Source: Brevundimonas vancanneytii
GTDB lineage: Bacteria > Pseudomonadota > Alphaproteobacteria > Caulobacterales > Caulobacteraceae
Length of the DNA: 63,689 nt
NCBI GenBank assembly: GCA_945861515.1
Contig: CAMAVA010000002.1
Coordinates: 1 to 63,689, forward strand
Reading direction: 5' to 3'
In this document: piece by piece, positions 1 to 63,689 of the stretch
Layout of the letters: every line of letters begins with the position of its first letter
Numbering within the stretch: the first letter of the stretch is position 1
Notes under the pieces: model-generated
What the model was told of the DNA's origin: nothing
What the model saw: only the letters and a program-made list of their open reading frames with translations
Database searches by the model: none
Translations under genes and position numbers: made by a program

Positions 1-6
1 AACGCC

Positions 7-771
7 GTGATGACCCGGGGTGCCCTGATCATCGCCAACAGCGACTATACCCGCGATCACGTCCTGGCCGAGCATGGCGTCGACCCGGATCGGATCATAT
101 CCATTCCCCGGGGCGTCGATCTGGCCCGCTTTGATCCGGGCAAGGTGACGCCGGCCAGGATACAGGCCCTTCGCGATCTCTGGGACCTGGGCCCTGCCGA
201 CGGCCGCACGATCTTTGTGCTCGGCGGACGGCTGACCCGGCTCAAGGGCCATCTCAGCATCATTGAGGCGGCAGCGCGCCTCAGGGCTTCGGGACGCCAG
301 GACTTTCTGATCCTGTTCGTAGGCGACGACCAGGGCCGCACGGACTACCGCCACGAGGTGGAGGCGGCCATCGCTGCCGCCGGTCTGGGCGCCCAGATCC
401 GCGTGGTCGGCCATTGCGACGACATGCCGGCCGCCTATCGCCTGGCCGATTTTGCCCTGCTGCCCTCGACCCAGCCTGAGTCCTTCGGGCGAGCCGCCGT
501 AGAGCCCCAGGCCATGGAGCGACCCGTCCTGGTCTCTGACCACGGCGGCGCCCGGGAAACCGTTGTCGAGGGCGAAACGGGCTGGCGGCTGCCGGTCGGG
601 GACGCTGAAGCCTGGGCCGGGGGCCTGAAGACGGCCCTGGAAACAACGCCCGAACGACGCCAGGCCATGGGACGGGCCGGCGCCGCGCGCGCCAAAAAAC
701 TCTATTCAGTTGAAGCCATGTGCGCCGCCACAATGACTGTCTATGGTCGTATTCTGGAGGTGAAGGCCTGA
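7..771 (+). CDS. Glycosyltransferase family 4 (group 1), possibly truncated at the window edge
   Basis: C-terminal GT-B motifs: FVLGGRLTRLKGH, LLPSTQPESFGRAAVEPQAMERPVLVSDHGGARETV. The N-terminal domain may begin before the window. Confidence 0.85.
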   Translation: MMTRGALIIANSDYTRDHVLAEHGVDPDRIISIPRGVDLARFDPGKVTPARIQALRDLWDLGPADGRTIFVLGGRLTRLKGHLSIIEAAARLRASGRQDFLILFVGDDQGRTDYRHEVEAAIAAAGLGAQIRVVGHCDDMPAAYRLADFALLPSTQPESFGRAAVEPQAMERPVLVSDHGGARETVVEGETGWRLPVGDAEAWAGGLKTALETTPERRQAMGRAGAARAKKLYSVEAMCAATMTVYGRILEVKA

Positions 772-1742
772 TGGCGAGCTTTGAGAAAATCCTGGTCATT
801 CAGGCCGGGACGATCGGCGAGTTCGTCCTGTCGCTGGCCGCCATGCGCCGCATCCGCCAGGCCCATCAGCGCGCCCGGATCACGCTTCTGACGCTGCCAG
901 CCTTCGAGGCGCTGGCGAAAACCAGTCCCTACTTCCACGAGATCGACACCGGCGGCGCGCCCCAGGGCCCCGGAGAATGGCTGTCCCTGCGTCGTCGGAT
1001 CAAGCAGGCGCGCTATAGCCGGGTCTATGACCTGCAGGGGTCCGCCTGGACAGCAACCCTGTTCCAGATCCTGCGACCCTTCCCACCGCCCTGGTCAGGC
1101 CCCGTCTCCGGCGCCAAGTACCGTCACCGCAATCCGCAGCGCGAAACCATGCACCTGCTGGAGCGCCAGGCGGACCAGCTGCATGTGGCGGGGATCTGGC
1201 CAAACGCCCCCACGGCGCCCGGCGACGCGCCGGCGCCTGACCTGTCCTGGATTCTGCGAAGAGCCCCGGAAGCCAGGCCGACCCCCGGCGCCCAGACGCC
1301 CAAGCCCTTCGTCCTGCTGGTGCCCGGCGGCAATGAAAAGGCGCCCTACAGGCGTTGGCCAGTTACCGCCTATGCCCAGCTGGCGGGTAAACTGTTCGCC
1401 GCGGGCTATGACATCGTGATCATCGGCGGACCGCAGGAAAGCGCCCTCGCTCGCGCCATCCAGAAGACCGTTGGCCGGGCCAGGGACCTGACCGGCCGCA
1501 CTGATTTCGCGCAGATCGCCCTGCTCGGCGCCAAGGCGGTTCTGGCGGTTGGCAATGACACGGGTCCCCTTCATCTGATCGCCGCCGCCGGGGCGCCCAC
1601 CGTGGCCCTGTTCGCGGGCGGGCCGGAGGAAGCCCTCGCCGGACCAAGGGGCCATGTCGCCGTGCTGCATGCCCCGGACCTGGCGAATCTATCGGTCGAA
1701 ACCGTCGCCAGCGCCTCATGGTCGCTGCTGCCGCGCCTTTGA
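771..1742 (+). CDS. Glycosyltransferase family 9 (heptosyltransferase-like)
   Basis: [29 protein letters not shown] and [22 protein letters not shown] motifs. ATG at 771 overlaps the upstream stop (TGATG). Confidence 0.85.
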
Positions 1743-1899
1743 ACACACATCTTCCGGCGGTCTCGGCCGTCGCAATCGTGACCGATGGCCCCCTCACCGC
1801 TTGATCACGGGGTCTGGTGGGCTCATATACAACGGTGAGGTCCAGGAACGCTTCGGCGCGCCTCGATCTTTTTCGCCAACAGCTTCCGGAGCTTCGCCT

Positions 1900-2433
1900 A
1901 TTCGCCGTCCTAACAATACGCCGCCCGTCAAGGACGGGCCGCGCATGAATGAAGATATCCGCGTTCCTCGCGTCCTTCTGATCGATCAGAATGGCGAGAA
2001 GCAGGGCGAGATGCCGATCTCGGCAGCGCTGGAAGCGGCTGAGGAAGCAGGGCTGGATCTGGTCGAGATCGTCCCCAACGCCAATCCGCCAGTCTGCAAG
2101 ATTCTGGACTACGGCAAGTTCAAATTCCAGGAACAGAAGAAGAAGAACGAAGCGCGCAAGCGACAGAAGATCGTCGAGCTCAAGGAAATCAAGCTTCGTC
2201 CCAATATCGACATTCACGACTACGACGTGAAGGCCAAGTCCATGACCCGCTTCTTTGAAGAGGGCGACAAGGTCAAGGTGACGCTCCGGTTCCGGGGCCG
2301 TGAAATGGCCCACCCAGAGCTTGGCATGAAGCTGCTCAACAAGGTCAAGGCTGACTTTGACGAACTGGCCAAGGTGGAACACGAGCCCAAGATGGAGGGC
2401 CGGCAGATGATCATGATCCTGGCGCCCCGCTGA
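1900..2433 (+). CDS. infC: Translation initiation factor IF-3, probable ATT start
   Basis: IF-3 signature: [45 protein letters not shown]. In-frame ATT at 1900 with GGAG at 1888-1891 gives (M)[24 protein letters not shown], the expected N-terminus. The ATG at 1945 would truncate the conserved start. Confidence 0.9.
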
Positions 2434-2531
2434 TCCGGACTCTGATTTTCCCGACCGCCTGACCGGGGATGGGCAGACCCGCCGGAGGCTTTCAATTGCC
2501 GCTGGCGTCATCCCCGCGTAAGCCCTGACCC

Positions 2532-3755
2532 ATGGCTTTGGTCCAGGATAAGGAATCACCCCCGGAAGCGCCGGTCGAGGACCGGCGGGCGCTCTACATC
2601 CTTCTGGCGGTGATTTTCATCAACATCGCCGGATTCGGCGTGGTGATTCCCCTGCTGCCTTTTTATGCCAGCAGTTTCGGCGCCCCGGCCTGGCAGGTCT
2701 TCCTGCTGTTTTCAGCCTATAGCCTGGGCAATTTCTTTGCCGAACCGCTCTGGGGCCGCCTGTCCGACCGCATAGGACGCCGCCCGGTCCTGATGCTGAC
2801 GATCTTTGGCAATGCCGCGACCTACATCGCCCTCTGTTTTGCGCCCAATCTCTGGGTGGCCTTTGGCATCCGGTTCTGCGGCGGCATCCTCACAGGCAAT
2901 ATCTCGACCATCCAGGGCTACCTCGCCGATGTGACCCCGCCTGAAAAGCGGGCCGGGCGTCTCGGCCTCATGGGGGCTGCCTTCAGCCTGGGATTCGTCA
3001 CGGGTCCCTCGATCGGCGGCCTCCTGGCCAATGAGGCGGCCGGCCTAGATGGATTCCGCCCGCCCCTGCTGGTCGCCGCTGCCTTCGCCACGATTGCCGG
3101 CCTCGGGGTGACGCTGTTTGTCCGCGAGACCCGTCACGGCCATCGGGATGCGCCCAGGCGCGGCCGGTTTGACGGACTGAATGACGCCCTGGCCCATCCG
3201 GTGATCTGGCGCGTCCTCCTGGTGTCCCTCATCTCGATCGTCGGGTTTGCCGGCATGGAGGCGACCTTTGGCCTCTGGGCCAAGTCCAAATACGACTGGG
3301 GGCCTCGGGAAATCGGCTTCTGCTTCCTGGCGATCGGCGTGACGGCGGCCCTGGCCCAATCCATGCTCACCGGTTACCTGGCGCGGCGGCTGGGCGAAAC
3401 CACCACCTTGATGCTCGGGCTGGTTCTGATCGCCATAGGATTTTCAATCCAGCCCCTGGTCAATGCCTGGCCCGTCGCGGTGGCGGGCATGGTGACCGTG
3501 GCCCTTGGTCAGTCCCTCAGCTTTCCAAACATCGGCGCCATCCTGTCCAAGGCCTCTTCCGCCGATCGGCAGGGTGAAATGCTGGGACTGAATTCGGCAG
3601 CCGGCGCCCTGGCGCGGATCATTGGCCCCCTGGCCGCCGCCCCGTTGTTTACGCTGGTCAGCCCCGAGGCGCCGTTCATCGTTGCGGCCGCCCTCTGTCT
3701 TCCTGCCATCTTCATGGCCTGGCGCGTATCAAAAGCCGTCCGACGCAGCGCCTGA
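2532..3755 (+). CDS. MFS transporter (TetA/drug efflux-like)
   Basis: About 12 hydrophobic segments. MFS motif GRLSDRIGRRPVLM. Confidence 0.85.
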   Translation: MALVQDKESPPEAPVEDRRALYILLAVIFINIAGFGVVIPLLPFYASSFGAPAWQVFLLFSAYSLGNFFAEPLWGRLSDRIGRRPVLMLTIFGNAATYIALCFAPNLWVAFGIRFCGGILTGNISTIQGYLADVTPPEKRAGRLGLMGAAFSLGFVTGPSIGGLLANEAAGLDGFRPPLLVAAAFATIAGLGVTLFVRETRHGHRDAPRRGRFDGLNDALAHPVIWRVLLVSLISIVGFAGMEATFGLWAKSKYDWGPREIGFCFLAIGVTAALAQSMLTGYLARRLGETTTLMLGLVLIAIGFSIQPLVNAWPVAVAGMVTVALGQSLSFPNIGAILSKASSADRQGEMLGLNSAAGALARIIGPLAAAPLFTLVSPEAPFIVAAALCLPAIFMAWRVSKAVRRSA

Positions 3756-3767
3756 CGCGGCTGGTGG

Positions 3768-6653
3768 CTAGACAATGAGTCTTTCATAGGCCTGCTGTGT
3801 CGCCTGCCTGGCCCTGGCCAGCCTGGCCTTGAGGGTCCGGAAGTCAGCAGCCCCGCCCGCCCGGGCCAAAAGCGCTCGAAAAGCGCTGGGCTCATCTTCC
3901 GGATCGGCATTGTCCTCCAGCGCCACCTTCAGAAGCTGGGCGAGATCCTGCTGAAGCCGCCAGGCGTCGCCCAGCCCTTCCAGCTGGCGGCCATCTGCCA
4001 GTCCGGCCTGGGCCAGGGCCTGCAACGCCTCGGCCGTGTTGGCCCGCAACGGACCGCCGGCAGACGCATGAACAAGCTGCAGGAACTGGGCCACAAACTC
4101 GATATCGACCAGCCCTCCCCCGCTCAGTTTCAGGTCCCAGGGTCCCTGCGGCGGTCGTTCACGGGCAATCAACAGGCGCATCTCCCGCACATCCGCGACC
4201 GTTCGGGCCCGGTCTCGCGGGCGACGCAGAGCCCGTTCCAGAGCCTGATCTGCAGCGTCGCGAAATGTTTCCGATGTCGCCCAGACCACCCGCCCGCGGG
4301 TCAGGGCCAGCATTTCCCAGGTCTCGGCTTCCTTGTCGTAATAGGTCTCGAAGGCGGCAAGACTGACAGAGACCGGCCCCTTGCTGCCCGTCGGCCGCAG
4401 CTGCATGTCCACATCGTACAGACCCCCTTCGCTGGTCGGCGAAGACAGGGCAGCGATCATGCGCTGGGTAAACCGGCCAAAGAAGGTCTCGCCGCCCCAC
4501 CCTCGAACTGCCGACATGGCGCCGGGGGCGTCGGCCCTGTAGAGGGTCATCAGGTCCAGGTCAGAGCGGGCCGTCATCTCCCGGCCGCCGCATTTTCCAA
4601 GGGCGATCACCGCCACCTGCCCGGGAAAGGCGCCGGCCTGGCGCACGGTCTCGGCCATGGCCGCCTGGGACAGGCCCTGGATGCACAGATCGGCAAGGTC
4701 GGCAAAGGCTGCGCCGGCGTCGGCGGCTGTGGCCGTGCCGCTGATCACCTGCACCCCAACCCGGAAGGCCTGTTCGCGGTGGATGCGCCGGGCAGCATTC
4801 ATGGCGGCTTCGAAGTCGGGAGCCTGGGCCAGAGCCCGGTCAAAGGCTTCCCCGCCGGCCCGGACTTCTATGGGCGCGAAAAAAGTCGGATCCAGAAGCG
4901 CATCGAGGGCGGCCGGGCGCCTCGCCAATGTCCTCGCCAGTTCCGGCGCAAAGGCCATGACCTGGACGATCAGCTCCAGAAGCCGGGGCTGGGCCAGAAA
5001 CAGGGACTGAACCTGAACACCTGAACCCAGGCGTTCGAAAAAGTCGGTGAATCGCCGAAAGGCCGCGTTCGGGGCGCCGGTCGCGTTGGCGGCGTCCAGC
5101 AGACGGGGCGCCAGGCGGGTCAACAGCTCTCTGCCCCGCTCGGTCCGGGTGGCGGCAATGCGGCCGTGATGCCAGCTTCGGATTGCGCCCGCCACCGAGG
5201 GGGGGTCGTCGAATCCCATCCGCTTGAGGGTCGCAAGGGTCTCCGGGTCATCCTCAACCCCGGTGAAGATCAGACTGCCAAACCGGGACGACAGGGGCTC
5301 TTCACCCTTGAACAGGTCGCCATAGATGACGTTGACGCTCTTCAGGATCCGCCCCACAGCGGCGTCGAAGGCCTTCAGATTGCCCTGTCCCCAGAGGGCG
5401 GCCACGCGGCTGCGCTCCAGGTCGTCCTCCGGCAGTCGGTGGGTCTGTTCGTCGCCGATCATCTGGACGCGGTGTTCGAGGGCGCGAAGCTGTCCATAGG
5501 AGGCACGCAGGGTCGCTGCGGATTGGCTGGTTACGTGCCCGGCCTGTTCCAGGGCGGACAGGGCGTCGAGGGTTCGCGGCAGCCGCAGATCGCCTTGTCG
5601 CCCGCCCAGGATCAGCTGCTGGGTCTGGACATAGAACTCCACCTCGCGAATGCCGCCCCGGCCTAGCTTGAGGTCTGCGCCGGCCGCCGTGAGACGATCA
5701 TCCACCTTGTAGGCATGGATCTGGCGCTTGATGGCGTGGATGTCGGCGATGGCCGCAAAATCCAGATTGCGCCGCCAAATGAACGGCGTCAGCTCGTCAA
5801 GAAAATCCCGGGCCGAGGCAAGGTCTCCAGCCACCGGCCTTGCCTTGATGAAGGCGGCGCGCTCCCAGTTCTGGCCGACACTCTCGTAGTAGGAAAACGC
5901 AGCCGGCACGGAAACCGCGATCGGCGTCGAGGCCGGGTCCGGCCGGAGCCGCAGATCGACGCGAAAGACATAGCCGTCCGGCGTTCTGTCCTGCAGGATT
6001 CGGGCGACAGACTGGGCGATGCGAACGGCGACCGCCTCCGCCCCGGCTCCAACAGCAAGGGGTATAAGCTCCGGATCGTAGAAGACCGAGATATCAATAT
6101 CGCTGGAATAGTTCAGCTCCAGCGCGCCATGTTTGCCCATGGCTAGGCAGAACAGTCCGGGGACCGGTCCCCGCGATGAACTGGCGGGCGCCAAAAGCCG
6201 CCCCCGCTCGATTTCGGCGGCCGCCGCCTGGGCCAGAGCCGCCTCCAGCGCTGCATCGGCAAACGCCGAAAGCGCGCCCGTCACCTGATCCAGGTCCCAG
6301 ACCGCGCTGAGATCGGCCAGGGCGCAGAGCAGGTGCAGGTCGGCCTTTCCCTGCCGCAATCTCTGGCTCGCCAAGGAGACATCCCGCTCCTGCCCCTGGG
6401 CCTTGGCCCCGGCAATAAGGCCAGCCAGGCGATCCGCCGGGTCCTGCATCAGGGTCTGCATCAGAAAGGCCGGCCGCCGTCGCGCCAGGCCTCCCAGATA
6501 GGGTGAGGCGCCGAACACCGGCGCCAGGGCCGGCCAGAACGGCGCAAGGCTGCCCTCGCCAAGGGCCGCCTCGACCACCTCCCGCGTCCGCGCAGCCTGC
6601 TGAAGGTCAACGACCGGACCGCAGGCCATCAGGGCGGCGCCCAGGGACGTCAC
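3768..6653 (-). CDS. glnE: Bifunctional glutamine synthetase adenylyltransferase/deadenylyltransferase
   Basis: 961 aa with two nucleotidyltransferase halves: LAMGKHGALELNYSSDIDISVFYD and LGKCGGREMTARSDLDLMTLY. GTG start overlaps the upstream stop. Confidence 0.93.
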   Translation of the reverse strand: MTSLGAALMACGPVVDLQQAARTREVVEAALGEGSLAPFWPALAPVFGASPYLGGLARRRPAFLMQTLMQDPADRLAGLIAGAKAQGQERDVSLASQRLRQGKADLHLLCALADLSAVWDLDQVTGALSAFADAALEAALAQAAAAEIERGRLLAPASSSRGPVPGLFCLAMGKHGALELNYSSDIDISVFYDPELIPLAVGAGAEAVAVRIAQSVARILQDRTPDGYVFRVDLRLRPDPASTPIAVSVPAAFSYYESVGQNWERAAFIKARPVAGDLASARDFLDELTPFIWRRNLDFAAIADIHAIKRQIHAYKVDDRLTAAGADLKLGRGGIREVEFYVQTQQLILGGRQGDLRLPRTLDALSALEQAGHVTSQSAATLRASYGQLRALEHRVQMIGDEQTHRLPEDDLERSRVAALWGQGNLKAFDAAVGRILKSVNVIYGDLFKGEEPLSSRFGSLIFTGVEDDPETLATLKRMGFDDPPSVAGAIRSWHHGRIAATRTERGRELLTRLAPRLLDAANATGAPNAAFRRFTDFFERLGSGVQVQSLFLAQPRLLELIVQVMAFAPELARTLARRPAALDALLDPTFFAPIEVRAGGEAFDRALAQAPDFEAAMNAARRIHREQAFRVGVQVISGTATAADAGAAFADLADLCIQGLSQAAMAETVRQAGAFPGQVAVIALGKCGGREMTARSDLDLMTLYRADAPGAMSAVRGWGGETFFGRFTQRMIAALSSPTSEGGLYDVDMQLRPTGSKGPVSVSLAAFETYYDKEAETWEMLALTRGRVVWATSETFRDAADQALERALRRPRDRARTVADVREMRLLIARERPPQGPWDLKLSGGGLVDIEFVAQFLQLVHASAGGPLRANTAEALQALAQAGLADGRQLEGLGDAWRLQQDLAQLLKVALEDNADPEDEPSAFRALLARAGGAADFRTLKARLARARQATQQAYERLIV

Positions 6654-8113
6654 TCGCGCCTCGGCAGAACCAGGGCCACGCGAAGGCCCGGTCCGGAACC
6701 GTCGACGGCTCCGGGACCCTCGCTGAGTTCCAGCCGACCGCCATGGGCCTCGGCGACAGCGGCCACCAGGGACAGGCCCAGCCCGGTTCCAGGGGCATTG
6801 CGGCTGTTTTCCAGCCGGACAAAGCGCTCGACGACCCGCGCGCGATCCTCTTCAGGCACCCCCGGGCCGGTGTCGGTCACCGAGAACTCGACCTCGCCAG
6901 ATGACCGTCGCCGTAGACGCAACATGACCGCGCCCCCCGGCGGCGTGTATTTCACCGCATTGTCGAGGATATTGGCCAGGGCCTGGGCCAGGATGTCCTT
7001 GGCGCCATGGACGGTCAGGCGTGGGGTGAGTTCCGCCTGGAAATCCAGCCCCTTGTCCTCGCACAGGGCCTCATAGAGTTCGGCCATATCGCTGGCCAGC
7101 GCGCCTGGGTCAAACGGCTTGGGATCAGCCACCCGCCCCGCCGCCTGGAGCCGGGCGATGGCCAGAACAGCGTTGAAGGTATTGAGGACATTGTCGGCGT
7201 CTTCCAGCGCCTGGACCAGCGCCTGGGTTGGGTCACCCTTGCCCGCCTCGACCAGGATCAGGGCCGACTCCAGCCGGACCCGCAGTCGGGTCAGGGGCGA
7301 GCGCAGGTCGTGGGCGATGGCGTCGCCGGCATGGCGCAGACCGCCCATGGACCGCTCCAGCCGGTCCAGCATGTCATTGAGGCCTTCAGCCAGCTCATCA
7401 TATTCGTCGCGGACGCCGCGCACCCGGGCGCGGGCCTGCAGGTCGCCGCCTCGGACCGCCGCAATGGCCTCGGCGAGACCCTGCATGTGGCCCGCAACAT
7501 TGCGGCTCACCAGCGCGCCGCCGGACAGGCCCAGGATGATGATCAGGGCGCCGGCGCCCCAGAGGGCCCGGGCGATTCCGACGACAAAGGCTTCGCTTTC
7601 GCCAACATCGGCCCCGACAAACAGGATTTCCCCGCCCGGGAGTCTTTTTTGCAGCCCGCGCGCCGGCCGCCTGATTTCGGCGCCGTCGGCGTCCGTGTCG
7701 GTGAGTGTAAAGCTTTCCCAGTTCTCTCCGTCACCGGTGGTGCTCATAGGGGAGATCGGAATGGTCCCGCTGATCTTCTTGCCGGCAGAATCCAGCAACA
7801 GATAGAGATACGGCCGCTCTCCGGCCGCCCGCTCGATGATCGCGGCGTTGAGCACATTCACCCCGCCCTGGCGGTAGGCCGCCTCCAGCGAGTTCATTTC
7901 CCGGACAATCTCGCTGTCGGCCCGGCGGCTGACCTCGCCCGCCGTCGCCACATAGATGTAACCCAGAAACGCCGCCGCAGCCGCCGCGAACAGGGCCAGA
8001 AACAGCAGGGTCAGGCGAAAGGTCGTGGTCCGGACAAGCCGGGGCAGCTGGAAGCCGGTCGCCGGGGAGGCGGCGTCGACCGTCGCCGCGGGATTTTCCG
8101 AGACCGCGCTCAT
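6650..8113 (-). CDS. Two-component sensor histidine kinase
   Basis: HAMP region, H-box AIAHDLRSPLTRLR, N-box ANILDNAVKYTPPGG, G-boxes DTGPGVPEED and GTGLGLSLV. Confidence 0.9.
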   Translation of the reverse strand: MSAVSENPAATVDAASPATGFQLPRLVRTTTFRLTLLFLALFAAAAAAFLGYIYVATAGEVSRRADSEIVREMNSLEAAYRQGGVNVLNAAIIERAAGERPYLYLLLDSAGKKISGTIPISPMSTTGDGENWESFTLTDTDADGAEIRRPARGLQKRLPGGEILFVGADVGESEAFVVGIARALWGAGALIIILGLSGGALVSRNVAGHMQGLAEAIAAVRGGDLQARARVRGVRDEYDELAEGLNDMLDRLERSMGGLRHAGDAIAHDLRSPLTRLRVRLESALILVEAGKGDPTQALVQALEDADNVLNTFNAVLAIARLQAAGRVADPKPFDPGALASDMAELYEALCEDKGLDFQAELTPRLTVHGAKDILAQALANILDNAVKYTPPGGAVMLRLRRRSSGEVEFSVTDTGPGVPEEDRARVVERFVRLENSRNAPGTGLGLSLVAAVAEAHGGRLELSEGPGAVDGSGPGLRVALVLPRRE

Positions 8114-8217
8114 CCGAGAATCCGATACTGTCCAGGGCCGGTCATCGGGGCCGACAAACAGAACAGGTGGCCAGGTCCCCTCGCACCGGCAAGGGCTCCG
8201 TCAGGCGCCGGCATCGC

Positions 8218-8889
8218 CTAGGGATCCAGCCGATAGCCCGCGCCCCTGACAGTCTGCAGCATGGCCCGGTCAAAGCCCTTGTCGATCTTGGAACGCAGCC
8301 GCGAGATATGGACATCGATGACATTGGTCTGGGGATCGAAATGATACTCCCAGACCTTTTCAAGCAACATGGTCCGGGTGACCGATTGGCCGGCATGGCG
8401 CATCAGGAACTCCAGGAGCTGGAACTCCCGCGGTTGAAGATCAACCTCCTTGCCGGCCCGGCTGACCTCCCGGGTCAGCAGGTTCATCTCCAGATCGCCG
8501 ACCTTCAGGGTGGTGGAGACCGCGCCGGTTTCCCGCCGCCGGCTCAGAGCCTCGACCCGGGCGATCAGTTCAGCAAAGGCATAGGGCTTGACCAGATAAT
8601 CGTCGGCCCCGGCCTTCAGCCCGACCACGCGGTCGTCGATCTCCCCCAGTGCCGACAGAAACAGCACCGGCGTGGCGTCGCCTTCGCGGCGAAGGGTTTC
8701 AACGACGCTGACACCGTCCCGGCGAGGCATCATCCGGTCGACGATCAGCACGTTGAAACCGCCCGGGCGGGCGGCCTCCAGGCCGAGTTCGCCATCCGCC
8801 GCGTGGACGCATTGGAAACCGGCCTCCTCGAGGCCGCGCTGCATGGCGCCTGCGGCCTCGAGGTCATCTTCAATGATCAGGATGCGCAT
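8218..8889 (-). CDS. OmpR-family response regulator
   Basis: MRILIIEDDLEAAG receiver and winged-helix C-terminus (VIDVHISRLRSKIDKG). ATG at 8889. Confidence 0.9.
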   Translation of the reverse strand: MRILIIEDDLEAAGAMQRGLEEAGFQCVHAADGELGLEAARPGGFNVLIVDRMMPRRDGVSVVETLRREGDATPVLFLSALGEIDDRVVGLKAGADDYLVKPYAFAELIARVEALSRRRETGAVSTTLKVGDLEMNLLTREVSRAGKEVDLQPREFQLLEFLMRHAGQSVTRTMLLEKVWEYHFDPQTNVIDVHISRLRSKIDKGFDRAMLQTVRGAGYRLDP

Positions 8890-9054
8890 CTTTGTCCCCC
8901 AACCCGGACTGCGCTGGTGCGCCGTCAACTGTGGCGGTCGCCCGGCCTTGCGTCACCAGACGAAAAGCCGGGAACCTCCATCTACTTCTACCACCGGATG
9001 ACGATTCGGCCGATTGCCGGTCCAGAACCCAACGGTCAGGTCAGGCAGCCCACC

Positions 9055-10587
9055 CTAACCCGCAACCTTCACCGGAATGAACTGGGTCGAACCCCCGACG
9101 GCAAACCCGAGCAGCACGGTCGGACGACCCGCCTTCTTGGCCGCCTCGACGGCCGAGGCCACCTCGACGGCATTGCCCACCTTGCGGGTGTTGACGCTGA
9201 CGATGACGGCCCCCCGGCGCACGCCCTGTTCGGCGGCATCGGAGTCGGCCCGGACATTTTCCACCAGGACGCCGGCCTCGACATTCAGCCGGCCCTTGGT
9301 GGCGGGGTCTACCGGCCCCAGAGCCATGCCAAGCACCACCGGACGCTGGACCGGAACCACGGGCGCGCTGCCGGACGGCCCGGAAGCCGAGGGATCGCGC
9401 TGCGCCGAAGCCAGATCGCGTTCCGACGGCCGGGTGCCGGTCTTGACCTCGATCGTGCGACGGCGGCCATCGCGCAGGATTTCCATCTTCAGGTTGGCGC
9501 CGGGCCTTGTCTTGGCCACTTCCCGGGTCAAGGCCGTGGAAGAGGTGATCGGGTTGCCGTTCACCGAGGTCACCACGTCGTCCCGCATCAGGCCGGACGT
9601 CGCCGCCGGGCCGCCGGGCGACAGGTCTGCGACGATCGCCGCCTTGATCGGACCCAGGCCAAGCGCCTCGCCCATGTCCGGCGTGAAGTTCTGGATGGTG
9701 GCGCCGATATAGCCGCGGGTCACCTTGCCGCCAGAGATCAGCTGCTTGGCCACGCTTTCGGCCAGTTCAGCCGGGATGGCGAAACCGATCCCCACCGATC
9801 CGCCAGTCGGCGAGAAAATCGCCGAATTGACCCCGATGACCCGACCGTAGATGTCAAAGGTCGGCCCGCCGCTGTTGCCCCGGTTGATGGGCGCATCGAC
9901 CTGGATGTAGTCGACGAACGGGCCGTCATTGATGTCTCGGCTCAGGGCCGAAACGATACCGGCCGTGGCCGTGCCGCCCAGTCCGAAGGGGTTGCCGACG
10001 GTGATGACCCAGTCGCCGACCCGCGGCTTGGCGGTGTTCTCGAAATTGACGAACACGAAGTTCGAGCCGGCGACCTTCAGAACCGCCAGATCGGTGCCCT
10101 CATCACGGCCCACCAGGGTTGCCGGCAGTTCCCGGCCGTCCTTCAGGGTGATGGTGATCTGGTCGGCACCCTCCACCACATGGTTGTTGGTGACCAGATA
10201 GCCGTCTGCGGTGATAAAGAATCCCGAGCCCGAAGACTGCTGACGCGGCAGGCCGCCGCCCTGGTCGTCTCCGCCTTCCCCATCCTGGTCGGGCGAGGGG
10301 CTGAGCCCGAAGGGCAGGCCCGGAACCCGCCGCAGGGCCTTGGCGTCGACCTTCGACTTCACATCGATGGACACCACGGCCGGCGACACCTTTTCGAAGA
10401 TATCGGCAAAGGACATCGGCGCGCCGGGCGGCGGTGCAAAGTTCACCGGCGTCGCCCGATAGGCCGCAGCTGCGGGCGGAGCCGCCTCGGCTGGCGCGAT
10501 CCGCATGCCCACGCCCGCCATGGCGGCGGCGGCGACCCCAACGCCGGCAATGGCGCCGACGACAAATCCAGACTTTCTCGATGCCAT
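9055..10587 (-). CDS. Periplasmic Do/DegP-family serine protease with PDZ domains
   Basis: Catalytic motifs TNNHVVEGADQITITLKDGRE, GTDLAVLKV, INRGNSGGPTFD. Two PDZ regions. ATG at 10587. Confidence 0.92.
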   Translation of the reverse strand: MASRKSGFVVGAIAGVGVAAAAMAGVGMRIAPAEAAPPAAAAYRATPVNFAPPPGAPMSFADIFEKVSPAVVSIDVKSKVDAKALRRVPGLPFGLSPSPDQDGEGGDDQGGGLPRQQSSGSGFFITADGYLVTNNHVVEGADQITITLKDGRELPATLVGRDEGTDLAVLKVAGSNFVFVNFENTAKPRVGDWVITVGNPFGLGGTATAGIVSALSRDINDGPFVDYIQVDAPINRGNSGGPTFDIYGRVIGVNSAIFSPTGGSVGIGFAIPAELAESVAKQLISGGKVTRGYIGATIQNFTPDMGEALGLGPIKAAIVADLSPGGPAATSGLMRDDVVTSVNGNPITSSTALTREVAKTRPGANLKMEILRDGRRRTIEVKTGTRPSERDLASAQRDPSASGPSGSAPVVPVQRPVVLGMALGPVDPATKGRLNVEAGVLVENVRADSDAAEQGVRRGAVIVSVNTRKVGNAVEVASAVEAAKKAGRPTVLLGFAVGGSTQFIPVKVAG

Positions 10588-10728
10588 GTTCAATAGTTTC
10601 CTGTGTCCCGTGACCGCGGAACGTTGACCTTATAACCTAGAAGCCTAGCGACGATCCGCAACGCCCCTCAAGTTATCTTTGCGTCATTCGTCATGTGTTT
10701 GTTGCGGCAAGATCGCGGCGGCTTGGTG

Positions 10729-11175
10729 TCAATCCGCCGAACGGCCGTCCAGACGGGACAGTCGGGCCTCTTCCTCGTCGGTCAGGGCGGCTTCAACCCT
10801 CGTCTTTCGGGTCCGGGCGAACAACAGCGCGCCCCCAATCAGGATCACGAACAGAGGGGCGAGCCAGAGCATCAGATTGGCCGCGGAAAAGGTCGGCTTC
10901 AGCAGGACAAACTCGCCATAGCGGGCGACCAGGAAACTTCGGACCTCGGTGTCGCTCATGCCGCCGGCCACTTTTTCCCTGACCACCTTGCGCAGGTCGC
11001 CGGCCAGTTCCGCATCGGAGTCGTCGATGGACTCGTTCTGGCAGACCAGACAGCGGATTTCCTGGAACAGCGAGCGCGCCCGGGCCTCCTGCCCAGGGTC
11101 TGGCAGCCGCTCTGCCGGATCGGAGGCTGCGGCCATGCAGAAAACGGCGACCAGGATCAGGGCCAGGCGCTTCAT
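10729..11175 (-). CDS. ccmH: Cytochrome c maturation protein CcmH
   Basis: RCLVCQNESIDDSDAELAGDLRKVVREKVAGGMSD (CxxC). Adjacent to ccmF. Confidence 0.92.
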   Translation of the reverse strand: MKRLALILVAVFCMAAASDPAERLPDPGQEARARSLFQEIRCLVCQNESIDDSDAELAGDLRKVVREKVAGGMSDTEVRSFLVARYGEFVLLKPTFSAANLMLWLAPLFVILIGGALLFARTRKTRVEAALTDEEEARLSRLDGRSAD

Positions 11176-13145
11176 GCTGTCGCCAGCCCCGCCTTGCGCG
11201 CGACGCCAAAGCGCATGCGCCGGTCGGACAGGGAAATGCCGCCGCCCAGCGCCATCAGCAGCGGCCCCAGAAAGATCAGTTGAACCCAGGGATTGAAATA
11301 GGCCCGAACCAGCCATCCCGGCTGGCCGGCGGGCGTCGTCCGCCGCTCTCCCAGTGTGACATAGACCTGGTCCAGCCCCCGGGCGCAGATGGCGACTTCC
11401 TGGGTGGTCTGGCCGCCAGCGGGATAGAAACGCCGCTGAGGCCGGGCTTCACAGACGGATCGTCCCTCCCGGCTGACCTGGATCACGGCCTCTTCCGCCA
11501 GAAAGTTGGGACCATCGACGACCGAGGCGGACTTGAAGGTCAGTTCGTATTGAGCCAGCCTGACCGAAGCATTCGGGGCCATGACTTCCGCGAACTCGAC
11601 CTTCCAGGAGGTTTCGAAACAGGCGCCCAGAACGAACAGTCCCAGACCACAATGCGCCAGGCTTGATCCCCAGGCGCCCCGAGGCAGGCCGGTCAGTCGC
11701 CGGCCTGCCTCGGCCAGGGGCGCCCTGAACAGGCGGATGCGTTCAACGATTTCGGCAGCGGCTCCGAAGACCAGCCAGAACCCGACCGCAAGGCCGGCGC
11801 TGGCCAGCGCCTTTGTCGGACTGACCAGGGCCAGGGCCAACAGACCGGCGCCCACGGCCAGAACGGCGGCCACCCAAAGCCGTTGAGCCGCCCCCAGGGC
11901 GTCACCGCGTTTCCAGGCCAGCATCGGACCGAAGGGCAGGACCGCCATGCCCAGCAGCATCACGGGCGTGAAGGTCAGATTGAAAAACGGCGGGCCAACA
12001 GAGACGGTATTGCCGTCGACCGCTTCCCGGATCAGCGGGTAGAGCGTGCCCAGCAGCACGGTCAGGGTCGCAGCCGTCAGGACGATATTGTTCAGGACAA
12101 TCGCGCTTTCCCGACTGACCGGCGCGAACAGTCCGCCGGGCGCCAGCGACGGCGCCCGCCAGGCGAACAGGGCAAAGGCCGAGCCGGCCGTCACACCCAG
12201 GATACCCAGCAACAGCATCCCCCGGGTCGGGTCCACGGCGAAGGCATGGACACTGGTCAGGACGCCGGATCGCACCAGAAACGCGCCCAGCATGGAAAAG
12301 CTGAAGGCCGCCAGGGCCAGGAACAGGGTCCAGCCGGGCAGCGCCCCGCGCTTTTCGGTCACAACGGCCGAATGCAGCAGGGCGGCGCCGATCAGCCAGG
12401 GCATGAAGGACGCGTTCTCGACCGGATCCCAGAACCACCAGCCGCCCCAGCCCAGCTCGTAATAGGCCCAGAAACTGCCCAGAGTGATGCCGACGGTCAG
12501 AAAGCTCCAGGCCGCCAGGGTCCAGGGGCGCACCCACCGCGCCCAGGCCGCATCGATCCGTCCGCCGATCAGGGCAGCCACCGCCAGACTGAAGACCACG
12601 GAAAACCCGACATAACCGAAATAGAGCAGTGGCGGATGCAGGGCCAGGGCCGGGTCCTGCAGCAGGGGATTCAAGGACCGGCCTTCCAGCGGAATGTCGG
12701 CAAGCCGCGCCATCGGGTTGGAGGCAAAGACCGTATAGGCCAGGAACAGAACCCCAAGCGCCCCCTGAACCGCCAGGGTTCTGGCCCGGAGGTCGGCGGG
12801 CAGATCACGGCCAAACCAGCCTACAGCCGCGCCAAAACCCGTCAGGGAGAGGCACCAGAGCACCATCGAGCCTTCATGGCTGCCCCAGGCGCCGGCCACC
12901 CGGTACAGCAACGGCTTTTCGCTGTGGGAATTGGCCGCCACATTGGCAACCGAAAAATCGCTGGTGACAAAGGCATAGATCAGGGCGGCGAAGGTCAGGC
13001 CCGTGGCCAGGAAGGCGCCAGTCGCGGCGCCTTCTCCGGCTCCGGCCAGCAGCGGCCTGTGGGCGCCCGCACCGGACAAAAGCATCTGGGCGACTGAAAG
13101 TCCCAGCGCCAGGACCAGACAGAGTGAGCCCAGCTCGACGATCAT
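11172..13145 (-). CDS. ccmF: Heme lyase CcmF/NrfE family
   Basis: 657-aa multi-TM protein. WGSHEGSMVLWCL and GWGGWWFWDPVENASFMPW motifs. Confidence 0.95.
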   Translation of the reverse strand: MIVELGSLCLVLALGLSVAQMLLSGAGAHRPLLAGAGEGAATGAFLATGLTFAALIYAFVTSDFSVANVAANSHSEKPLLYRVAGAWGSHEGSMVLWCLSLTGFGAAVGWFGRDLPADLRARTLAVQGALGVLFLAYTVFASNPMARLADIPLEGRSLNPLLQDPALALHPPLLYFGYVGFSVVFSLAVAALIGGRIDAAWARWVRPWTLAAWSFLTVGITLGSFWAYYELGWGGWWFWDPVENASFMPWLIGAALLHSAVVTEKRGALPGWTLFLALAAFSFSMLGAFLVRSGVLTSVHAFAVDPTRGMLLLGILGVTAGSAFALFAWRAPSLAPGGLFAPVSRESAIVLNNIVLTAATLTVLLGTLYPLIREAVDGNTVSVGPPFFNLTFTPVMLLGMAVLPFGPMLAWKRGDALGAAQRLWVAAVLAVGAGLLALALVSPTKALASAGLAVGFWLVFGAAAEIVERIRLFRAPLAEAGRRLTGLPRGAWGSSLAHCGLGLFVLGACFETSWKVEFAEVMAPNASVRLAQYELTFKSASVVDGPNFLAEEAVIQVSREGRSVCEARPQRRFYPAGGQTTQEVAICARGLDQVYVTLGERRTTPAGQPGWLVRAYFNPWVQLIFLGPLLMALGGGISLSDRRMRFGVARKAGLATA

Positions 13146-13645
13146 GTTCCGGTCGCCTTGCCGGCTTGCGGTGCGTCATAGCCAGGCCGGGCGCCGTCGC
13201 CGCGCCACTCGCCCTGTTCCTTCAAGGCCTTGGCGACTTCCCGGGGCATGTATTTCTCATCGTGCTTGGCCAGGACCCGTTTGGCCACAAACACACCGTC
13301 AGACCTCAGGGCGCCCTCGGCGACAACCCCCTGGCCTTCTCGAAACAGACTGGTGACCTCGCCGGAATAGACGACTGTCATGGCGGACTTGCGGTCGGCA
13401 ACCCGAAACTGCATGGCCCCGTCGGGCAGTCGGCTAAGGCTTCCCACCTCGACAAGTCCGCCCAGCTGGAAGGCCCGGCCGGCGGCGACCTGGGCTTCTT
13501 CGGCCTGGGCCGGCGTGTAGAAGAACGAGATGTTGTTGCGCAGTCCAAACAGGGTCAGCCCGACAGCCAGGGCCAGCACCGGCGCGATGGCCAGCAGGAT
13601 CGTCAGGCGACGACGGGCGGTGCGGGACCTGGGCCAGAAACTCAT
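13142..13645 (-). CDS. ccmE: Cytochrome c maturation heme chaperone CcmE
   Basis: AFQLGGLVEVGSL and VFVAKRVLAKHDEKYMP motifs. Confidence 0.93.
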   Translation of the reverse strand: MSFWPRSRTARRRLTILLAIAPVLALAVGLTLFGLRNNISFFYTPAQAEEAQVAAGRAFQLGGLVEVGSLSRLPDGAMQFRVADRKSAMTVVYSGEVTSLFREGQGVVAEGALRSDGVFVAKRVLAKHDEKYMPREVAKALKEQGEWRGDGARPGYDAPQAGKATGT

Positions 13646-14733
13646 TGCGGCGCCTCCGATGCAGTCTTCAGTCGTTCCAGCACGTCGGGCCGGTCCTTGA
13701 ACAGCTTTTGCGCCCTAACCATGGCGGCGTCGCGCTTGCCGGTTTCACCCAGCACCGAATAGGCGCGGATCAGCCTGGCCCAACCGTCCGGATCGTCGGG
13801 CTGTCCCTCCAGCCGGCGCGCCAGGCCGGCGACCATGTTCTGGATCGCCGCGCCCATATCGCCGGATGCCGCCGGCGGTGCAGGCTCGTCTTTCACCAAC
13901 TTTCCGTTGCGCTCCAGACTGGCGATTTCCGCCGCCAGACCGGTTCGCCGTTCGTCGTCCGAAGGTAGGTCCTTGAGCAGGGATTTCCAGTCAGCCAGAC
14001 CGCCCGCGACATCACCGGACTCGGCCCGCGCTCTGGCCAGAAAATAGCGGGGAACCGGAGCCTCCGGGTCCAGCTTCGTCGCCTGCAGGAAAGCCTGCCT
14101 TGCATCGACGCCGATCTGGCCATCGGCCAGCACCATGAAGGCCTCGCCCAGCGCACTCCAGAGCACCGGGTCAGAGGGTTTCAGGGCGACCGCCTGCCGC
14201 AGCGCCTTGGCAGCGCCATACCTGTCGCCCGCCGCCTGCCGGGCGATCGACAGGTTTCTCAGCACCTCGGCGTCCTGCGGCCGTTCCACCGCCACCTGGG
14301 ACAGGACGGCGGAAATCTGTCCTGCCGTGAGGGTCGCCGGGTCAGACTGGCGCCAGGCCGCAACCCGGGAGGCCAAGGAGGCATCACGGGCGCCGGGCTG
14401 TCCGACGAAAAAGTAGAGCGCCACGGCCAGGATCGGGATCGATGCCGCTGCAATCAGGACCAGCCGATCGCCATCGGTTCTGACAGGGGTCAACGGCCGG
14501 TCGGCGGCGGCCAGCAGGCGACGACCCGCCTCGGCCCTGGAACTGTCACGCTCCTCGCCATTCAACAGCCCCCTCGCCACCAGATCATCGATTTCAGCCA
14601 TCTGTCGGCGAAGCATCGACACCGCAGCGTCTTCGGCGCCGGCCGCAGCAAGGCGTCTCCGATGGGCAGAATACAGCACAAGCCCGGCAGCGGCAGCTGA
14701 CAGCCCGGCGGCGACTATCCAGAACGCGATCAT
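13642..14733 (-). CDS. ccmI: c-type cytochrome biogenesis protein CcmI (TPR)
   Basis: N-terminal TM plus TPR-like C-terminus. Overlapping operon with ccmE, ccmF and ccmH. Confidence 0.88.
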   Translation of the reverse strand: MIAFWIVAAGLSAAAAGLVLYSAHRRRLAAAGAEDAAVSMLRRQMAEIDDLVARGLLNGEERDSSRAEAGRRLLAAADRPLTPVRTDGDRLVLIAAASIPILAVALYFFVGQPGARDASLASRVAAWRQSDPATLTAGQISAVLSQVAVERPQDAEVLRNLSIARQAAGDRYGAAKALRQAVALKPSDPVLWSALGEAFMVLADGQIGVDARQAFLQATKLDPEAPVPRYFLARARAESGDVAGGLADWKSLLKDLPSDDERRTGLAAEIASLERNGKLVKDEPAPPAASGDMGAAIQNMVAGLARRLEGQPDDPDGWARLIRAYSVLGETGKRDAAMVRAQKLFKDRPDVLERLKTASEAPQ

Positions 14734-14859
14734 GCCGCGCTGTTAGCGGATATCCGCGGCCGATGCGAGGCGACTTTGTGGAGCGGGATCAAGGAACCAA
14801 GGCCGCGGCGCGTAGCCTGGTCGGAGCGTCGGACAGCAGCCTGCCGGTTCCGAAAAATG

Positions 14860-16173
14860 CTAGGCTGCAGCCAGCCGTCTGCGGACCAGGTCTGCGGCCT
14901 TCTCATCATGGATCAGGCCCAGAATCTGGGCGGCAGCCTCGATGTAGTTCCTGATCCTGGCGCTGCTTTCCGCATCCCCGGTCCGCAGCAGATCCAGCAG
15001 ATCGACGACATAGGGATCGGTGTGCATTTCGACAGCGTCGAGTATTCTGGCCCGTGTCGCGCCGAATCCGCCGCTTGCGGCATCGGCGCGGATTTCGTCG
15101 GCAAACGCCAGCAGGCTGAGGGCCCTGGTCAGTTCGGCCGGGTCGGGCGTGTCAGAGACCTTGGGGGCCTTGCCAGACAGCCGGGCGCTGTAGCGGATGA
15201 CATGGACGGGAAGCGCCTTTCCAACAGATTTCTCGATCCGGTTCAGATGGATCTCGACCATCTCTGCAAGGCTGCGCTTCTGTTGCGCCAACCTTTGACC
15301 CCAGGCGCCCTCCTTGCTCAGCTGAACTGCCGAGTCCAGTTCGGCGATGGCCAGCGCCGCTCGATGAACCACCCGGCCCGCTCGCCGGCCGGCCTCGATG
15401 CCGCCGTCGCAGTCATAGGTCTTGATCTCGGCCAGACACTGGTCGACGGACTCCAGCACTCTCCGTCCAAAGCCGGACAGTTCCGAATCCGACAGGTAAC
15501 GCTCACTCGGTCGATCCATCACCGCCGAGATGATCCTCAGGACCTGATCCGGTTCCGGCAGCAGTGAGGACAGGATCTCGAAATAATGCGCGCCGGCATC
15601 CGGCGACACCAGGGCGCAGTCACGATAGCCAAGCCGGGCCGCCACCTTCTGCTCGGGCCCCATCCTGGAGACCCACTCAGGCAAAGCGCCCATATTGCGC
15701 CGGATGATGGGCGCGAGCGTCAGATACCCGGCAAGCTTTGTGGCGTCGGAAGGGTCTATGGAGGAAAGTGGTTCCGGGCGCCTATCTGCCTTCAGGCCCT
15801 CGGCTCCCAGAAGACAGAGGCGGTCGAAGGATGACACATCAAGGGCTTCCGGATCCCAGACCTTGGCCATGGCTTCAGCCTCGAAAACAGCCGCAGGATG
15901 GTCTGATTTGAGGAAGCGCCAGAGTTTGGCCATCAGGGCTTTCGGGAACACCCTGCGGGGACCATCCAGCAACCCCGCGACAGGGGCCAGAACGATATCG
16001 CGAACGGACCGGTCCCGAACCTCCAGGTCCAGCATCCGCCAAACCGCATCCAGAGTCTCGTCGAAGGCCGACTGGTTGGACAGCATCTGCTCCAGCCGAA
16101 ACAGCGCGCTGTTGGGCAGGCCTTCGATCAGCGCGCGGAGCATCGCAGCCTTGTTTTGCGCCAACTCGGTCAT
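14860..16173 (-). CDS. Hypothetical protein, largely helical
   Basis: Uninterrupted 437-aa ORF in its own transcription unit. No recognised family. Confidence 0.7.
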   Translation of the reverse strand: MTELAQNKAAMLRALIEGLPNSALFRLEQMLSNQSAFDETLDAVWRMLDLEVRDRSVRDIVLAPVAGLLDGPRRVFPKALMAKLWRFLKSDHPAAVFEAEAMAKVWDPEALDVSSFDRLCLLGAEGLKADRRPEPLSSIDPSDATKLAGYLTLAPIIRRNMGALPEWVSRMGPEQKVAARLGYRDCALVSPDAGAHYFEILSSLLPEPDQVLRIISAVMDRPSERYLSDSELSGFGRRVLESVDQCLAEIKTYDCDGGIEAGRRAGRVVHRAALAIAELDSAVQLSKEGAWGQRLAQQKRSLAEMVEIHLNRIEKSVGKALPVHVIRYSARLSGKAPKVSDTPDPAELTRALSLLAFADEIRADAASGGFGATRARILDAVEMHTDPYVVDLLDLLRTGDAESSARIRNYIEAAAQILGLIHDEKAADLVRRRLAAA

Positions 16174-16256
16174 TGCAGCGGCTCGGGCATCACGGAATGG
16201 GTGATCCTCGGCACACTGCCACCGTTACCGTTAAGGAACGCCGAAAGGCGAAAGGG

Positions 16257-17669
16257 TCACACTTCCGCGCGCGGCAGGCGCAGCAGGACCCTCAGCCCGC
16301 CGAGGGGCGAGTCTTCCAGGGTCAGTCCGCCGCCATAGGCGCGGGCCAGTTCATCAACGATGGCCAGGCCCAGGCCAGACCCCGGGGCCGACTCGTCAAG
16401 CCGTGCGCCGCGCTTGAGAACCTCGCCACGACGTTCGGCCGGAAGGCCGGGTCCATCATCGTCGACCGTCAGGCAAAACCACTCCGCATCGAGTTCCCTC
16501 GCCGAAACCTGGATATTGCGCCGGCACCATTTGCCGGCGTTCTCCATGATGTTTCCGGCCATCTCCTGGAAGTCCTGCTTCTCGCCGCGGAAACACAGTC
16601 CTTCCGGCGTGGTCCAGTCGATACTGACCGATTTGCTCTGGAAGATGCGTTCGAGGGTCCGGGCCAGTTCATCCAGGACATCCGTGACGTCTGTTCGTTC
16701 GCCCAGCGATTGGGACCGGGCGGCGGCGCGGGCACGGCGGAGGTGGTGCTCCACATGGGCGCGCATGGCCTCGGACTGTCGCTCGACCACATCCGACAGG
16801 CTGCCGGGCTGCTGTCTGGCCTCGGTCAGCATGACCGAGAGGGGGGTCTTCAGGGCATGGGCCAGGTTGCCGACATGGGTGCGCTGACGTTCCACCACGT
16901 CCTGGTTATGCGCGACCAGGGCGTTGAGTTCGCCGGCCAGGGGCGACAGCTCTGCCGGATAGTCGTCGGTCAGCCGGTCGGTCTTGCCCTTGCGCACCTG
17001 GGCAATCTCCCGTCTGAGCCGAAACAGCGGTTGCAGACCGACCCGGACCTGAAGATAGACCGCCGCGATCAGGCCGGCGCCAAGAATGACCAGCGAACCG
17101 ACAATGATCACCACGAACCGGGCCGTCGCCGCATCGATGGACTCCCGGTTTTCGGCCGCCAGAAACACGACTGGCGAGTTCCGGCCCGGGATACTGCCCA
17201 GCTGCGCCCCGGCATGCAGGGGCTTGCCCAGAGGATCGATGGTGTCAAAATAGACGGTCTCGCCGGGTTGTTTCCTGGCATGGGCGATCACGGCCGCCGG
17301 CGGCGACAGGCTGCTGTCCCAGAGCGACCGGGACTTCACCAGCGGCGTCACGCTCTGGCCAGGCCCCAGCTGGGCAATTTCCCAATAGAAGCCACTGAAA
17401 GGCCGAAACGCCCGGGCGTCGGTCATGGGCGGGGCATAGACCTGTCCGTCCGACACGGTCGTTTCTGCCACCAGCCCCTTGATGGATTCCTCGAGGCCCG
17501 CTTCGAATCGGTCGACAGCCGCTCTGCGGAACAGCTCGTTGAGCCCGAACCCCGCCACCACCAGCATGGCCACGCTCCAGATCGCAGCCAGCAGCACCAG
17601 CCGCAAGACCAGAGACGACCGGCCCAGCCGCGGAAACAGAGCGCGGCGGGTCTGGGCGACCAGCTTCAC
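16257..17669 (-). CDS. Two-component sensor histidine kinase (PhoQ-like)
   Basis: NLAHALKTPLSVMLTEAR H-box, ENAGKW N-box, DDDGPGLP and GSGLGLAIV G-boxes. Confidence 0.88.
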   Translation of the reverse strand: MKLVAQTRRALFPRLGRSSLVLRLVLLAAIWSVAMLVVAGFGLNELFRRAAVDRFEAGLEESIKGLVAETTVSDGQVYAPPMTDARAFRPFSGFYWEIAQLGPGQSVTPLVKSRSLWDSSLSPPAAVIAHARKQPGETVYFDTIDPLGKPLHAGAQLGSIPGRNSPVVFLAAENRESIDAATARFVVIIVGSLVILGAGLIAAVYLQVRVGLQPLFRLRREIAQVRKGKTDRLTDDYPAELSPLAGELNALVAHNQDVVERQRTHVGNLAHALKTPLSVMLTEARQQPGSLSDVVERQSEAMRAHVEHHLRRARAAARSQSLGERTDVTDVLDELARTLERIFQSKSVSIDWTTPEGLCFRGEKQDFQEMAGNIMENAGKWCRRNIQVSARELDAEWFCLTVDDDGPGLPAERRGEVLKRGARLDESAPGSGLGLAIVDELARAYGGGLTLEDSPLGGLRVLLRLPRAEV

Positions 17670-18343
17670 GCCTCGCTCTCGCCCTCAAGCGCCATGATCC
17701 GGTAGCCAAGACCCCGGACGGTCTCGATGCGGTCCGGGCCGATCTTCTTGCGGACCCGGCCGATGAAAACTTCGATCGTGTTGGAATCGCGATCAAAATC
17801 CTGATCGTAGAGGTGCTCGACCAGTTCAGTCCGGCTGATCACCCGCCCCTGGTGCATCATCATGTAATGGAGCAGGCGATACTCGAGGGAGGTCAGCCGG
17901 AGCGGCTCGCCATTGACGCTGGCCCGGGCGGCCCGGGGATCAAGCCGCATGCCGCCGCAGGACAGACTGGGCGCTGCATGGCCGGCAGACCGGCGCACCA
18001 GGGCCCGAAGCCGGGCCAGCAGTTCCTCGGTGTGAAAGGGCTTGGTCAGATAGTCATCGGCGCCTGCATCGAAACCGGCGACCTTCTGGCTCCAGTTGTC
18101 GCGGGCCGTCAGGATGAGAACCGGCGTTCCGACATGCTCGCGGCGCCACCGCTCGAGCACGGACACGCCGTCCATCTTGGGCAGGCCCAGATCGAGGATG
18201 ACCGCGTCGTAGGGTTCGGTTTCACCCAGGAAATGCCCCTCCTCGCCGTCGGCGGCATGATCGACGGCGTAACCGGCGTCGGCCAGGGCCATCTTCAGCT
18301 GGCGCGACAGATCGGGATCGTCTTCGACAAGCAGTATGCGCAT
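17666..18343 (-). CDS. OmpR-family response regulator (PhoP-like)
   Basis: MRILLVEDDPDLSRQLKMAL receiver and SNTIEVFIGRVRKKIGPDRIETVRGLGYR. Confidence 0.92.
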   Translation of the reverse strand: MRILLVEDDPDLSRQLKMALADAGYAVDHAADGEEGHFLGETEPYDAVILDLGLPKMDGVSVLERWRREHVGTPVLILTARDNWSQKVAGFDAGADDYLTKPFHTEELLARLRALVRRSAGHAAPSLSCGGMRLDPRAARASVNGEPLRLTSLEYRLLHYMMMHQGRVISRTELVEHLYDQDFDRDSNTIEVFIGRVRKKIGPDRIETVRGLGYRIMALEGESEA

Positions 18344-18355
18344 TCCGAATTCCTG

Positions 18356-18679
18356 TCAGAACTGGCCTGTGGCGGCGTCAACCATGTAGTCCTGCAAGCG
18401 ACCGCCCGGGAAACGCAGCCTCATCCAGTAGTATTTCCGGCCGCCCATGATCCGGGGATCGGCATTGACATATTCGCCGCCGGTCGCCCGCTCAACCATG
18501 CGTATGAGCTGTGGCAGGGCGATTTCCCGTTGCGGCGGCTGATCGTAACCCCCGTCACGGCGCTTGTCCGGCCGTTGGTCCGGCCGCTCTGGCCTGTCCA
18601 CACGGGACTGGGCCTCGGCAAGCGCGGGTACGGCGCTGCTGATCAAGGCGACGGCAAGAAGGGCGATTAACCGGCTCAT
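18356..18679 (-). CDS. Small secreted PepSY-like protein
   Basis: Signal peptide, then C-terminal KYYWMRLRFPGGRLQDYMVDAATGQF. Directly upstream of the PhoP/PhoQ-like pair. Confidence 0.65.
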   Translation of the reverse strand: MSRLIALLAVALISSAVPALAEAQSRVDRPERPDQRPDKRRDGGYDQPPQREIALPQLIRMVERATGGEYVNADPRIMGGRKYYWMRLRFPGGRLQDYMVDAATGQF

Positions 18680-18778
18680 GTCCCTGTCTGTAGAGATCGC
18701 GCCCTGAATGGGGGCTGAATAGTCCTGTTATCCTTGGCGGGAATTGCGGCGTCTCTCCGGTTCACGCCTCGAGCGACA

Positions 18779-19711
18779 TTATTTGCGGCGGGCGACATAA
18801 GGATTCTTCGCGCGCCATTCCTGGGCAAGGGATTCAAGCTCCTTTCCCTGGAGTTCCGGCAGGGTGACAACCAGTCTGGCGACAAGATCACCCCGCCGGC
18901 CCTTGGCGTCCACAAAGCCGCGCCCCTTCAGGCGAAGCTGCTGACCGCTGTTGGACCCGCGCGGCACTGTCAGGCTGACGGCGCCGTCGGGCGTCGGCGC
19001 CTCGACCTTGCCCCCCAGGACTGCATCCGGCACACTGACCGGAAGGTCCATGATCAGGGTTTCGCCATCCCGCTGATAGATCGGGTGAGGTTTCAGGCCG
19101 ATCTCGATCAGGGCGTCCCCCGGCTGGGCGCGCCCGGCAGCCCCCTGCCCCTTCAACCGCAACACCTGTCCGTCCTGGGCGCCCTTGGGGATCGAGACTT
19201 CCAGGGTTCGGCCATCGGAAAACGCGATACGCTTCTTGCCACCCCGGATGGCCTCTTCGATTTCGATGTCCAGCTTGGCGCGGAGATCGGCGCCCTTGCC
19301 CGAAAACCCGCCGAAACCCCGGCCGCCGGTATCGCGCTGGCCGAAGATGTCGCCGAGCACATCATTGAGATCGACGCCCGGATCGAAATTGCCCGGCTTT
19401 GGCGACCAGCCGGCGCCGCCGCGCCCGCCAAAGCCTCCGGCCTCCCCGCCAAACCCGCCGCGGCCGCCAAAGCCCGGATGCTGTTCGTGTCCGTCGGCGT
19501 CGATTTCGCCCCGGTCGAACTTCTTGCGCTTGTCGACGTCGCCCAGAATGTCAAAGGCGGCGGAAATCTTCTTGAACCGTTCTTCTGCCGCAGCATCCCC
19601 GGGATTGGCGTCGGGGTGAAACTGCTTGGCAAGCTTGCGGAACGCCTTGCGGACTTCCTCCGCCGTCGCGCTGCGGGCTACGCCCAGTTCAAGATAGGGA
19701 TCGCGCGCCAA
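18779..19711 (-). CDS. DnaJ/CbpA-family co-chaperone
   Basis: J domain with HPDANPGDAAAEERFKKISAAFDILGD, G/F-rich linker and DnaJ C-terminal domain. Confidence 0.9.
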   Translation of the reverse strand: MARDPYLELGVARSATAEEVRKAFRKLAKQFHPDANPGDAAAEERFKKISAAFDILGDVDKRKKFDRGEIDADGHEQHPGFGGRGGFGGEAGGFGGRGGAGWSPKPGNFDPGVDLNDVLGDIFGQRDTGGRGFGGFSGKGADLRAKLDIEIEEAIRGGKKRIAFSDGRTLEVSIPKGAQDGQVLRLKGQGAAGRAQPGDALIEIGLKPHPIYQRDGETLIMDLPVSVPDAVLGGKVEAPTPDGAVSLTVPRGSNSGQQLRLKGRGFVDAKGRRGDLVARLVVTLPELQGKELESLAQEWRAKNPYVARRK

Positions 19712-19859
19712 GGAGTCCTCTTTCCGTGAGACTGGCCAGACCCTTACCTAAGCGAAACTGGCCCGCGCGCAAGAGTGATAGTGACATTTTTGCCACTTTA
19801 ACCGCCCGTCTGGCCCCGGGGTCCCGGCTCAAGTCCCTGAACCGCCCGCCGTTTCCCCA

Positions 19860-20336
19860 TCAAGGCTCGTAGGCGTCGTCGCCATGGTCGAGCATGAAGT
19901 CCCATGCCAGGTGGTCCAGCGCATCCTCGGGCTGGTCCAGGGTCAGTTCGCTGATCGTCTGGTCCCGTATCGAGACCCCCGCCTTGTGGACGCTCTCGGG
20001 ATCGCCGGTCACCAGGGGGTGCCAGGCCGGCAGGGATCGCCCTTCATGCAGCCGTCGATAGGCGCAGGACAGGGGCATCCAGGCCAGACGTTCGATATTG
20101 TAGGGCGTCAGCTTGACGCAGTCGGGGACATGCTTCTTGCGGTTGGCATAGTCGCTACAGGTGCAGGCCGAAGATTCAAACAGGCGGCAATGGACCCGTG
20201 TGGGGATCACTTCGCCGGAATCTTCATCCTCGAAGCGAACAAGGCAGCAAAGGCCGCAGCCGTCGCATAGGCTCTCCCACTCGGCCACCGTCATCTGGCC
20301 CAGCGTCTTGTATTCCCAGAAGGGTTTGCGCGGCAT
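19860..20336 (-). CDS. YcgN-family cysteine cluster protein
   Basis: WESLCDGCGLCCLVRFEDEDSG and C.C..Y..R...VPDCVKLTP cysteine pattern. Confidence 0.85.
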   Translation of the reverse strand: MPRKPFWEYKTLGQMTVAEWESLCDGCGLCCLVRFEDEDSGEVIPTRVHCRLFESSACTCSDYANRKKHVPDCVKLTPYNIERLAWMPLSCAYRRLHEGRSLPAWHPLVTGDPESVHKAGVSIRDQTISELTLDQPEDALDHLAWDFMLDHGDDAYEP

Positions 20337-20386
20337 GGTGCAGCGTCCTAAACCGATCAGGCTTCTACTGCTAGGTTTCTCATCCC

Positions 20387-22672
20387 GTGTCTGACGACTG
20401 GTCCCTCGAACCCTACCGCTTCACGGAACCGGACAGCCGGACGCCGGTCGCGACCCCGGGTCAGCCGGCCGGAGCCGCGCAGAATGAACCGCCGCAAGAC
20501 CCCGGCCCGCCGCCGGGTCCTGCTAGAGCGAAGGAGAAGACGCGGGAAAAAGTCCGGCCGGCCCGGGCTCCCGGGCCGCCTGTCTTTGGCCGCGCAACCG
20601 GCGACAGGAAACCGAAGCCTCGCCGTTCAGGCGAGGGAACAGGGGCGGGGTTTTCCCTCGAAGGCTTCCGGGCGCAGATCGCCCGATTGAAATGGCTGTG
20701 GATTTCCCTGGCGGTCCTGTTCGTGATCGGCGCCGGGATCGCCACGGCCGGCGGCGTCTATATCTGGCAAAAATACCTGACCGATGTCCCTGCCCTGCCA
20801 GAGCGCAGCGCCCTGTTTGCGGTCAACCGTGCGCCGGGTATTCGTTTTCTGGACAGCCAGGACAGGCTGATCGCCACACGCGGCCCCCGGTACGGCCAGC
20901 GGATCACCCTTACCCAGCTGCCTGCCCATGTGCCTCGGGCCTTTCTGGCCGCAGAGGATCGACGGTTCTATCAGCACGGCGCCCTGGACTTTTACGGCAT
21001 CGCCCGCGCCATGGTCATGAACTGGCGTGCAGGACACACCGTCCAGGGCGGGTCTACCATCACCCAACAGCTTTCCAAGGGCCTCTTTCTGTCCCCGGAA
21101 CAGACCCTGAAGCGCAAGCTGCACGAGGCGGTCATGGCCCGGCGGCTGTTCAAGGTGCTGACCCGCGACGAGATTCTGGAGCTTTATCTCAACCGCATCT
21201 ATTTCGGCGCCAACACATTCGGCATCGACGGCGCGGCGCGATCCTATTTCGGCAAGCCGGCCTCCGAACTGACCATCGCTGAATCCGCGCTCCTGGCCTC
21301 GCTGCCCAAGGCGCCGTCCCGTCTGGCCCTGAACAAGAACATGGGCGCCGCTCTGGAACGCTCGCACCTCGTCCTCGACCGGATGCGCAGCGAAGGCTGG
21401 ATCACCGAGGCCCAGGCGAAGGAAGCCTTCGACAATCCACCGCGACTGGCGGCGGGCGCTCTCGCCGTTGAAGGCGATATTGGCTATCTCCTCGACTACG
21501 CCACCACTGAAGCTGTGCGGATCGCCGGGGCCAACGCCCCCGATCTGACCGTGCGCCTGACCATCGACAGTCGCCTTCAGGCCGTCGGGGCCGAGACTAT
21601 CCGCAAGGTCCTGGCTGCCGACGGCGTTCGCGCCAAGGCCTCCCAGGCAGCCCTGTTGTCGCTCGGAACGGATGGTGCGATCCGGGCCATGATTGGCGGG
21701 GTTGATTTCGACGCGGCGCCCTTTAACCGCGCCGTCCAGGCAAAGCGCCAGCCCGGATCCACCTTCAAGCCTTTTGTCTATGCCGCCGCCCTCGAAAAAG
21801 GTCTGCTGCCCAAGGACATCCGGATAGACGGACCCGTCAAGTTCGGCGACTGGGAGCCCGAAAACCACGGCGGCGGATTCCGTGGCCCCGTCACCATCGA
21901 AACCGCTCTGGCAAGGTCCATCAATACCGTGGCGGTCAAGGTGGGCCAGGAAGTCGGCGGACCGGCGATCGGCGAGATCGCCAGGCGCTTTGGTTTCACG
22001 ACCATCCCCGGTCGTCCTGACCTGTCTGTGTCCCTCGGCAGCTATGAAGTGAACCTTCTGGAACTGGTCAGCGCCTTCCAGGTGTTCCAGCAGGCTGGAC
22101 AGAGGGTCCAGCCCTACATCATCGACAGTATCGTCTCCCAGGCGGGCGAGCCGATCTACAGTCGCTCCGCCAAGCCTGCGTCCCCCGTCTATGACATCGC
22201 CTATGCCAGCATGATGGTGAACATGCTCAAGGGAGTCATGGATCAAGGGACCGGCTCCCGGGCGGCCTTCGGGCGGCCGGCGGCGGGCAAGACCGGAACC
22301 AGCCAGAACTACCGTGACGCCTGGTTCATCGGCTTCACACCTGATGTCGTCACCGGCGTCTGGGTCGGGAATGACGATGATACGCCCATGGAACGGGTGG
22401 CTGGCGGCGGCATGCCCAGCACCATCTGGCGCCAGTACATGGTCGCTGCTCATCAGGGCCTGCCGGCAAGGGACTTCGACTGGCTTTTGCCGGACCCGGA
22501 ACCGGAAACCGAACCGGATCCCCGAAATGGCTTCTATGAAGGCATTGCGTCCGACTTCGGTCGGGTGGCCGGAGAACTGGAAGTCCTGACGCGTGACCCG
22601 GAGCCGGAGCCGGGGCTGGACCCGGTCAATCCCGGCCCCGCCGCTCCGCCGCCTGAAGACATTCCCTACTGA
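20387..22672 (+). CDS. Penicillin-binding protein 1A-family transglycosylase/transpeptidase
   Basis: GT51 motifs AAEDRRFYQHGALD and GGSTITQQLSKGLFL. Transpeptidase motifs RQPGSTFKPFVY and AAGKTGTSQNYRDAWF. Confidence 0.93.
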   Translation: MSDDWSLEPYRFTEPDSRTPVATPGQPAGAAQNEPPQDPGPPPGPARAKEKTREKVRPARAPGPPVFGRATGDRKPKPRRSGEGTGAGFSLEGFRAQIARLKWLWISLAVLFVIGAGIATAGGVYIWQKYLTDVPALPERSALFAVNRAPGIRFLDSQDRLIATRGPRYGQRITLTQLPAHVPRAFLAAEDRRFYQHGALDFYGIARAMVMNWRAGHTVQGGSTITQQLSKGLFLSPEQTLKRKLHEAVMARRLFKVLTRDEILELYLNRIYFGANTFGIDGAARSYFGKPASELTIAESALLASLPKAPSRLALNKNMGAALERSHLVLDRMRSEGWITEAQAKEAFDNPPRLAAGALAVEGDIGYLLDYATTEAVRIAGANAPDLTVRLTIDSRLQAVGAETIRKVLAADGVRAKASQAALLSLGTDGAIRAMIGGVDFDAAPFNRAVQAKRQPGSTFKPFVYAAALEKGLLPKDIRIDGPVKFGDWEPENHGGGFRGPVTIETALARSINTVAVKVGQEVGGPAIGEIARRFGFTTIPGRPDLSVSLGSYEVNLLELVSAFQVFQQAGQRVQPYIIDSIVSQAGEPIYSRSAKPASPVYDIAYASMMVNMLKGVMDQGTGSRAAFGRPAAGKTGTSQNYRDAWFIGFTPDVVTGVWVGNDDDTPMERVAGGGMPSTIWRQYMVAAHQGLPARDFDWLLPDPEPETEPDPRNGFYEGIASDFGRVAGELEVLTRDPEPEPGLDPVNPGPAAPPPEDIPY

Positions 22673-22809
22673 CCTGCCTCGCGCCCGCAGGACCAAAAGT
22701 CTAAATATCTTGTTAACGGCGGCGGACCGCGCTTTGCTCTGACAAAGGTGATCGACCTCCGGACTGTGCCGGGTTGGGACGATCCAACTTCGTTGGAGCC
22801 AGGGTCTGC

Positions 22810-24177
22810 ATGTTCGAGTTTGGCCGTGAATTGCGACGCGTGTTCCAGGGCGGGATGTCGCCCGGCCCACGGAACGGAGTGACCGGCGGTGACGCTGCGC
22901 TCCTCGACCTGCTGGACCTCTCCATGCTCAAGGCCGAAGGCCGCGCCGCCGATATTGCGGCGGGAAGGATCGGGACGCGCGATCAGGCCAGCCGCCTGTT
23001 GGAAGCGACCCGGATCTGGCGTGAGGTTGCGCGACGCAGCGGCGACCCCGTGGTGCTGCGCAAGGCCGCCGCCTGCGCCCAGTCCGCCGTCGCCCTGTTC
23101 GAACGGGACCGCCGCATGACGGCCGCCGCCGCCGCCCGGGTGGAACAGGCCAGCTGCGCCCTGCTGGGGTCTGAACTTTTCGGCGACGAGGGACTGGAAG
23201 CCGCCGTCGCCATGACCCTGACCGGCATTCAGTCCCGGTCCGGTCCGATCGGCGCCCTGGCCCAGGCAGGCCTGGCCGGCCTCGCCGGCCGTCAGGCCCT
23301 GCGCAGCGCCGGGGCTGAAGACGCCCTCGCCGCGGCCGCTCGGTTTGAAACGCCGATCAAGCGACTGATCGTCGCCGGCAAGGACGCCTCGGCCTTCCGT
23401 ATGTCGGCAGCCGAACAGCGCGGGATCAAGGCCGACATCCTCGCCGGTTGCGGCGCGCGCCTGAAGGACCGGACTCTCGTGGACGCCGCGCTGGAAGAAT
23501 TGAAGCGCGCCCTGGCGACCCTGGATCCGGAGTTCGAGCCCCTGCTGACGGCCAGGCTGACGGCCCAGTCCGGTTCGATCCGCTCGCTTCGGGCGGAGTT
23601 GACCGGCGACGCCCTGGATGCCGCCGAAGCGGTCCAGATCCTGACCGATGTGCTGGAGTCCCTGGATCGCGATCAGAGCCCCCTCGACTGGACGCGAATC
23701 CAGGCCATGCTGGGACAGTCGCTGCGCATTCTCGGCGAGGCCACCGATGCGCCGAGAGCCTTTGAACAGGCCCTGCGGTGCTTTGACCGGGTCGCTGTCG
23801 GTCTCAAGGACCAGCCCGCCCTGGCCTTGAGGGCCGCCGCCGCCAACCAACGGTCCGGATGTCTGGGCCGGCTGGCCGAGCTGACCGGCGATCTGGCGGT
23901 TCTGGATGCCGCCGAAGCCTCCCTGAAGACGGAACTTCAGGCGGCCAGACCCGCAGAGGACCCCATGTCCTGGGCCATGATCCAGCTCAGCCTGGCCCGG
24001 CTCTATGAACTGCGGGTGGAGATCACGGGGCGTGCCGGCGACCGCCTCCAGGCCTCGGCCATGGCCTATGACTCAGCCCTGGACGTCTTTTCAGAGAATG
24101 GCTTGAGGTCCCTGTCGGACCTTGCCGCCCGGGGCCTGGAGCGGATTCGCCAGAGGTCAGAGACCGTCCGCCGATAG
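22810..24177 (+). CDS. Hypothetical alpha-helical/TPR-like protein
   Basis: 456-aa uninterrupted ORF rich in Ala/Leu helices with degenerate TPR-like repeats. ATG at 22810. Confidence 0.65.
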   Translation: MFEFGRELRRVFQGGMSPGPRNGVTGGDAALLDLLDLSMLKAEGRAADIAAGRIGTRDQASRLLEATRIWREVARRSGDPVVLRKAAACAQSAVALFERDRRMTAAAAARVEQASCALLGSELFGDEGLEAAVAMTLTGIQSRSGPIGALAQAGLAGLAGRQALRSAGAEDALAAAARFETPIKRLIVAGKDASAFRMSAAEQRGIKADILAGCGARLKDRTLVDAALEELKRALATLDPEFEPLLTARLTAQSGSIRSLRAELTGDALDAAEAVQILTDVLESLDRDQSPLDWTRIQAMLGQSLRILGEATDAPRAFEQALRCFDRVAVGLKDQPALALRAAAANQRSGCLGRLAELTGDLAVLDAAEASLKTELQAARPAEDPMSWAMIQLSLARLYELRVEITGRAGDRLQASAMAYDSALDVFSENGLRSLSDLAARGLERIRQRSETVRR

Positions 24178-24188
24178 GCCGGACCGAC

Positions 24189-25286
24189 TCAGGCCGCAGC
24201 CAGGTCGCCCGACTGACGCCGCATGCGCCAGAAGCGGATGGTTCGCTGTGCGACTTCTGGCGACAGGTCTGCGTAGAGCTGACCATATTCCCTGGCCCTG
24301 CCCATCGCATCGGCCTCGCGGTCAAGGATCAGGACGGCGAAGGTCAGGAAGAGACTGGCGTCGAAGCCCGCCGCCTTGGATATGATCGCCAGGGCGTCCA
24401 TTTCACGCCGCTCGACAATCCGGCGGGCCGTATGGAAATCAACCCGGGCGAGGAGCGCCAGCGACGTCAGGAAACGCGTCGTCTTGCGCTCCCGCAGGAA
24501 GGACGCCAGCACCCTTGGCCCCAGTTCTCCCTTTGCGTGAAGCGCCCGAACCTCGGCGTCCGCGACGGCATAGTCCGCCGGCAGGGCCCCATCGGCGGTC
24601 GCCATGCGCTTGCGGCCCCGCTCGAGGGCCAATTCAAGTTCGGCAGGATCAATTTCGGCATTGCGCGCCAGGATCCGCTCCCGGAGCCGCGCCTCTGCAA
24701 CAAAATACAGCTCGTTCAACAGGTCCACCGGCAGGCTTCGCCGCTCGATCACCGCTTCCCGAAGTTCCGGGCTGGCCACCGCCCGGTCCACGATCCGCTC
24801 ATGAGCCTGCCTGGACAGATCGGCGCCGTCGTTGCGGATCAGAACGCTCAGGGTCGTGTCGTCCCCCCGTTCAACGATCACATCCGAAACGGCGGCAGAA
24901 ACATGGTTCCGGCCGGAAATGGCTTTCAGGTGCTCCTGCCCCCTTGATCTCGCGACATCCAGAAGGACTTCGTCGCTCAGGGCGGCAGACCGCGTCAACA
25001 GAGTCCCGGCCACCTTGATATCGTCAAGGGCGAGCTGTCGGACCAGCCTGGATGGCGCGTCCGGACGGGACGCCATCCGGCCGGACAGATCGGCGCGGAC
25101 GACCTCTTCCATCTCATCCGACAGCTGGCTCAGGATCTGGTCGAACAGTTCCATCTCCGCCGGCGCATGCGCATCCCGCGCAAAGAAGGCGTCTGTCAGA
25201 CCGCGAAGGAGTTCGCGTCGACGCTCGCTGGACCCTTCCTGGGCCAGGTCGATCAATTCGCGCAAACGGGCTGGATGGGCGCTCAT
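24189..25286 (-). CDS. DUF2336-like alpha-solenoid protein
   Basis: HVSAAVSDVIVERGDDTTLSVLIRNDGADLSRQAHERIVDRAV matches the DUF2336 pattern and the paralogue at 38681-39925. Confidence 0.75.
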   Translation of the reverse strand: MSAHPARLRELIDLAQEGSSERRRELLRGLTDAFFARDAHAPAEMELFDQILSQLSDEMEEVVRADLSGRMASRPDAPSRLVRQLALDDIKVAGTLLTRSAALSDEVLLDVARSRGQEHLKAISGRNHVSAAVSDVIVERGDDTTLSVLIRNDGADLSRQAHERIVDRAVASPELREAVIERRSLPVDLLNELYFVAEARLRERILARNAEIDPAELELALERGRKRMATADGALPADYAVADAEVRALHAKGELGPRVLASFLRERKTTRFLTSLALLARVDFHTARRIVERREMDALAIISKAAGFDASLFLTFAVLILDREADAMGRAREYGQLYADLSPEVAQRTIRFWRMRRQSGDLAAA

Positions 25287-26002
25287 CGTTTGTCCTTGGG
25301 GGCAGATCGAACGGGAGGACGGCTTTCGTCCTGATCGGGCTCGGCCATGTCCGACGTCGAAGGAGACAGGCTGCCGGCAACCTCCGGCAGCAGGCTCACC
25401 TCGGCGCGGCCTCGAAAGGCGCTTTGCGGAGCCGGGGCCGCAATGCGGTCTGGCGATCCGCCAAACTCTCGCACCACCGAATAGGCGCGCGCCGATCCAT
25501 AGCCGAGGTTTGCAACGGGAACGGGCGGCGACGCCATGGCCTGGGCCGCAACAGGCGGCGCCATCGACTCACGCGGCGGCGCGGCCATCTGTACGGTCGG
25601 CGGTGGTTTCGCAGCGAGGGTTTCTTGTCGGGGCGGGTCGAACCTGGGGGCAGAAGGGGCCGGCGCCATGGCAGGCGCGGCCGAGAATCCGGCCTCAAGC
25701 TGTCGGTCCGGCAGGGCGGCGCCAGACAGGTTCCCTGCGACGCCTGGATGGCTGGACCCAATGCGATCCGGGATGGTCCTGCTTGCGGGGGGTTCAGCCG
25801 CAGCGGGCTGCGCGAACTGTTCGATCTGGCCTGGCCAGGTCAGTCTGCGGGGAACCCGGGAGGAGCCGCCAGTTCCTGGCTGTTCGCCAAACGCCAGCGG
25901 CGACGGCAAGACCGTTCGCGTGGCGCCATAGCGATCTTCCGCAGCCAGGGCGGCGCCGGGCAGGCCGAGCAGCAGCAGAAGCAGGTGGAGGCGCATGAAC
26001 AC
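25283..26002 (-). CDS. Hypothetical secreted Pro/Ala-rich protein
   Basis: Signal peptide LHLLLLLLGLPGAALAA. Stop overlaps the start of the DUF2336 gene by 4 bp. Confidence 0.6.
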   Translation of the reverse strand: MFMRLHLLLLLLGLPGAALAAEDRYGATRTVLPSPLAFGEQPGTGGSSRVPRRLTWPGQIEQFAQPAAAEPPASRTIPDRIGSSHPGVAGNLSGAALPDRQLEAGFSAAPAMAPAPSAPRFDPPRQETLAAKPPPTVQMAAPPRESMAPPVAAQAMASPPVPVANLGYGSARAYSVVREFGGSPDRIAAPAPQSAFRGRAEVSLLPEVAGSLSPSTSDMAEPDQDESRPPVRSAPKDKR

Positions 26003-26052
26003 CCATCGAGCAGGAACGGTCCCCTGCTTAACAAAGGCCGCTTAACCCTGCC

Positions 26053-26820
26053 CTAACGCCCGGACCACCAGGCCAGGATTCGGCGCTCGGCAACGGTTAC
26101 GAGGGCGTAGAGCAGCGTCGCCATGACCGCCAGCACCACCAGGGCGGCAAAGACCCGGGCCGTCTGCAGGCGATTGGCCGATTCGATGATGCGCCAGGCC
26201 AGGCCCTGGGCTCCGCCGGACCCGGCCACGAACTCGGCAACCACTGCGCCGATCACTGCGAGGGCCGTGGCCACCTTGTGCCCCTCGACCATGAAAGGAA
26301 CCGCCGAAGGCAGCCTCAGACGGATCAGCTTCTGCCAGCGGCTCGCGCCATAGAGATCAAACAGCCGCTCGAGATCCGGATCTGCGGCCCGTAGCCCCGC
26401 CGCCGCGCCGGAATAGATGGGGAAAAAGGCGACAATTGTCGCCAGGATGGTGATCGCCCGCCCCGGGTGTTCCAGACCTGTCCAGATCATCACCAGCGGC
26501 GCAATCGCCACGACCGGAGTCACCTGGACCGTGACCGCAATGGGCTGCACTGCCTGTTCGATCAGGGGATTGAGGCCGCCGAGCAAGGCCAGGAGGCAGG
26601 CGCAGACACTGGCGATGACCAGGGCGGTCAGGGCCATGGACAGGGTCGTCCAGGCGGCAGCGGCCAGGGGCGACCAGTCCACGGCTATGCTGGCGGCAAT
26701 CGCGCTGGGCGACGGCAGCAGATAGACGGGCACCGACATCCATCGGCAGGCCAGTTCCCAGCCCAGCAGGATCGCCGTGACAAGCGTCAGAGGCGCCAGA
26801 AACGCGGCCAGCCGGTTCAA
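26053..26820 (-). CDS. ABC transporter permease (SsuC/TauC/ThiX type)
   Basis: Multi-TM protein with an ABC-permease EAA-like region (YGASRWQKLIRLRLPSAVPFMVEGHKVATALAVIGAVVAEF). Confidence 0.88.
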   Translation of the reverse strand: MNRLAAFLAPLTLVTAILLGWELACRWMSVPVYLLPSPSAIAASIAVDWSPLAAAAWTTLSMALTALVIASVCACLLALLGGLNPLIEQAVQPIAVTVQVTPVVAIAPLVMIWTGLEHPGRAITILATIVAFFPIYSGAAAGLRAADPDLERLFDLYGASRWQKLIRLRLPSAVPFMVEGHKVATALAVIGAVVAEFVAGSGGAQGLAWRIIESANRLQTARVFAALVVLAVMATLLYALVTVAERRILAWWSGR

Positions 26821-27560
26821 GCCGCGGCCTTCATGGTATCGGCCAGGATTCGGGAAACGTCCTCGACTGTCTCACGAAAGGCGGCGCTCGTCCGGAAGCC
26901 CTCCGGCCTGGGCAGGGGCCCCGGTGTCGCCACATCGCCGGCAATCCGGCCTGGCCCCTGGGTCATGACCACAACCCTCCCGGCCATGTAGACGGCTTCT
27001 TCGACATTATGCGTCACGAACAGGATTGCCGGCCTGGTCTCCGCCCAGAGCCGAAGAACATCGTCGGCCAGTGATCGCCGGGTGATTTCGTCCAGGGCCG
27101 CAAAGGGCTCGTCCAGCAGCAGCAACCGGGGCCGGGAGGCCAGGGCCCTCGCCAGGGACGCCCGCATGGCCATCCCCCCGGACAGCTGCGCGGGCCTGGC
27201 ATGGGCCGCACGCGCCAGCCCCACCTGTTCAAGGCAGTCCCGCGCGCGATCCAGTGCAGTGTCCCGGGCTTCACCGGCTAGCAACAGCGGCAGGGCGACG
27301 TTTTCAAGGGCGCTCAACCAGGGCGCCAGGGTCGGCGCCTGGAAGACCAGCGAGGTCTCGCCCTTGCCCGCCGCCCGTTCGACGGTCCCCACCGTAGGCA
27401 GCTCGAGACCCGCCAACAGGCGCATGGCCGTGGACTTGCCGCAGCCGGACGGACCCACCAGGGCGACCACCTCCTCGGCGGCCAGTCCAAGATCGATGGG
27501 ACCAAGGGCGGGGCCGCGGCGGTAGTCCACCCGGACAGACCTGAGCTGGGCTATGGTCAT
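26817..27560 (-). CDS. ABC transporter ATP-binding protein
   Basis: Walker A GPSGCGKST, signature LSGGMAMRASLARAL, Walker B LLLLDEPFAALDE. Confidence 0.92.
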   Translation of the reverse strand: MTIAQLRSVRVDYRRGPALGPIDLGLAAEEVVALVGPSGCGKSTAMRLLAGLELPTVGTVERAAGKGETSLVFQAPTLAPWLSALENVALPLLLAGEARDTALDRARDCLEQVGLARAAHARPAQLSGGMAMRASLARALASRPRLLLLDEPFAALDEITRRSLADDVLRLWAETRPAILFVTHNVEEAVYMAGRVVVMTQGPGRIAGDVATPGPLPRPEGFRTSAAFRETVEDVSRILADTMKAAA

Positions 27561-27572
27561 GACGGCGGCGTC

Positions 27573-28562
27573 TCAGCCCTTGAGAAAGTCGAGGCTGTAG
27601 GCGCGTCGATAGTCCAGCGCCTTGTCATAGACACCCTGCTCCGAAGCGATCTTGAAGAAGTCGGCCCATCGCTGGTCTGTCATGGCGCCGATCCCCAGCG
27701 TTTCGGAGTCGCCGCTTTCGACGATGCCGTATTGGTTCATCATGGCCCGGGCATGGGCCAGGAGCTGTGGCGTCATTTCCGGATTGTCCTTCAGGATCAG
27801 TGCGTCGCCGGGCCCCGCATCCCCCTTGAGGTAGGATTTCCAGCCGGCCGCCGTGGCCTGGATGAAGGCCTTGACCGCTTCCGGCTTGCTGGCCAGCAGG
27901 GCGTCCGTCGCCAGAAGCATGGTCGCATAGCCAGGGTAGCCCTCGTCGGCCAGCAGGAAGACCGCAGGCTTGATCCCGGCTTCCTTTTCGATCGTGTAGG
28001 GCTCGCTGGACAGATAGCCCTGCTGGACCGAGCGTTTGTCTGCCAGGAAGGGCGCCGAGCTGTAGTTGTAGCTGCGCAGCTGGGCGTCAGTGAACCCGTA
28101 CTTGGCCTTCAGCCAGACCCAGAAGGCCTCGCGCGACGCCGAGGCCAGCAGGATCGGCCGCCCCTTCATGTCGGCAATCGACCGCACGCCCTGGTCCGGA
28201 TGGGCCAGCAGGACCTGGGGGTCCTTCTGCATGAAGGCGGCGACGGCCTTTATCGGAATGCCTTCCTTGGCCAGGTTCAGGACGATGAAGCTGTTGGACC
28301 CCATGCCCAGCTCGATGGCGCCCGCCGCCAGCAGCTGGGGCACATTGACGCCCGGCCCCCCCTGGAGGATTTCCACATCCAGGCCGCGCTTCTGATACTC
28401 GCCCGTGGCCAGCGCCTGATAGAAGCCGCCCTGTTCGGCCTGGGCCTTCCAGTCGGTGGCAAACCGGATGCGGGTCCGGCCTTCCGCTTCCTTGGCCTTC
28501 GGGGCGCAGGCGGCCGCCAGGGCGGCAAGGCCGGCTGTCAGCACAGTACGACGATTGGACAT
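27573..28562 (-). CDS. NMT1/THI5-like ABC substrate-binding (lipo)protein
   Basis: Lipobox-like LAALAAAC. FATDWKAQAEQGGFYQALATGEYQKRGLDVEILQGGPGVNVPQLLAAGAIELGMGSN. ATG at 28562. Confidence 0.88.
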   Translation of the reverse strand: MSNRRTVLTAGLAALAAACAPKAKEAEGRTRIRFATDWKAQAEQGGFYQALATGEYQKRGLDVEILQGGPGVNVPQLLAAGAIELGMGSNSFIVLNLAKEGIPIKAVAAFMQKDPQVLLAHPDQGVRSIADMKGRPILLASASREAFWVWLKAKYGFTDAQLRSYNYSSAPFLADKRSVQQGYLSSEPYTIEKEAGIKPAVFLLADEGYPGYATMLLATDALLASKPEAVKAFIQATAAGWKSYLKGDAGPGDALILKDNPEMTPQLLAHARAMMNQYGIVESGDSETLGIGAMTDQRWADFFKIASEQGVYDKALDYRRAYSLDFLKG

Positions 28563-29034
28563 CAACCCCTCCCGGTATCCTTGAAGGGCAAGGGTAGGCT
28601 GCGGTCACGCCCCCGCCAAGGTCCGGGCGGATTTTTTGGGCATTGCCAAACGAGCAAGAGGACGACGCGTCCGTTTGACCGGCTGCATCGCCCTCCTACC
28701 CAGGGCCGTGAGGTCCCTGGTTGCCGAGGGTCCGGATGTTCAGGCTGCCGGATTGCTCCAGTCTGCCCGTCCCAACCGGTTCCGGACGGGTTTCCGCTGG
28801 TCTCCCTGCGGGCCTTTCCCGGAACCTTTCCGCTCGCCCGGCCTGCCGGTTTCCCGTCTCGCCTGCGCCGCAGTTCCCTTCGACAAGGTGAGGGTGCGAC
28901 CAGATTGTCGTAGCGGCAAGGGGCTGATTCAGCGAGCCGACACAGACCTCTGGACAGGTCTGTGGACGGACTGTGACTATCCTGTGAATCCGGACAAAGT
29001 GCTGTTTGAATTCAGTAAATTGACTCGTCCACAG

Positions 29035-30840
29035 CTATTGCGAAGCCAGCTGTTCCCGCTTCTCTTCCAGCATCAGCCACTCATCCTCGCTCCGCGCCAG
29101 TTCGGCCCGGCGATCGCCCAGCATCTTCATGGTCCGGTCGAAGGTCGCGACGTCGCGAGCATAGAGTCCGGGGTCCGCCAGAACGGCCTCCAGCCGGGCG
29201 ATTTCGCCGGGCAGGGACGCCACCAGCCCCTCCAGTTCTTCCAGCCGGCGCTGATCCTTGTAGGACAGCTTCGCCAGCTTCTTGACCGGCGCCGCCGGCC
29301 GGGACGCCGCTGCCGCCGGCGAAACCGCCTCGATGCCATTGGACGTGCTGGCCGAAAAGAACCCCGGATTCTGGGTCATGAAGTCGGACCAGCCGCCCGG
29401 GGTTTCCACCACCCCGCCCCGCCCGTCCAGCCCGATGGTCGAACTGGCCAGACGGTCGATGAAATCGCGGTCATGGCTGACCAGCAGCAGGGTGCCGACA
29501 TAGGCCGCCAGCAGGTCCTCGAGCAGATCCAGGGTTTCCATGTCCAGGTCGTTGGTCGGCTCGTCGAGGACCAGCAGATTGGCGGGCGTCGCCAGGGCCC
29601 GGGCCAGCAGCAGCCGGGCCCGCTCGCCGCCCGACAGGGTCGAGACCGGCTGTCGCAGCTGGTTGTCCCGGAACAGGAAATCCTTGGCATAGCCGGCGAT
29701 ATGCCGGGGCAGGCCGCCCACCATCACCTGGTCGCCGCCGCCCGGAGCCAGCGCCTCCCAGAGGGTGGCGTTGATGTCGAGATCGGCCCGGGCCTGGTCG
29801 ATATAGGCAATCTGCAGGTTGGTCCCCAGGACCACCTCGCCGGCGTCCGGCGCAATATGGCCCAGCAGCAGCTTGACCAAGGTGGTCTTGCCCGCGCCGT
29901 TGGGCCCGACAATGGCGATCCGGTCGCCCCTCTGGATCCGGGTCGAGAACCCCTGCACCAGCACCTTGTCGCCAAACGCCTTGCTCAGCCCCTTGGCCTC
30001 TGCCACGCGTTTTCCGGAGCTGCTGGCGACGCTCATGTCCATGGACAGAGACTTGCGGGAATCCCGCAGGACCGTCGCCTTCTCCTCGCGCATGGCCACC
30101 AGCCTCCGCCGCCGCCCTTCATTGCGCGCGCGCCGGGCGGTCACGCCCCGCTGCATCCAGTGCTCTTCCCGCACCAGGGCGGCGTTCAGACGCCGCAGTT
30201 CCTCGGACTCGGCCTCCAGCTGGCGATCGGCCCAGTCGTCAAAATGGGCGAACCCCTTGTCCAGCCGGCGGACTCGCCGGCTTTCCAGCCAGAAACACCG
30301 GTTGGTCGTCCGTTCCAGGAAGGCCCGGTCGTGGCTGACGATCAGGGCGGCGCCGCGACTGCTGCGCAGCATCCGCTCCAGGGTCTCGATCGCCAGGATG
30401 TCCAGGTGGTTGGTCGGCTCGTCCAGCAGCATGACGTCCGGCGCCTCGGCGAACATCCGCGCCAGGGCGGCGCGCCGGATTTCGCCGCCGGACAGGCCAC
30501 TGGTTCCCCGTTGCGGGTCCAGGCCCAGCACCTCGAGTGTCGCCTCCGCCTCATGCGGCTGGGCGCCGCCGGCGGTCGCATAGGCCAGCAGGCTCTCGCC
30601 CTCGATGCGTGGCTCCTGGGGCACGACGCTGATCCGGGCCGCCGGAGAGGCGAACCGTTCGCCCGCGTCGGCGGCGATCTGGCCGGTCAGCAGCCGCATC
30701 AGGGTCGACTTGCCGGCCCCGTTGCGGCCCACCAGGCAGGCGCGCGCGCCCGGCTCCAGCGCCAGATCGGCGCCGTCGAACAGGATGGAGGCGCCGTCGA
30801 CAAGACGGACATCCTTGAGGGCAAGAATGGGAGGTCGCAT
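29035..30840 (-). CDS. ABC-F family ATPase (Uup-like)
   Basis: Duplicated ATPase with GRNGAGKST and GPNGAGKTT, and LSGGEIRRAALARMF and LSGGERARLLLARAL. C-terminal coiled coil. Confidence 0.9.
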   Translation of the reverse strand: MRPPILALKDVRLVDGASILFDGADLALEPGARACLVGRNGAGKSTLMRLLTGQIAADAGERFASPAARISVVPQEPRIEGESLLAYATAGGAQPHEAEATLEVLGLDPQRGTSGLSGGEIRRAALARMFAEAPDVMLLDEPTNHLDILAIETLERMLRSSRGAALIVSHDRAFLERTTNRCFWLESRRVRRLDKGFAHFDDWADRQLEAESEELRRLNAALVREEHWMQRGVTARRARNEGRRRRLVAMREEKATVLRDSRKSLSMDMSVASSSGKRVAEAKGLSKAFGDKVLVQGFSTRIQRGDRIAIVGPNGAGKTTLVKLLLGHIAPDAGEVVLGTNLQIAYIDQARADLDINATLWEALAPGGGDQVMVGGLPRHIAGYAKDFLFRDNQLRQPVSTLSGGERARLLLARALATPANLLVLDEPTNDLDMETLDLLEDLLAAYVGTLLLVSHDRDFIDRLASSTIGLDGRGGVVETPGGWSDFMTQNPGFFSASTSNGIEAVSPAAAASRPAAPVKKLAKLSYKDQRRLEELEGLVASLPGEIARLEAVLADPGLYARDVATFDRTMKMLGDRRAELARSEDEWLMLEEKREQLASQ

Positions 30841-30900
30841 GGGGAGGGAGTGAGTAGCCGTATGCGGCCGTCAGGTCGAGGCCTGTCGGTCGCCGTCGGC

Positions 30901-32490
30901 CTATCCCCGCTCCCGGGTCCTCAGGAACGAGACCTTCGGATAGCGTTCGGCCACATAGCTGATCTCCCAGGCCGACTTGCCGAGGAAGATGGCGGATTCG
31001 TCGATGTCGGTGGCCATCGCTGTGCGGTGCTTGGAGCCGAAGTCGTCAATGTCAGCGGGGGTTCCCGCCAGCCAGCGGGCTTCCGCATAGGGCGCCGCCT
31101 CGAAGATCACATCCAGCTGGTATTCATTCGCCAGACGGTCGGCCATGACCTCGAACTGAAGCTGGCCCACGGCCCCGACAACAAAGTCCGACCCCAGGAC
31201 CGGGCGGAACAGCTGGGTGACGCCCTCTTCGGCCAGGCCTTCCAGGGCCCGCTTGAGGTGCTTGGCCTTGAGGGGATCCTTGACCCGGACCCGGCGCAGG
31301 ATTTCCGGCGCAAAATTGGGAAGCCCGGCAAATCGAAGCGTACCTGTTTCCGAAAGGCTGTCGCCGACCCGCAGGACGCCGTGGTTGGGGATGCCGATGA
31401 CATCGCCGGCAAAAGCCTCCTCCGCCAGTTCGCGGTCCGAGGCAAAGAACATGATGGGCGCATTGACGCTCATCTGCTTGCCTGTGCCCTGCGACTTCAG
31501 CTTCATGCCGCGCGAGAACCGGCCCGATGTCAGCCGGAAGAAGGCGATCCGGTCGCGGTGGTTGGGGTCCATATTGGCCTGGACCTTGAAGACAAAGCCC
31601 GAAACCTCCGGGTCGCCCGGCGCCACATGGGTCTCGGCGCCGCCGCGTTCAGCCGCCACGGTCTTGGGCGGCGGGGCATAGGTTCCGAGCACCTGCAAGA
31701 GCTGGTCGACCCCGAAATGGCGCAGGGCCGAGCCAAAGATGACCGGGGTCATGTGGCCCTCGAGGAAAGCCTGGGGATCGAAGGGCTTTGAAGCCTCCTG
31801 CACCAGCATGGCGCCTTCGGAAACCTCCTCGCGCTCTTCCGGTTCCAGCAGGCCGTCCAGGGCATTGGAGTCGAGCGGCAGGGGCGCCGGATGGCCCTCC
31901 TCGCGATTGCGGCCGAAGGGAATGAAGGTCTGGGTCCGCAGCTCGACCATGCCCTTGAACCGCCCGCCCGAACCGGCTGGCCAGAAAAGCGGCGCCGGAT
32001 CCAGGGCCAGCTTGGTGGCGATCTCGTCCAGCAGGGCAAAGGGATCCTGCGCCTCGCGATCCATCTTGTTGATGAAGGTGACGATGGGAATGTCCCGCAG
32101 GCGACAGACCTCGAACAGTTTCAGGGTCTGGGGCTCGATCCCCTTGGCGGCGTCCAGAACCATGACGGCCGCGTCAGCCGCCGTCAGGGTCCGGTAGGTG
32201 TCTTCCGAAAAGTCCTCGTGGCCCGGCGTATCGAGCAGGTTGAACATCAGGCCTTCATGATCGAACGTCATGACGCTGGCGCTGACGCTGATGCCTCGCT
32301 CCCGTTCGATCTTCATCCAGTCCGACCGGGTGCGGCGATTTTCGCCCCGCGCCCGCACCGCGCCAGCGGCCCGGATGGCGCCGCCTGCCAGCAGCAGGTT
32401 CTCCGTCAGCGTGGTCTTGCCGGCGTCAGGATGGCTGATGATGGCGAAGGTGCGCCGGCGGGCGGCTTCAACGGCAGGCGAATTGGACAT
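30901..32490 (-). CDS. prfC: Peptide chain release factor 3
   Basis: AIISHPDAGKTTLTENLLL, DTPGHEDFSEDTYRTL, FINKMDREAQDPFALLDEI. Confidence 0.94.
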   Translation of the reverse strand: MSNSPAVEAARRRTFAIISHPDAGKTTLTENLLLAGGAIRAAGAVRARGENRRTRSDWMKIERERGISVSASVMTFDHEGLMFNLLDTPGHEDFSEDTYRTLTAADAAVMVLDAAKGIEPQTLKLFEVCRLRDIPIVTFINKMDREAQDPFALLDEIATKLALDPAPLFWPAGSGGRFKGMVELRTQTFIPFGRNREEGHPAPLPLDSNALDGLLEPEEREEVSEGAMLVQEASKPFDPQAFLEGHMTPVIFGSALRHFGVDQLLQVLGTYAPPPKTVAAERGGAETHVAPGDPEVSGFVFKVQANMDPNHRDRIAFFRLTSGRFSRGMKLKSQGTGKQMSVNAPIMFFASDRELAEEAFAGDVIGIPNHGVLRVGDSLSETGTLRFAGLPNFAPEILRRVRVKDPLKAKHLKRALEGLAEEGVTQLFRPVLGSDFVVGAVGQLQFEVMADRLANEYQLDVIFEAAPYAEARWLAGTPADIDDFGSKHRTAMATDIDESAIFLGKSAWEISYVAERYPKVSFLRTRERG

Positions 32491-32555
32491 GCTGCGGGAA
32501 GTAGCGGCGGGCGGTCATCTTGTCACCCCGGGCGATCATGCCCGGAACCAGGGCG

Positions 32556-32999
32556 TCAGGCCGCCATGCGCCGCCAGACCTGCCGGTCCGCCTCGACAGG
32601 CGACAGGGCCGCGGCCTTCTGGCGCACGTACAGCAGGCCCATGACGTCGAAGCTGACATCGGCATAGCGGACAACCACCTGGGTCTCGGCGCAGTTGGCG
32701 CAGGGCGCCAGGAACAGGGCGGCGTTGATGGTCGGTTGTTTCAGGACGATCAGGGACGCCAGGCGCCGGGCCTTCTCGGGCGAGGTCCGCTGAAGCAGCG
32801 GCTCTTGCGCAAAGATTTCACGTCCCAGTTTCTCGACAAAGGCCATGTTGAGCGCATGGAACCTCTGGGCGGCGACCGGAGGCGCGACATCCAGGGACTC
32901 GAGATTCAGAACAACGTCGTTGAGCAGGAAGAGCAAGGGCAGGTCTCGGGTTGGGGTGACCAACCTGACAATGCCACGACCGGCTTTCACCTCCGTCAA
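32556..32999 (-). CDS. Hypothetical protein
   Basis: 147-aa ORF 9 bp downstream of the DUF1491 gene on the same strand. No recognised family. Confidence 0.6.
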   Translation of the reverse strand: MTEVKAGRGIVRLVTPTRDLPLLFLLNDVVLNLESLDVAPPVAAQRFHALNMAFVEKLGREIFAQEPLLQRTSPEKARRLASLIVLKQPTINAALFLAPCANCAETQVVVRYADVSFDVMGLLYVRQKAAALSPVEADRQVWRRMAA

Positions 33000-33008
33000 G
33001 GAAGGCGG

Positions 33009-33341
33009 TTAACGGGTCTCAACCGTTTCGGTCAGGAAGTGGCGCCCCTCCCGATCCTCGATTTCAACCACCCAGACATCAGGATCGATCCGCCCGGTGC
33101 GAGCGATATAGGCGTCCAGTTCCGTCTCATCATGGCTGGCCACCGGCTCCATCCAGATCCGCTCGCCGTCTCCCCGGGTCGCTTCGCTGAAGAGCCTTGC
33201 GGTGTTGTCACGGCGGTTGACGGCCTTGACCAGGACGGCCCCGGCCCGGGCGTCGCCCTTGCGAGAGACCGCGCCAAAGGCCCCGCCCAGTTCGGCGCGC
33301 CGGATCAGGGCGGCAACCCAGATGTCGGTCGACAAAAGCAC
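33009..33341 (-). CDS. DUF1491 family protein
   Basis: IWVAALIRRAELGGAFGAVSRKGDARAGAVLVKAVNR and DPDVWVVEIEDREGRHFL. Confidence 0.8.
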   Translation of the reverse strand: MLLSTDIWVAALIRRAELGGAFGAVSRKGDARAGAVLVKAVNRRDNTARLFSEATRGDGERIWMEPVASHDETELDAYIARTGRIDPDVWVVEIEDREGRHFLTETVETR

Positions 33342-33433
33342 TGTGGAAACGCCTCTCCGCTAACCGGATTGCAAGGCCGCCACCCTATCCTTCGTCACTC
33401 CTGAATTACAGCCAGACGGACTGATCCCCTTTA

Positions 33434-34363
33434 ATGTTCGACCTGACCGCCCGGGCGTTGGCGCCACGAACCGCAGGCCTCGTCCTGCTCACCGCCGCCG
33501 CCACCCTGTCGCTTGTGTCGCCGGCCGCCGCAGGCGGCAGCGCCACAAGCCTGCTGTACGAGCGCACGGTCATGACCGCCGCCAACGGCCGGTGCAGGCT
33601 GTTCACGCCCCAGATTGCTGCTGCGCTGGACGCCTCCCGGATCCAGGCCCGGGGCGCGGCCGTGCGCTCGGGCGCCCGGACCGATGACCTGCTGGATGTG
33701 GAACGCCGGGCCCGGTCCAAGGCGGCTGTGGCGGATTGCCGGTCCGCCGACATGAACACCGCTGCCGACCGGGTGCGCAAGGGGTTCGAGGGCTACGCCC
33801 GGATGATCAAGATGGTCTACCCCGGCGAAGTCGCTGGCTGGAGCGCAGACCGGTCGGTGTCCCGGGACGGAATTCGCTGGATGCTGCTCCAGACCAGCGC
33901 CTTTGGCTGGGACCGGCTGCGGTTTGGCCTGACCGGCCAGCATGGCGAGCCCTCCCTGACGGCGGTGGGAATCTTTGCCGACGGCGCCAGGCCCTATGCC
34001 GCCCGACTGGTGATCCGGGATCTGGCCAGGACCAGCGGCCCCTATCTGGACCAGCGGTCGCGCGGGGTTGGCGGAAAGCTGTCTCTGCCTTCGCGCGTGC
34101 CGCCGCGTTCGGCGACGCGAGCCTTCACCGCCGAGGCCCGGGTGACCGCCGAACCCATGCTGCTGTTCGGCGAAAGCCGGGGCGGTTGGCGGTTCCGGTT
34201 CTCGCCGGCCGCCGCCAGGGCCCTGGCGGACCTTGATCCGCGGGAAGCGGTGATTGTCGAATTCCTGTTTGATGGGCAAGGCAACAGTGCGGTGCGCAAG
34301 GCCTATGTGGAGGTCGGGGACTTCGCGGCTGGCCAGGCCTTTCTGGCGGCCAGTCAGCGCTGA
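33434..34363 (+). CDS. Hypothetical secreted protein
   Basis: Signal-like N-terminus TLSLVSPAAAG. 309-aa ORF, convergent and overlapping the next gene by about 10 bp. Confidence 0.65.
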   Translation: MFDLTARALAPRTAGLVLLTAAATLSLVSPAAAGGSATSLLYERTVMTAANGRCRLFTPQIAAALDASRIQARGAAVRSGARTDDLLDVERRARSKAAVADCRSADMNTAADRVRKGFEGYARMIKMVYPGEVAGWSADRSVSRDGIRWMLLQTSAFGWDRLRFGLTGQHGEPSLTAVGIFADGARPYAARLVIRDLARTSGPYLDQRSRGVGGKLSLPSRVPPRSATRAFTAEARVTAEPMLLFGESRGGWRFRFSPAAARALADLDPREAVIVEFLFDGQGNSAVRKAYVEVGDFAAGQAFLAASQR

Positions 34364-35874
34364 GGCGTAAAGGCGACCACATTGTCCGCCGGGTTGGCCT
34401 TGGCCTCCGGCTCCGGGGCGGGCAGCAGGACCGGCAGCCTGACAGTGACCGTCGTGCCCTCTCCCATGGCGCTGTCGATCTCCATGTCGCCGCCGTGCAA
34501 CCGGGCGAAGGCTCGCACCAGCGATAGTCCAAGGCCCGTTCCCAGGGCGCGCCCTTCAGTGTTTCCGGCCTGTTCGAACGGCCTCCCCAGCCTGTCGAGA
34601 TCCTCGGCGGAAATGCCGACGCCGCTGTCGGCGACCACCAGTTCAAAGGCCCCGTCCTGACCCTGGGCCGTGACCGTGACGGTCCCCCCCTTCGGGGTGA
34701 ACTTGAGGGCATTGGAAACCAGGTTGAGAACAATCTGCTTCAGGGCCCTGCGGTCTGCATCGATCTCCAGCGCCTGGGATGGCAGCAATCCCCGAAGCTT
34801 CACGCCGGCGCGATCGGCCTGCAACCGCATCAGCCGCAGGGCCGCGGAAATGGCCTCCCGGGAATCAAACGGCTCGCGCGACAGCTCGAACCTGTCGGCC
34901 TCAATCTTGGACATGTCGAGGACGTCATTGATCAGGTTCAGCAGATGGGATCCGGCTTCATGGATCAGCTGACCGTATTCCCCGTAGCGATCGGGCATCG
35001 GGCCAAACAGCCTGGATTTCATAATGTCGGAAAAGCCCATGATCGCGTTCAGTGGCGTCCGGAGCTCGTGACTCATGTTGGCCAGAAACCGTGATTTGCC
35101 CGAGGCCAGGGCCTCGGCGTCGTTGCGGGCCTGTTCCAGGGCCGCTTCCCGGGCCCGCTCGGTGGTCGCATCCCGCAGCAGGGCGACCAGCATGTCGTCT
35201 TCGGTGCGTCGAAGGCTGGCGACCACCCAGCTGTCCTGGGCCTCGATGGGCGCAAAGCTGATTTCGGCATGGCCATATTCGATCGCCGTCCGGATGGCGC
35301 CAGTCATCGCCTGGCGGTCTGTCGAGAGACCTGCCAGCCCGGACTGTTGCAGCGACTCGATATCGATGCCTTCCGGCGCCTGTCCGTGGGCCGCGCGCAC
35401 CCGGCCGTGGGGATAGAGCAGGATCAGCAGATGCGGCAGACCGGACAGCAACCGCGTCAATCGGGCCGAGTCGGCGCTTGAGCGGTCCTTGCTTTCCAGT
35501 TGCTTCCGACGGGCCAGCACCAGACCGACGCCGAGACTGAGGGCGATCACCGCCAGCCCCAGCAGTCCAAGGCCCAGGCCGACGGGACCGCTCAGCGCAT
35601 CAGGGGTCAGGCCCAGCAGGGCGGCAAGCGCGGCCAGGCCAGCAGCAGCTACCGAGAGAATCGCGCCGCCCGCCAGCAGGCGACCCTTGGCATCCAGCAG
35701 CGCGGCAACCAGGGGCGACAGACACAGAACACCCAGGGGCCCGCCCGGTCCGCCAGACATGACGCAGGCCGCCCCACCGGCGACCGCCGTCAGGACAAGC
35801 AGTAGCCAGGGTCTGCTTGGGCGCGAATCGTCGAGAACGACGTTCGGGTCCAGATCAGGGTGGTCTTGGTTCAA
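34354..35874 (-). CDS. Membrane sensor histidine kinase, DivJ/PleC-like
   Basis: N-terminal multi-TM region, PAS-like region, FLANMSHELRTPLNAIMGFSDIMKSRLFGPM, NLVSNALKFTPKGG, GTGLGLSLV. Confidence 0.88.
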   Translation of the reverse strand: MNQDHPDLDPNVVLDDSRPSRPWLLLVLTAVAGGAACVMSGGPGGPLGVLCLSPLVAALLDAKGRLLAGGAILSVAAAGLAALAALLGLTPDALSGPVGLGLGLLGLAVIALSLGVGLVLARRKQLESKDRSSADSARLTRLLSGLPHLLILLYPHGRVRAAHGQAPEGIDIESLQQSGLAGLSTDRQAMTGAIRTAIEYGHAEISFAPIEAQDSWVVASLRRTEDDMLVALLRDATTERAREAALEQARNDAEALASGKSRFLANMSHELRTPLNAIMGFSDIMKSRLFGPMPDRYGEYGQLIHEAGSHLLNLINDVLDMSKIEADRFELSREPFDSREAISAALRLMRLQADRAGVKLRGLLPSQALEIDADRRALKQIVLNLVSNALKFTPKGGTVTVTAQGQDGAFELVVADSGVGISAEDLDRLGRPFEQAGNTEGRALGTGLGLSLVRAFARLHGGDMEIDSAMGEGTTVTVRLPVLLPAPEPEAKANPADNVVAFTPQR

Positions 35875-36065
35875 CAGAAGTCTGAAACCCCTCGCCGCAT
35901 GGACTGCGAGGCTGGAACCTAGCTTTTATCTCGACGGGGTAGAAGTCGTCTCAATCCGTACGCGACCTGCAATACTGAAATCTCTGCATTGAAACGGAAT
36001 CGTAAGCGCGAAATGCAACATTGCCCGCATGTAGAACCGAACCAGAAGGTTCGCGAAAGGCGTCG

Positions 36066-36863
36066 ATGACACAAACGGCTCGCCGTGCTGCCCCCGAACC
36101 CGAGGCAAACGCCCCGGTCGAGGCGCCAGTTCGTCCTGCAGTTCATCGAAAATCCCGCCGCCAGATGGCCCTCGACGACCAGAAGCGGTCCTTCCTGCGG
36201 ATGGTCAGCCACGAGCTTCGCACGCCCTTGAACGCCGTGATCGGGTTTGCAGAAATCATCTCCTGCGAACTCTATGGCCCGCTCGGCGCGCCGCAGTACA
36301 AGGAATATGCCGAGCATATACGGCAAAGCGGCCACAAGCTGCTGACCCTGGTGAACCAGGTGCTCGAAATCGCCAGGCTGGAAGGCCATGCGGTCGATCT
36401 CGATCTCCGGCCGGAGCCGCTGGATCACGCCCTCGAAGATGTTCTCGAACAGTTGAAAGTCGAGATCCGGCAATCCGGCCTGTCGATCGATATCGGCGAT
36501 GAAACTGCCCTGCCCAATGTGCTTGCCGATGGCCGGGGCCTTCGCACCATCCTGTTCAATCTCCTGAACAACGCCATCACCTGGTCCCCGCAAGGGGGTC
36601 GTATCAGCGTTGCCGCCGCCGAACGCCTGGGCATGGTCGAGATCACGATCAGGGATCAGGGGCCCGGCGTCGATCCTGCGGACATTCCCCGACTGCTGCG
36701 GCCGTTCGAGCAGGGCCAGTCCGCCCTGACCCGGTCCACCCATGGAACCGGGCTTGGCCTGCCCATTGTGGACGCCCTCTGCCAGGCCATGGCCGGCCGA
36801 TTGAGCATCGCCTCGGTTCCGGGCCAGGGCCTCAGCGCCACGGTCGCCTTGCCCGCCGCCTGA
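36066..36863 (+). CDS. Soluble histidine kinase (HisKA + HATPase)
   Basis: FLRMVSHELRTPLNAVIGFAEIISCELYGPLG, NLLNNAITWSPQGG, GTGLGLPIV. ATG at 36066. Confidence 0.88.
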   Translation: MTQTARRAAPEPEANAPVEAPVRPAVHRKSRRQMALDDQKRSFLRMVSHELRTPLNAVIGFAEIISCELYGPLGAPQYKEYAEHIRQSGHKLLTLVNQVLEIARLEGHAVDLDLRPEPLDHALEDVLEQLKVEIRQSGLSIDIGDETALPNVLADGRGLRTILFNLLNNAITWSPQGGRISVAAAERLGMVEITIRDQGPGVDPADIPRLLRPFEQGQSALTRSTHGTGLGLPIVDALCQAMAGRLSIASVPGQGLSATVALPAA

Positions 36864-36884
36864 CCGGGGCGTAAAGCGCCAAGG

Positions 36885-37304
36885 ATGAGCCCCACAATTG
36901 ATCAAGATCTGCAGGACCTGAAAGCCGAATTCGACATCCTGTCCGACTGGGAAGAGCGCTATCGCCATATCATCGACCTGGGAAAGGCCCTGCCGCCGCT
37001 CAGTGATGACGAGCGATCAGAGACCAACCGGGTCAGGGGCTGCGCCAGCCAGGTCTGGCTGGTGACCGAAGGCAGCGGGGAACGACTGCAGTTTCGCGGC
37101 GATTCCGACGCCCATATCGTGCGCGGCCTGATCGCCCTCCTGTTGCGGCTCTATTCGGACAGGGCAGCGGAAGACATTCTGGCGTTTGACGCCAGGGCGG
37201 CGCTGGGGGAGCTCGGTCTGGACGGCGCCCTGTCGACGCAGCGGACCAATGGTCTGGCCTCCATGGTCGAACGGATTCGCAGGGACGCAGCAGACAAGCT
37301 TTAG
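36885..37304 (+). CDS. sufE: SufE family protein
   Basis: DLQDLKAEFDILSDWEERYRHIIDLGKALPPL and VRGCASQVWLV. Confidence 0.9.
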   Translation: MSPTIDQDLQDLKAEFDILSDWEERYRHIIDLGKALPPLSDDERSETNRVRGCASQVWLVTEGSGERLQFRGDSDAHIVRGLIALLLRLYSDRAAEDILAFDARAALGELGLDGALSTQRTNGLASMVERIRRDAADKL

Positions 37305-37334
37305 AGTTTCAGAGGTCCGCCAAAGAAACGCGCA

Positions 37335-37838
37335 CTAAGCAGCGCGAATTCCGCTGAAGGTGGTCCGTCGTTCCGACTGCAGACCGATGACGGCGTCATA
37401 GCCCAGAATCATGTCGACCCGGGCGCCGTCCGACGCCAGGGGGAGCCGTAGCCACAGGGTTGAAACATGGGCGGCGCCGCGCCAGGCTAGGCTGTGGGTG
37501 CCAACGCGTGGCTTGCGGTCATTGACCAGGGCGTCCAGTTCCCCGCGCCAGTAGTCGCAGGCCGGGCCGCTATAGACATCCGAAAGCTTCAGGCCGGTGA
37601 TTTCTCGGCCATAGACGGGAAACAAGCCTGTTCCGGCCAGGCGAAGCCGATAGTCGAGGGTGGGGCCATCCCGCAGAACGTCGATCAGGCTGACGGTCGG
37701 TAACAGTCGCTTGAACGCTTCAGGACTGATGTCGGCGCGGCCGGGAAGTCGCCCGGACTGGCGCAGGGCGGCCCAGTAGCTGAACAGCTCTTCGTGGGCG
37801 CGGGCAGCTATCGCCGAGGCGCCCAGTTGCGCAACCAT
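37335..37838 (-). CDS. PAS domain (PAS_5-like) protein
   Basis: SPEAFKRLLPTVSLIDVL...YRLRLAGTGLFPVYGREITGLKLSDVY. ATG at 37838 with AAGGA upstream. The ORF-track start at 37856 is TTG. Confidence 0.8.
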   Translation of the reverse strand: MVAQLGASAIAARAHEELFSYWAALRQSGRLPGRADISPEAFKRLLPTVSLIDVLRDGPTLDYRLRLAGTGLFPVYGREITGLKLSDVYSGPACDYWRGELDALVNDRKPRVGTHSLAWRGAAHVSTLWLRLPLASDGARVDMILGYDAVIGLQSERRTTFSGIRAA

Positions 37839-37992
37839 CTCCGGAATCCTTAACAACCCCTTGGAATCACCTGTGATTCACTATCGCTTAACCGATGAAT
37901 CGGGAGCAAGCGGAAAATGATTTTTCGGTTAAAGATTCTCCATATGAGTCAATATTGAATCGACGACCAGCAGTTGACCGGAATATCGGAGT

Positions 37993-38027
37993 CAAAATAG
38001 CCCGCCGACGAGTCTCGCCGGCGGGCC
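37993..38027 (-). terminator. Probable rho-independent terminator of mucR
   Basis: On the minus strand: GCCCGCCGGCGAGACTCGTCGGCGGGCTATTTT, a GC hairpin followed by a T run. Confidence 0.75.
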
Positions 38028-38055
38028 TTCAGAATCGAGGGTAGCCTGCTCGAGT

Positions 38056-38472
38056 CTAGCGGCGCTTCTTGGCCTGGCGACCGCCCTGCCCCAGACCCAT
38101 CTGCTTGGCCAGGTCGGAGCGCGCCTTGGCATAGTTGGGCGCAACCATGGGATAGTCCTTGGCCAGGCCCCACTTGGCCCGATAGTCCTCCGGGCTCATG
38201 TCGTACTTGGTGCGCAGGTGGCGCTTCAGCGACTTGAACTTGCGGCCATCTTCAAGGCAGATGAGGAAGTCCGGGGTGATTGATTTCTTGACCGGAACGG
38301 CCGGTTCTTTCGGAACGATCTCGACCGTTTCGACGCCGGTGACCACACCGCTCAGCGCCTTGTGGACCGACTGGATCAGATTCGGAATTTCGCTCGCTGC
38401 AACTGTGTTATTACCCAGATAGGCCGACACAATATAGGTGGTCATTTCGATGATGGCGGATTTGTCTTCCAT
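38056..38472 (-). CDS. mucR: MucR/Ros family transcriptional regulator
   Basis: IIEMTTYIVSAYLGNNTVAASEIPNLIQSVHKAL; FLICLEDGRKFKSLKRHLRTKYDMSPEDYRAKWGLAKDYPMVAPNYAKARSDLAKQMGLGQ. ATG at 38472. Confidence 0.95.
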   Translation of the reverse strand: MEDKSAIIEMTTYIVSAYLGNNTVAASEIPNLIQSVHKALSGVVTGVETVEIVPKEPAVPVKKSITPDFLICLEDGRKFKSLKRHLRTKYDMSPEDYRAKWGLAKDYPMVAPNYAKARSDLAKQMGLGQGGRQAKKRR

Positions 38473-38680
38473 AGCGCGCTTTTCCATTTTGGCTATCTTG
38501 AACGGGACCTTGCCCGAGGCGAATGATCGGTTGAACGCTGCATAAGGCGTGTCGTGTTTCAAGACAAGCCCATCGCCGATATTCAAGAAATCAGTACAGC
38601 CCGGCCGGGGCTCTAAATCGACCCAGGCCGGCAAAGCAGTTTCGGCAGGCGGAGCCGCCGCTCACTTGAAGTCGATGCCG

Positions 38681-39925
38681 CTACCGGCCGAAATCCCGGC
38701 CCAGGGTCAGCATGGCCGCCCGTTGCGGCGCCGAGAAGGCGTCCACCGCGCTTTCGTCCCCCTCCCGGATCGCCTGGATCAGGGTCGGGGTCAGGGCTGA
38801 CGACAGCGCCCAGTTCCAGTAGCGGAGAACGGTCTGGGCCCTGTCGACCGCGATCGAATCAAAGACCATCAGGACCCTCTCGAGGCTTGGGCTGAGGTTG
38901 CCGGCAGAGTCGGCTTCCGGGCGCCTCAGGCCGCGCCAGAGCGACCGGACGGCGCTGCGGGGAAGGCCGGTGGCCTTGCAGAGTATGGCCAGGGGTTCGC
39001 CGCCCAGATCGGTCATGATCTTGGCGCCGGTCATTGGCTTTATGCCGGACAGATAGCTGATTTCTTCGGTCAGCTCGCGCGTCATGCCGCGTTCCGATTC
39101 CAGCACGGCCTCGTCAAGGCCGCCGAACCGGCTTCTGGCGATGGCATTCCGGTTGCGTTGCCGCCGCTCGATGAACTGCAGGGCCTTCCGGGTCAGCGGG
39201 TCACGCCAGCCTTCTTCGGCGGCCATGCTGAACACATCGCTCACCGCATCCTGAAGCACTTCTCGCGACACGGCGAAGCGCAGGAGGATCGCCCGGCGAC
39301 TGTCTGCGTCGGCCCACCAGAAGATTATGTAGGCGTGACTGGGCCGCAGCTCGGATCGCTTGAGCAGCAGCGTGACCAGCCTGGGACTTTCGCGACTGGC
39401 CGCCACGATCACCTCGATGGCGCCATGGCTCAGCCGCGCCAGGTCGTTGCGCAGCAAGGCTTCGACGACCGGTTCCTCCCGTCGATCCACCAGCACGTCC
39501 GCCACGGCCTCGCCGACACCTCGCCTGACGGCGATCATCCGGCGATGCTCCATGTCCGAAGACAGGGCGCAATCAATCAGGTCGGCGTCACCCAGACTGG
39601 GGCAGTTTTCCAGCAGGGCGGAAGCCACCAGGATCTCGTCCCGCAAAAGCATACGGGCCAGAGCCGAGGGGATGTCGGCCAGATTGGCCAGTCGCCTGGC
39701 GACCTTGGCCCGTTCCTCAGGCGCGGCTTCACGCAGCACCTCGATCAGCAGATCAGCCGTCATGGCCCGCTCGAAGGCGTTGACCCGGCTGGCGGGCAGG
39801 CAAACGACATCGGCCAGGCGCTTCAGAAGACTGGCCCGCGAGCGGACCGTCGCCGAAGCGACCGGGGTCTCGTCCAGGGTCCCGTCAACGGGCGACGGGG
39901 GGCGCGAAAGGGCGGGCTCGCTCAT
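38681..39925 (-). CDS. DUF2336-like protein
   Basis: GEAVADVLVDRREEPVVEALLRNDLARLSHGAIEVIV, paralogous to 24189-25286. Confidence 0.75.
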   Translation of the reverse strand: MSEPALSRPPSPVDGTLDETPVASATVRSRASLLKRLADVVCLPASRVNAFERAMTADLLIEVLREAAPEERAKVARRLANLADIPSALARMLLRDEILVASALLENCPSLGDADLIDCALSSDMEHRRMIAVRRGVGEAVADVLVDRREEPVVEALLRNDLARLSHGAIEVIVAASRESPRLVTLLLKRSELRPSHAYIIFWWADADSRRAILLRFAVSREVLQDAVSDVFSMAAEEGWRDPLTRKALQFIERRQRNRNAIARSRFGGLDEAVLESERGMTRELTEEISYLSGIKPMTGAKIMTDLGGEPLAILCKATGLPRSAVRSLWRGLRRPEADSAGNLSPSLERVLMVFDSIAVDRAQTVLRYWNWALSSALTPTLIQAIREGDESAVDAFSAPQRAAMLTLGRDFGR

Positions 39926-40005
39926 TTTGGCTCCGGCTGCGTGGGACAGACTAGGCCCCGAGCATTAACCAGCCATGACGAACCCGCCCGGACGACTTGA
40001 AGCGG

Positions 40006-40881
40006 CTATTTGAATTCAGGCTGGACCCATTCCGGCCAGATGTCCGGCAGATCGGCTGAAACGCTGTTGGGATACTGCGGCGCGCGCTTTTCGAGGAACG
40101 AGGTCACCCCCTCCTTGGCGTCGCCCTGGGCTCCCCGGAACATGATGGCCCGGCTGTCGGACTTGTGGGCTTCCATGGGATGGGACGCACCGGCATTGCG
40201 CCACAGCATCTGGCGGGTCAGGGCGATACTGACCGGCGCGGTGTTGTCGACGATCTCCTTGGCCAGGGCCCGCGCCGCGGGCAGCAGGTCATCAGGCTCA
40301 TGCAGCGACCTGACCAGGCCGCCATCCAGGGCTTCCTGCGCGCCGAACACCCGTCCCGTATAGCACCATTCCAACGCCTGCTGCATGCCCACCAGCCGGG
40401 GCAGGAACCAGGAGGACGCCGCCTCGGGCGTGATGCCGCGCCGGGCGAACACAAACCCGAACTTGGCGGCTGTCGAGGCCATCCGGATGTCCATCGGCAG
40501 CTGCATGGTGACGCCGATGCCGACCGCTGCGCCATTGATCGCGCCGATGACCGGCTTCAGGCAGTCATAGATCCGCAGGGTCAGTCGGCCGCCGCCATCG
40601 CGATAGACGCCATTGACCTTGCCGGATTCGCGCGTGTCATTGCCCTGTTTGGCATAGTCGAAGGTCGCGGCGCCGCTGCCCAGGTCGGCGCCGGCGCAGA
40701 AGGCCCGGCCGGACCCGGTGACGATCACCGCCTTGACCGCGTCATCGGCGTCGATGACGTCAAAGGCGTCGATCATCTCGAGCATCATCTGGCCGGTGAA
40801 CGCATTCATGCGGTCAGGCCGGTTCAGCGTTATGGTCGCGATGCCGTCTTCGACGGAATAGAGGATGGTTTCGTAGCTCAT
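40006..40881 (-). CDS. Enoyl-CoA hydratase/isomerase family protein
   Basis: ITLNRPDRMNAFTGQMMLEM, GRAFCAGADLGSG, GAINGAAVGIGVTMQLPMDIRMAS. Confidence 0.92.
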   Translation of the reverse strand: MSYETILYSVEDGIATITLNRPDRMNAFTGQMMLEMIDAFDVIDADDAVKAVIVTGSGRAFCAGADLGSGAATFDYAKQGNDTRESGKVNGVYRDGGGRLTLRIYDCLKPVIGAINGAAVGIGVTMQLPMDIRMASTAAKFGFVFARRGITPEAASSWFLPRLVGMQQALEWCYTGRVFGAQEALDGGLVRSLHEPDDLLPAARALAKEIVDNTAPVSIALTRQMLWRNAGASHPMEAHKSDSRAIMFRGAQGDAKEGVTSFLEKRAPQYPNSVSADLPDIWPEWVQPEFK

Positions 40882-40982
40882 GGGTCAACTCCTGGGGGCG
40901 GTTCCGCTTTTCTGGCGACCAAGCAATCCTATGGACGCCACGGAAGGCAAGACACCGTCCGTGGCAGCACGGCCTGTAACCC

Positions 40983-42323
40983 TCAGGCCGCCCGCTTTTC
41001 GGGTGTGAAACTGACCCCCAGGCTGCGGATCGCGTGAACAAAGTTGTTGGGGGCGATGTCGATGTCGCCGGTCCAGCGGATATCCGGGAACCGCGCCAGC
41101 ATCTGCTGCCAGGTCTCTTCCAGCTGCAGCTGCGCCACCCGCTTGCCGATACAGACATGGGGCCCGTAACCAAAGGCGATATGCTTGTCGGCATTGGCGC
41201 GGGTGACATCCAGCCGGTCCGGGTCGGCAAACACCGTCTCGTCCCGGTTGGCAGCGCCATAATACATGACGACCTTCTGGCCCTCGAGAATGGTCTGGCC
41301 GTTGACCACAGCATCGCGCGTCGCCGTCCGGCGCATATAAATCACCGGACTGACCATGCGGATGAACTCATTGACCGCACCCGGGATCAGGCCGGCGTCA
41401 TTGAGCAGCTTCTGACGCTCGGCCGGATGCTCGGTCACCAGCTTCATCGAGCCCGAAAGCGTGTTGCGGGTCGTGTCATTGCCGGCAAAGACGATCAGCA
41501 GCCAGGACCCGTCCAGATACTCGTCGGACAGCAGTTCGCCCTCGACCTGCGCGCGGGCGATGGCGCTCATCAGGTCTGGTTGCGGGTCGGCGCGACGCTT
41601 GTGCAGCATGACCCGGCCATATTCGAACATCTCCTCGACGTTGCTGTTGAACTCCTGGATGAACTGCATCAGCTCCAGGGTCGGCTGGGCCGGGGCGGCG
41701 GCCTGCTCCGCCGCCAGGTTCTGGGCCATCTCCAGATAATGCATCCACTTCAGGAATTTCGGCCGGTCCTCGACCGGCACCCCGAGGATTTCGCACAGGG
41801 TGAACAGGGGCAGCTGCGAGGAAAACGCCTCGACCATGTCGCATTCGCCACGCGCCGCCATGGCGTCCAGAAGCCGGGTGACCTCCGCCCGGACCTTCAG
41901 GGTCAGGTCACGCAGATAGCCGGGTGTGAAATAGGGCATATGCTCCCGGCGAAGCTGCATGTGATTGGGCTCATCCATGTTGATCATGGCGTCCATGGAG
42001 GCCCGGAACAGCAGGGCATGCCGGCTCTCGGTCCGGCCGATGGCCATCAGGATTCCGCCCCGCGCCGAGCTAAAGGTCTCCGGATCGCCATTCACCGTCA
42101 TTACATCGGCATGCCGCGTGACCGCCCAGAACCCGGGGCCGCCCATCGGCTCGGGATGCCACATCACCGGCGCTTCGGCCCGCATCCGGGCGAAATCGGC
42201 ATAGGGCTGGCCCTGCATGAAGCGGGTGATGTCGGCCAGGTTGACCCCCTCGAGCGTGGGATAGGCCTGGGAAACGTCGGGACCGGCGCGGCCCTCGACG
42301 ACGGTCTGGCTAAGCAGCTGCAT
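40983..42323 (-). CDS. Cytochrome P450
   Basis: I-helix LLIVFAGNDTTRNTLSG, MYYGAANRDETVF, heme-binding AFGYGPHVCIGKRVAQLQ. ATG at 42323. Confidence 0.93.
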   Translation of the reverse strand: MQLLSQTVVEGRAGPDVSQAYPTLEGVNLADITRFMQGQPYADFARMRAEAPVMWHPEPMGGPGFWAVTRHADVMTVNGDPETFSSARGGILMAIGRTESRHALLFRASMDAMINMDEPNHMQLRREHMPYFTPGYLRDLTLKVRAEVTRLLDAMAARGECDMVEAFSSQLPLFTLCEILGVPVEDRPKFLKWMHYLEMAQNLAAEQAAAPAQPTLELMQFIQEFNSNVEEMFEYGRVMLHKRRADPQPDLMSAIARAQVEGELLSDEYLDGSWLLIVFAGNDTTRNTLSGSMKLVTEHPAERQKLLNDAGLIPGAVNEFIRMVSPVIYMRRTATRDAVVNGQTILEGQKVVMYYGAANRDETVFADPDRLDVTRANADKHIAFGYGPHVCIGKRVAQLQLEETWQQMLARFPDIRWTGDIDIAPNNFVHAIRSLGVSFTPEKRAA

Positions 42324-42401
42324 GGGTGGTCTCCGGCCTGTCTTATCGGTGTTTACCTGTAGACTAGGGTGTTCTGGCAAGGCGCCAAGCATGACCTCGC
42401 G

Positions 42402-43133
42402 TCAAAGGCGCAGTCGGTGGACTGCCAGGCGTTCATAGTGCGGCCGGGCCGCATCGGCGATGGCCTGCAGGTGGCCGGCAAGCGCCGGCCGGGATTCGGT
42501 GACAGGCGGCGCAAATCCGGTGGAGCGTTCCACGGCGTCATACCAGGCCGGCGCCCAGACCCCGTCGCTGTCCCGGGGCCCCGCCGGCCAGGCCAGCATG
42601 CTGTCCGAAAAGGGAATCTGCAGCGCTTCGCAAAGCCGGGTCAGCATGGTCCGCGGCGCCGCCAGCACATCCCGACCCTCGACGACCGGCGGCGCCTGGC
42701 CCAGCCGGTCACATTCGCGATCAAAAAGCTCGGCCTGACGTTCGAACCCGATGTCCGCCAGGGTGACCGCTTCCCGCTTGACCGAATAGCTGGCCAGAAC
42801 CGGCTCCGGCTCCCGGATGAGGAAGGCGTTTCGGCATCGGGCAGTCCAGGCCAGGTCCGCATCAGCGGGCATGTGGTGGGTCATGTGCTTCTGGTAGAAG
42901 ACAGCCGCGCCATCGGGCGCCGGACCGGTCAGCGACAGGATGACCGCATCCCGGTCCGTCGGCTGGGACGTCAGCACCGCGTCCCGCATGGGATGGTCCA
43001 GGCCCGTCTCGCGCAGATAGGCCGCATAGAAGGGCTCATCGACCACGGCCGTATCGGGGCGGTTCTCGAAGCTGCGCATCATGGCCGTCGAGATGTTGCG
43101 CGGTCCCGACCACATGGCGATCCGGACGGTCAC
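42402..43133 (-). CDS. Sulfotransferase-like protein
   Basis: N-terminal MTVRIAMWSGPRNISTAMMRSFENRPDTAVVDEPFYAAYL (PAPS-loop-like). GTG start overlaps the upstream stop (GTGA). Confidence 0.75.
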   Translation of the reverse strand: MTVRIAMWSGPRNISTAMMRSFENRPDTAVVDEPFYAAYLRETGLDHPMRDAVLTSQPTDRDAVILSLTGPAPDGAAVFYQKHMTHHMPADADLAWTARCRNAFLIREPEPVLASYSVKREAVTLADIGFERQAELFDRECDRLGQAPPVVEGRDVLAAPRTMLTRLCEALQIPFSDSMLAWPAGPRDSDGVWAPAWYDAVERSTGFAPPVTESRPALAGHLQAIADAARPHYERLAVHRLRL

Positions 43134-44041
43134 AGGCCGGCCTCGCGATCCTTCAGCGCTTCGTACAGCCCGCGCAACCGGGCGGTGACCGGACCGGGCA
43201 GGCTGTCGCGCAGGACCTGTCCATCGATCTGGCGCACCGGAGTCAGGCCCCCGAAGGTGCCGGTCACGAAGGCCTCGTCCGCCCCTGGCGTATCTTCAGG
43301 CAGGTAGTCGCCCGGGGCGATCGGAATGTCGTTGGCCTGGCACAGGGCAATGACGTTGGCCCGGGTCACGCCGTTGAAGCAGTAGTCCCCGCGCGAGGTC
43401 CTGACCTGGCCGTCCTTCACCCAGAACAGGTTGGTCGCGTTGCAGCTGGACACAAAACCGTGCGGGTCCAGCATGATTCCCTCGTCGGCTCCCATCCGGA
43501 TGGCTTCCTGCAGGGCGATGATCAGGTTGAGCCGGCTGTGGGAGTTCAGCCTCATGTCGAACATCGAGGCTGGGCTGCAGCGGATCGACACCGTCGCCAG
43601 GGTCAGCCCCTGGGTCACGATCGCGGGGCTGGGCGATTTCCATTCCGCCAGAATCACCACCGTCGGCGTCCCCAGCGCATTGCGCGGGTCCTGGTTGGCG
43701 GCCGACTTGGGGCCCCGGGTCACCATCAGCCGCAGATGGGCCCCGTCGGTCATTCTGTTTGCGTCCAGCAGTTCATTGAGGGCGTCGATAACCCCCTGCC
43801 GGGTCAGGCCGATATCCAGGTCGATGGCGGCCGCGCCGGCGAACAGCCGGTCCAGATGCGCATCCAGAAAGACCAGCGCCCCCTTGTGCAGTCGCAGGCC
43901 TTCCCAGACCCCGTCGCCCACGACAAAACCGGCATCGAAGATGGATACCTTCGCTTCGGATTTGGCAACCAGGGCCCCGTTCAGCCAGACCAGGGCGGTC
44001 TCGTTACGCGAATCTGCCGCAAAATCCTGACTGCCGGCCAT
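43130..44041 (-). CDS. Class IV aminotransferase (BCAT/D-amino acid aminotransferase-like)
   Basis: VWLNGALVAKSEAKVSIFDAGFVVGDGVWEGLRLHKG; EGIMLDPHGFVSSCNATNLFWVKDGQV. ATG at 44041. Confidence 0.88.
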   Translation of the reverse strand: MAGSQDFAADSRNETALVWLNGALVAKSEAKVSIFDAGFVVGDGVWEGLRLHKGALVFLDAHLDRLFAGAAAIDLDIGLTRQGVIDALNELLDANRMTDGAHLRLMVTRGPKSAANQDPRNALGTPTVVILAEWKSPSPAIVTQGLTLATVSIRCSPASMFDMRLNSHSRLNLIIALQEAIRMGADEGIMLDPHGFVSSCNATNLFWVKDGQVRTSRGDYCFNGVTRANVIALCQANDIPIAPGDYLPEDTPGADEAFVTGTFGGLTPVRQIDGQVLRDSLPGPVTARLRGLYEALKDREAGL

Positions 44042-44201
44042 GGCGCTCCCCGAAGCATTGAAGCGCTTTCCATATCTGTTCCGCCAGGCGAGGCCAAATC
44101 GGAGACGAAACGCCACGTCATTCCTCAACGGCGCCCCTTGAGCCGGCCGGCCGGACGCGCTTCTATCCGCCAACTCAACTGAACAACGATAACCGCCTGC
44201 C

Positions 44202-45761
44202 ATGGCGGACCCGAGGAAACCCATGCATCCGTCCATCTTCGCCAAGAGCCATCCTGAACGCGCGGCCTATGTCATGGCCTCGAATGGCGAGACGGTGACC
44301 TACCGGCAACTGGACGAGCGGTCCAACCAGGGCGCGCAGCTGTTCCGGTCCCTGGGGCTCGGGGTTGGCGACGTGATCGCCGTCTGCATGGACAACAATC
44401 CCCGCTATTTCGAGATCGCCTGGGCGGGGCAGAGGTCCGGCCTCTACTACACCTGCATCTCGTCGAAGCTGACCGCCAGCGAGGTCGAGTACATTCTGCG
44501 CGACTGCGGCGCGAAGGTCTTCATCACCTCCGCCGCCATGGGTCCTGTGGCCGACGAAGTCGCCGCACTGGTTCCGGACCTCAAGCTCTACATGGTCGGC
44601 GGAACCCGCGGACCCTACGAGAGCTTCGAGGACGCCCGCGCGGCCATGCCCGATACCCCGGTCGCCGACGAGACCTCCGGTTCGGACATGCTCTATTCGT
44701 CCGGCACGACCGGCCGGCCCAAGGGGGTCAAGCCCGCCCTGACCGGCAATCCCATTGATGCGCCCAATGCCCTGCAGATGATGACCCAGGGCCTGTTCGG
44801 CTTCCCGGACGGCTGCATCTATATCTCTCCGGCCCCGCTCTATCACGCCGCACCACTTCGCTGGTGCATGAGCGTCCAGAAACTGGGCGGCACAGTGGTG
44901 GTCATGGAGCGGTTCGACGCCGAAAACGCCCTGGCCCTGATCGAGAAATACAAGGTTCAGTGCGGCCAGTTCGTGCCCACGCACTTCGTCCGCATGCTGA
45001 AGCTGCCGGAAGAGGTGCGCAGCCGATACGACCTGTCCTCCATGGTCTCGGCCGTGCACGCCGCCGCCCCCTGCCCCGTCCCGGTCAAGGAACAGATGAT
45101 CGCCTGGTGGGGCCCGATCATCCACGAATACTATGCGGGGACCGAGGGCAACGGCTTCTGCTACATCGGCTCGGCGGACTGGCTGAACCACAAGGGCTCT
45201 GTCGGCAAGGCCGTCATGGGCGAACTTCGCATCTGCGACGAGGAAGGCGATCCCCTGCCGCCCCGCGCCGAAGGTCAGGTCTATTTCGAGAACGGCCCGC
45301 CGATCAACTACCACAATGACCCGGTCAAGACCGCCGAAAGCTACAACAAGCACGGCTGGACCAGTCTCGGCGATGTCGGCTGGGTGGATGAGGACGGCTT
45401 CCTCTATCTCACCGACCGCAAGAGCTTCATGATCATTTCGGGCGGGGTGAACATCTATCCGCAGGAGATCGAGAACATCCTGGTCACCCACCCCAAGGTG
45501 GCTGACGCCGCCGTGGTCGGTGGTCCCGACGAGGAAATGGGCGAAAAGGTCATCGCCGTGATCCAGCCGGCTGACCTTTCAGCCTCCCGCGAGGAACTGG
45601 CGGCCGAACTGATGGCCTACTGCCGCGCCAATCTCAGCCATGTGAAGACCCCCAGGGTCTTCGACTTCATGGACGAACTGCCCCGCCACGCGACAGGCAA
45701 GCTCTACAAGCGCCTGATCCGCGACGCCTATTGGGGCAAGTCGGACTCGAAGATCGTCTGA
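44202..45761 (+). CDS. Acyl-CoA synthetase (AMP-dependent ligase)
   Basis: SDMLYSSGTTGRPKGVK, GVNIYPQEIENILVTHPKVADAAVVGGPDEEMGE, ATGKLYKRLIRD. Start could also be 44223. Confidence 0.92.
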   Translation: MADPRKPMHPSIFAKSHPERAAYVMASNGETVTYRQLDERSNQGAQLFRSLGLGVGDVIAVCMDNNPRYFEIAWAGQRSGLYYTCISSKLTASEVEYILRDCGAKVFITSAAMGPVADEVAALVPDLKLYMVGGTRGPYESFEDARAAMPDTPVADETSGSDMLYSSGTTGRPKGVKPALTGNPIDAPNALQMMTQGLFGFPDGCIYISPAPLYHAAPLRWCMSVQKLGGTVVVMERFDAENALALIEKYKVQCGQFVPTHFVRMLKLPEEVRSRYDLSSMVSAVHAAAPCPVPVKEQMIAWWGPIIHEYYAGTEGNGFCYIGSADWLNHKGSVGKAVMGELRICDEEGDPLPPRAEGQVYFENGPPINYHNDPVKTAESYNKHGWTSLGDVGWVDEDGFLYLTDRKSFMIISGGVNIYPQEIENILVTHPKVADAAVVGGPDEEMGEKVIAVIQPADLSASREELAAELMAYCRANLSHVKTPRVFDFMDELPRHATGKLYKRLIRDAYWGKSDSKIV

Positions 45762-45856
45762 GGCCGACGGCACAGCCCCGGCTTGAGACCGGCTGCCGCT
45801 CGTGGCATGTCGCCTCTCAAATCCATGAAACCAGAACTCCAGGAAGGAAACTCGCG

Positions 45857-46303
45857 ATGAAAGAAGTTGCGTACGACGATCTGCATACCCTCATCGGCCA
45901 GGAAGTCGGCGTCAGCGACTGGGTCGAGATCACCCAGGAGCGGGTGAACCAGTTCGCAGAGGCCACCGGCGACCATCAGTGGATCCACGTCGATGTCGAG
46001 CGGGCCAACCGCGAGATGGGCGGCCCCATCGCCCACGGCTATCTGACCCTGTCCCTGATCCCGTTCCTGGGCGCCGGCCTGCTGCGCGTCAGCGGCGTGA
46101 CCCGGGGCATCAACTACGGCTCGGACAAGGTGCGCTTCACCAACATGGTCCGGGTCGGCAAGAAGGTGCGCATGCGCCAGAAACTGCTGGCCGTCGAGGC
46201 CAAGGCCGGCGGCCTGCAGATGAAGAACGAATGCACCATCGAGATCGAGGGCGAAGCCCGCCCGGCCTGCGTCGCCGAGACGATTTCGGTCATCTACGCC
46301 TGA
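45857..46303 (+). CDS. MaoC family dehydratase
   Basis: FAEATGDHQWIHVDVERANREMGGPIAHGYLTLSLIP, NYGSDKVRFTNMVRVG. ATG at 45857. Confidence 0.92.
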   Translation: MKEVAYDDLHTLIGQEVGVSDWVEITQERVNQFAEATGDHQWIHVDVERANREMGGPIAHGYLTLSLIPFLGAGLLRVSGVTRGINYGSDKVRFTNMVRVGKKVRMRQKLLAVEAKAGGLQMKNECTIEIEGEARPACVAETISVIYA

Positions 46304-46387
46304 TAGGACGGCGGTTCTCGCCAATGGCGCCCGGGAGCCTCGGCGCCTTGTCGCACCGAGGCTTTCTGACGTCGGCGGGGACCGGCG

Positions 46388-46762
46388 TCAGTCGCCTTGG
46401 GACCGACCTGCCATTTCCAGGGCAAGGCGGCGCAGAAGTCGAACCGACTCGTCCTGCTGGGTGGTCATGTCGACATCGGAAAGAAATTCGACCGCCATCA
46501 CCTCGCCGCGGCGCCAGGCCGTGCGGGCGTTGTGGCATTTGCCGGACTGCTTCATCAGCACCCGGAAGGTTGGCGGCAGAGGCGTGAAGGGCGGCAGGGT
46601 AAGCCTGGCTCCGCACGCGCTGATATCGCGCACCGTTGCCGGGACGACGATATCATGGGGTCCATAAACCACTGTCGCGGCCAGAAAGCATCGACTACGT
46701 TGAGCTTTACGCTCAACCTGCCCCACTGAAAGAGGTCTCGCCAGGTCGGGACTCATGACCAT
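46388..46762 (-). CDS. PilZ domain protein
   Basis: QRSRCFLAATVVYG...VRDISACGARLTLP...ARTAWRRGEVMAVEF. Confidence 0.75.
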   Translation of the reverse strand: MVMSPDLARPLSVGQVERKAQRSRCFLAATVVYGPHDIVVPATVRDISACGARLTLPPFTPLPPTFRVLMKQSGKCHNARTAWRRGEVMAVEFLSDVDMTTQQDESVRLLRRLALEMAGRSQGD

Positions 46763-46878
46763 GTTTCCTGTCGTCCCGGCGCCCTATCCTGGCCGGGAAC
46801 CAAGCCAGTTTCCGCCGAAAAGATGAAGATTCGTCAAACGGACGCCCGGCAACCAGACGGCGCAAGGTCGGTTGTCCT

Positions 46879-48003
46879 TCAGGCGGCTACACGACTCGTG
46901 GCGGCCTGCGGACGCGGCGGCGGGCGGAGGCAGAAGCTGTAGTCGCCGTCAAAGGGCGTGACATACCAGGATTGCGGAGCGGTTTCGGCAAGGAGGCTGT
47001 CATACCGGACGTGGATATGGTGATGGGCATCCAGGCGATGGGCCCCCGGAGTCGAGGCGACCAGGGGTTCGATGACAGGATTGACCACGGACATTCGAAC
47101 CCTTGCGACCCCCATATCCCGGGCCGAGCGCACCAGGCTGTTGATCAAGGCCGGGATCGCCCGTGTCTGCAGGTCCCTGACCGCAATCAGATCAATGATT
47201 TCCAGCGCGGGCTGATCGACCTGGGTCTGTTTGGAAAAGAAAGCCAGCAGGTAGCCGGCCAGTTCGCCATCGGCGTCAAAGCCCAGCAGGACCGGCTTGC
47301 GTGTCAGGTCCGGGTCCGCCAGCCTCCAGGCCAGGGTGGCCCGATCCCGAACCGCCAGCAGCCGCCCCTCGGACTGAAGCCTCGCCCAGAGCCGGTCGAA
47401 CCGGTCATCCAGCTGCGTATCCGGCACGACCTGGACGCCGGGCGCAAGCCGGTGTGGCTGAACGGACCAATGACTGTCGTCTGCAAACCGCTCGCCGCCG
47501 GCCTTCAGGCGGTCAAATCCGGCCATCTCACCCAGCTTCCACAACAGTCTTTCCGTCATCAGTCCAACGGGATCAACGCGCCAGACGTATTTGCGATGAC
47601 CGGCTTCGCCCTCCCAGGGCATCATGCCGAAAAGCCGGTAGAGCGGCGCGGACAGGGCGTTGGCGTTGAGGGTGTAGAGCGCAAACAGCCCGGTCTGGGC
47701 GACAAATCTCTTGGTCAGGTTGCGACTGAGGCCCTTGGCCTCCGGCCGGACCAACAGGCTATGGCCCGTTGCCCCCAATAGGGTCTCGCCCTCCAGACTG
47801 AAGGACTGGATATGGTTGCCGGCCGAGGCGACGATCTGTCCGTCGCGTTCGATGACCCAGCCAGCAGGCCTCCGGGCCGCCTCTTCGCCGGGCCTGGACA
47901 TCAACCAGGCCAGGCCGGCTTCTGATCGGACGGGCCACCAGGCCCAGTCGCAGAGGGCGCCGATTGCAGGGCCGTCAGACAGTGTGAGTTCTCGAACCTG
48001 CAC
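46879..48003 (-). CDS. GNAT-family acetyltransferase-like protein
   Basis: VRELTLSDGPAIGALCDWAW...GWVIERDGQIVAS..ATGHSLLVRPEAKGLSRNL. Confidence 0.65.
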   Translation of the reverse strand: MQVRELTLSDGPAIGALCDWAWWPVRSEAGLAWLMSRPGEEAARRPAGWVIERDGQIVASAGNHIQSFSLEGETLLGATGHSLLVRPEAKGLSRNLTKRFVAQTGLFALYTLNANALSAPLYRLFGMMPWEGEAGHRKYVWRVDPVGLMTERLLWKLGEMAGFDRLKAGGERFADDSHWSVQPHRLAPGVQVVPDTQLDDRFDRLWARLQSEGRLLAVRDRATLAWRLADPDLTRKPVLLGFDADGELAGYLLAFFSKQTQVDQPALEIIDLIAVRDLQTRAIPALINSLVRSARDMGVARVRMSVVNPVIEPLVASTPGAHRLDAHHHIHVRYDSLLAETAPQSWYVTPFDGDYSFCLRPPPRPQAATSRVAA

Positions 48004-48055
48004 GGATGGCCAGACCAGAGCTTGTCGGACAACGTCTCCGTTGCCGCAGACAGGA

Positions 48056-48083
48056 AAACGGCGCCGCCCTCGGGCAGCGCCGC
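48056..48083 (-). terminator. Probable terminator of the CsbD-family gene
   Basis: Minus strand GCGGCGCTGCCCGAGGGCGGCGCCGTTTT hairpin plus T run. Confidence 0.6.
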
Positions 48084-48103
48084 AAACCTATTGCCGTAAT
48101 CCC

Positions 48104-48325
48104 TCAGGAAGCGTTGAGATCGGCGTGATTCTTCATCCGATGCTCGAAATCGCGGACCTCGGCCTCTGCCTTGTCCTTGGCATAACCATAGCGTTCCTGG
48201 ATCTTGCCCAGAAGCTGGTCGCGCTTTCCCGCGATGACGGTCAAGTCATCATCGGTCAGTTTGCCCCATTGCTGCTTGGTGGCCCCGGCCATCTGTTTCC
48301 AGGCGCCTTCAATGCGATCCCACAT
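48104..48325 (-). CDS. CsbD family stress protein
   Basis: MWDRIEGAWKQMAGATKQQWGKLTDDDLTVIAGKRDQLLGKIQERYG. Confidence 0.92.
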   Translation of the reverse strand: MWDRIEGAWKQMAGATKQQWGKLTDDDLTVIAGKRDQLLGKIQERYGYAKDKAEAEVRDFEHRMKNHADLNAS

Positions 48326-48494
48326 GACAGCGTTCCTTCTTGGTTGCGTTGGGGCCCCGGGAAGCGGGGTCCCTGACTCTCAAAACCCCGTCGGGACAAA
48401 GCGGTTGCATGTCAGCGCGGATTGACCGCCGCTCCGGTCGCGGACAAGTTGGCGACCCATCTCCCTAGCGATCGTCTCCAGAGCAGGAATTTTC

Positions 48495-50663
48495 ATGAAC
48501 AGGCGCGAAGTCCTGGCTGCCAGTGCGGCCGCCGCCATCCTTCCAGGTCAAGCCATGTCCGCCAGCCCTACCGCGCCCAAGCCCCCCGTCGTGAAGAAGG
48601 TCCCCAAGCGGATCGAGCAACTGGGCCGGGTCCGGACCGATGACTATGCCTGGATGAAGGATGACAACTGGCAGGCTGTCCTGCGCGATCCGTCCCTGAT
48701 CAAAGCCGACGTCAAGGCCCATCTGACCGAAGAAAACGCCTACACCCGCGCCATGCTCGCCAGCACGGTCAGCCTGCAGGCCGACATGTTCGAGGAGATG
48801 AAGGGCCGTATCAAGGAGGACGACGCCTCGGTCCCCTCCCCGGACGGCCCCTGGGACTATTACAGCCGCTATGAGAAGGGCGGGCAGCATCCCCTGTTCT
48901 GCCGCCGACCCCGGGGCCAGACAGACGGCGAGGAAATCCTGCTCGACGCTGACGCCCTGGCCGAAGGCAAGGCCTATTCCGAGGTCAATGCCGCCGAACA
49001 CAGCCCCGATCACAGGCTCTTCGCCTATGCCGAGGACTCGCAGGGCTCCGAATACTACCGGATCTTCGTCAAGGACCTCGAGACCGGCAAGGTCTTCGAC
49101 GGCCCGGTCGAAAGCGCCTATGGCGACCTGACCTTCTCGCCGGACAGCCAGTATCTCTTCTGGACCCATCGCGACGAGAACGGCCGGCCCGACAAGGTCT
49201 ATCGCCGGCCTGCCCGCGGCGGCGCCGGCAGCGACGTGCTTGTGCATGAGGAAACCGACGAAGGCTTCTTCATGGGTGTCGGCACATCGGCATCCAATGC
49301 CTTCATCACCATTGGCTGCGGCAATCAGGAAACCAGCGAAGTCTGGCTGATCCCGGCGGCCACCCCCACGGCGGCCCCGACCCGGTTTGCCGCCCGCACG
49401 GCCGGCGTCCTCTATGATGTGGAACACTGGGACGACCAGTTCATCATCCGGACCAACGCGGATGGAGCGGTGGACTTCAAGCTCTGCACGGCGGCGGTCG
49501 GCGCAACGGAAAGGTCAACCTGGAAAGACTGGATCGCCCACAAGCCTGGCCGGTTCATCGTCGGAATGGGCGCCTTCAAGGACCATCTGGTCCGGCTGGA
49601 GCGGGTCAATGCCAACAACCAGATCGTCATCACCTCCCGGGCCGACCGGTCCGAGCGCCCCATCGCCGTGGACGAAGAGGCCTATGTCCTGGGCATCGAG
49701 GGCAGCTACGAATTCGACACCGCGGTCATGCGCTACACCTACCAGTCGCCGACCACGCCCAAGTCCTGGTTCGACTATGACATGGCCAGCGGCGCCAGGA
49801 CCCTGCGCAAGACCCAGGTCATCCCGTCCGGCCATGACCCCGCCAACTATGTCGCAAAGCGTCTCTACGCCAAGGCGGCCGATGGCGCGCAGGTGCCGAT
49901 CACCGTTTTGATGAAGAAGGGGACAAAGCTCGACGGTTCCGCCCCTCTTCTGGTCTACGGCTATGGCTCCTATGGGCTGCCCACCGAGCCCAACTTCTCG
50001 ATTCGCAATCTCAGCCTGATCGACCGCGGCTGGATCTGGGCCATCGCCCATATCCGCGGCGGCTCGGAAAAGGGCTGGGGCTGGTTCCAGGACGGGCGCA
50101 AGTTCAAGAAGAAGAACACCTTCACCGACTTCATCGCCTGCACCGAGCATCTGCACCGTAACGGCTTTGGCAGGCCTGCTCGCACCGTGGCCTATGGCGG
50201 CTCTGCCGGCGGCCTTCTGATGGGAGCGATCAGCAACATGCGGCCCGACCTCTATGCCGGGATCATCGCCGCCGTGCCGTTCGTGGATGTGATCAACACC
50301 ATGAGCGACACCTCCCTGCCGCTCACCCCGCCCGAATGGCCGGAATGGGGCAATCCCATCGAGGACCCGGTCGCCTATGACTACATGGCCAGCTACAGCC
50401 CCTATGACAATGTGACCCGCAAGGCCTATCCGGCGGTCCTGGCCACAGGCGGCCTGTCCGATCCCCGCGTCACCTACTGGGAGCCGGAGAAATGGGCCGT
50501 CAAGCTGCGGGAACACACCACCAGCGGCCGTCCCGTCCTGCTGAAGATCAATATGGAGGCCGGACACGGCGGCGCCTCGGGCCGGTTTGATTTCCTCAAG
50601 GAGATCGCCCTGGACTACGCCTTCGCCGTCTGGGCGGTCGACAAGGGCTGGACCAGGGCGTGA
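48495..50663 (+). CDS. ptrB: S9 family peptidase, oligopeptidase B
   Basis: RTDDYAWMKDDNWQAVL; GGSAGGLLMGAISNMRPDLYAGIIAAVPFVDVINTM. Tat/Sec-like leader MNRREVLAASAAAAI. Confidence 0.9.
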   Translation: MNRREVLAASAAAAILPGQAMSASPTAPKPPVVKKVPKRIEQLGRVRTDDYAWMKDDNWQAVLRDPSLIKADVKAHLTEENAYTRAMLASTVSLQADMFEEMKGRIKEDDASVPSPDGPWDYYSRYEKGGQHPLFCRRPRGQTDGEEILLDADALAEGKAYSEVNAAEHSPDHRLFAYAEDSQGSEYYRIFVKDLETGKVFDGPVESAYGDLTFSPDSQYLFWTHRDENGRPDKVYRRPARGGAGSDVLVHEETDEGFFMGVGTSASNAFITIGCGNQETSEVWLIPAATPTAAPTRFAARTAGVLYDVEHWDDQFIIRTNADGAVDFKLCTAAVGATERSTWKDWIAHKPGRFIVGMGAFKDHLVRLERVNANNQIVITSRADRSERPIAVDEEAYVLGIEGSYEFDTAVMRYTYQSPTTPKSWFDYDMASGARTLRKTQVIPSGHDPANYVAKRLYAKAADGAQVPITVLMKKGTKLDGSAPLLVYGYGSYGLPTEPNFSIRNLSLIDRGWIWAIAHIRGGSEKGWGWFQDGRKFKKKNTFTDFIACTEHLHRNGFGRPARTVAYGGSAGGLLMGAISNMRPDLYAGIIAAVPFVDVINTMSDTSLPLTPPEWPEWGNPIEDPVAYDYMASYSPYDNVTRKAYPAVLATGGLSDPRVTYWEPEKWAVKLREHTTSGRPVLLKINMEAGHGGASGRFDFLKEIALDYAFAVWAVDKGWTRA

Positions 50664-51205
50664 TCCTGCGGGACGCCCTGGCCTCCGACGCCGAAGCCCT
50701 GGCCGCCATCTATGGCGACGCCTGCCTGCATGGCTTTGGCACCTTCGAGGAGGCGCCGCCGCCGCCGTCCGAAATGCTTCGGCGTCTGCAGGAGGTGAAG
50801 GCCTATGGCCTTCCCTATCGGGTGGCGGAACGGGACGGCGCCGTGGTCGGGCTCTGCTACGCCAAGCCCTTCCGTCCCCGGTCGGCCTATCGCTTCACGG
50901 TCGAGGACAGCGTCTATGTCGCGCCGCAGGCCCACGGGACGGGCGTCGGCCGGCTCATGCTCCAGGACCTGATCATCGCTTGCGAATCGCTGGGCCTGCG
51001 CCAGATGACCGCCGTGATCGGCGACAGCCTCAATGCCGGCTCCATAGGCCTGCATGCGTCCCTGGGCTTTCACCATGTCGGCGTGCTTCAGTCGGTCGGC
51101 TTCAAGCTCGGCCGCTGGGTAGATGTGGTGTTCATGCAGCGGGCGCTAAATGCAGGGGATGAGACGCTTCCCGATGCGACCGGGCTCAATCTGTCCGAAA
51201 GCTGA
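50660..51205 (+). CDS. GNAT N-acetyltransferase (phosphinothricin acetyltransferase-like)
   Basis: SVYVAPQAHGTGVGRLMLQDLI; AVIGDSLNAGSIGLHASLGFHHVGVLQSVGFKLGRWVDVVFMQ. Confidence 0.88.
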   Translation: MILRDALASDAEALAAIYGDACLHGFGTFEEAPPPPSEMLRRLQEVKAYGLPYRVAERDGAVVGLCYAKPFRPRSAYRFTVEDSVYVAPQAHGTGVGRLMLQDLIIACESLGLRQMTAVIGDSLNAGSIGLHASLGFHHVGVLQSVGFKLGRWVDVVFMQRALNAGDETLPDATGLNLSES

Positions 51206-51247
51206 TCTTGCGCATCTGGCCTGGCCGGCCTCGACCGAAGATGACGT

Positions 51248-51321
51248 TGGCTGGGGAACTAGGACTCGAACCTAGAATGACGGTACCAAAAACCGGAGTG
51301 TTACCATTACACCATTCCCCA
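51248..51321 (-). tRNA. tRNA-Gln (UUG)
   Basis: Minus strand TGGGGAATGGTGTAATGGTAACACTCCGGTTTTTGGTACCGTCATTCTAGGTTCGAGTCCTAGTTCCCCAGCCA. Acceptor, D and T arms pair, anticodon TTG, CCA encoded. Confidence 0.93.
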
Positions 51322-51412
51322 GCAGGAACGCCCGGCGAGGCGTGAACGCCCCGCGAGGAGGGGGGAGATAGCGCAGCCGGGCGAGCGATGCAACGGGGTG
51401 TGTGACAGTGGC

Positions 51413-51440
51413 TTGCGGCGTTTGATCCCCTCCTCTATAC
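51413..51440 (+). promoter_or_regulatory. Candidate sigma-70 promoter of tRNA-Pro
   Basis: TTGCGG, 16-bp spacer, CTATAC, 15 bp upstream of the mature tRNA. Confidence 0.5.
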
Positions 51441-51455
51441 AGCCGCTCCTCAAGT

Positions 51456-51532
51456 CGGAGTGTGGCTCAGTCTGGTAGAGCACCGCGTTCGGGACGCGGG
51501 GGTCGCAGGTTCAAATCCTGCCACTCCGACCA
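51456..51532 (+). tRNA. tRNA-Pro (CGG)
   Basis: CGGAGTGTGGCTCAGTCTGGTAGAGCACCGCGTTCGGGACGCGGGGGTCGCAGGTTCAAATCCTGCCACTCCGACCA. Anticodon CGG, CCA encoded. Confidence 0.95.
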
Positions 51533-51664
51533 ATCTCCCCCCACAGTTTCTTTGAAGCCGTTTTGCGGGCTCGCCGGCGCGGCGGGAGATTTGTTGCGTC
51601 GTCTTCATTTGACCGCAACGCCGGAAACGTTAGCGTGGCGTCCGACCAAACCCTGGGGTTCTTG

Positions 51665-53464
51665 ATGAAGCAGTTCCTGTTGACCGTTGCCGGCGTCTTT
51701 GTCGGGCTGCTTCTGTTCATGGTGATCATTCCGGTGGTGCTGATCGGCGGCCTGATCGGTTCGGCGATGAAAAGCGCCGAAGGGCCTGCAACGCCCGCCG
51801 CCGCCGTCCTGGAACTGGACCTGCGCAGCGGCCTGACCGACCAGGATCCCCAGAACCCCTTCGCGGTGTTTGGCGGCGGCGGCCAGTCGGTCCTGTCGGT
51901 CATCCAGACCCTGAAATCTGCCGGCGCCGACTCCAAGGTCAAGGGCGTGTTTGTGCGCCTGCCCGAGGGTGGCATGGCCCCCGCGGCGGCCGACGAGCTG
52001 CGCCAGGCCTTCCTCAGCTTCCGGGCCACGGGCAAGCCGATGCTGGCCCACAGCCAGGGCCTCTATCCGTCCGGCGCCGTCACATCCACCTACATGTTGG
52101 GCGCCGCCACGGGCGAGGTCTGGATGCAGCCTGGCAGCGCCTTCCAGGCGACGGGCATGCAGGTCGAGGACATCTTCTTCAAGCGCCTGTTCGACCGCTA
52201 TGGCGTCAAGGCCGAGTTCGAGCAGCGCAAGGAATACAAGAACGCCGTCAATCCCTATCTGCATGACGACTACACCCCGGCCCACAGGGAATCACAGCTG
52301 TCCTGGATGGGGTCTATCTACCGCACCGCCCTGGTCAGCGCCGCCACCGATCGCAAGGTGACGCCGGAGGCCCTGATTGCCGCCATCGAGGCCGGCCCCT
52401 GGTCGGCGGATCAGGCCCAGGCCAGGCGCCTGATCGACCGGGTGGGCCAGGTCAAGGAAGCGTCCGACCGCATGCTGGCCCGGGCCGGCAAGGGCGCCAA
52501 GCTGATCGATTTCGCGGACTACGCCACCAAGTCGGCGGCGACCCGCAACATGGGAACCGGCCAGTCCACTGTGGCGGTCATCGGGGCCGAGGGCGCCATC
52601 ATGACCGGCAATGGCGAGGGGGGTAATCCCTTCTCCGGCGACGACACTGTCTGGTCAGACACCGTCTCCGACGCCCTCTATCAGGCAGCGGCTGACAAGA
52701 CGGTCAAGGCCGTGGTGTTCCGTGTCTCGTCTCCCGGCGGGTCCGACACCGCTTCGGAACAGATCCTGGCGGGCGTCGAGGCGGTCCGCGCCGCCGGCAA
52801 GCCGGTCGTGGTCAGCATGGGCAATTACGCCGCTTCCGGCGGCTACTGGATTTCATCCCAGGCCGATTCCATTGTGGCCCAGCCCACCACCCTGACCGGC
52901 TCCATTGGCGTCTATGGCGGCAAGTTTGCGCTGGGCGACGCCCTGGGTCGGTTTGGCGTGGACATCCGCAAGAGCCAGGTGGGCGGCGACTATGCCGGCG
53001 CCTTCGGCTCGCAGGACGGGTTCAACCCGGCCCAGCGGGCTGCCTTTGCCGGCTGGATGGACCAGATCTATGAGGGGTTTGTCGCCCGGGTGGCCGAAGG
53101 CCGCAAGATGACCCCGGACAAGGTTCGCGAGCTGGCCAAGGGCCGTGTCTGGACCGGCGCCCAGGCCCGGCAACTGGGCCTGGTGGACCGGCTCGGCGGC
53201 TTCTACGACGCCGTGGACGAGGCCAAACGCCTTGCCAAGATCAAGGGCGATGTGAAGCTGAAGTTCATCGGCGGCGCCGGTTCGCCCTTCGAGGCCCTCG
53301 AAAAGGCCTTTGGCGTCAGCTCCACCTCCATCCGCACCCTGGCCGCCGCCGCCTGGGTCATGGGCGATCCCAATGCACAGGCCGCCATGGACCGCCTCAC
53401 CGAAGCCCGCCTCCGCCAACAGGGAGCCACCGTCCTGGCCCCGACGACGAGCCTGACCCGGTAA
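51665..53464 (+). CDS. sppA: Signal peptide peptidase SppA, 67-kDa type
   Basis: KQFLLTVAGVFVGLLLFMVIIPVVLIGG anchor. VFRVSSPGGSDTASEQILAGVEAVRAAGKPVVVSMGNYAASGGYWISSQAD. Duplicated S49 domain. Confidence 0.93.
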   Translation: MKQFLLTVAGVFVGLLLFMVIIPVVLIGGLIGSAMKSAEGPATPAAAVLELDLRSGLTDQDPQNPFAVFGGGGQSVLSVIQTLKSAGADSKVKGVFVRLPEGGMAPAAADELRQAFLSFRATGKPMLAHSQGLYPSGAVTSTYMLGAATGEVWMQPGSAFQATGMQVEDIFFKRLFDRYGVKAEFEQRKEYKNAVNPYLHDDYTPAHRESQLSWMGSIYRTALVSAATDRKVTPEALIAAIEAGPWSADQAQARRLIDRVGQVKEASDRMLARAGKGAKLIDFADYATKSAATRNMGTGQSTVAVIGAEGAIMTGNGEGGNPFSGDDTVWSDTVSDALYQAAADKTVKAVVFRVSSPGGSDTASEQILAGVEAVRAAGKPVVVSMGNYAASGGYWISSQADSIVAQPTTLTGSIGVYGGKFALGDALGRFGVDIRKSQVGGDYAGAFGSQDGFNPAQRAAFAGWMDQIYEGFVARVAEGRKMTPDKVRELAKGRVWTGAQARQLGLVDRLGGFYDAVDEAKRLAKIKGDVKLKFIGGAGSPFEALEKAFGVSSTSIRTLAAAAWVMGDPNAQAAMDRLTEARLRQQGATVLAPTTSLTR

Positions 53465-53481
53465 GATCTCAACGCCATCCC

Positions 53482-53987
53482 CGTCATCCCGGCCGAAGCG
53501 CAGCGAAGAGCCGGGACCCGGTTGACGGAGCGGGACATCGCCGCTGTCCTGTCCGCGCTCCGGCCCCTCTGGGTCCCGGCTCTCCGCGCTGACGCGCTGC
53601 GGCCGGGATGACGGCGTAATTGGATGGGCACTGCCGGCTCAATACATGAACTCACTCATAAACCCGCGTCATCCCGGACGGCCCGCAGGGACGATCCGGG
53701 ATCCAGAACTGACGGATTGGGACATCGCCGCTGCCCGGTTTGCGCTCCGGCCCCTCTGGGTCCCGGCTCTCCGCGCTGTCGCGCTGCGGCCGGGATGACG
53801 GCGTAATTGGATGGGCACTGCCGGCTCAATACATGAACTCACTCATAAACCCGCGTCATCCCGGACGGCCCGCAGGGACGATCCGGGACCCAGGGTTGAC
53901 CGAGTGCGACATCGCCGCCGCCTGGCCTGAGCCCCCGCCCCTTTGGGTCCCGGCGCCCCGCCCTGACGCGCTGCGGCCGTGAGAACG
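53482..53987. repeat. Tandem array of three compound palindromic elements (period about 186 bp)
   Basis: Units 53482-53613, 53667-53800 and 53854-53987 (last degenerate). Each begins CGTCATCCCGG and ends near CCGGGATGACG. Identical linker GCGTAATTGGATGGGCACTGCCGGCTCAATACATGAACTCACTCATAAACCCG occurs twice. Confidence 0.9.
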
Positions 53988-54011
53988 CACCAAGAGAGAG
54001 AGCAACAACCC

Positions 54012-54050
54012 CCAAAGAAAAAGGGCGGCGAGGTTTCCCTCGCCGCCCTT
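54012..54050 (-). terminator. Rho-independent terminator of the TonB-dependent receptor gene
   Basis: Minus strand AAGGGCGGCGAGGGAAACCTCGCCGCCCTTTTTCTTTGGG. Confidence 0.85.
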
Positions 54051-54073
54051 CCCTTGACCTGTGGAGGCCGCGA

Positions 54074-57000
54074 CTACCAGCGCTTGGTGATGCTGATGAA
54101 GCCGCTGCGGCCACGAACGTCGTAGAGGTTGATCGCCGCAGTGCCGATCCGGAACTGGCCGGCCGACTGCGACGGGGGACGCTCGTCAAACACGTTCTGG
54201 ACGCCGACCAGGAAGGTCCAGTCATCCATACGCTTGCGCAGGGACAGCGAGTGGGTCGCGGTGAACTCGTTGTACTGCTTGTAATAGACCGAGCGCGGAA
54301 GGATCGTGGCCGCACCGATGAAGCCGCCAGCGGCGTTCAGGAAGGTGGTGCAAGGCGCCACAACGCCCGTGGAGTTCAGGCGGCAGGTGCTGCTGTAGCG
54401 GGTCGACGGGAACACGTCGCCACCGTAGTCTTCGGTGTCGGACTGCTTGCCGAGCAGATCGGTCGACCAGAAGGCCGTCCAGTCGCCGCGATCAAAGCGC
54501 AGGTTCATGGTCCCGGTGAAGTCTGGCTCGGTGGTTTCACCGTTGCTGTCTTCCACGGCCGCACCGCCCAGAAGCACCGTCGAGTCACGGGTCGTCCAGG
54601 TGAACTGGCTGTCGAAGGTCAGGCGGCCGATGTCGAACTCATGCTCGTAGCGCAGGGTCAGGTCGATCCCGCGGTTCACCTGCTCGGCGACGTTCACGTA
54701 GCTGTTGTTGACGCCGATGATTTCGTTCGGGCGGAGCGCAGCCCCGGGGCCGTTACGGGTGATCAGGCTGCAGAAGGGCTCGGTCGCGAAGTTGCTGGAG
54801 TTGTAGCACTGGAACGCGATGTTGGCCGAACCGAACTGGCGGATCTCGTCATTGACCAGGAAGTCGAAATATTCGACCGCCACGGACAGGTCGATGAAGC
54901 TGGGGGTCCAGATCAGGCCGACCGTATAGGCGTCCGAGGTTTCAGCTTCCAGGATGCCCAGACCGCCGCCGGTGGTGACCAGGGCGCTGGAGGTGCCAGC
55001 CGCAGTATAGTCAAACGGCACGCCGACAGCGGCGCAGTTGGCGCGGATCTGCGGGTTGGTGCTGTTGCCCCAGTCGATGCAGGGGTCAATGGCGCCCTGG
55101 TTGGTGAAGCTGGTCTGGTTGGCCAGGTAGAGCTCATAGAGGGCCGGAGCGCGGAACGAGGTGCCCTTGCTGGCCCGAACGCGCCAGTCCGGGGTGATCT
55201 GCCAGTTGACGCCGATCTTGTAGGTCGAGCCTTCGCCGTAGCTGTCATAGTCGGTGTAACGACCCGAAGCCTGGAAATCGAGGCTTTCGATGCCGGGCAG
55301 GCCCTTGAAGACCGGCACTTCGAATTCGGCGAACAGTTCCTTCACCGAGTCATCGCCGGCCGTGCGGCCTGCCGAGGTGGAGCCCCAGAGGTTGCCGCTC
55401 TTTTCGTTGAACCCGGGGGTGTCGTCGATCTCGTCCTGGCGCCAGGTGGCGCCGAAGGCGGCGCCCACAGGACCGGCCGGCAGGTCGAACAGGTCGCCCG
55501 ACAGGGTGGCCTCGATCAGGTCCTGCTTGTAGGTGGTGTTGCCGGTTTCCTTCTTGAACAGGAAGGCCTTTTCGGCGTCGTTGAAGTTGCCGGCCAGGAT
55601 GCGGGCCGAGGCCCAGTCGATCCCGGCAGGCAGGTCCGCGCAGGAGAAGCCGGAGATGTTTCCGGTAAGCGGCGCGGGGTTGCAGGCCAGGGCGCCGGTC
55701 AGGGCGACGACGCGGTCGTTATAGATGATGTCGCTGGTGTAGTCGGCGTCGGAGTCGCTGTGCTGGAAGAAGATGTCCCAGCTGAAACGGCCCAGATCGC
55801 CGCGCAGGCCGCCCAGGGCGCGCCAGTAGCTGACTTCCTGCGAACGGTCGGATGACAGCGGGATGATCGGCAGCAGCGCCAGATTGAGCGGGTTGTAGCC
55901 GGCCTTCCAGGCCGCGTTGATGCCAGCGTTCAGGCCCGAGACGGACGGGAAGAATTGGCGGGCGCCAAGCTGCTCGGACTCGCGCTTGTTGTACAGGAAC
56001 TCACCGTAGAGCTCGATCCCGGGGGTCAGGTCATAGCCGGCCGTGGTGAAGAAGCTGGTTGTGGTGTTGGGGCTGAGGATCGAGGCCCGGGCAAAGGCCG
56101 GCGCATCCTGGTGCGCATAGGGGAAGGTGGCGGGGAAGCCGGCGCGGGCCTGGCGAACCAGGTCAAAGCCAGCCACGACCGGGGCGTTGTTGCCCTGGGC
56201 GGCAGTGGCGTAGGTGACGCCGGCGTCGCGGTACATCAGGTCGCCGAACTGCGCTGTCCGGATGACCCGCGAGAACAGGTTGAAGCACTTGAACCTGTCC
56301 GAGGCGTTCTGGCCGGGATCGGTGTTGCCGTAGTCGACGCGTTCGCCGGTGGCGGCGTCCTGCAGGTAGTCGGCGGCGCAGGCCGTGTCTTCGCGCTGAC
56401 CGCGGCTGAGGATCTTGCTATCACGCCAGTCGAACGAGCCGTTGATGAAGCCGCGGTCGAAGGTCTTGCCCCAGGATCCGCTGACCCGGTACTGCTCGCC
56501 GCCTTCTTCGAACGGCATGTTGCCGTAGGCGCTCAGCTCGATGCCATCGAAGTTGGACTTGGTGATGATGTTGATGACGCCGGCGACGGCGTCAGAGCCG
56601 TAAACCGAGGAGGCGCCGTCCTTCAGGATCTCGAAGCGTTCGATGATCGAGCTGGGGATGACGTTCAGGTCGACCGGGCCGACGGTGCCGCGGGTGCCGG
56701 CGGGGCCGACGCGGCGGCCGTTCAGCAGGACCAGGGTGCGGGTGGCGCCCAGGCCACGCAGGGAGATGGTGTTGGCGCCCGGGCCGCCGTCGGTGACGAA
56801 GCCGGTCAGCTGGTTGTTGACCTGGAAGGAGCCGCTGGCGATCGAGGACTGCTGCAGGATTTCAGCGGTGTTGACCAGGCCCTCGAGGGTCGAGGTTTCC
56901 GAGGTGATCACCTGGATGGGCGAGGAGCTGGTGAACTCCGAGCGCTTGATGCGCGATCCGGTGATGACCAGGGCCGAAACGGCGCCGTCATCTTCGGCTT

Positions 57001-57121
57001 CTTCTTCGTCAGCCGCGGCGGGGGCCGGCGTCTGGGCGAAGGCGACAGTCGGGCCAACCATCATCGACGCGGCGAGGCCGGCGATAAAGGTGGTTCCGAG
57101 CAAAAACTTGCGATCCAACAT
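54074..57121 (-). CDS. TonB-dependent receptor
   Basis: Plug domain VITGSRIKRSEFTSSSPIQVITSE...RILVLLNGRRVGP-like region, about 1015 aa, C-terminal aromatic residue (ITKRW). ATG at 57121. Confidence 0.93.
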   Translation of the reverse strand: MLDRKFLLGTTFIAGLAASMMVGPTVAFAQTPAPAAADEEEAEDDGAVSALVITGSRIKRSEFTSSSPIQVITSETSTLEGLVNTAEILQQSSIASGSFQVNNQLTGFVTDGGPGANTISLRGLGATRTLVLLNGRRVGPAGTRGTVGPVDLNVIPSSIIERFEILKDGASSVYGSDAVAGVINIITKSNFDGIELSAYGNMPFEEGGEQYRVSGSWGKTFDRGFINGSFDWRDSKILSRGQREDTACAADYLQDAATGERVDYGNTDPGQNASDRFKCFNLFSRVIRTAQFGDLMYRDAGVTYATAAQGNNAPVVAGFDLVRQARAGFPATFPYAHQDAPAFARASILSPNTTTSFFTTAGYDLTPGIELYGEFLYNKRESEQLGARQFFPSVSGLNAGINAAWKAGYNPLNLALLPIIPLSSDRSQEVSYWRALGGLRGDLGRFSWDIFFQHSDSDADYTSDIIYNDRVVALTGALACNPAPLTGNISGFSCADLPAGIDWASARILAGNFNDAEKAFLFKKETGNTTYKQDLIEATLSGDLFDLPAGPVGAAFGATWRQDEIDDTPGFNEKSGNLWGSTSAGRTAGDDSVKELFAEFEVPVFKGLPGIESLDFQASGRYTDYDSYGEGSTYKIGVNWQITPDWRVRASKGTSFRAPALYELYLANQTSFTNQGAIDPCIDWGNSTNPQIRANCAAVGVPFDYTAAGTSSALVTTGGGLGILEAETSDAYTVGLIWTPSFIDLSVAVEYFDFLVNDEIRQFGSANIAFQCYNSSNFATEPFCSLITRNGPGAALRPNEIIGVNNSYVNVAEQVNRGIDLTLRYEHEFDIGRLTFDSQFTWTTRDSTVLLGGAAVEDSNGETTEPDFTGTMNLRFDRGDWTAFWSTDLLGKQSDTEDYGGDVFPSTRYSSTCRLNSTGVVAPCTTFLNAAGGFIGAATILPRSVYYKQYNEFTATHSLSLRKRMDDWTFLVGVQNVFDERPPSQSAGQFRIGTAAINLYDVRGRSGFISITKRW

Positions 57122-57461
57122 GATGAGCACTTTCCCCAGCAGCCCGTTGACACTCGCGACCAAAATGATCGCCGCTCGCAGAATCCGAAAGACTCTACGC
57201 GATGAGCCGATCCTAAGCAGCTTGGCGCGCCCTCACAAGAATGATGACGGGATTGAGGCTATTCGTCATTCCGGCGTTACAATCTCGCCACAGTTGGAGC
57301 GGTTCCGTGGCGCCCTGCCACTCATTGCGGCATGTTTGGGCCTTTGCTTTCGGTTGCCGGGGGCATTTCGCACTAGCCGACTGTCGTATTCCGGATAGAT
57401 TGCGTCGCAGAAGCGCAGGGTGAATTGCGGCGCCCGGATTGTGCCGGGAAGGAATGGTCGA

Positions 57462-59540
57462 ATGGCGCATATGCTGTCCGGCCTCCCGATCCGCCTCACC
57501 GTTCAGACATCGGGGTATAGAGTGAGATCAGTCCTTCAAGTCCTCCAGCGCGCGGCGGCGGCCCTTCTCGTCGGGGCCTTCGCCACGGCTGCCGCGGCCC
57601 AGGCGCCGAGCTTCCGTCTGCCCACAGCCGACGATTTTGGTCGGGAAGCCGCCATCCGCAACGTCTCCCTGTCGCCGGACGGCAAGCACATCGCCGCCCT
57701 GATGTCGCCCGACGGCGTCACCGCCTATGTCGCGGTCTGGGCCACGGACGCCGTCGACAAACCCCCGGTCACTATCGGCTGTGGCGACCGCAACCGCTGC
57801 ATGGGCGTCAGCTTCATCAAGAATGACCGGCTCTCGATCAACATCCGCCAGCAGATCAACAGCGGCGCGATCAAGGGCCACCTTTTCCGGTCCTTCATCA
57901 CCAGGCTGGACGGCAGCAACCAGGTGGCGGTTGACGGCTCCAAGGACCCGAACAATTTCGAGAGCGTCCGGATCGTCGATTCCCTGCCCCAGGATCCGCG
58001 CCGGATCCTGATCACCGTCACCAGCGGCGCCAATGCCGGCAGCTATTACAAGGTCGATGTCTATTCCGGTTCGCGCCAGAAGGTGTTCCAGGGCTCGGAC
58101 AAGTTCTTCGAGGAGCGCCGCGACCTGAAGGGCGACTTCCGCGCCCGCCAGTCCCTCGGCTACGAAAATGGTGACGCCTATATCGCCCAGTGGATCCGCG
58201 AGGGTGAAGCCTGGGTTGAACACTTCCGCTGGTACGCCAAGAACCGCGAGCCGACCGAAGTGGTCGGTTTCACCGCAGATTCCAACATCCTCTATGTTCG
58301 CACCAACAATGGCGGCGACAATACCGGCATCTATGAATACGACGTCAAGGCGCGCAAGATCCTGGAACAGGTCTTCGCCTTCAAGTCGTTTGACGCCCTG
58401 GGCGTGGTGCAGTCCCGCTCGGCCAACACCTATGGCGACCTGCTGGGCTTCTTCTACGGCGCAGACACCACCCATGTTTACTGGACGGACGAGAAGCTCG
58501 CCGCCCTGACCAAGGGTGTCCGCAAGGCGCTTGGCGTCCGCACCGTGCCGGTTCAGTGGACCGACATCGCCACCGGCGAAAAGATCCGCTACGCCACGGC
58601 CGACGGCTTTGACGTCGAGCTGTCCGACTGGTCCGACGATTTCAAGTACGCCATCGTCACCAAGGTCGGCCCGCGCCAGCCTGTGGAATACTACCTGCTG
58701 ACCGACAGCGGCCAGCTGTCAAAGCTGGGCGCCTCGCGGCCCTGGTTCGACACCACCGCGATGGGTGATGCGCGCCTGGTGCAATATGCCGCCCGCGACG
58801 GCCTGATGATCCCGGGCATCCTGACCACGCCCCGCAAGGACATCTATGGTCCCGGCCCCTACCCCACCCTGATTGTTCCCCATGGCGGCCCCTGGGCCCG
58901 GGACGATCTGGACTGGGATCCGTCCGGCTGGAACCAGTATTTCGCCGCCCGCGGCTATGCGGTCCTGCAACCCCAGTACCGCGGCTCTGACGGCTGGGGC
59001 CAGAAGCTCTGGCGCGCCGGCGACCGTGAATGGGGCCAGAAGATGCAGGACGACAAGGACGACGGCGCCAAGTGGCTGATCGCCCAGGGCATCGCCAACC
59101 CCGACCGCATCGCCATGCATGGCTACAGCTATGGCGGCTATGCGGCCATGGCCGCCTCGGTCCGCCCCAACGGCCTGTATCAATGCGCCCTCGCCGGGGC
59201 CGGTCCCTCCTCCATGAACTACATGCAGACCCGGACCTCGTTCAACAGCTTCCAGGAAGAGTATCAGGGCCAGACCATCGACGGCCTCTCGCCCCTGGAC
59301 AATGCCAGCAAGGTGTCGATCCCGGTCTTCATCTATCACGGTGAGCGGGACACCAACGTGCCCATCAGCCAGTCGGAGAAGTTCGTCGCGGCCCTCAAGG
59401 CCAATGGCAAGTTTCACAAGTATCTGGAACTGAAGGGCATGGGCCACTCCTACAACACCTGGGAAGCCGGTCAGACGGCAGAGGTGCTGAATGCCGTGGA
59501 AGCCTTCCTCAAGACCGACTGCGGCCCCGGCGGCCTCTGA
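57462..59540 (+). CDS. S9 family peptidase (prolyl oligopeptidase family)
   Basis: GYSYGGYAAMAASVRPNGLYQCALAGAG (Ser nucleophile), YHGERDTNVPISQSEKFV, ELKGMGHSYNTWE. ATG at 57462 preceded by GGGAAGGA. Confidence 0.9.
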   Translation: MAHMLSGLPIRLTVQTSGYRVRSVLQVLQRAAAALLVGAFATAAAAQAPSFRLPTADDFGREAAIRNVSLSPDGKHIAALMSPDGVTAYVAVWATDAVDKPPVTIGCGDRNRCMGVSFIKNDRLSINIRQQINSGAIKGHLFRSFITRLDGSNQVAVDGSKDPNNFESVRIVDSLPQDPRRILITVTSGANAGSYYKVDVYSGSRQKVFQGSDKFFEERRDLKGDFRARQSLGYENGDAYIAQWIREGEAWVEHFRWYAKNREPTEVVGFTADSNILYVRTNNGGDNTGIYEYDVKARKILEQVFAFKSFDALGVVQSRSANTYGDLLGFFYGADTTHVYWTDEKLAALTKGVRKALGVRTVPVQWTDIATGEKIRYATADGFDVELSDWSDDFKYAIVTKVGPRQPVEYYLLTDSGQLSKLGASRPWFDTTAMGDARLVQYAARDGLMIPGILTTPRKDIYGPGPYPTLIVPHGGPWARDDLDWDPSGWNQYFAARGYAVLQPQYRGSDGWGQKLWRAGDREWGQKMQDDKDDGAKWLIAQGIANPDRIAMHGYSYGGYAAMAASVRPNGLYQCALAGAGPSSMNYMQTRTSFNSFQEEYQGQTIDGLSPLDNASKVSIPVFIYHGERDTNVPISQSEKFVAALKANGKFHKYLELKGMGHSYNTWEAGQTAEVLNAVEAFLKTDCGPGGL

Positions 59541-59563
59541 CCGCCTCACCAACGTCTACAATC

Positions 59564-59595
59564 AAGGGGCCGAGGGAAACCTCGGCCCTTTTTTT
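59564..59595 (+). terminator. Rho-independent terminator of the S9 peptidase gene
   Basis: AAGGGGCCGAGGGAAACCTCGGCCCTTTTTTT. Confidence 0.88.
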
Positions 59596-59599
59596 GTGT

Positions 59600-60085
59600 C
59601 GTCATCCCGGACGGCCCGAAGGGACGATCCGCGACACAGAGTTGACAGAGCTCAATTGCGAAGCTGCGCGGTGCGCGCCCCTGCCCCTCTGGGTCCCGGC
59701 TCTTCGCTGCGCTGCGACCGGGATGACGGTGCAATTGGGGTTGGTCATGATCCACCCCGCTTCACCCATCCGGCCCCGTCATCCCGGACGGCCCGAGGGG
59801 TCGATCCGGGACCCAGAGTTGACAGAGTGCGGATTTCGAAGCTGCGAAATCTCCGCCCCCACCCTCCTGGGTCCCGGCTCTCCGCTGCGCTGCGGCCGGG
59901 ATGACGGTGCAATTGGGGTTGGTCATGATCCACCCCCGCTTCACCCATCCAGCTCCCGTCATCCCGGACGGCCCGAAGGGTCGATCCGGGACCCAGGGCC
60001 GACAGAGCACGATTGGGAAGCTGCGAAATCTCCGCCCCCGCCCCTCTCGATCCCGGCTCTTCGCTGCGCTGCGGCCGGGATGACG
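59600..60085. repeat. Tandem array of three compound palindromic elements (period about 177-180 bp)
   Basis: Units 59600-59728, 59777-59906 and 59957-60085. Left arm GTCATCCCGGACGGCCCGAAGGG[A/T]CGATCCGGGACCC, right arm GGGTCCCGGCTCTTCGCTGCGCTGCGGCCGGGATGAC. Linker GTGCAATTGGGGTTGGTCATGATCCACCCC..GCTTCACCCATCC. Confidence 0.9.
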
Positions 60086-60088
60086 GTG

Positions 60089-60382
60089 TTACTGATTGAG
60101 GGTCTCGTAGAGATCGCGCCATTGCGGATTGTTCGCTTCGATGAGCGCCAGCTTCCACGCCCGTCGCCAGCGCTTCAACCGCTTCTCGAAAGCGATTGCT
60201 TCAAGCGCCGTGGGAAAAGCGGCATACCACACCAGCTTTCGAACATCGTACCGATCAGTGAAGACACTGGCCGTCCCTTCACGATGTCCCCAGACCCGGC
60301 GTGACAGATTGCTGGTGACGCCAACATAGAGCGTGCCGTTGCGGTCGCTGGCCAGAATGTAGACAGTAAAGCGCCGCTCCAT
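60089..60382 (-). CDS. Small GIY-YIG nuclease-domain protein (UPF0213/YhbQ-like)
   Basis: FTVYILASDRNGTLYVGVTSNLSRRVWGHREG...YDVRKLVWYAAFPTALEAIAFEKRLKRWRRAWKLALIEANNPQWRDL. Confidence 0.93.
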   Translation of the reverse strand: MERRFTVYILASDRNGTLYVGVTSNLSRRVWGHREGTASVFTDRYDVRKLVWYAAFPTALEAIAFEKRLKRWRRAWKLALIEANNPQWRDLYETLNQ

Positions 60383-60442
60383 ACGTATATACCTTTAGAT
60401 TTTTCACCGCCTTAATACTCTGATAGCCTGATTATAAACCCC

Positions 60443-60622
60443 CGTCATCCCGGACGGCCCGAAGGGACGATCCGGGACCCAGAGTTGACAGAGAGCGGAT
60501 GGGAAGCCGCGCAATATGCACCCTCGCCCCTCTGGGTCCCGGCTCTTCGCTGCGCTGCGGCCGGGATGACGGTGCAATTGGGGTTGGTCATGATGCACCC
60601 CCGCTTCACCCATCCAGCCCCG
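60443..60622. repeat. Fourth palindromic element plus linker, separated from the array by the GIY-YIG gene
   Basis: Unit 60443-60571 is near identical to units 1-3, then linker GTGCAATTGGGGTTGGTCATGATGCACCCCCGCTTCACCCATCCAGCCCC. Confidence 0.9.
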
Positions 60623-60639
60623 CCATCCCCCCAAACGAA

Positions 60640-60666
60640 AGGCGGCGGGCCTAGGGCCCGCCGCCT
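60640..60666 (-). terminator. Rho-independent terminator of the downstream TonB-dependent receptor gene
   Basis: Minus strand GGCGGCGGGCCCTAGGCCCGCCGCCTTTCGTTT. Confidence 0.75.
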
Positions 60667-60692
60667 CCGTAACTCACTTCAGACTGGATGGA

Positions 60693-63608
60693 TTAGAAGT
60701 CCAGGGTGAAGCCCATGAAGACGTAACGACCGAAGGAGTCGTAGGTCTGCGGGTAGGTGTTGCCGTTGCCGGTGGTGCCGACGCTGTAGGACAGCTGCGG
60801 ATCATCATCCAGAACGTTGTTCACGCCGACGCGGAAGCGAGCCGAGTCGGTGGCCTTCCAGGAGGCGAACAGGTCGAAGTAGTTTTCAGCGTCGAACACG
60901 CCGTCGATACGGCCAGCCGAACCGGTATCCAGCTCGACTTCACCGATGTGGCGCCAAGTGCCGGCCAGATCGATACCCCACGGGGTATCCCACGACAGAC
61001 GAGCGCGGTGACGCCATTCCGGGGTCGGGGTGCCGCAGACGCCGCCGAACTTGCCAACACAGTCGCCAACGCTGGAGTTGGAGGCGTCAGACGCTTCCAT
61101 CCAGGTGCCGATGAAGTTGACGTCCATGCTGCCCAGTTCACCGACATCGAAGCCATAGTTGGCCACGAGGTCGACACCCGAGGTTTCGAGCGAACCGACG
61201 TTGATGTTGAAGTCTTCAACATAGCCGCTGCCGACCCAGAGCTGGCCGTTGGCGTTACGGTTGATACGGGCGCAGGCCACGGCGTCGCCGCCGGTGTAGC
61301 AATCCGAAATCGTGTTGGCCGCACCGTAGGTGGTGATCAGGTCTTCAACTTCGATGTTGAAGTAGTCGATCGACACGTTCAGGCCGGGGATGAACGCCGG
61401 GGTCAGGACGAAACCGACCGTGTAGGTCTTGGCCGATTCCGGGCTGAGGTTGGGGTTACCACCACCGAGCAGGTTGTACTGACCAGCCGGGCTGTCCAGG
61501 GCGCCGGTGCCGTATTGAGCGGCGGGGACGCCGGTCGCGGTACAGGCGGCGAGGGAAGCCGTGGCGGCGGTGCCGCAGGGATCCTCATCCAGGTCGAACA
61601 GACCAAAGCCCTGGGCCGTGAACAGTTCGATGACGTTCGCAGCGCGGACAGCCTGTTGATAGCTGGCGCGGAAGCGGATGTCGTCGGACGGAGCCCAGTC
61701 ACCGGCCAGCTTGTAGGTGTCGGTGTTGATGCCGGTGCCGTAGTCGGAGAAGCGGTAGGCGGCTTCGACCGACAGGAGCTTAGCGAAGGGCGCATCTTCG
61801 ATGATCGACATGCGGGCTTCGGCGAACAGGTCATAGACTTCCGTCGCACCGGAGAGACCGATGGTCGGGCCGCCCTGACCGGCCAGGTCGCCGGTGGCGA
61901 AGGCGGTGTCGGTGGTCGATTCCAGTTCGTCACGGCGATACTCGCCGCCGACGGCGATCTGCAGGCCGTTGGAAGCCCAGGGGGTCTTGACGCCATAGGC
62001 GCCCAGATCACCGGCCACCGAACCCGTCACGACCTGCTGGATGGTCGCAGCGCGCTGGATGCCGGGGGTCTGGAGGTAGTCCAGGGCTGCTTCGGTGACG
62101 CCGCCGATGGAGAAGATGTTCCACGGAACGCAGTTGGGGTCGGTGCCATTGACCACCGACCGGCAGGTCGGGGTGCCGCCAACGCTGACGACGTCCAGCG
62201 ACCGGCCGAGGCGGGTCACGGAGAAGTCGTTCAGGTAGGTCCGGGACAGCTGGACGCGGCTGTACTGGCCGGCCACGTCATAGGACCAGACGTCGGACAG
62301 CTGGCCGCGAACGCCCAGGACGCCACGGTAGGACTGGTAACGCAGGTCATCCTGACGGCCGCCGCCTTCGACGTTCCGGCGGGCGATATACATGTCCTTG
62401 GTGTTGTCGGCGGCGATGTCGCCGGCGGTGCAGCCGATGGCGGCCGACTGGGAAGCCGACAGCATCGGGTTGCCGCAGTTGATCGTCGAGGTGCTGAAGA
62501 AGTTACCTGACGGGGCGATCTGGGCGACCGTCGAATAGTCGGTGAACATCAGCTGGGTGAAGACTTCAGCCTTGTCGTTGACCTCGTAACGACCGACGGC
62601 GCCGAGCGAGTAACGCTCGTCGGGGCGCTGGTAGTAGTTGATCGGACCGAAGTTGTATTGGTCGGTAGCGGCGTTGAACGGACGGAAGGTGTTGCCGGTC
62701 GCCGAGTTGATCGTGAAGTTGTAGGTCGCGAAGTCCGTGAAACGACCCGGGTAGCTGGTGCTGGAACCGCCGCAGGTGAAGTTCTTCGGCAGGGCGGCGG
62801 TCGGGGCGCCGATGGAGCAGCCCGAGAAGTCGCGGTCGGCCTGGGAGATGGAGTCGTTGTTCCGGTAGGTGACATAGGCGGTGATGTTACCCTTGTCGTC
62901 CGGCGAGCTGACGCCCATCAGCATCGACACTTCCTTGCCGTAGCCGTCGATGACATTGTCGTCGGGCAGCTGGAACTGCGACGGGTTGGTCAGGGCGCGG
63001 GTGGCGAGCGTCGTGCGGATATTGCCGACGCCGCTGAAGTCGTTGTTGTGCTGGTAGAAGCTGTACTGGCCCGACAGCTGAACGCCTTCGAAGTCCTTCT
63101 TCATGATGAAGTTGACAACGCCGGCGATGGCGTCCGAACCGTAAACGGCGGAAGCGCCGCCGGTCAGGACTTCAACCCGCTCGACCAGGGCCGAAGGGAT
63201 CTGGTTCAGGTCGGCTGCCGGATCGTTCGGCGAGCCGTAGGGCAGGCGGCGACCGTCGACCAGCACCAGGGTGCGGACGGAGCCGATGCCCCGCAGGTTG
63301 ACGGTGGCGGTGCCGGAGGCGCCGTTGGAAACGGTGGAGTTCTGCGCGGCGAAAGCCTGCGGCAGCTGGTTCACCAGGTCTTCAACGCGGTTCACGCCCT
63401 GGGTGGTGATGTCTTCCGACGTCACCTGGGTGACCGGGCTGGTGGTGACCAGGTTCGGTTGCGGGATGCGCGAGCCGGTGACGTAGACGGCGTCGACTTC
63501 ACCCTCGTCCTGGGCAAAGGCCGGCGCAGCGGCGGCGAACGCCGCGAAGGCGGCCCCGCAAATCATCGTGGATGCCAGCAGGCGTCCGCGCGTGGAATGG
63601 TTTCTCAA
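60693..63608 (-). CDS. TonB-dependent receptor, probable TTG start
   Basis: VYVTGSRIPQPNLVTTSPVTQVTSEDITTQG plug, VRTLVLVDGRRLPYGSP, C-terminal YVFMGFTLDF. TTG at 63608 with upstream GGAGGG. Confidence 0.93.
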   Translation of the reverse strand: MRNHSTRGRLLASTMICGAAFAAFAAAAPAFAQDEGEVDAVYVTGSRIPQPNLVTTSPVTQVTSEDITTQGVNRVEDLVNQLPQAFAAQNSTVSNGASGTATVNLRGIGSVRTLVLVDGRRLPYGSPNDPAADLNQIPSALVERVEVLTGGASAVYGSDAIAGVVNFIMKKDFEGVQLSGQYSFYQHNNDFSGVGNIRTTLATRALTNPSQFQLPDDNVIDGYGKEVSMLMGVSSPDDKGNITAYVTYRNNDSISQADRDFSGCSIGAPTAALPKNFTCGGSSTSYPGRFTDFATYNFTINSATGNTFRPFNAATDQYNFGPINYYQRPDERYSLGAVGRYEVNDKAEVFTQLMFTDYSTVAQIAPSGNFFSTSTINCGNPMLSASQSAAIGCTAGDIAADNTKDMYIARRNVEGGGRQDDLRYQSYRGVLGVRGQLSDVWSYDVAGQYSRVQLSRTYLNDFSVTRLGRSLDVVSVGGTPTCRSVVNGTDPNCVPWNIFSIGGVTEAALDYLQTPGIQRAATIQQVVTGSVAGDLGAYGVKTPWASNGLQIAVGGEYRRDELESTTDTAFATGDLAGQGGPTIGLSGATEVYDLFAEARMSIIEDAPFAKLLSVEAAYRFSDYGTGINTDTYKLAGDWAPSDDIRFRASYQQAVRAANVIELFTAQGFGLFDLDEDPCGTAATASLAACTATGVPAAQYGTGALDSPAGQYNLLGGGNPNLSPESAKTYTVGFVLTPAFIPGLNVSIDYFNIEVEDLITTYGAANTISDCYTGGDAVACARINRNANGQLWVGSGYVEDFNINVGSLETSGVDLVANYGFDVGELGSMDVNFIGTWMEASDASNSSVGDCVGKFGGVCGTPTPEWRHRARLSWDTPWGIDLAGTWRHIGEVELDTGSAGRIDGVFDAENYFDLFASWKATDSARFRVGVNNVLDDDPQLSYSVGTTGNGNTYPQTYDSFGRYVFMGFTLDF

Positions 63609-63689
63609 CTTAGTCCCTCCGAGCCAGCGCGCCGTATCTTCACGGTCGCGCTCCCCTCAAAAGCGTGAATTCGGGCCTCCCGGACGTAG

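Follow-up and report, generated by a model that had tools for sequence, protein, structure and literature searches.

Why should the short spacer between mucR and a PAS_5 gene hold so many copies of GANTC, the site methylated by CcrM? The window, by which is meant the whole stretch of 63,689 nucleotides of Brevundimonas vancanneytii DNA that was analysed, contains 135 GANTC as against 287 ± 15 in shuffled sequence, and this overall depletion of the motif makes the island in the spacer more conspicuous. A direct site scan of the window returned 11 GANTC in 213 bp, at the very starts that the earlier note had read by eye, and the island is the top value in each sliding-window size tried. Dinucleotide shuffling of the spacer, repeated 20,000 times, gave at most seven sites and never eight or more. 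Of the 15 further palindromic pentamers built like GANTC, each occurs at most five times in the island.

Across the 3.42-Mb genome, exhaustive triplet pattern searches with gaps of at most 30 bp, which do not cover clusters spaced wholly at more than 30 bp, yielded 31 GANTC clusters, the island being the largest (11 sites in 213 bp) and the runner-up holding six sites in 113 bp. The island is the densest GANTC cluster of the genome, and density elsewhere in this listing, a comparison that the earlier note had proposed, is lower. On the shuffles and the ranking together, a chance origin was rejected.

Other groupings of the motif were seen along the way. The second-densest cluster in the window genome (L140, G000:C22:20421-20533) apparently lies in coding sequence. 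Upstream of an amidohydrolase-like gene there is a conserved GANTC triple (L139:1339-1372, G000:C256:1938-1971), which G018, G003 and G005 carry in almost the same form; it is a candidate GcrA/CcrM promoter. G018 also carries six copies of GAATCAGAACCCGGAATCCATGGGAATC, a repeated element with three GANTCs (for example G018:C1 2107269-2107296).

Genes and promoter elements of the spacer

The PAS_5 gene beside the island is mopJ, since its product scores 262 bits against the NCBIfam equivalog NF051868 (CellCycRegMopJ), for which the cut-off is 200; the earlier note had the domain right but missed the identity of the gene. mucR and mopJ are both minus-strand genes arranged in tandem, with mopJ downstream, as in C. 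vibrioides, and the spacer is therefore made up of the mucR terminator and the mopJ promoter region, PmopJ. The features are listed below, with GANTC sites entered without strand and their distances counted from the mopJ ATG.

37335-37838, minus strand: mopJ, PAS_5 single-domain cell-cycle regulator, 167 aa plus stop (Pfam PAS_5, 1.5e-15; NCBIfam NF051868); start codon ATG at 37838-37836
37844-37848: GANTC s1, -10, in the mopJ Shine-Dalgarno region (site scan; parsimony)
37864-37868: GANTC s2, -30, in the mopJ leader (site scan; spacing; parsimony)
37875-37879: GANTC s3, -41, at the predicted transcription start (site scan; conservation; parsimony)
37880-37885, minus strand: predicted -10 element GATAGT (sequence; column conservation), with an inferred start site
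37897-37901: GANTC s4, -63, in the predicted -35/-10 spacer (site scan; conservation; parsimony)
37904-37909, minus strand: predicted -35 element TTGCTC, 18 bp upstream of GATAGT (sequence)
37934-37938: GANTC s5, -100, retained in some Caulobacter (site scan; conservation)
37946-37950: GANTC s6, -112, TTGACTC on the minus strand, retained in many Caulobacter
37957-37961: accessory GANTC, -123 (site scan)
37989-37993: accessory GANTC, -155 (site scan)
37999-38027, minus strand: intrinsic terminator of mucR, 13-bp stem plus T tail
38010-38014: accessory GANTC, -176, spanning stem and loop of the mucR terminator (site scan)
38032-38036: accessory GANTC, -198 (site scan)
38052-38056: accessory GANTC, -218, TAGACTC touching the mucR stop codon (site scan)
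38056-38472, minus strand: mucR, ROS/MUCR regulator, 138 aa plus stop (Pfam PF05443, 4.8e-50)

The earlier placement of the outermost sites was borne out: the first does fall in the ribosome-binding region of the PAS_5 gene, the last touches the mucR stop codon, and the site scan likewise found the upstream side of mucR free of GANTC. The site assigned to the mucR terminator loop is indeed a GACTC inside the terminator, but it spans both stem and loop. An Rfam P17 match over the terminator was rejected as sub-threshold (19.8 bits against a cut-off of 45).

Read on the minus strand, the conserved order is TTGCYC, GATTC, GATAGT; in the window the spacer measures 18 bp. This layout puts the -62/63 site between the predicted -35 and -10 elements and the predicted start near the -41 site. 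The PmopJ core, as sequence and conservation show it, consists of a -35-like TTGCYC, the GATTC of s4 and a -10-like GATAGT, followed by s3, s2 and s1; a sigma70 consensus scan found no promoter. In the window s4 reads CGATTCA, which falls short of the full GcrA-activating motif YGAKTCK, and among relatives a G directly follows s4 in 92 of 107 (CGATTCG).

Beside s4 there is an inverted repeat, TTAACCGATGAATC / GATTTTTCGGTTAA (37888-37901 and 37919-37932), containing CtrA-like TTAA half-sites. The arrangement TTG-N5-GANTC occurs twice on the minus strand of PmopJ, at 37844-37856 (the -10 site, TTGTTAAGGANTC) and at 37897-37909 (the -63 site), and the TTG of the copy adjoining the mopJ start codon is nearly invariant, with two to three changes per column.

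The window genome encodes both CcrM (N6_N4_Mtase plus RAMA) and GcrA. It gives a single MucR match, as against two to six in most Caulobacter relatives, which may reflect gene loss or an incomplete assembly.

Core and accessory sites among relatives

Relatives of mopJ were gathered by a single-protein scan. In the family survey, a clear mopJ orthologue is absent from most genomes of genera g12 and g30. Caulobacteraceae share a GANTC core at -10, -30, -40/41 and -62/63 from the mopJ ATG. Among 87 distinct spacers (the named and genus sets), the motif is present at s1 in 80, at s2 in 83, at s3 in 75 and at s4 (about -62) in 81, and the core sites are mostly retained in many further genera of the family. 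The distance from s1 to s2 is exactly 20 bp in 95 of 95 cases. An array of CcrM-type methylation sites in a regulatory region, as the earlier note had supposed, is thus real and conserved in relatives, in a genome that has ccrM.

Parsimony on the mucR tree (105-107 rows) gives, for the successive letters of s1, 2 changes at G, 5 at A, 13 at N, 5 at T and 4 at C. A free N between a held GA and a held TC suggests that selection at -10 acts for the methylation site. The -62 site, whose fixed letters show 3-6 changes on the same tree as against 10-28 for most flanking columns, also fits such selection, though -10 gives the clearest signal. The -30 site cannot be told apart from its context, since its N and the adjoining CAA are conserved to the same degree as the site itself. 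The ATA columns of the predicted -10 element are conserved family-wide (3-5 changes per column); the TTGC of the -35 element is conserved in most genera and weak in the L020 clade.

mucR adjoins mopJ in most relatives, but in L017, L113, L125 and L130 the two are separated by about 0.6-1.3 kb more DNA. The first three of these keep every site no farther than about 310 bp from mopJ, with none close to mucR, and L130 has seven sites, one of them close to mucR. Because the sites stay with mopJ when extra DNA parts it from mucR, they belong to the mopJ promoter and not to mucR. Related sites also occur in mucR-PAS_5 spacers from other families of the order (L025 has six GANTC against 0.6 expected), although the PAS proteins of those families score below the MopJ cut-off.

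The number of sites beyond the core varies widely. The locus of C. vibrioides DSM 9893 (L010/L111) has seven sites, at -10, -30, -40, -62, -98, -110 and -201, and the window lineage has about half as many again. Sites outside the core, near -98/100 and -110/112, are retained by many Caulobacter. In the window clade (L001, which is the window, with L058, L002, L003, L059 and L061) the count is 9-12 sites; L148 has nine and its genus mate L149 six, while L152/L129 have 12 and L153/L109 five. Parsimony assigns four changes to the state of nine or more sites, on a tree in which many branches are weakly supported, and the extra upstream sites (9-12 in total) appear to have been gained more than once, separately in other lineages. 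Sites in the terminator loop recur with different N bases (GACTC, GATTC, GAGTC), and L001, L058, L148, L152 and L129 all have TAGACTC at the stop codon of mucR. More than 80 nt from the ATG, 100 spacers together hold 203 GANTC against 59 expected, or 144 against 50 when the expanded clades are left out.

GcrA/CcrM gating and its alternatives

In C. crescentus, PmopJ carries CcrM-type m6A at GANTC and a GcrA ChIP-seq peak; GcrA depletion leads to loss of PmopJ-lacZ, GcrA being needed for full activity; the promoter is induced by (p)ppGpp, and MopJ favours CtrA re-accumulation (PMC4432633). Control of the mopJ promoter by GcrA and CcrM is therefore already known in the model species, and this part of the question is settled by the orthology of mopJ. 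By analogy with that promoter, the island is very probably PmopJ in the guise of a cell-cycle regulator promoter built to be gated by GcrA and CcrM, and we infer methylation and GcrA binding at the window island on the same grounds. The idea of CcrM gating in the earlier note was right, but GcrA as the known reader and the published GcrA/CcrM status of PmopJ were missed.

The MucR-centred readings of that note find no support. According to these, MucR would bind the island and keep its GANTCs unmethylated, and would so control mucR or mopJ. Several C. crescentus promoters bearing 1-4 GANTCs are indeed shielded from CcrM by MucR1/2 (PMC5172544), and mucR is the usual neighbour. However, PmopJ of C. 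crescentus is m6A-marked and GcrA-bound, the sites go with mopJ where the genes are separated, and the upstream side of mucR has none. For reading the published list of hypomethylated GANTCs, we take CCNA_00998/00999 to be mucR2/mopJ. Among the top 50 hypomethylated GANTCs of C. crescentus, no site bears the label mucR2/mopJ (PMC5172544 Table 1); since the orthologue is also methylated, occlusion by MucR is weakened and must be considered very unlikely. Replication timing was a further suggestion: a phased array might be coated after passage of the fork by a hemimethylation-binding protein, in the manner of SeqA at E. coli oriC. The spacing in the window does come close to whole helical turns (for 10.5 bp the vector strength is 0.71, with p about 0.001), as it does in L148 (p 0.001), L061 (p 0.003) and L002 (p 0.009), and s4 and s2 lie 30-34 bp apart in 90 cases out of 100 and otherwise 39-43 bp apart, as if one helical turn had been added. 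Yet phasing at 10.5 bp is not significant in L152 and L129 (p 0.07-0.14), which equal the window in density, nor in L058, L010 and L020. Common ancestry of the core inflates such signals, so that phasing is a lead and not a result, and its absence from the equally dense L152 and L129 leaves it only a possibility. The array is, moreover, tied to the promoter of a single gene, and we know of no SeqA equivalent for GANTC, both of which count against sequestration and make it very improbable indeed.

Action at the level of RNA, with GAAUC/GAUUC pairing in the mopJ leader controlling translation, draws on the GAATCAC-AG-GTGATTC that s3 and s2 make up in the window and on the overlap of s1 with the ribosome-binding region. 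Against this, s3 is GATTC in 20 of the 87 spacers and s2 is GATTC in 82, so that the middle bases could not pair in most of those 20; the N of s1 varies without a matching change in s2, the greater part of the sites precede the predicted start, and no Rfam match reaches threshold. Pairing between the sites was rejected because the middle bases are unpaired in many relatives, and we regard control through RNA as improbable in the extreme. Passive accumulation, in which the core alone matters and the extras reflect neutral drift in a lower-GC spacer, fares somewhat better but is still unlikely. The rapid turnover of accessory sites, and the relatives that manage with five or six sites only, agree with drift, whereas the upstream excess, the repeated gains to nine or more sites, the terminator-loop sites that change their N base yet remain GANTC, and the lack of enrichment of other palindromic pentamers all oppose it.

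Proposed working of the array and known systems

For the preferred reading, a GcrA/CcrM-gated PmopJ, a cycle can be proposed from C. crescentus. GcrA forms a stable complex with sigma70-RNA polymerase and stimulates open complexes at methylated promoters (review PMC7403470). CcrM would methylate the island sites late in S phase, and GcrA, carried by sigma70-RNA polymerase, would then bind them, with the strongest binding where both strands carry the mark. The bound GcrA-polymerase would drive mopJ transcription in S phase, MopJ would then assist CtrA build-up, and replication would reset the array by rendering it hemimethylated. The five extra upstream sites, on the hypothesis that seems most likely, would provide a higher local load of GcrA-polymerase or a sharper response to methylation state; the accessory sites may thus constitute a loading array for GcrA-RNA polymerase. 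A broader proposal, which is offered tentatively and is more likely wrong than right, is that Caulobacteraceae have time and again covered PmopJ with a dense m6A array, in part phased to the helix, as an antenna for GcrA-RNA polymerase, such that mopJ output is steep and cooperative in methylation state and the MopJ-CtrA feedback depends for its timing or gain on the length of the array.

The array of sites on this strongly conserved regulatory element is unusually large and recurrently expanded. Most studied methylation-controlled promoters of Caulobacter have one or two GANTCs, and of 96 cell-cycle start sites with GANTC, only 11 had a second one or more inside 50 bp (PMC4287350). In PmopJ, nature supplies a series of about 3 to 12 sites on a single conserved core with repeated gains, and the effects of site number, position and helical phase are therefore directly testable.

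A GANTC between -35 and -10 marks promoters that are activated at 40-60 min, although the response to GcrA/CcrM is limited to some GANTC promoters (PMC4287350). One GcrA target is ctrA P1 of C. crescentus, with a GANTC at -28/-29 (PMC4287350), where GcrA protects -35 to +7 when the promoter is fully methylated (PMC3667746). In the window genome, ctrA was identified by the CtrA equivalog (408 bits), and its promoter (L138, G000:C40:6813-6885) has four GANTC in 73 bp and one nearer the gene. The s4 motif TTGCYCCCGATTC recurs there, and the promoter carries TTGCCCCCGATTC, a layout common to mopJ, so that the two genes are linked by a shared TTG-N5-GATTC arrangement. ctrA P1 resembles PmopJ in having TTGCYCCCGATTC with a GANTC directly behind the -35 element, which in PmopJ is a predicted one, and more GANTCs around it, but differs in that it has fewer sites, is one among several ctrA promoters, and places its CtrA half-site (TTAA) at a different distance from the GANTC.

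The MucR-occluded hypomethylated promoters, such as CCNA_00169 (PMC5172544), likewise combine multiple GANTCs per promoter region with the presence of the MucR family, yet their sites are unmethylated under bound MucR, unlike the m6A-marked and GcrA-bound PmopJ of C. crescentus. That same PmopJ (Sanselicio et al. 2015, PMC4432633) shares with the island locus the gene, the tandem mucR-mopJ order and the positions of the core GANTCs; the difference lies in the seven sites of C. vibrioides as against eleven in the island, where the extras extend through the mucR terminator as far as the stop codon of mucR.
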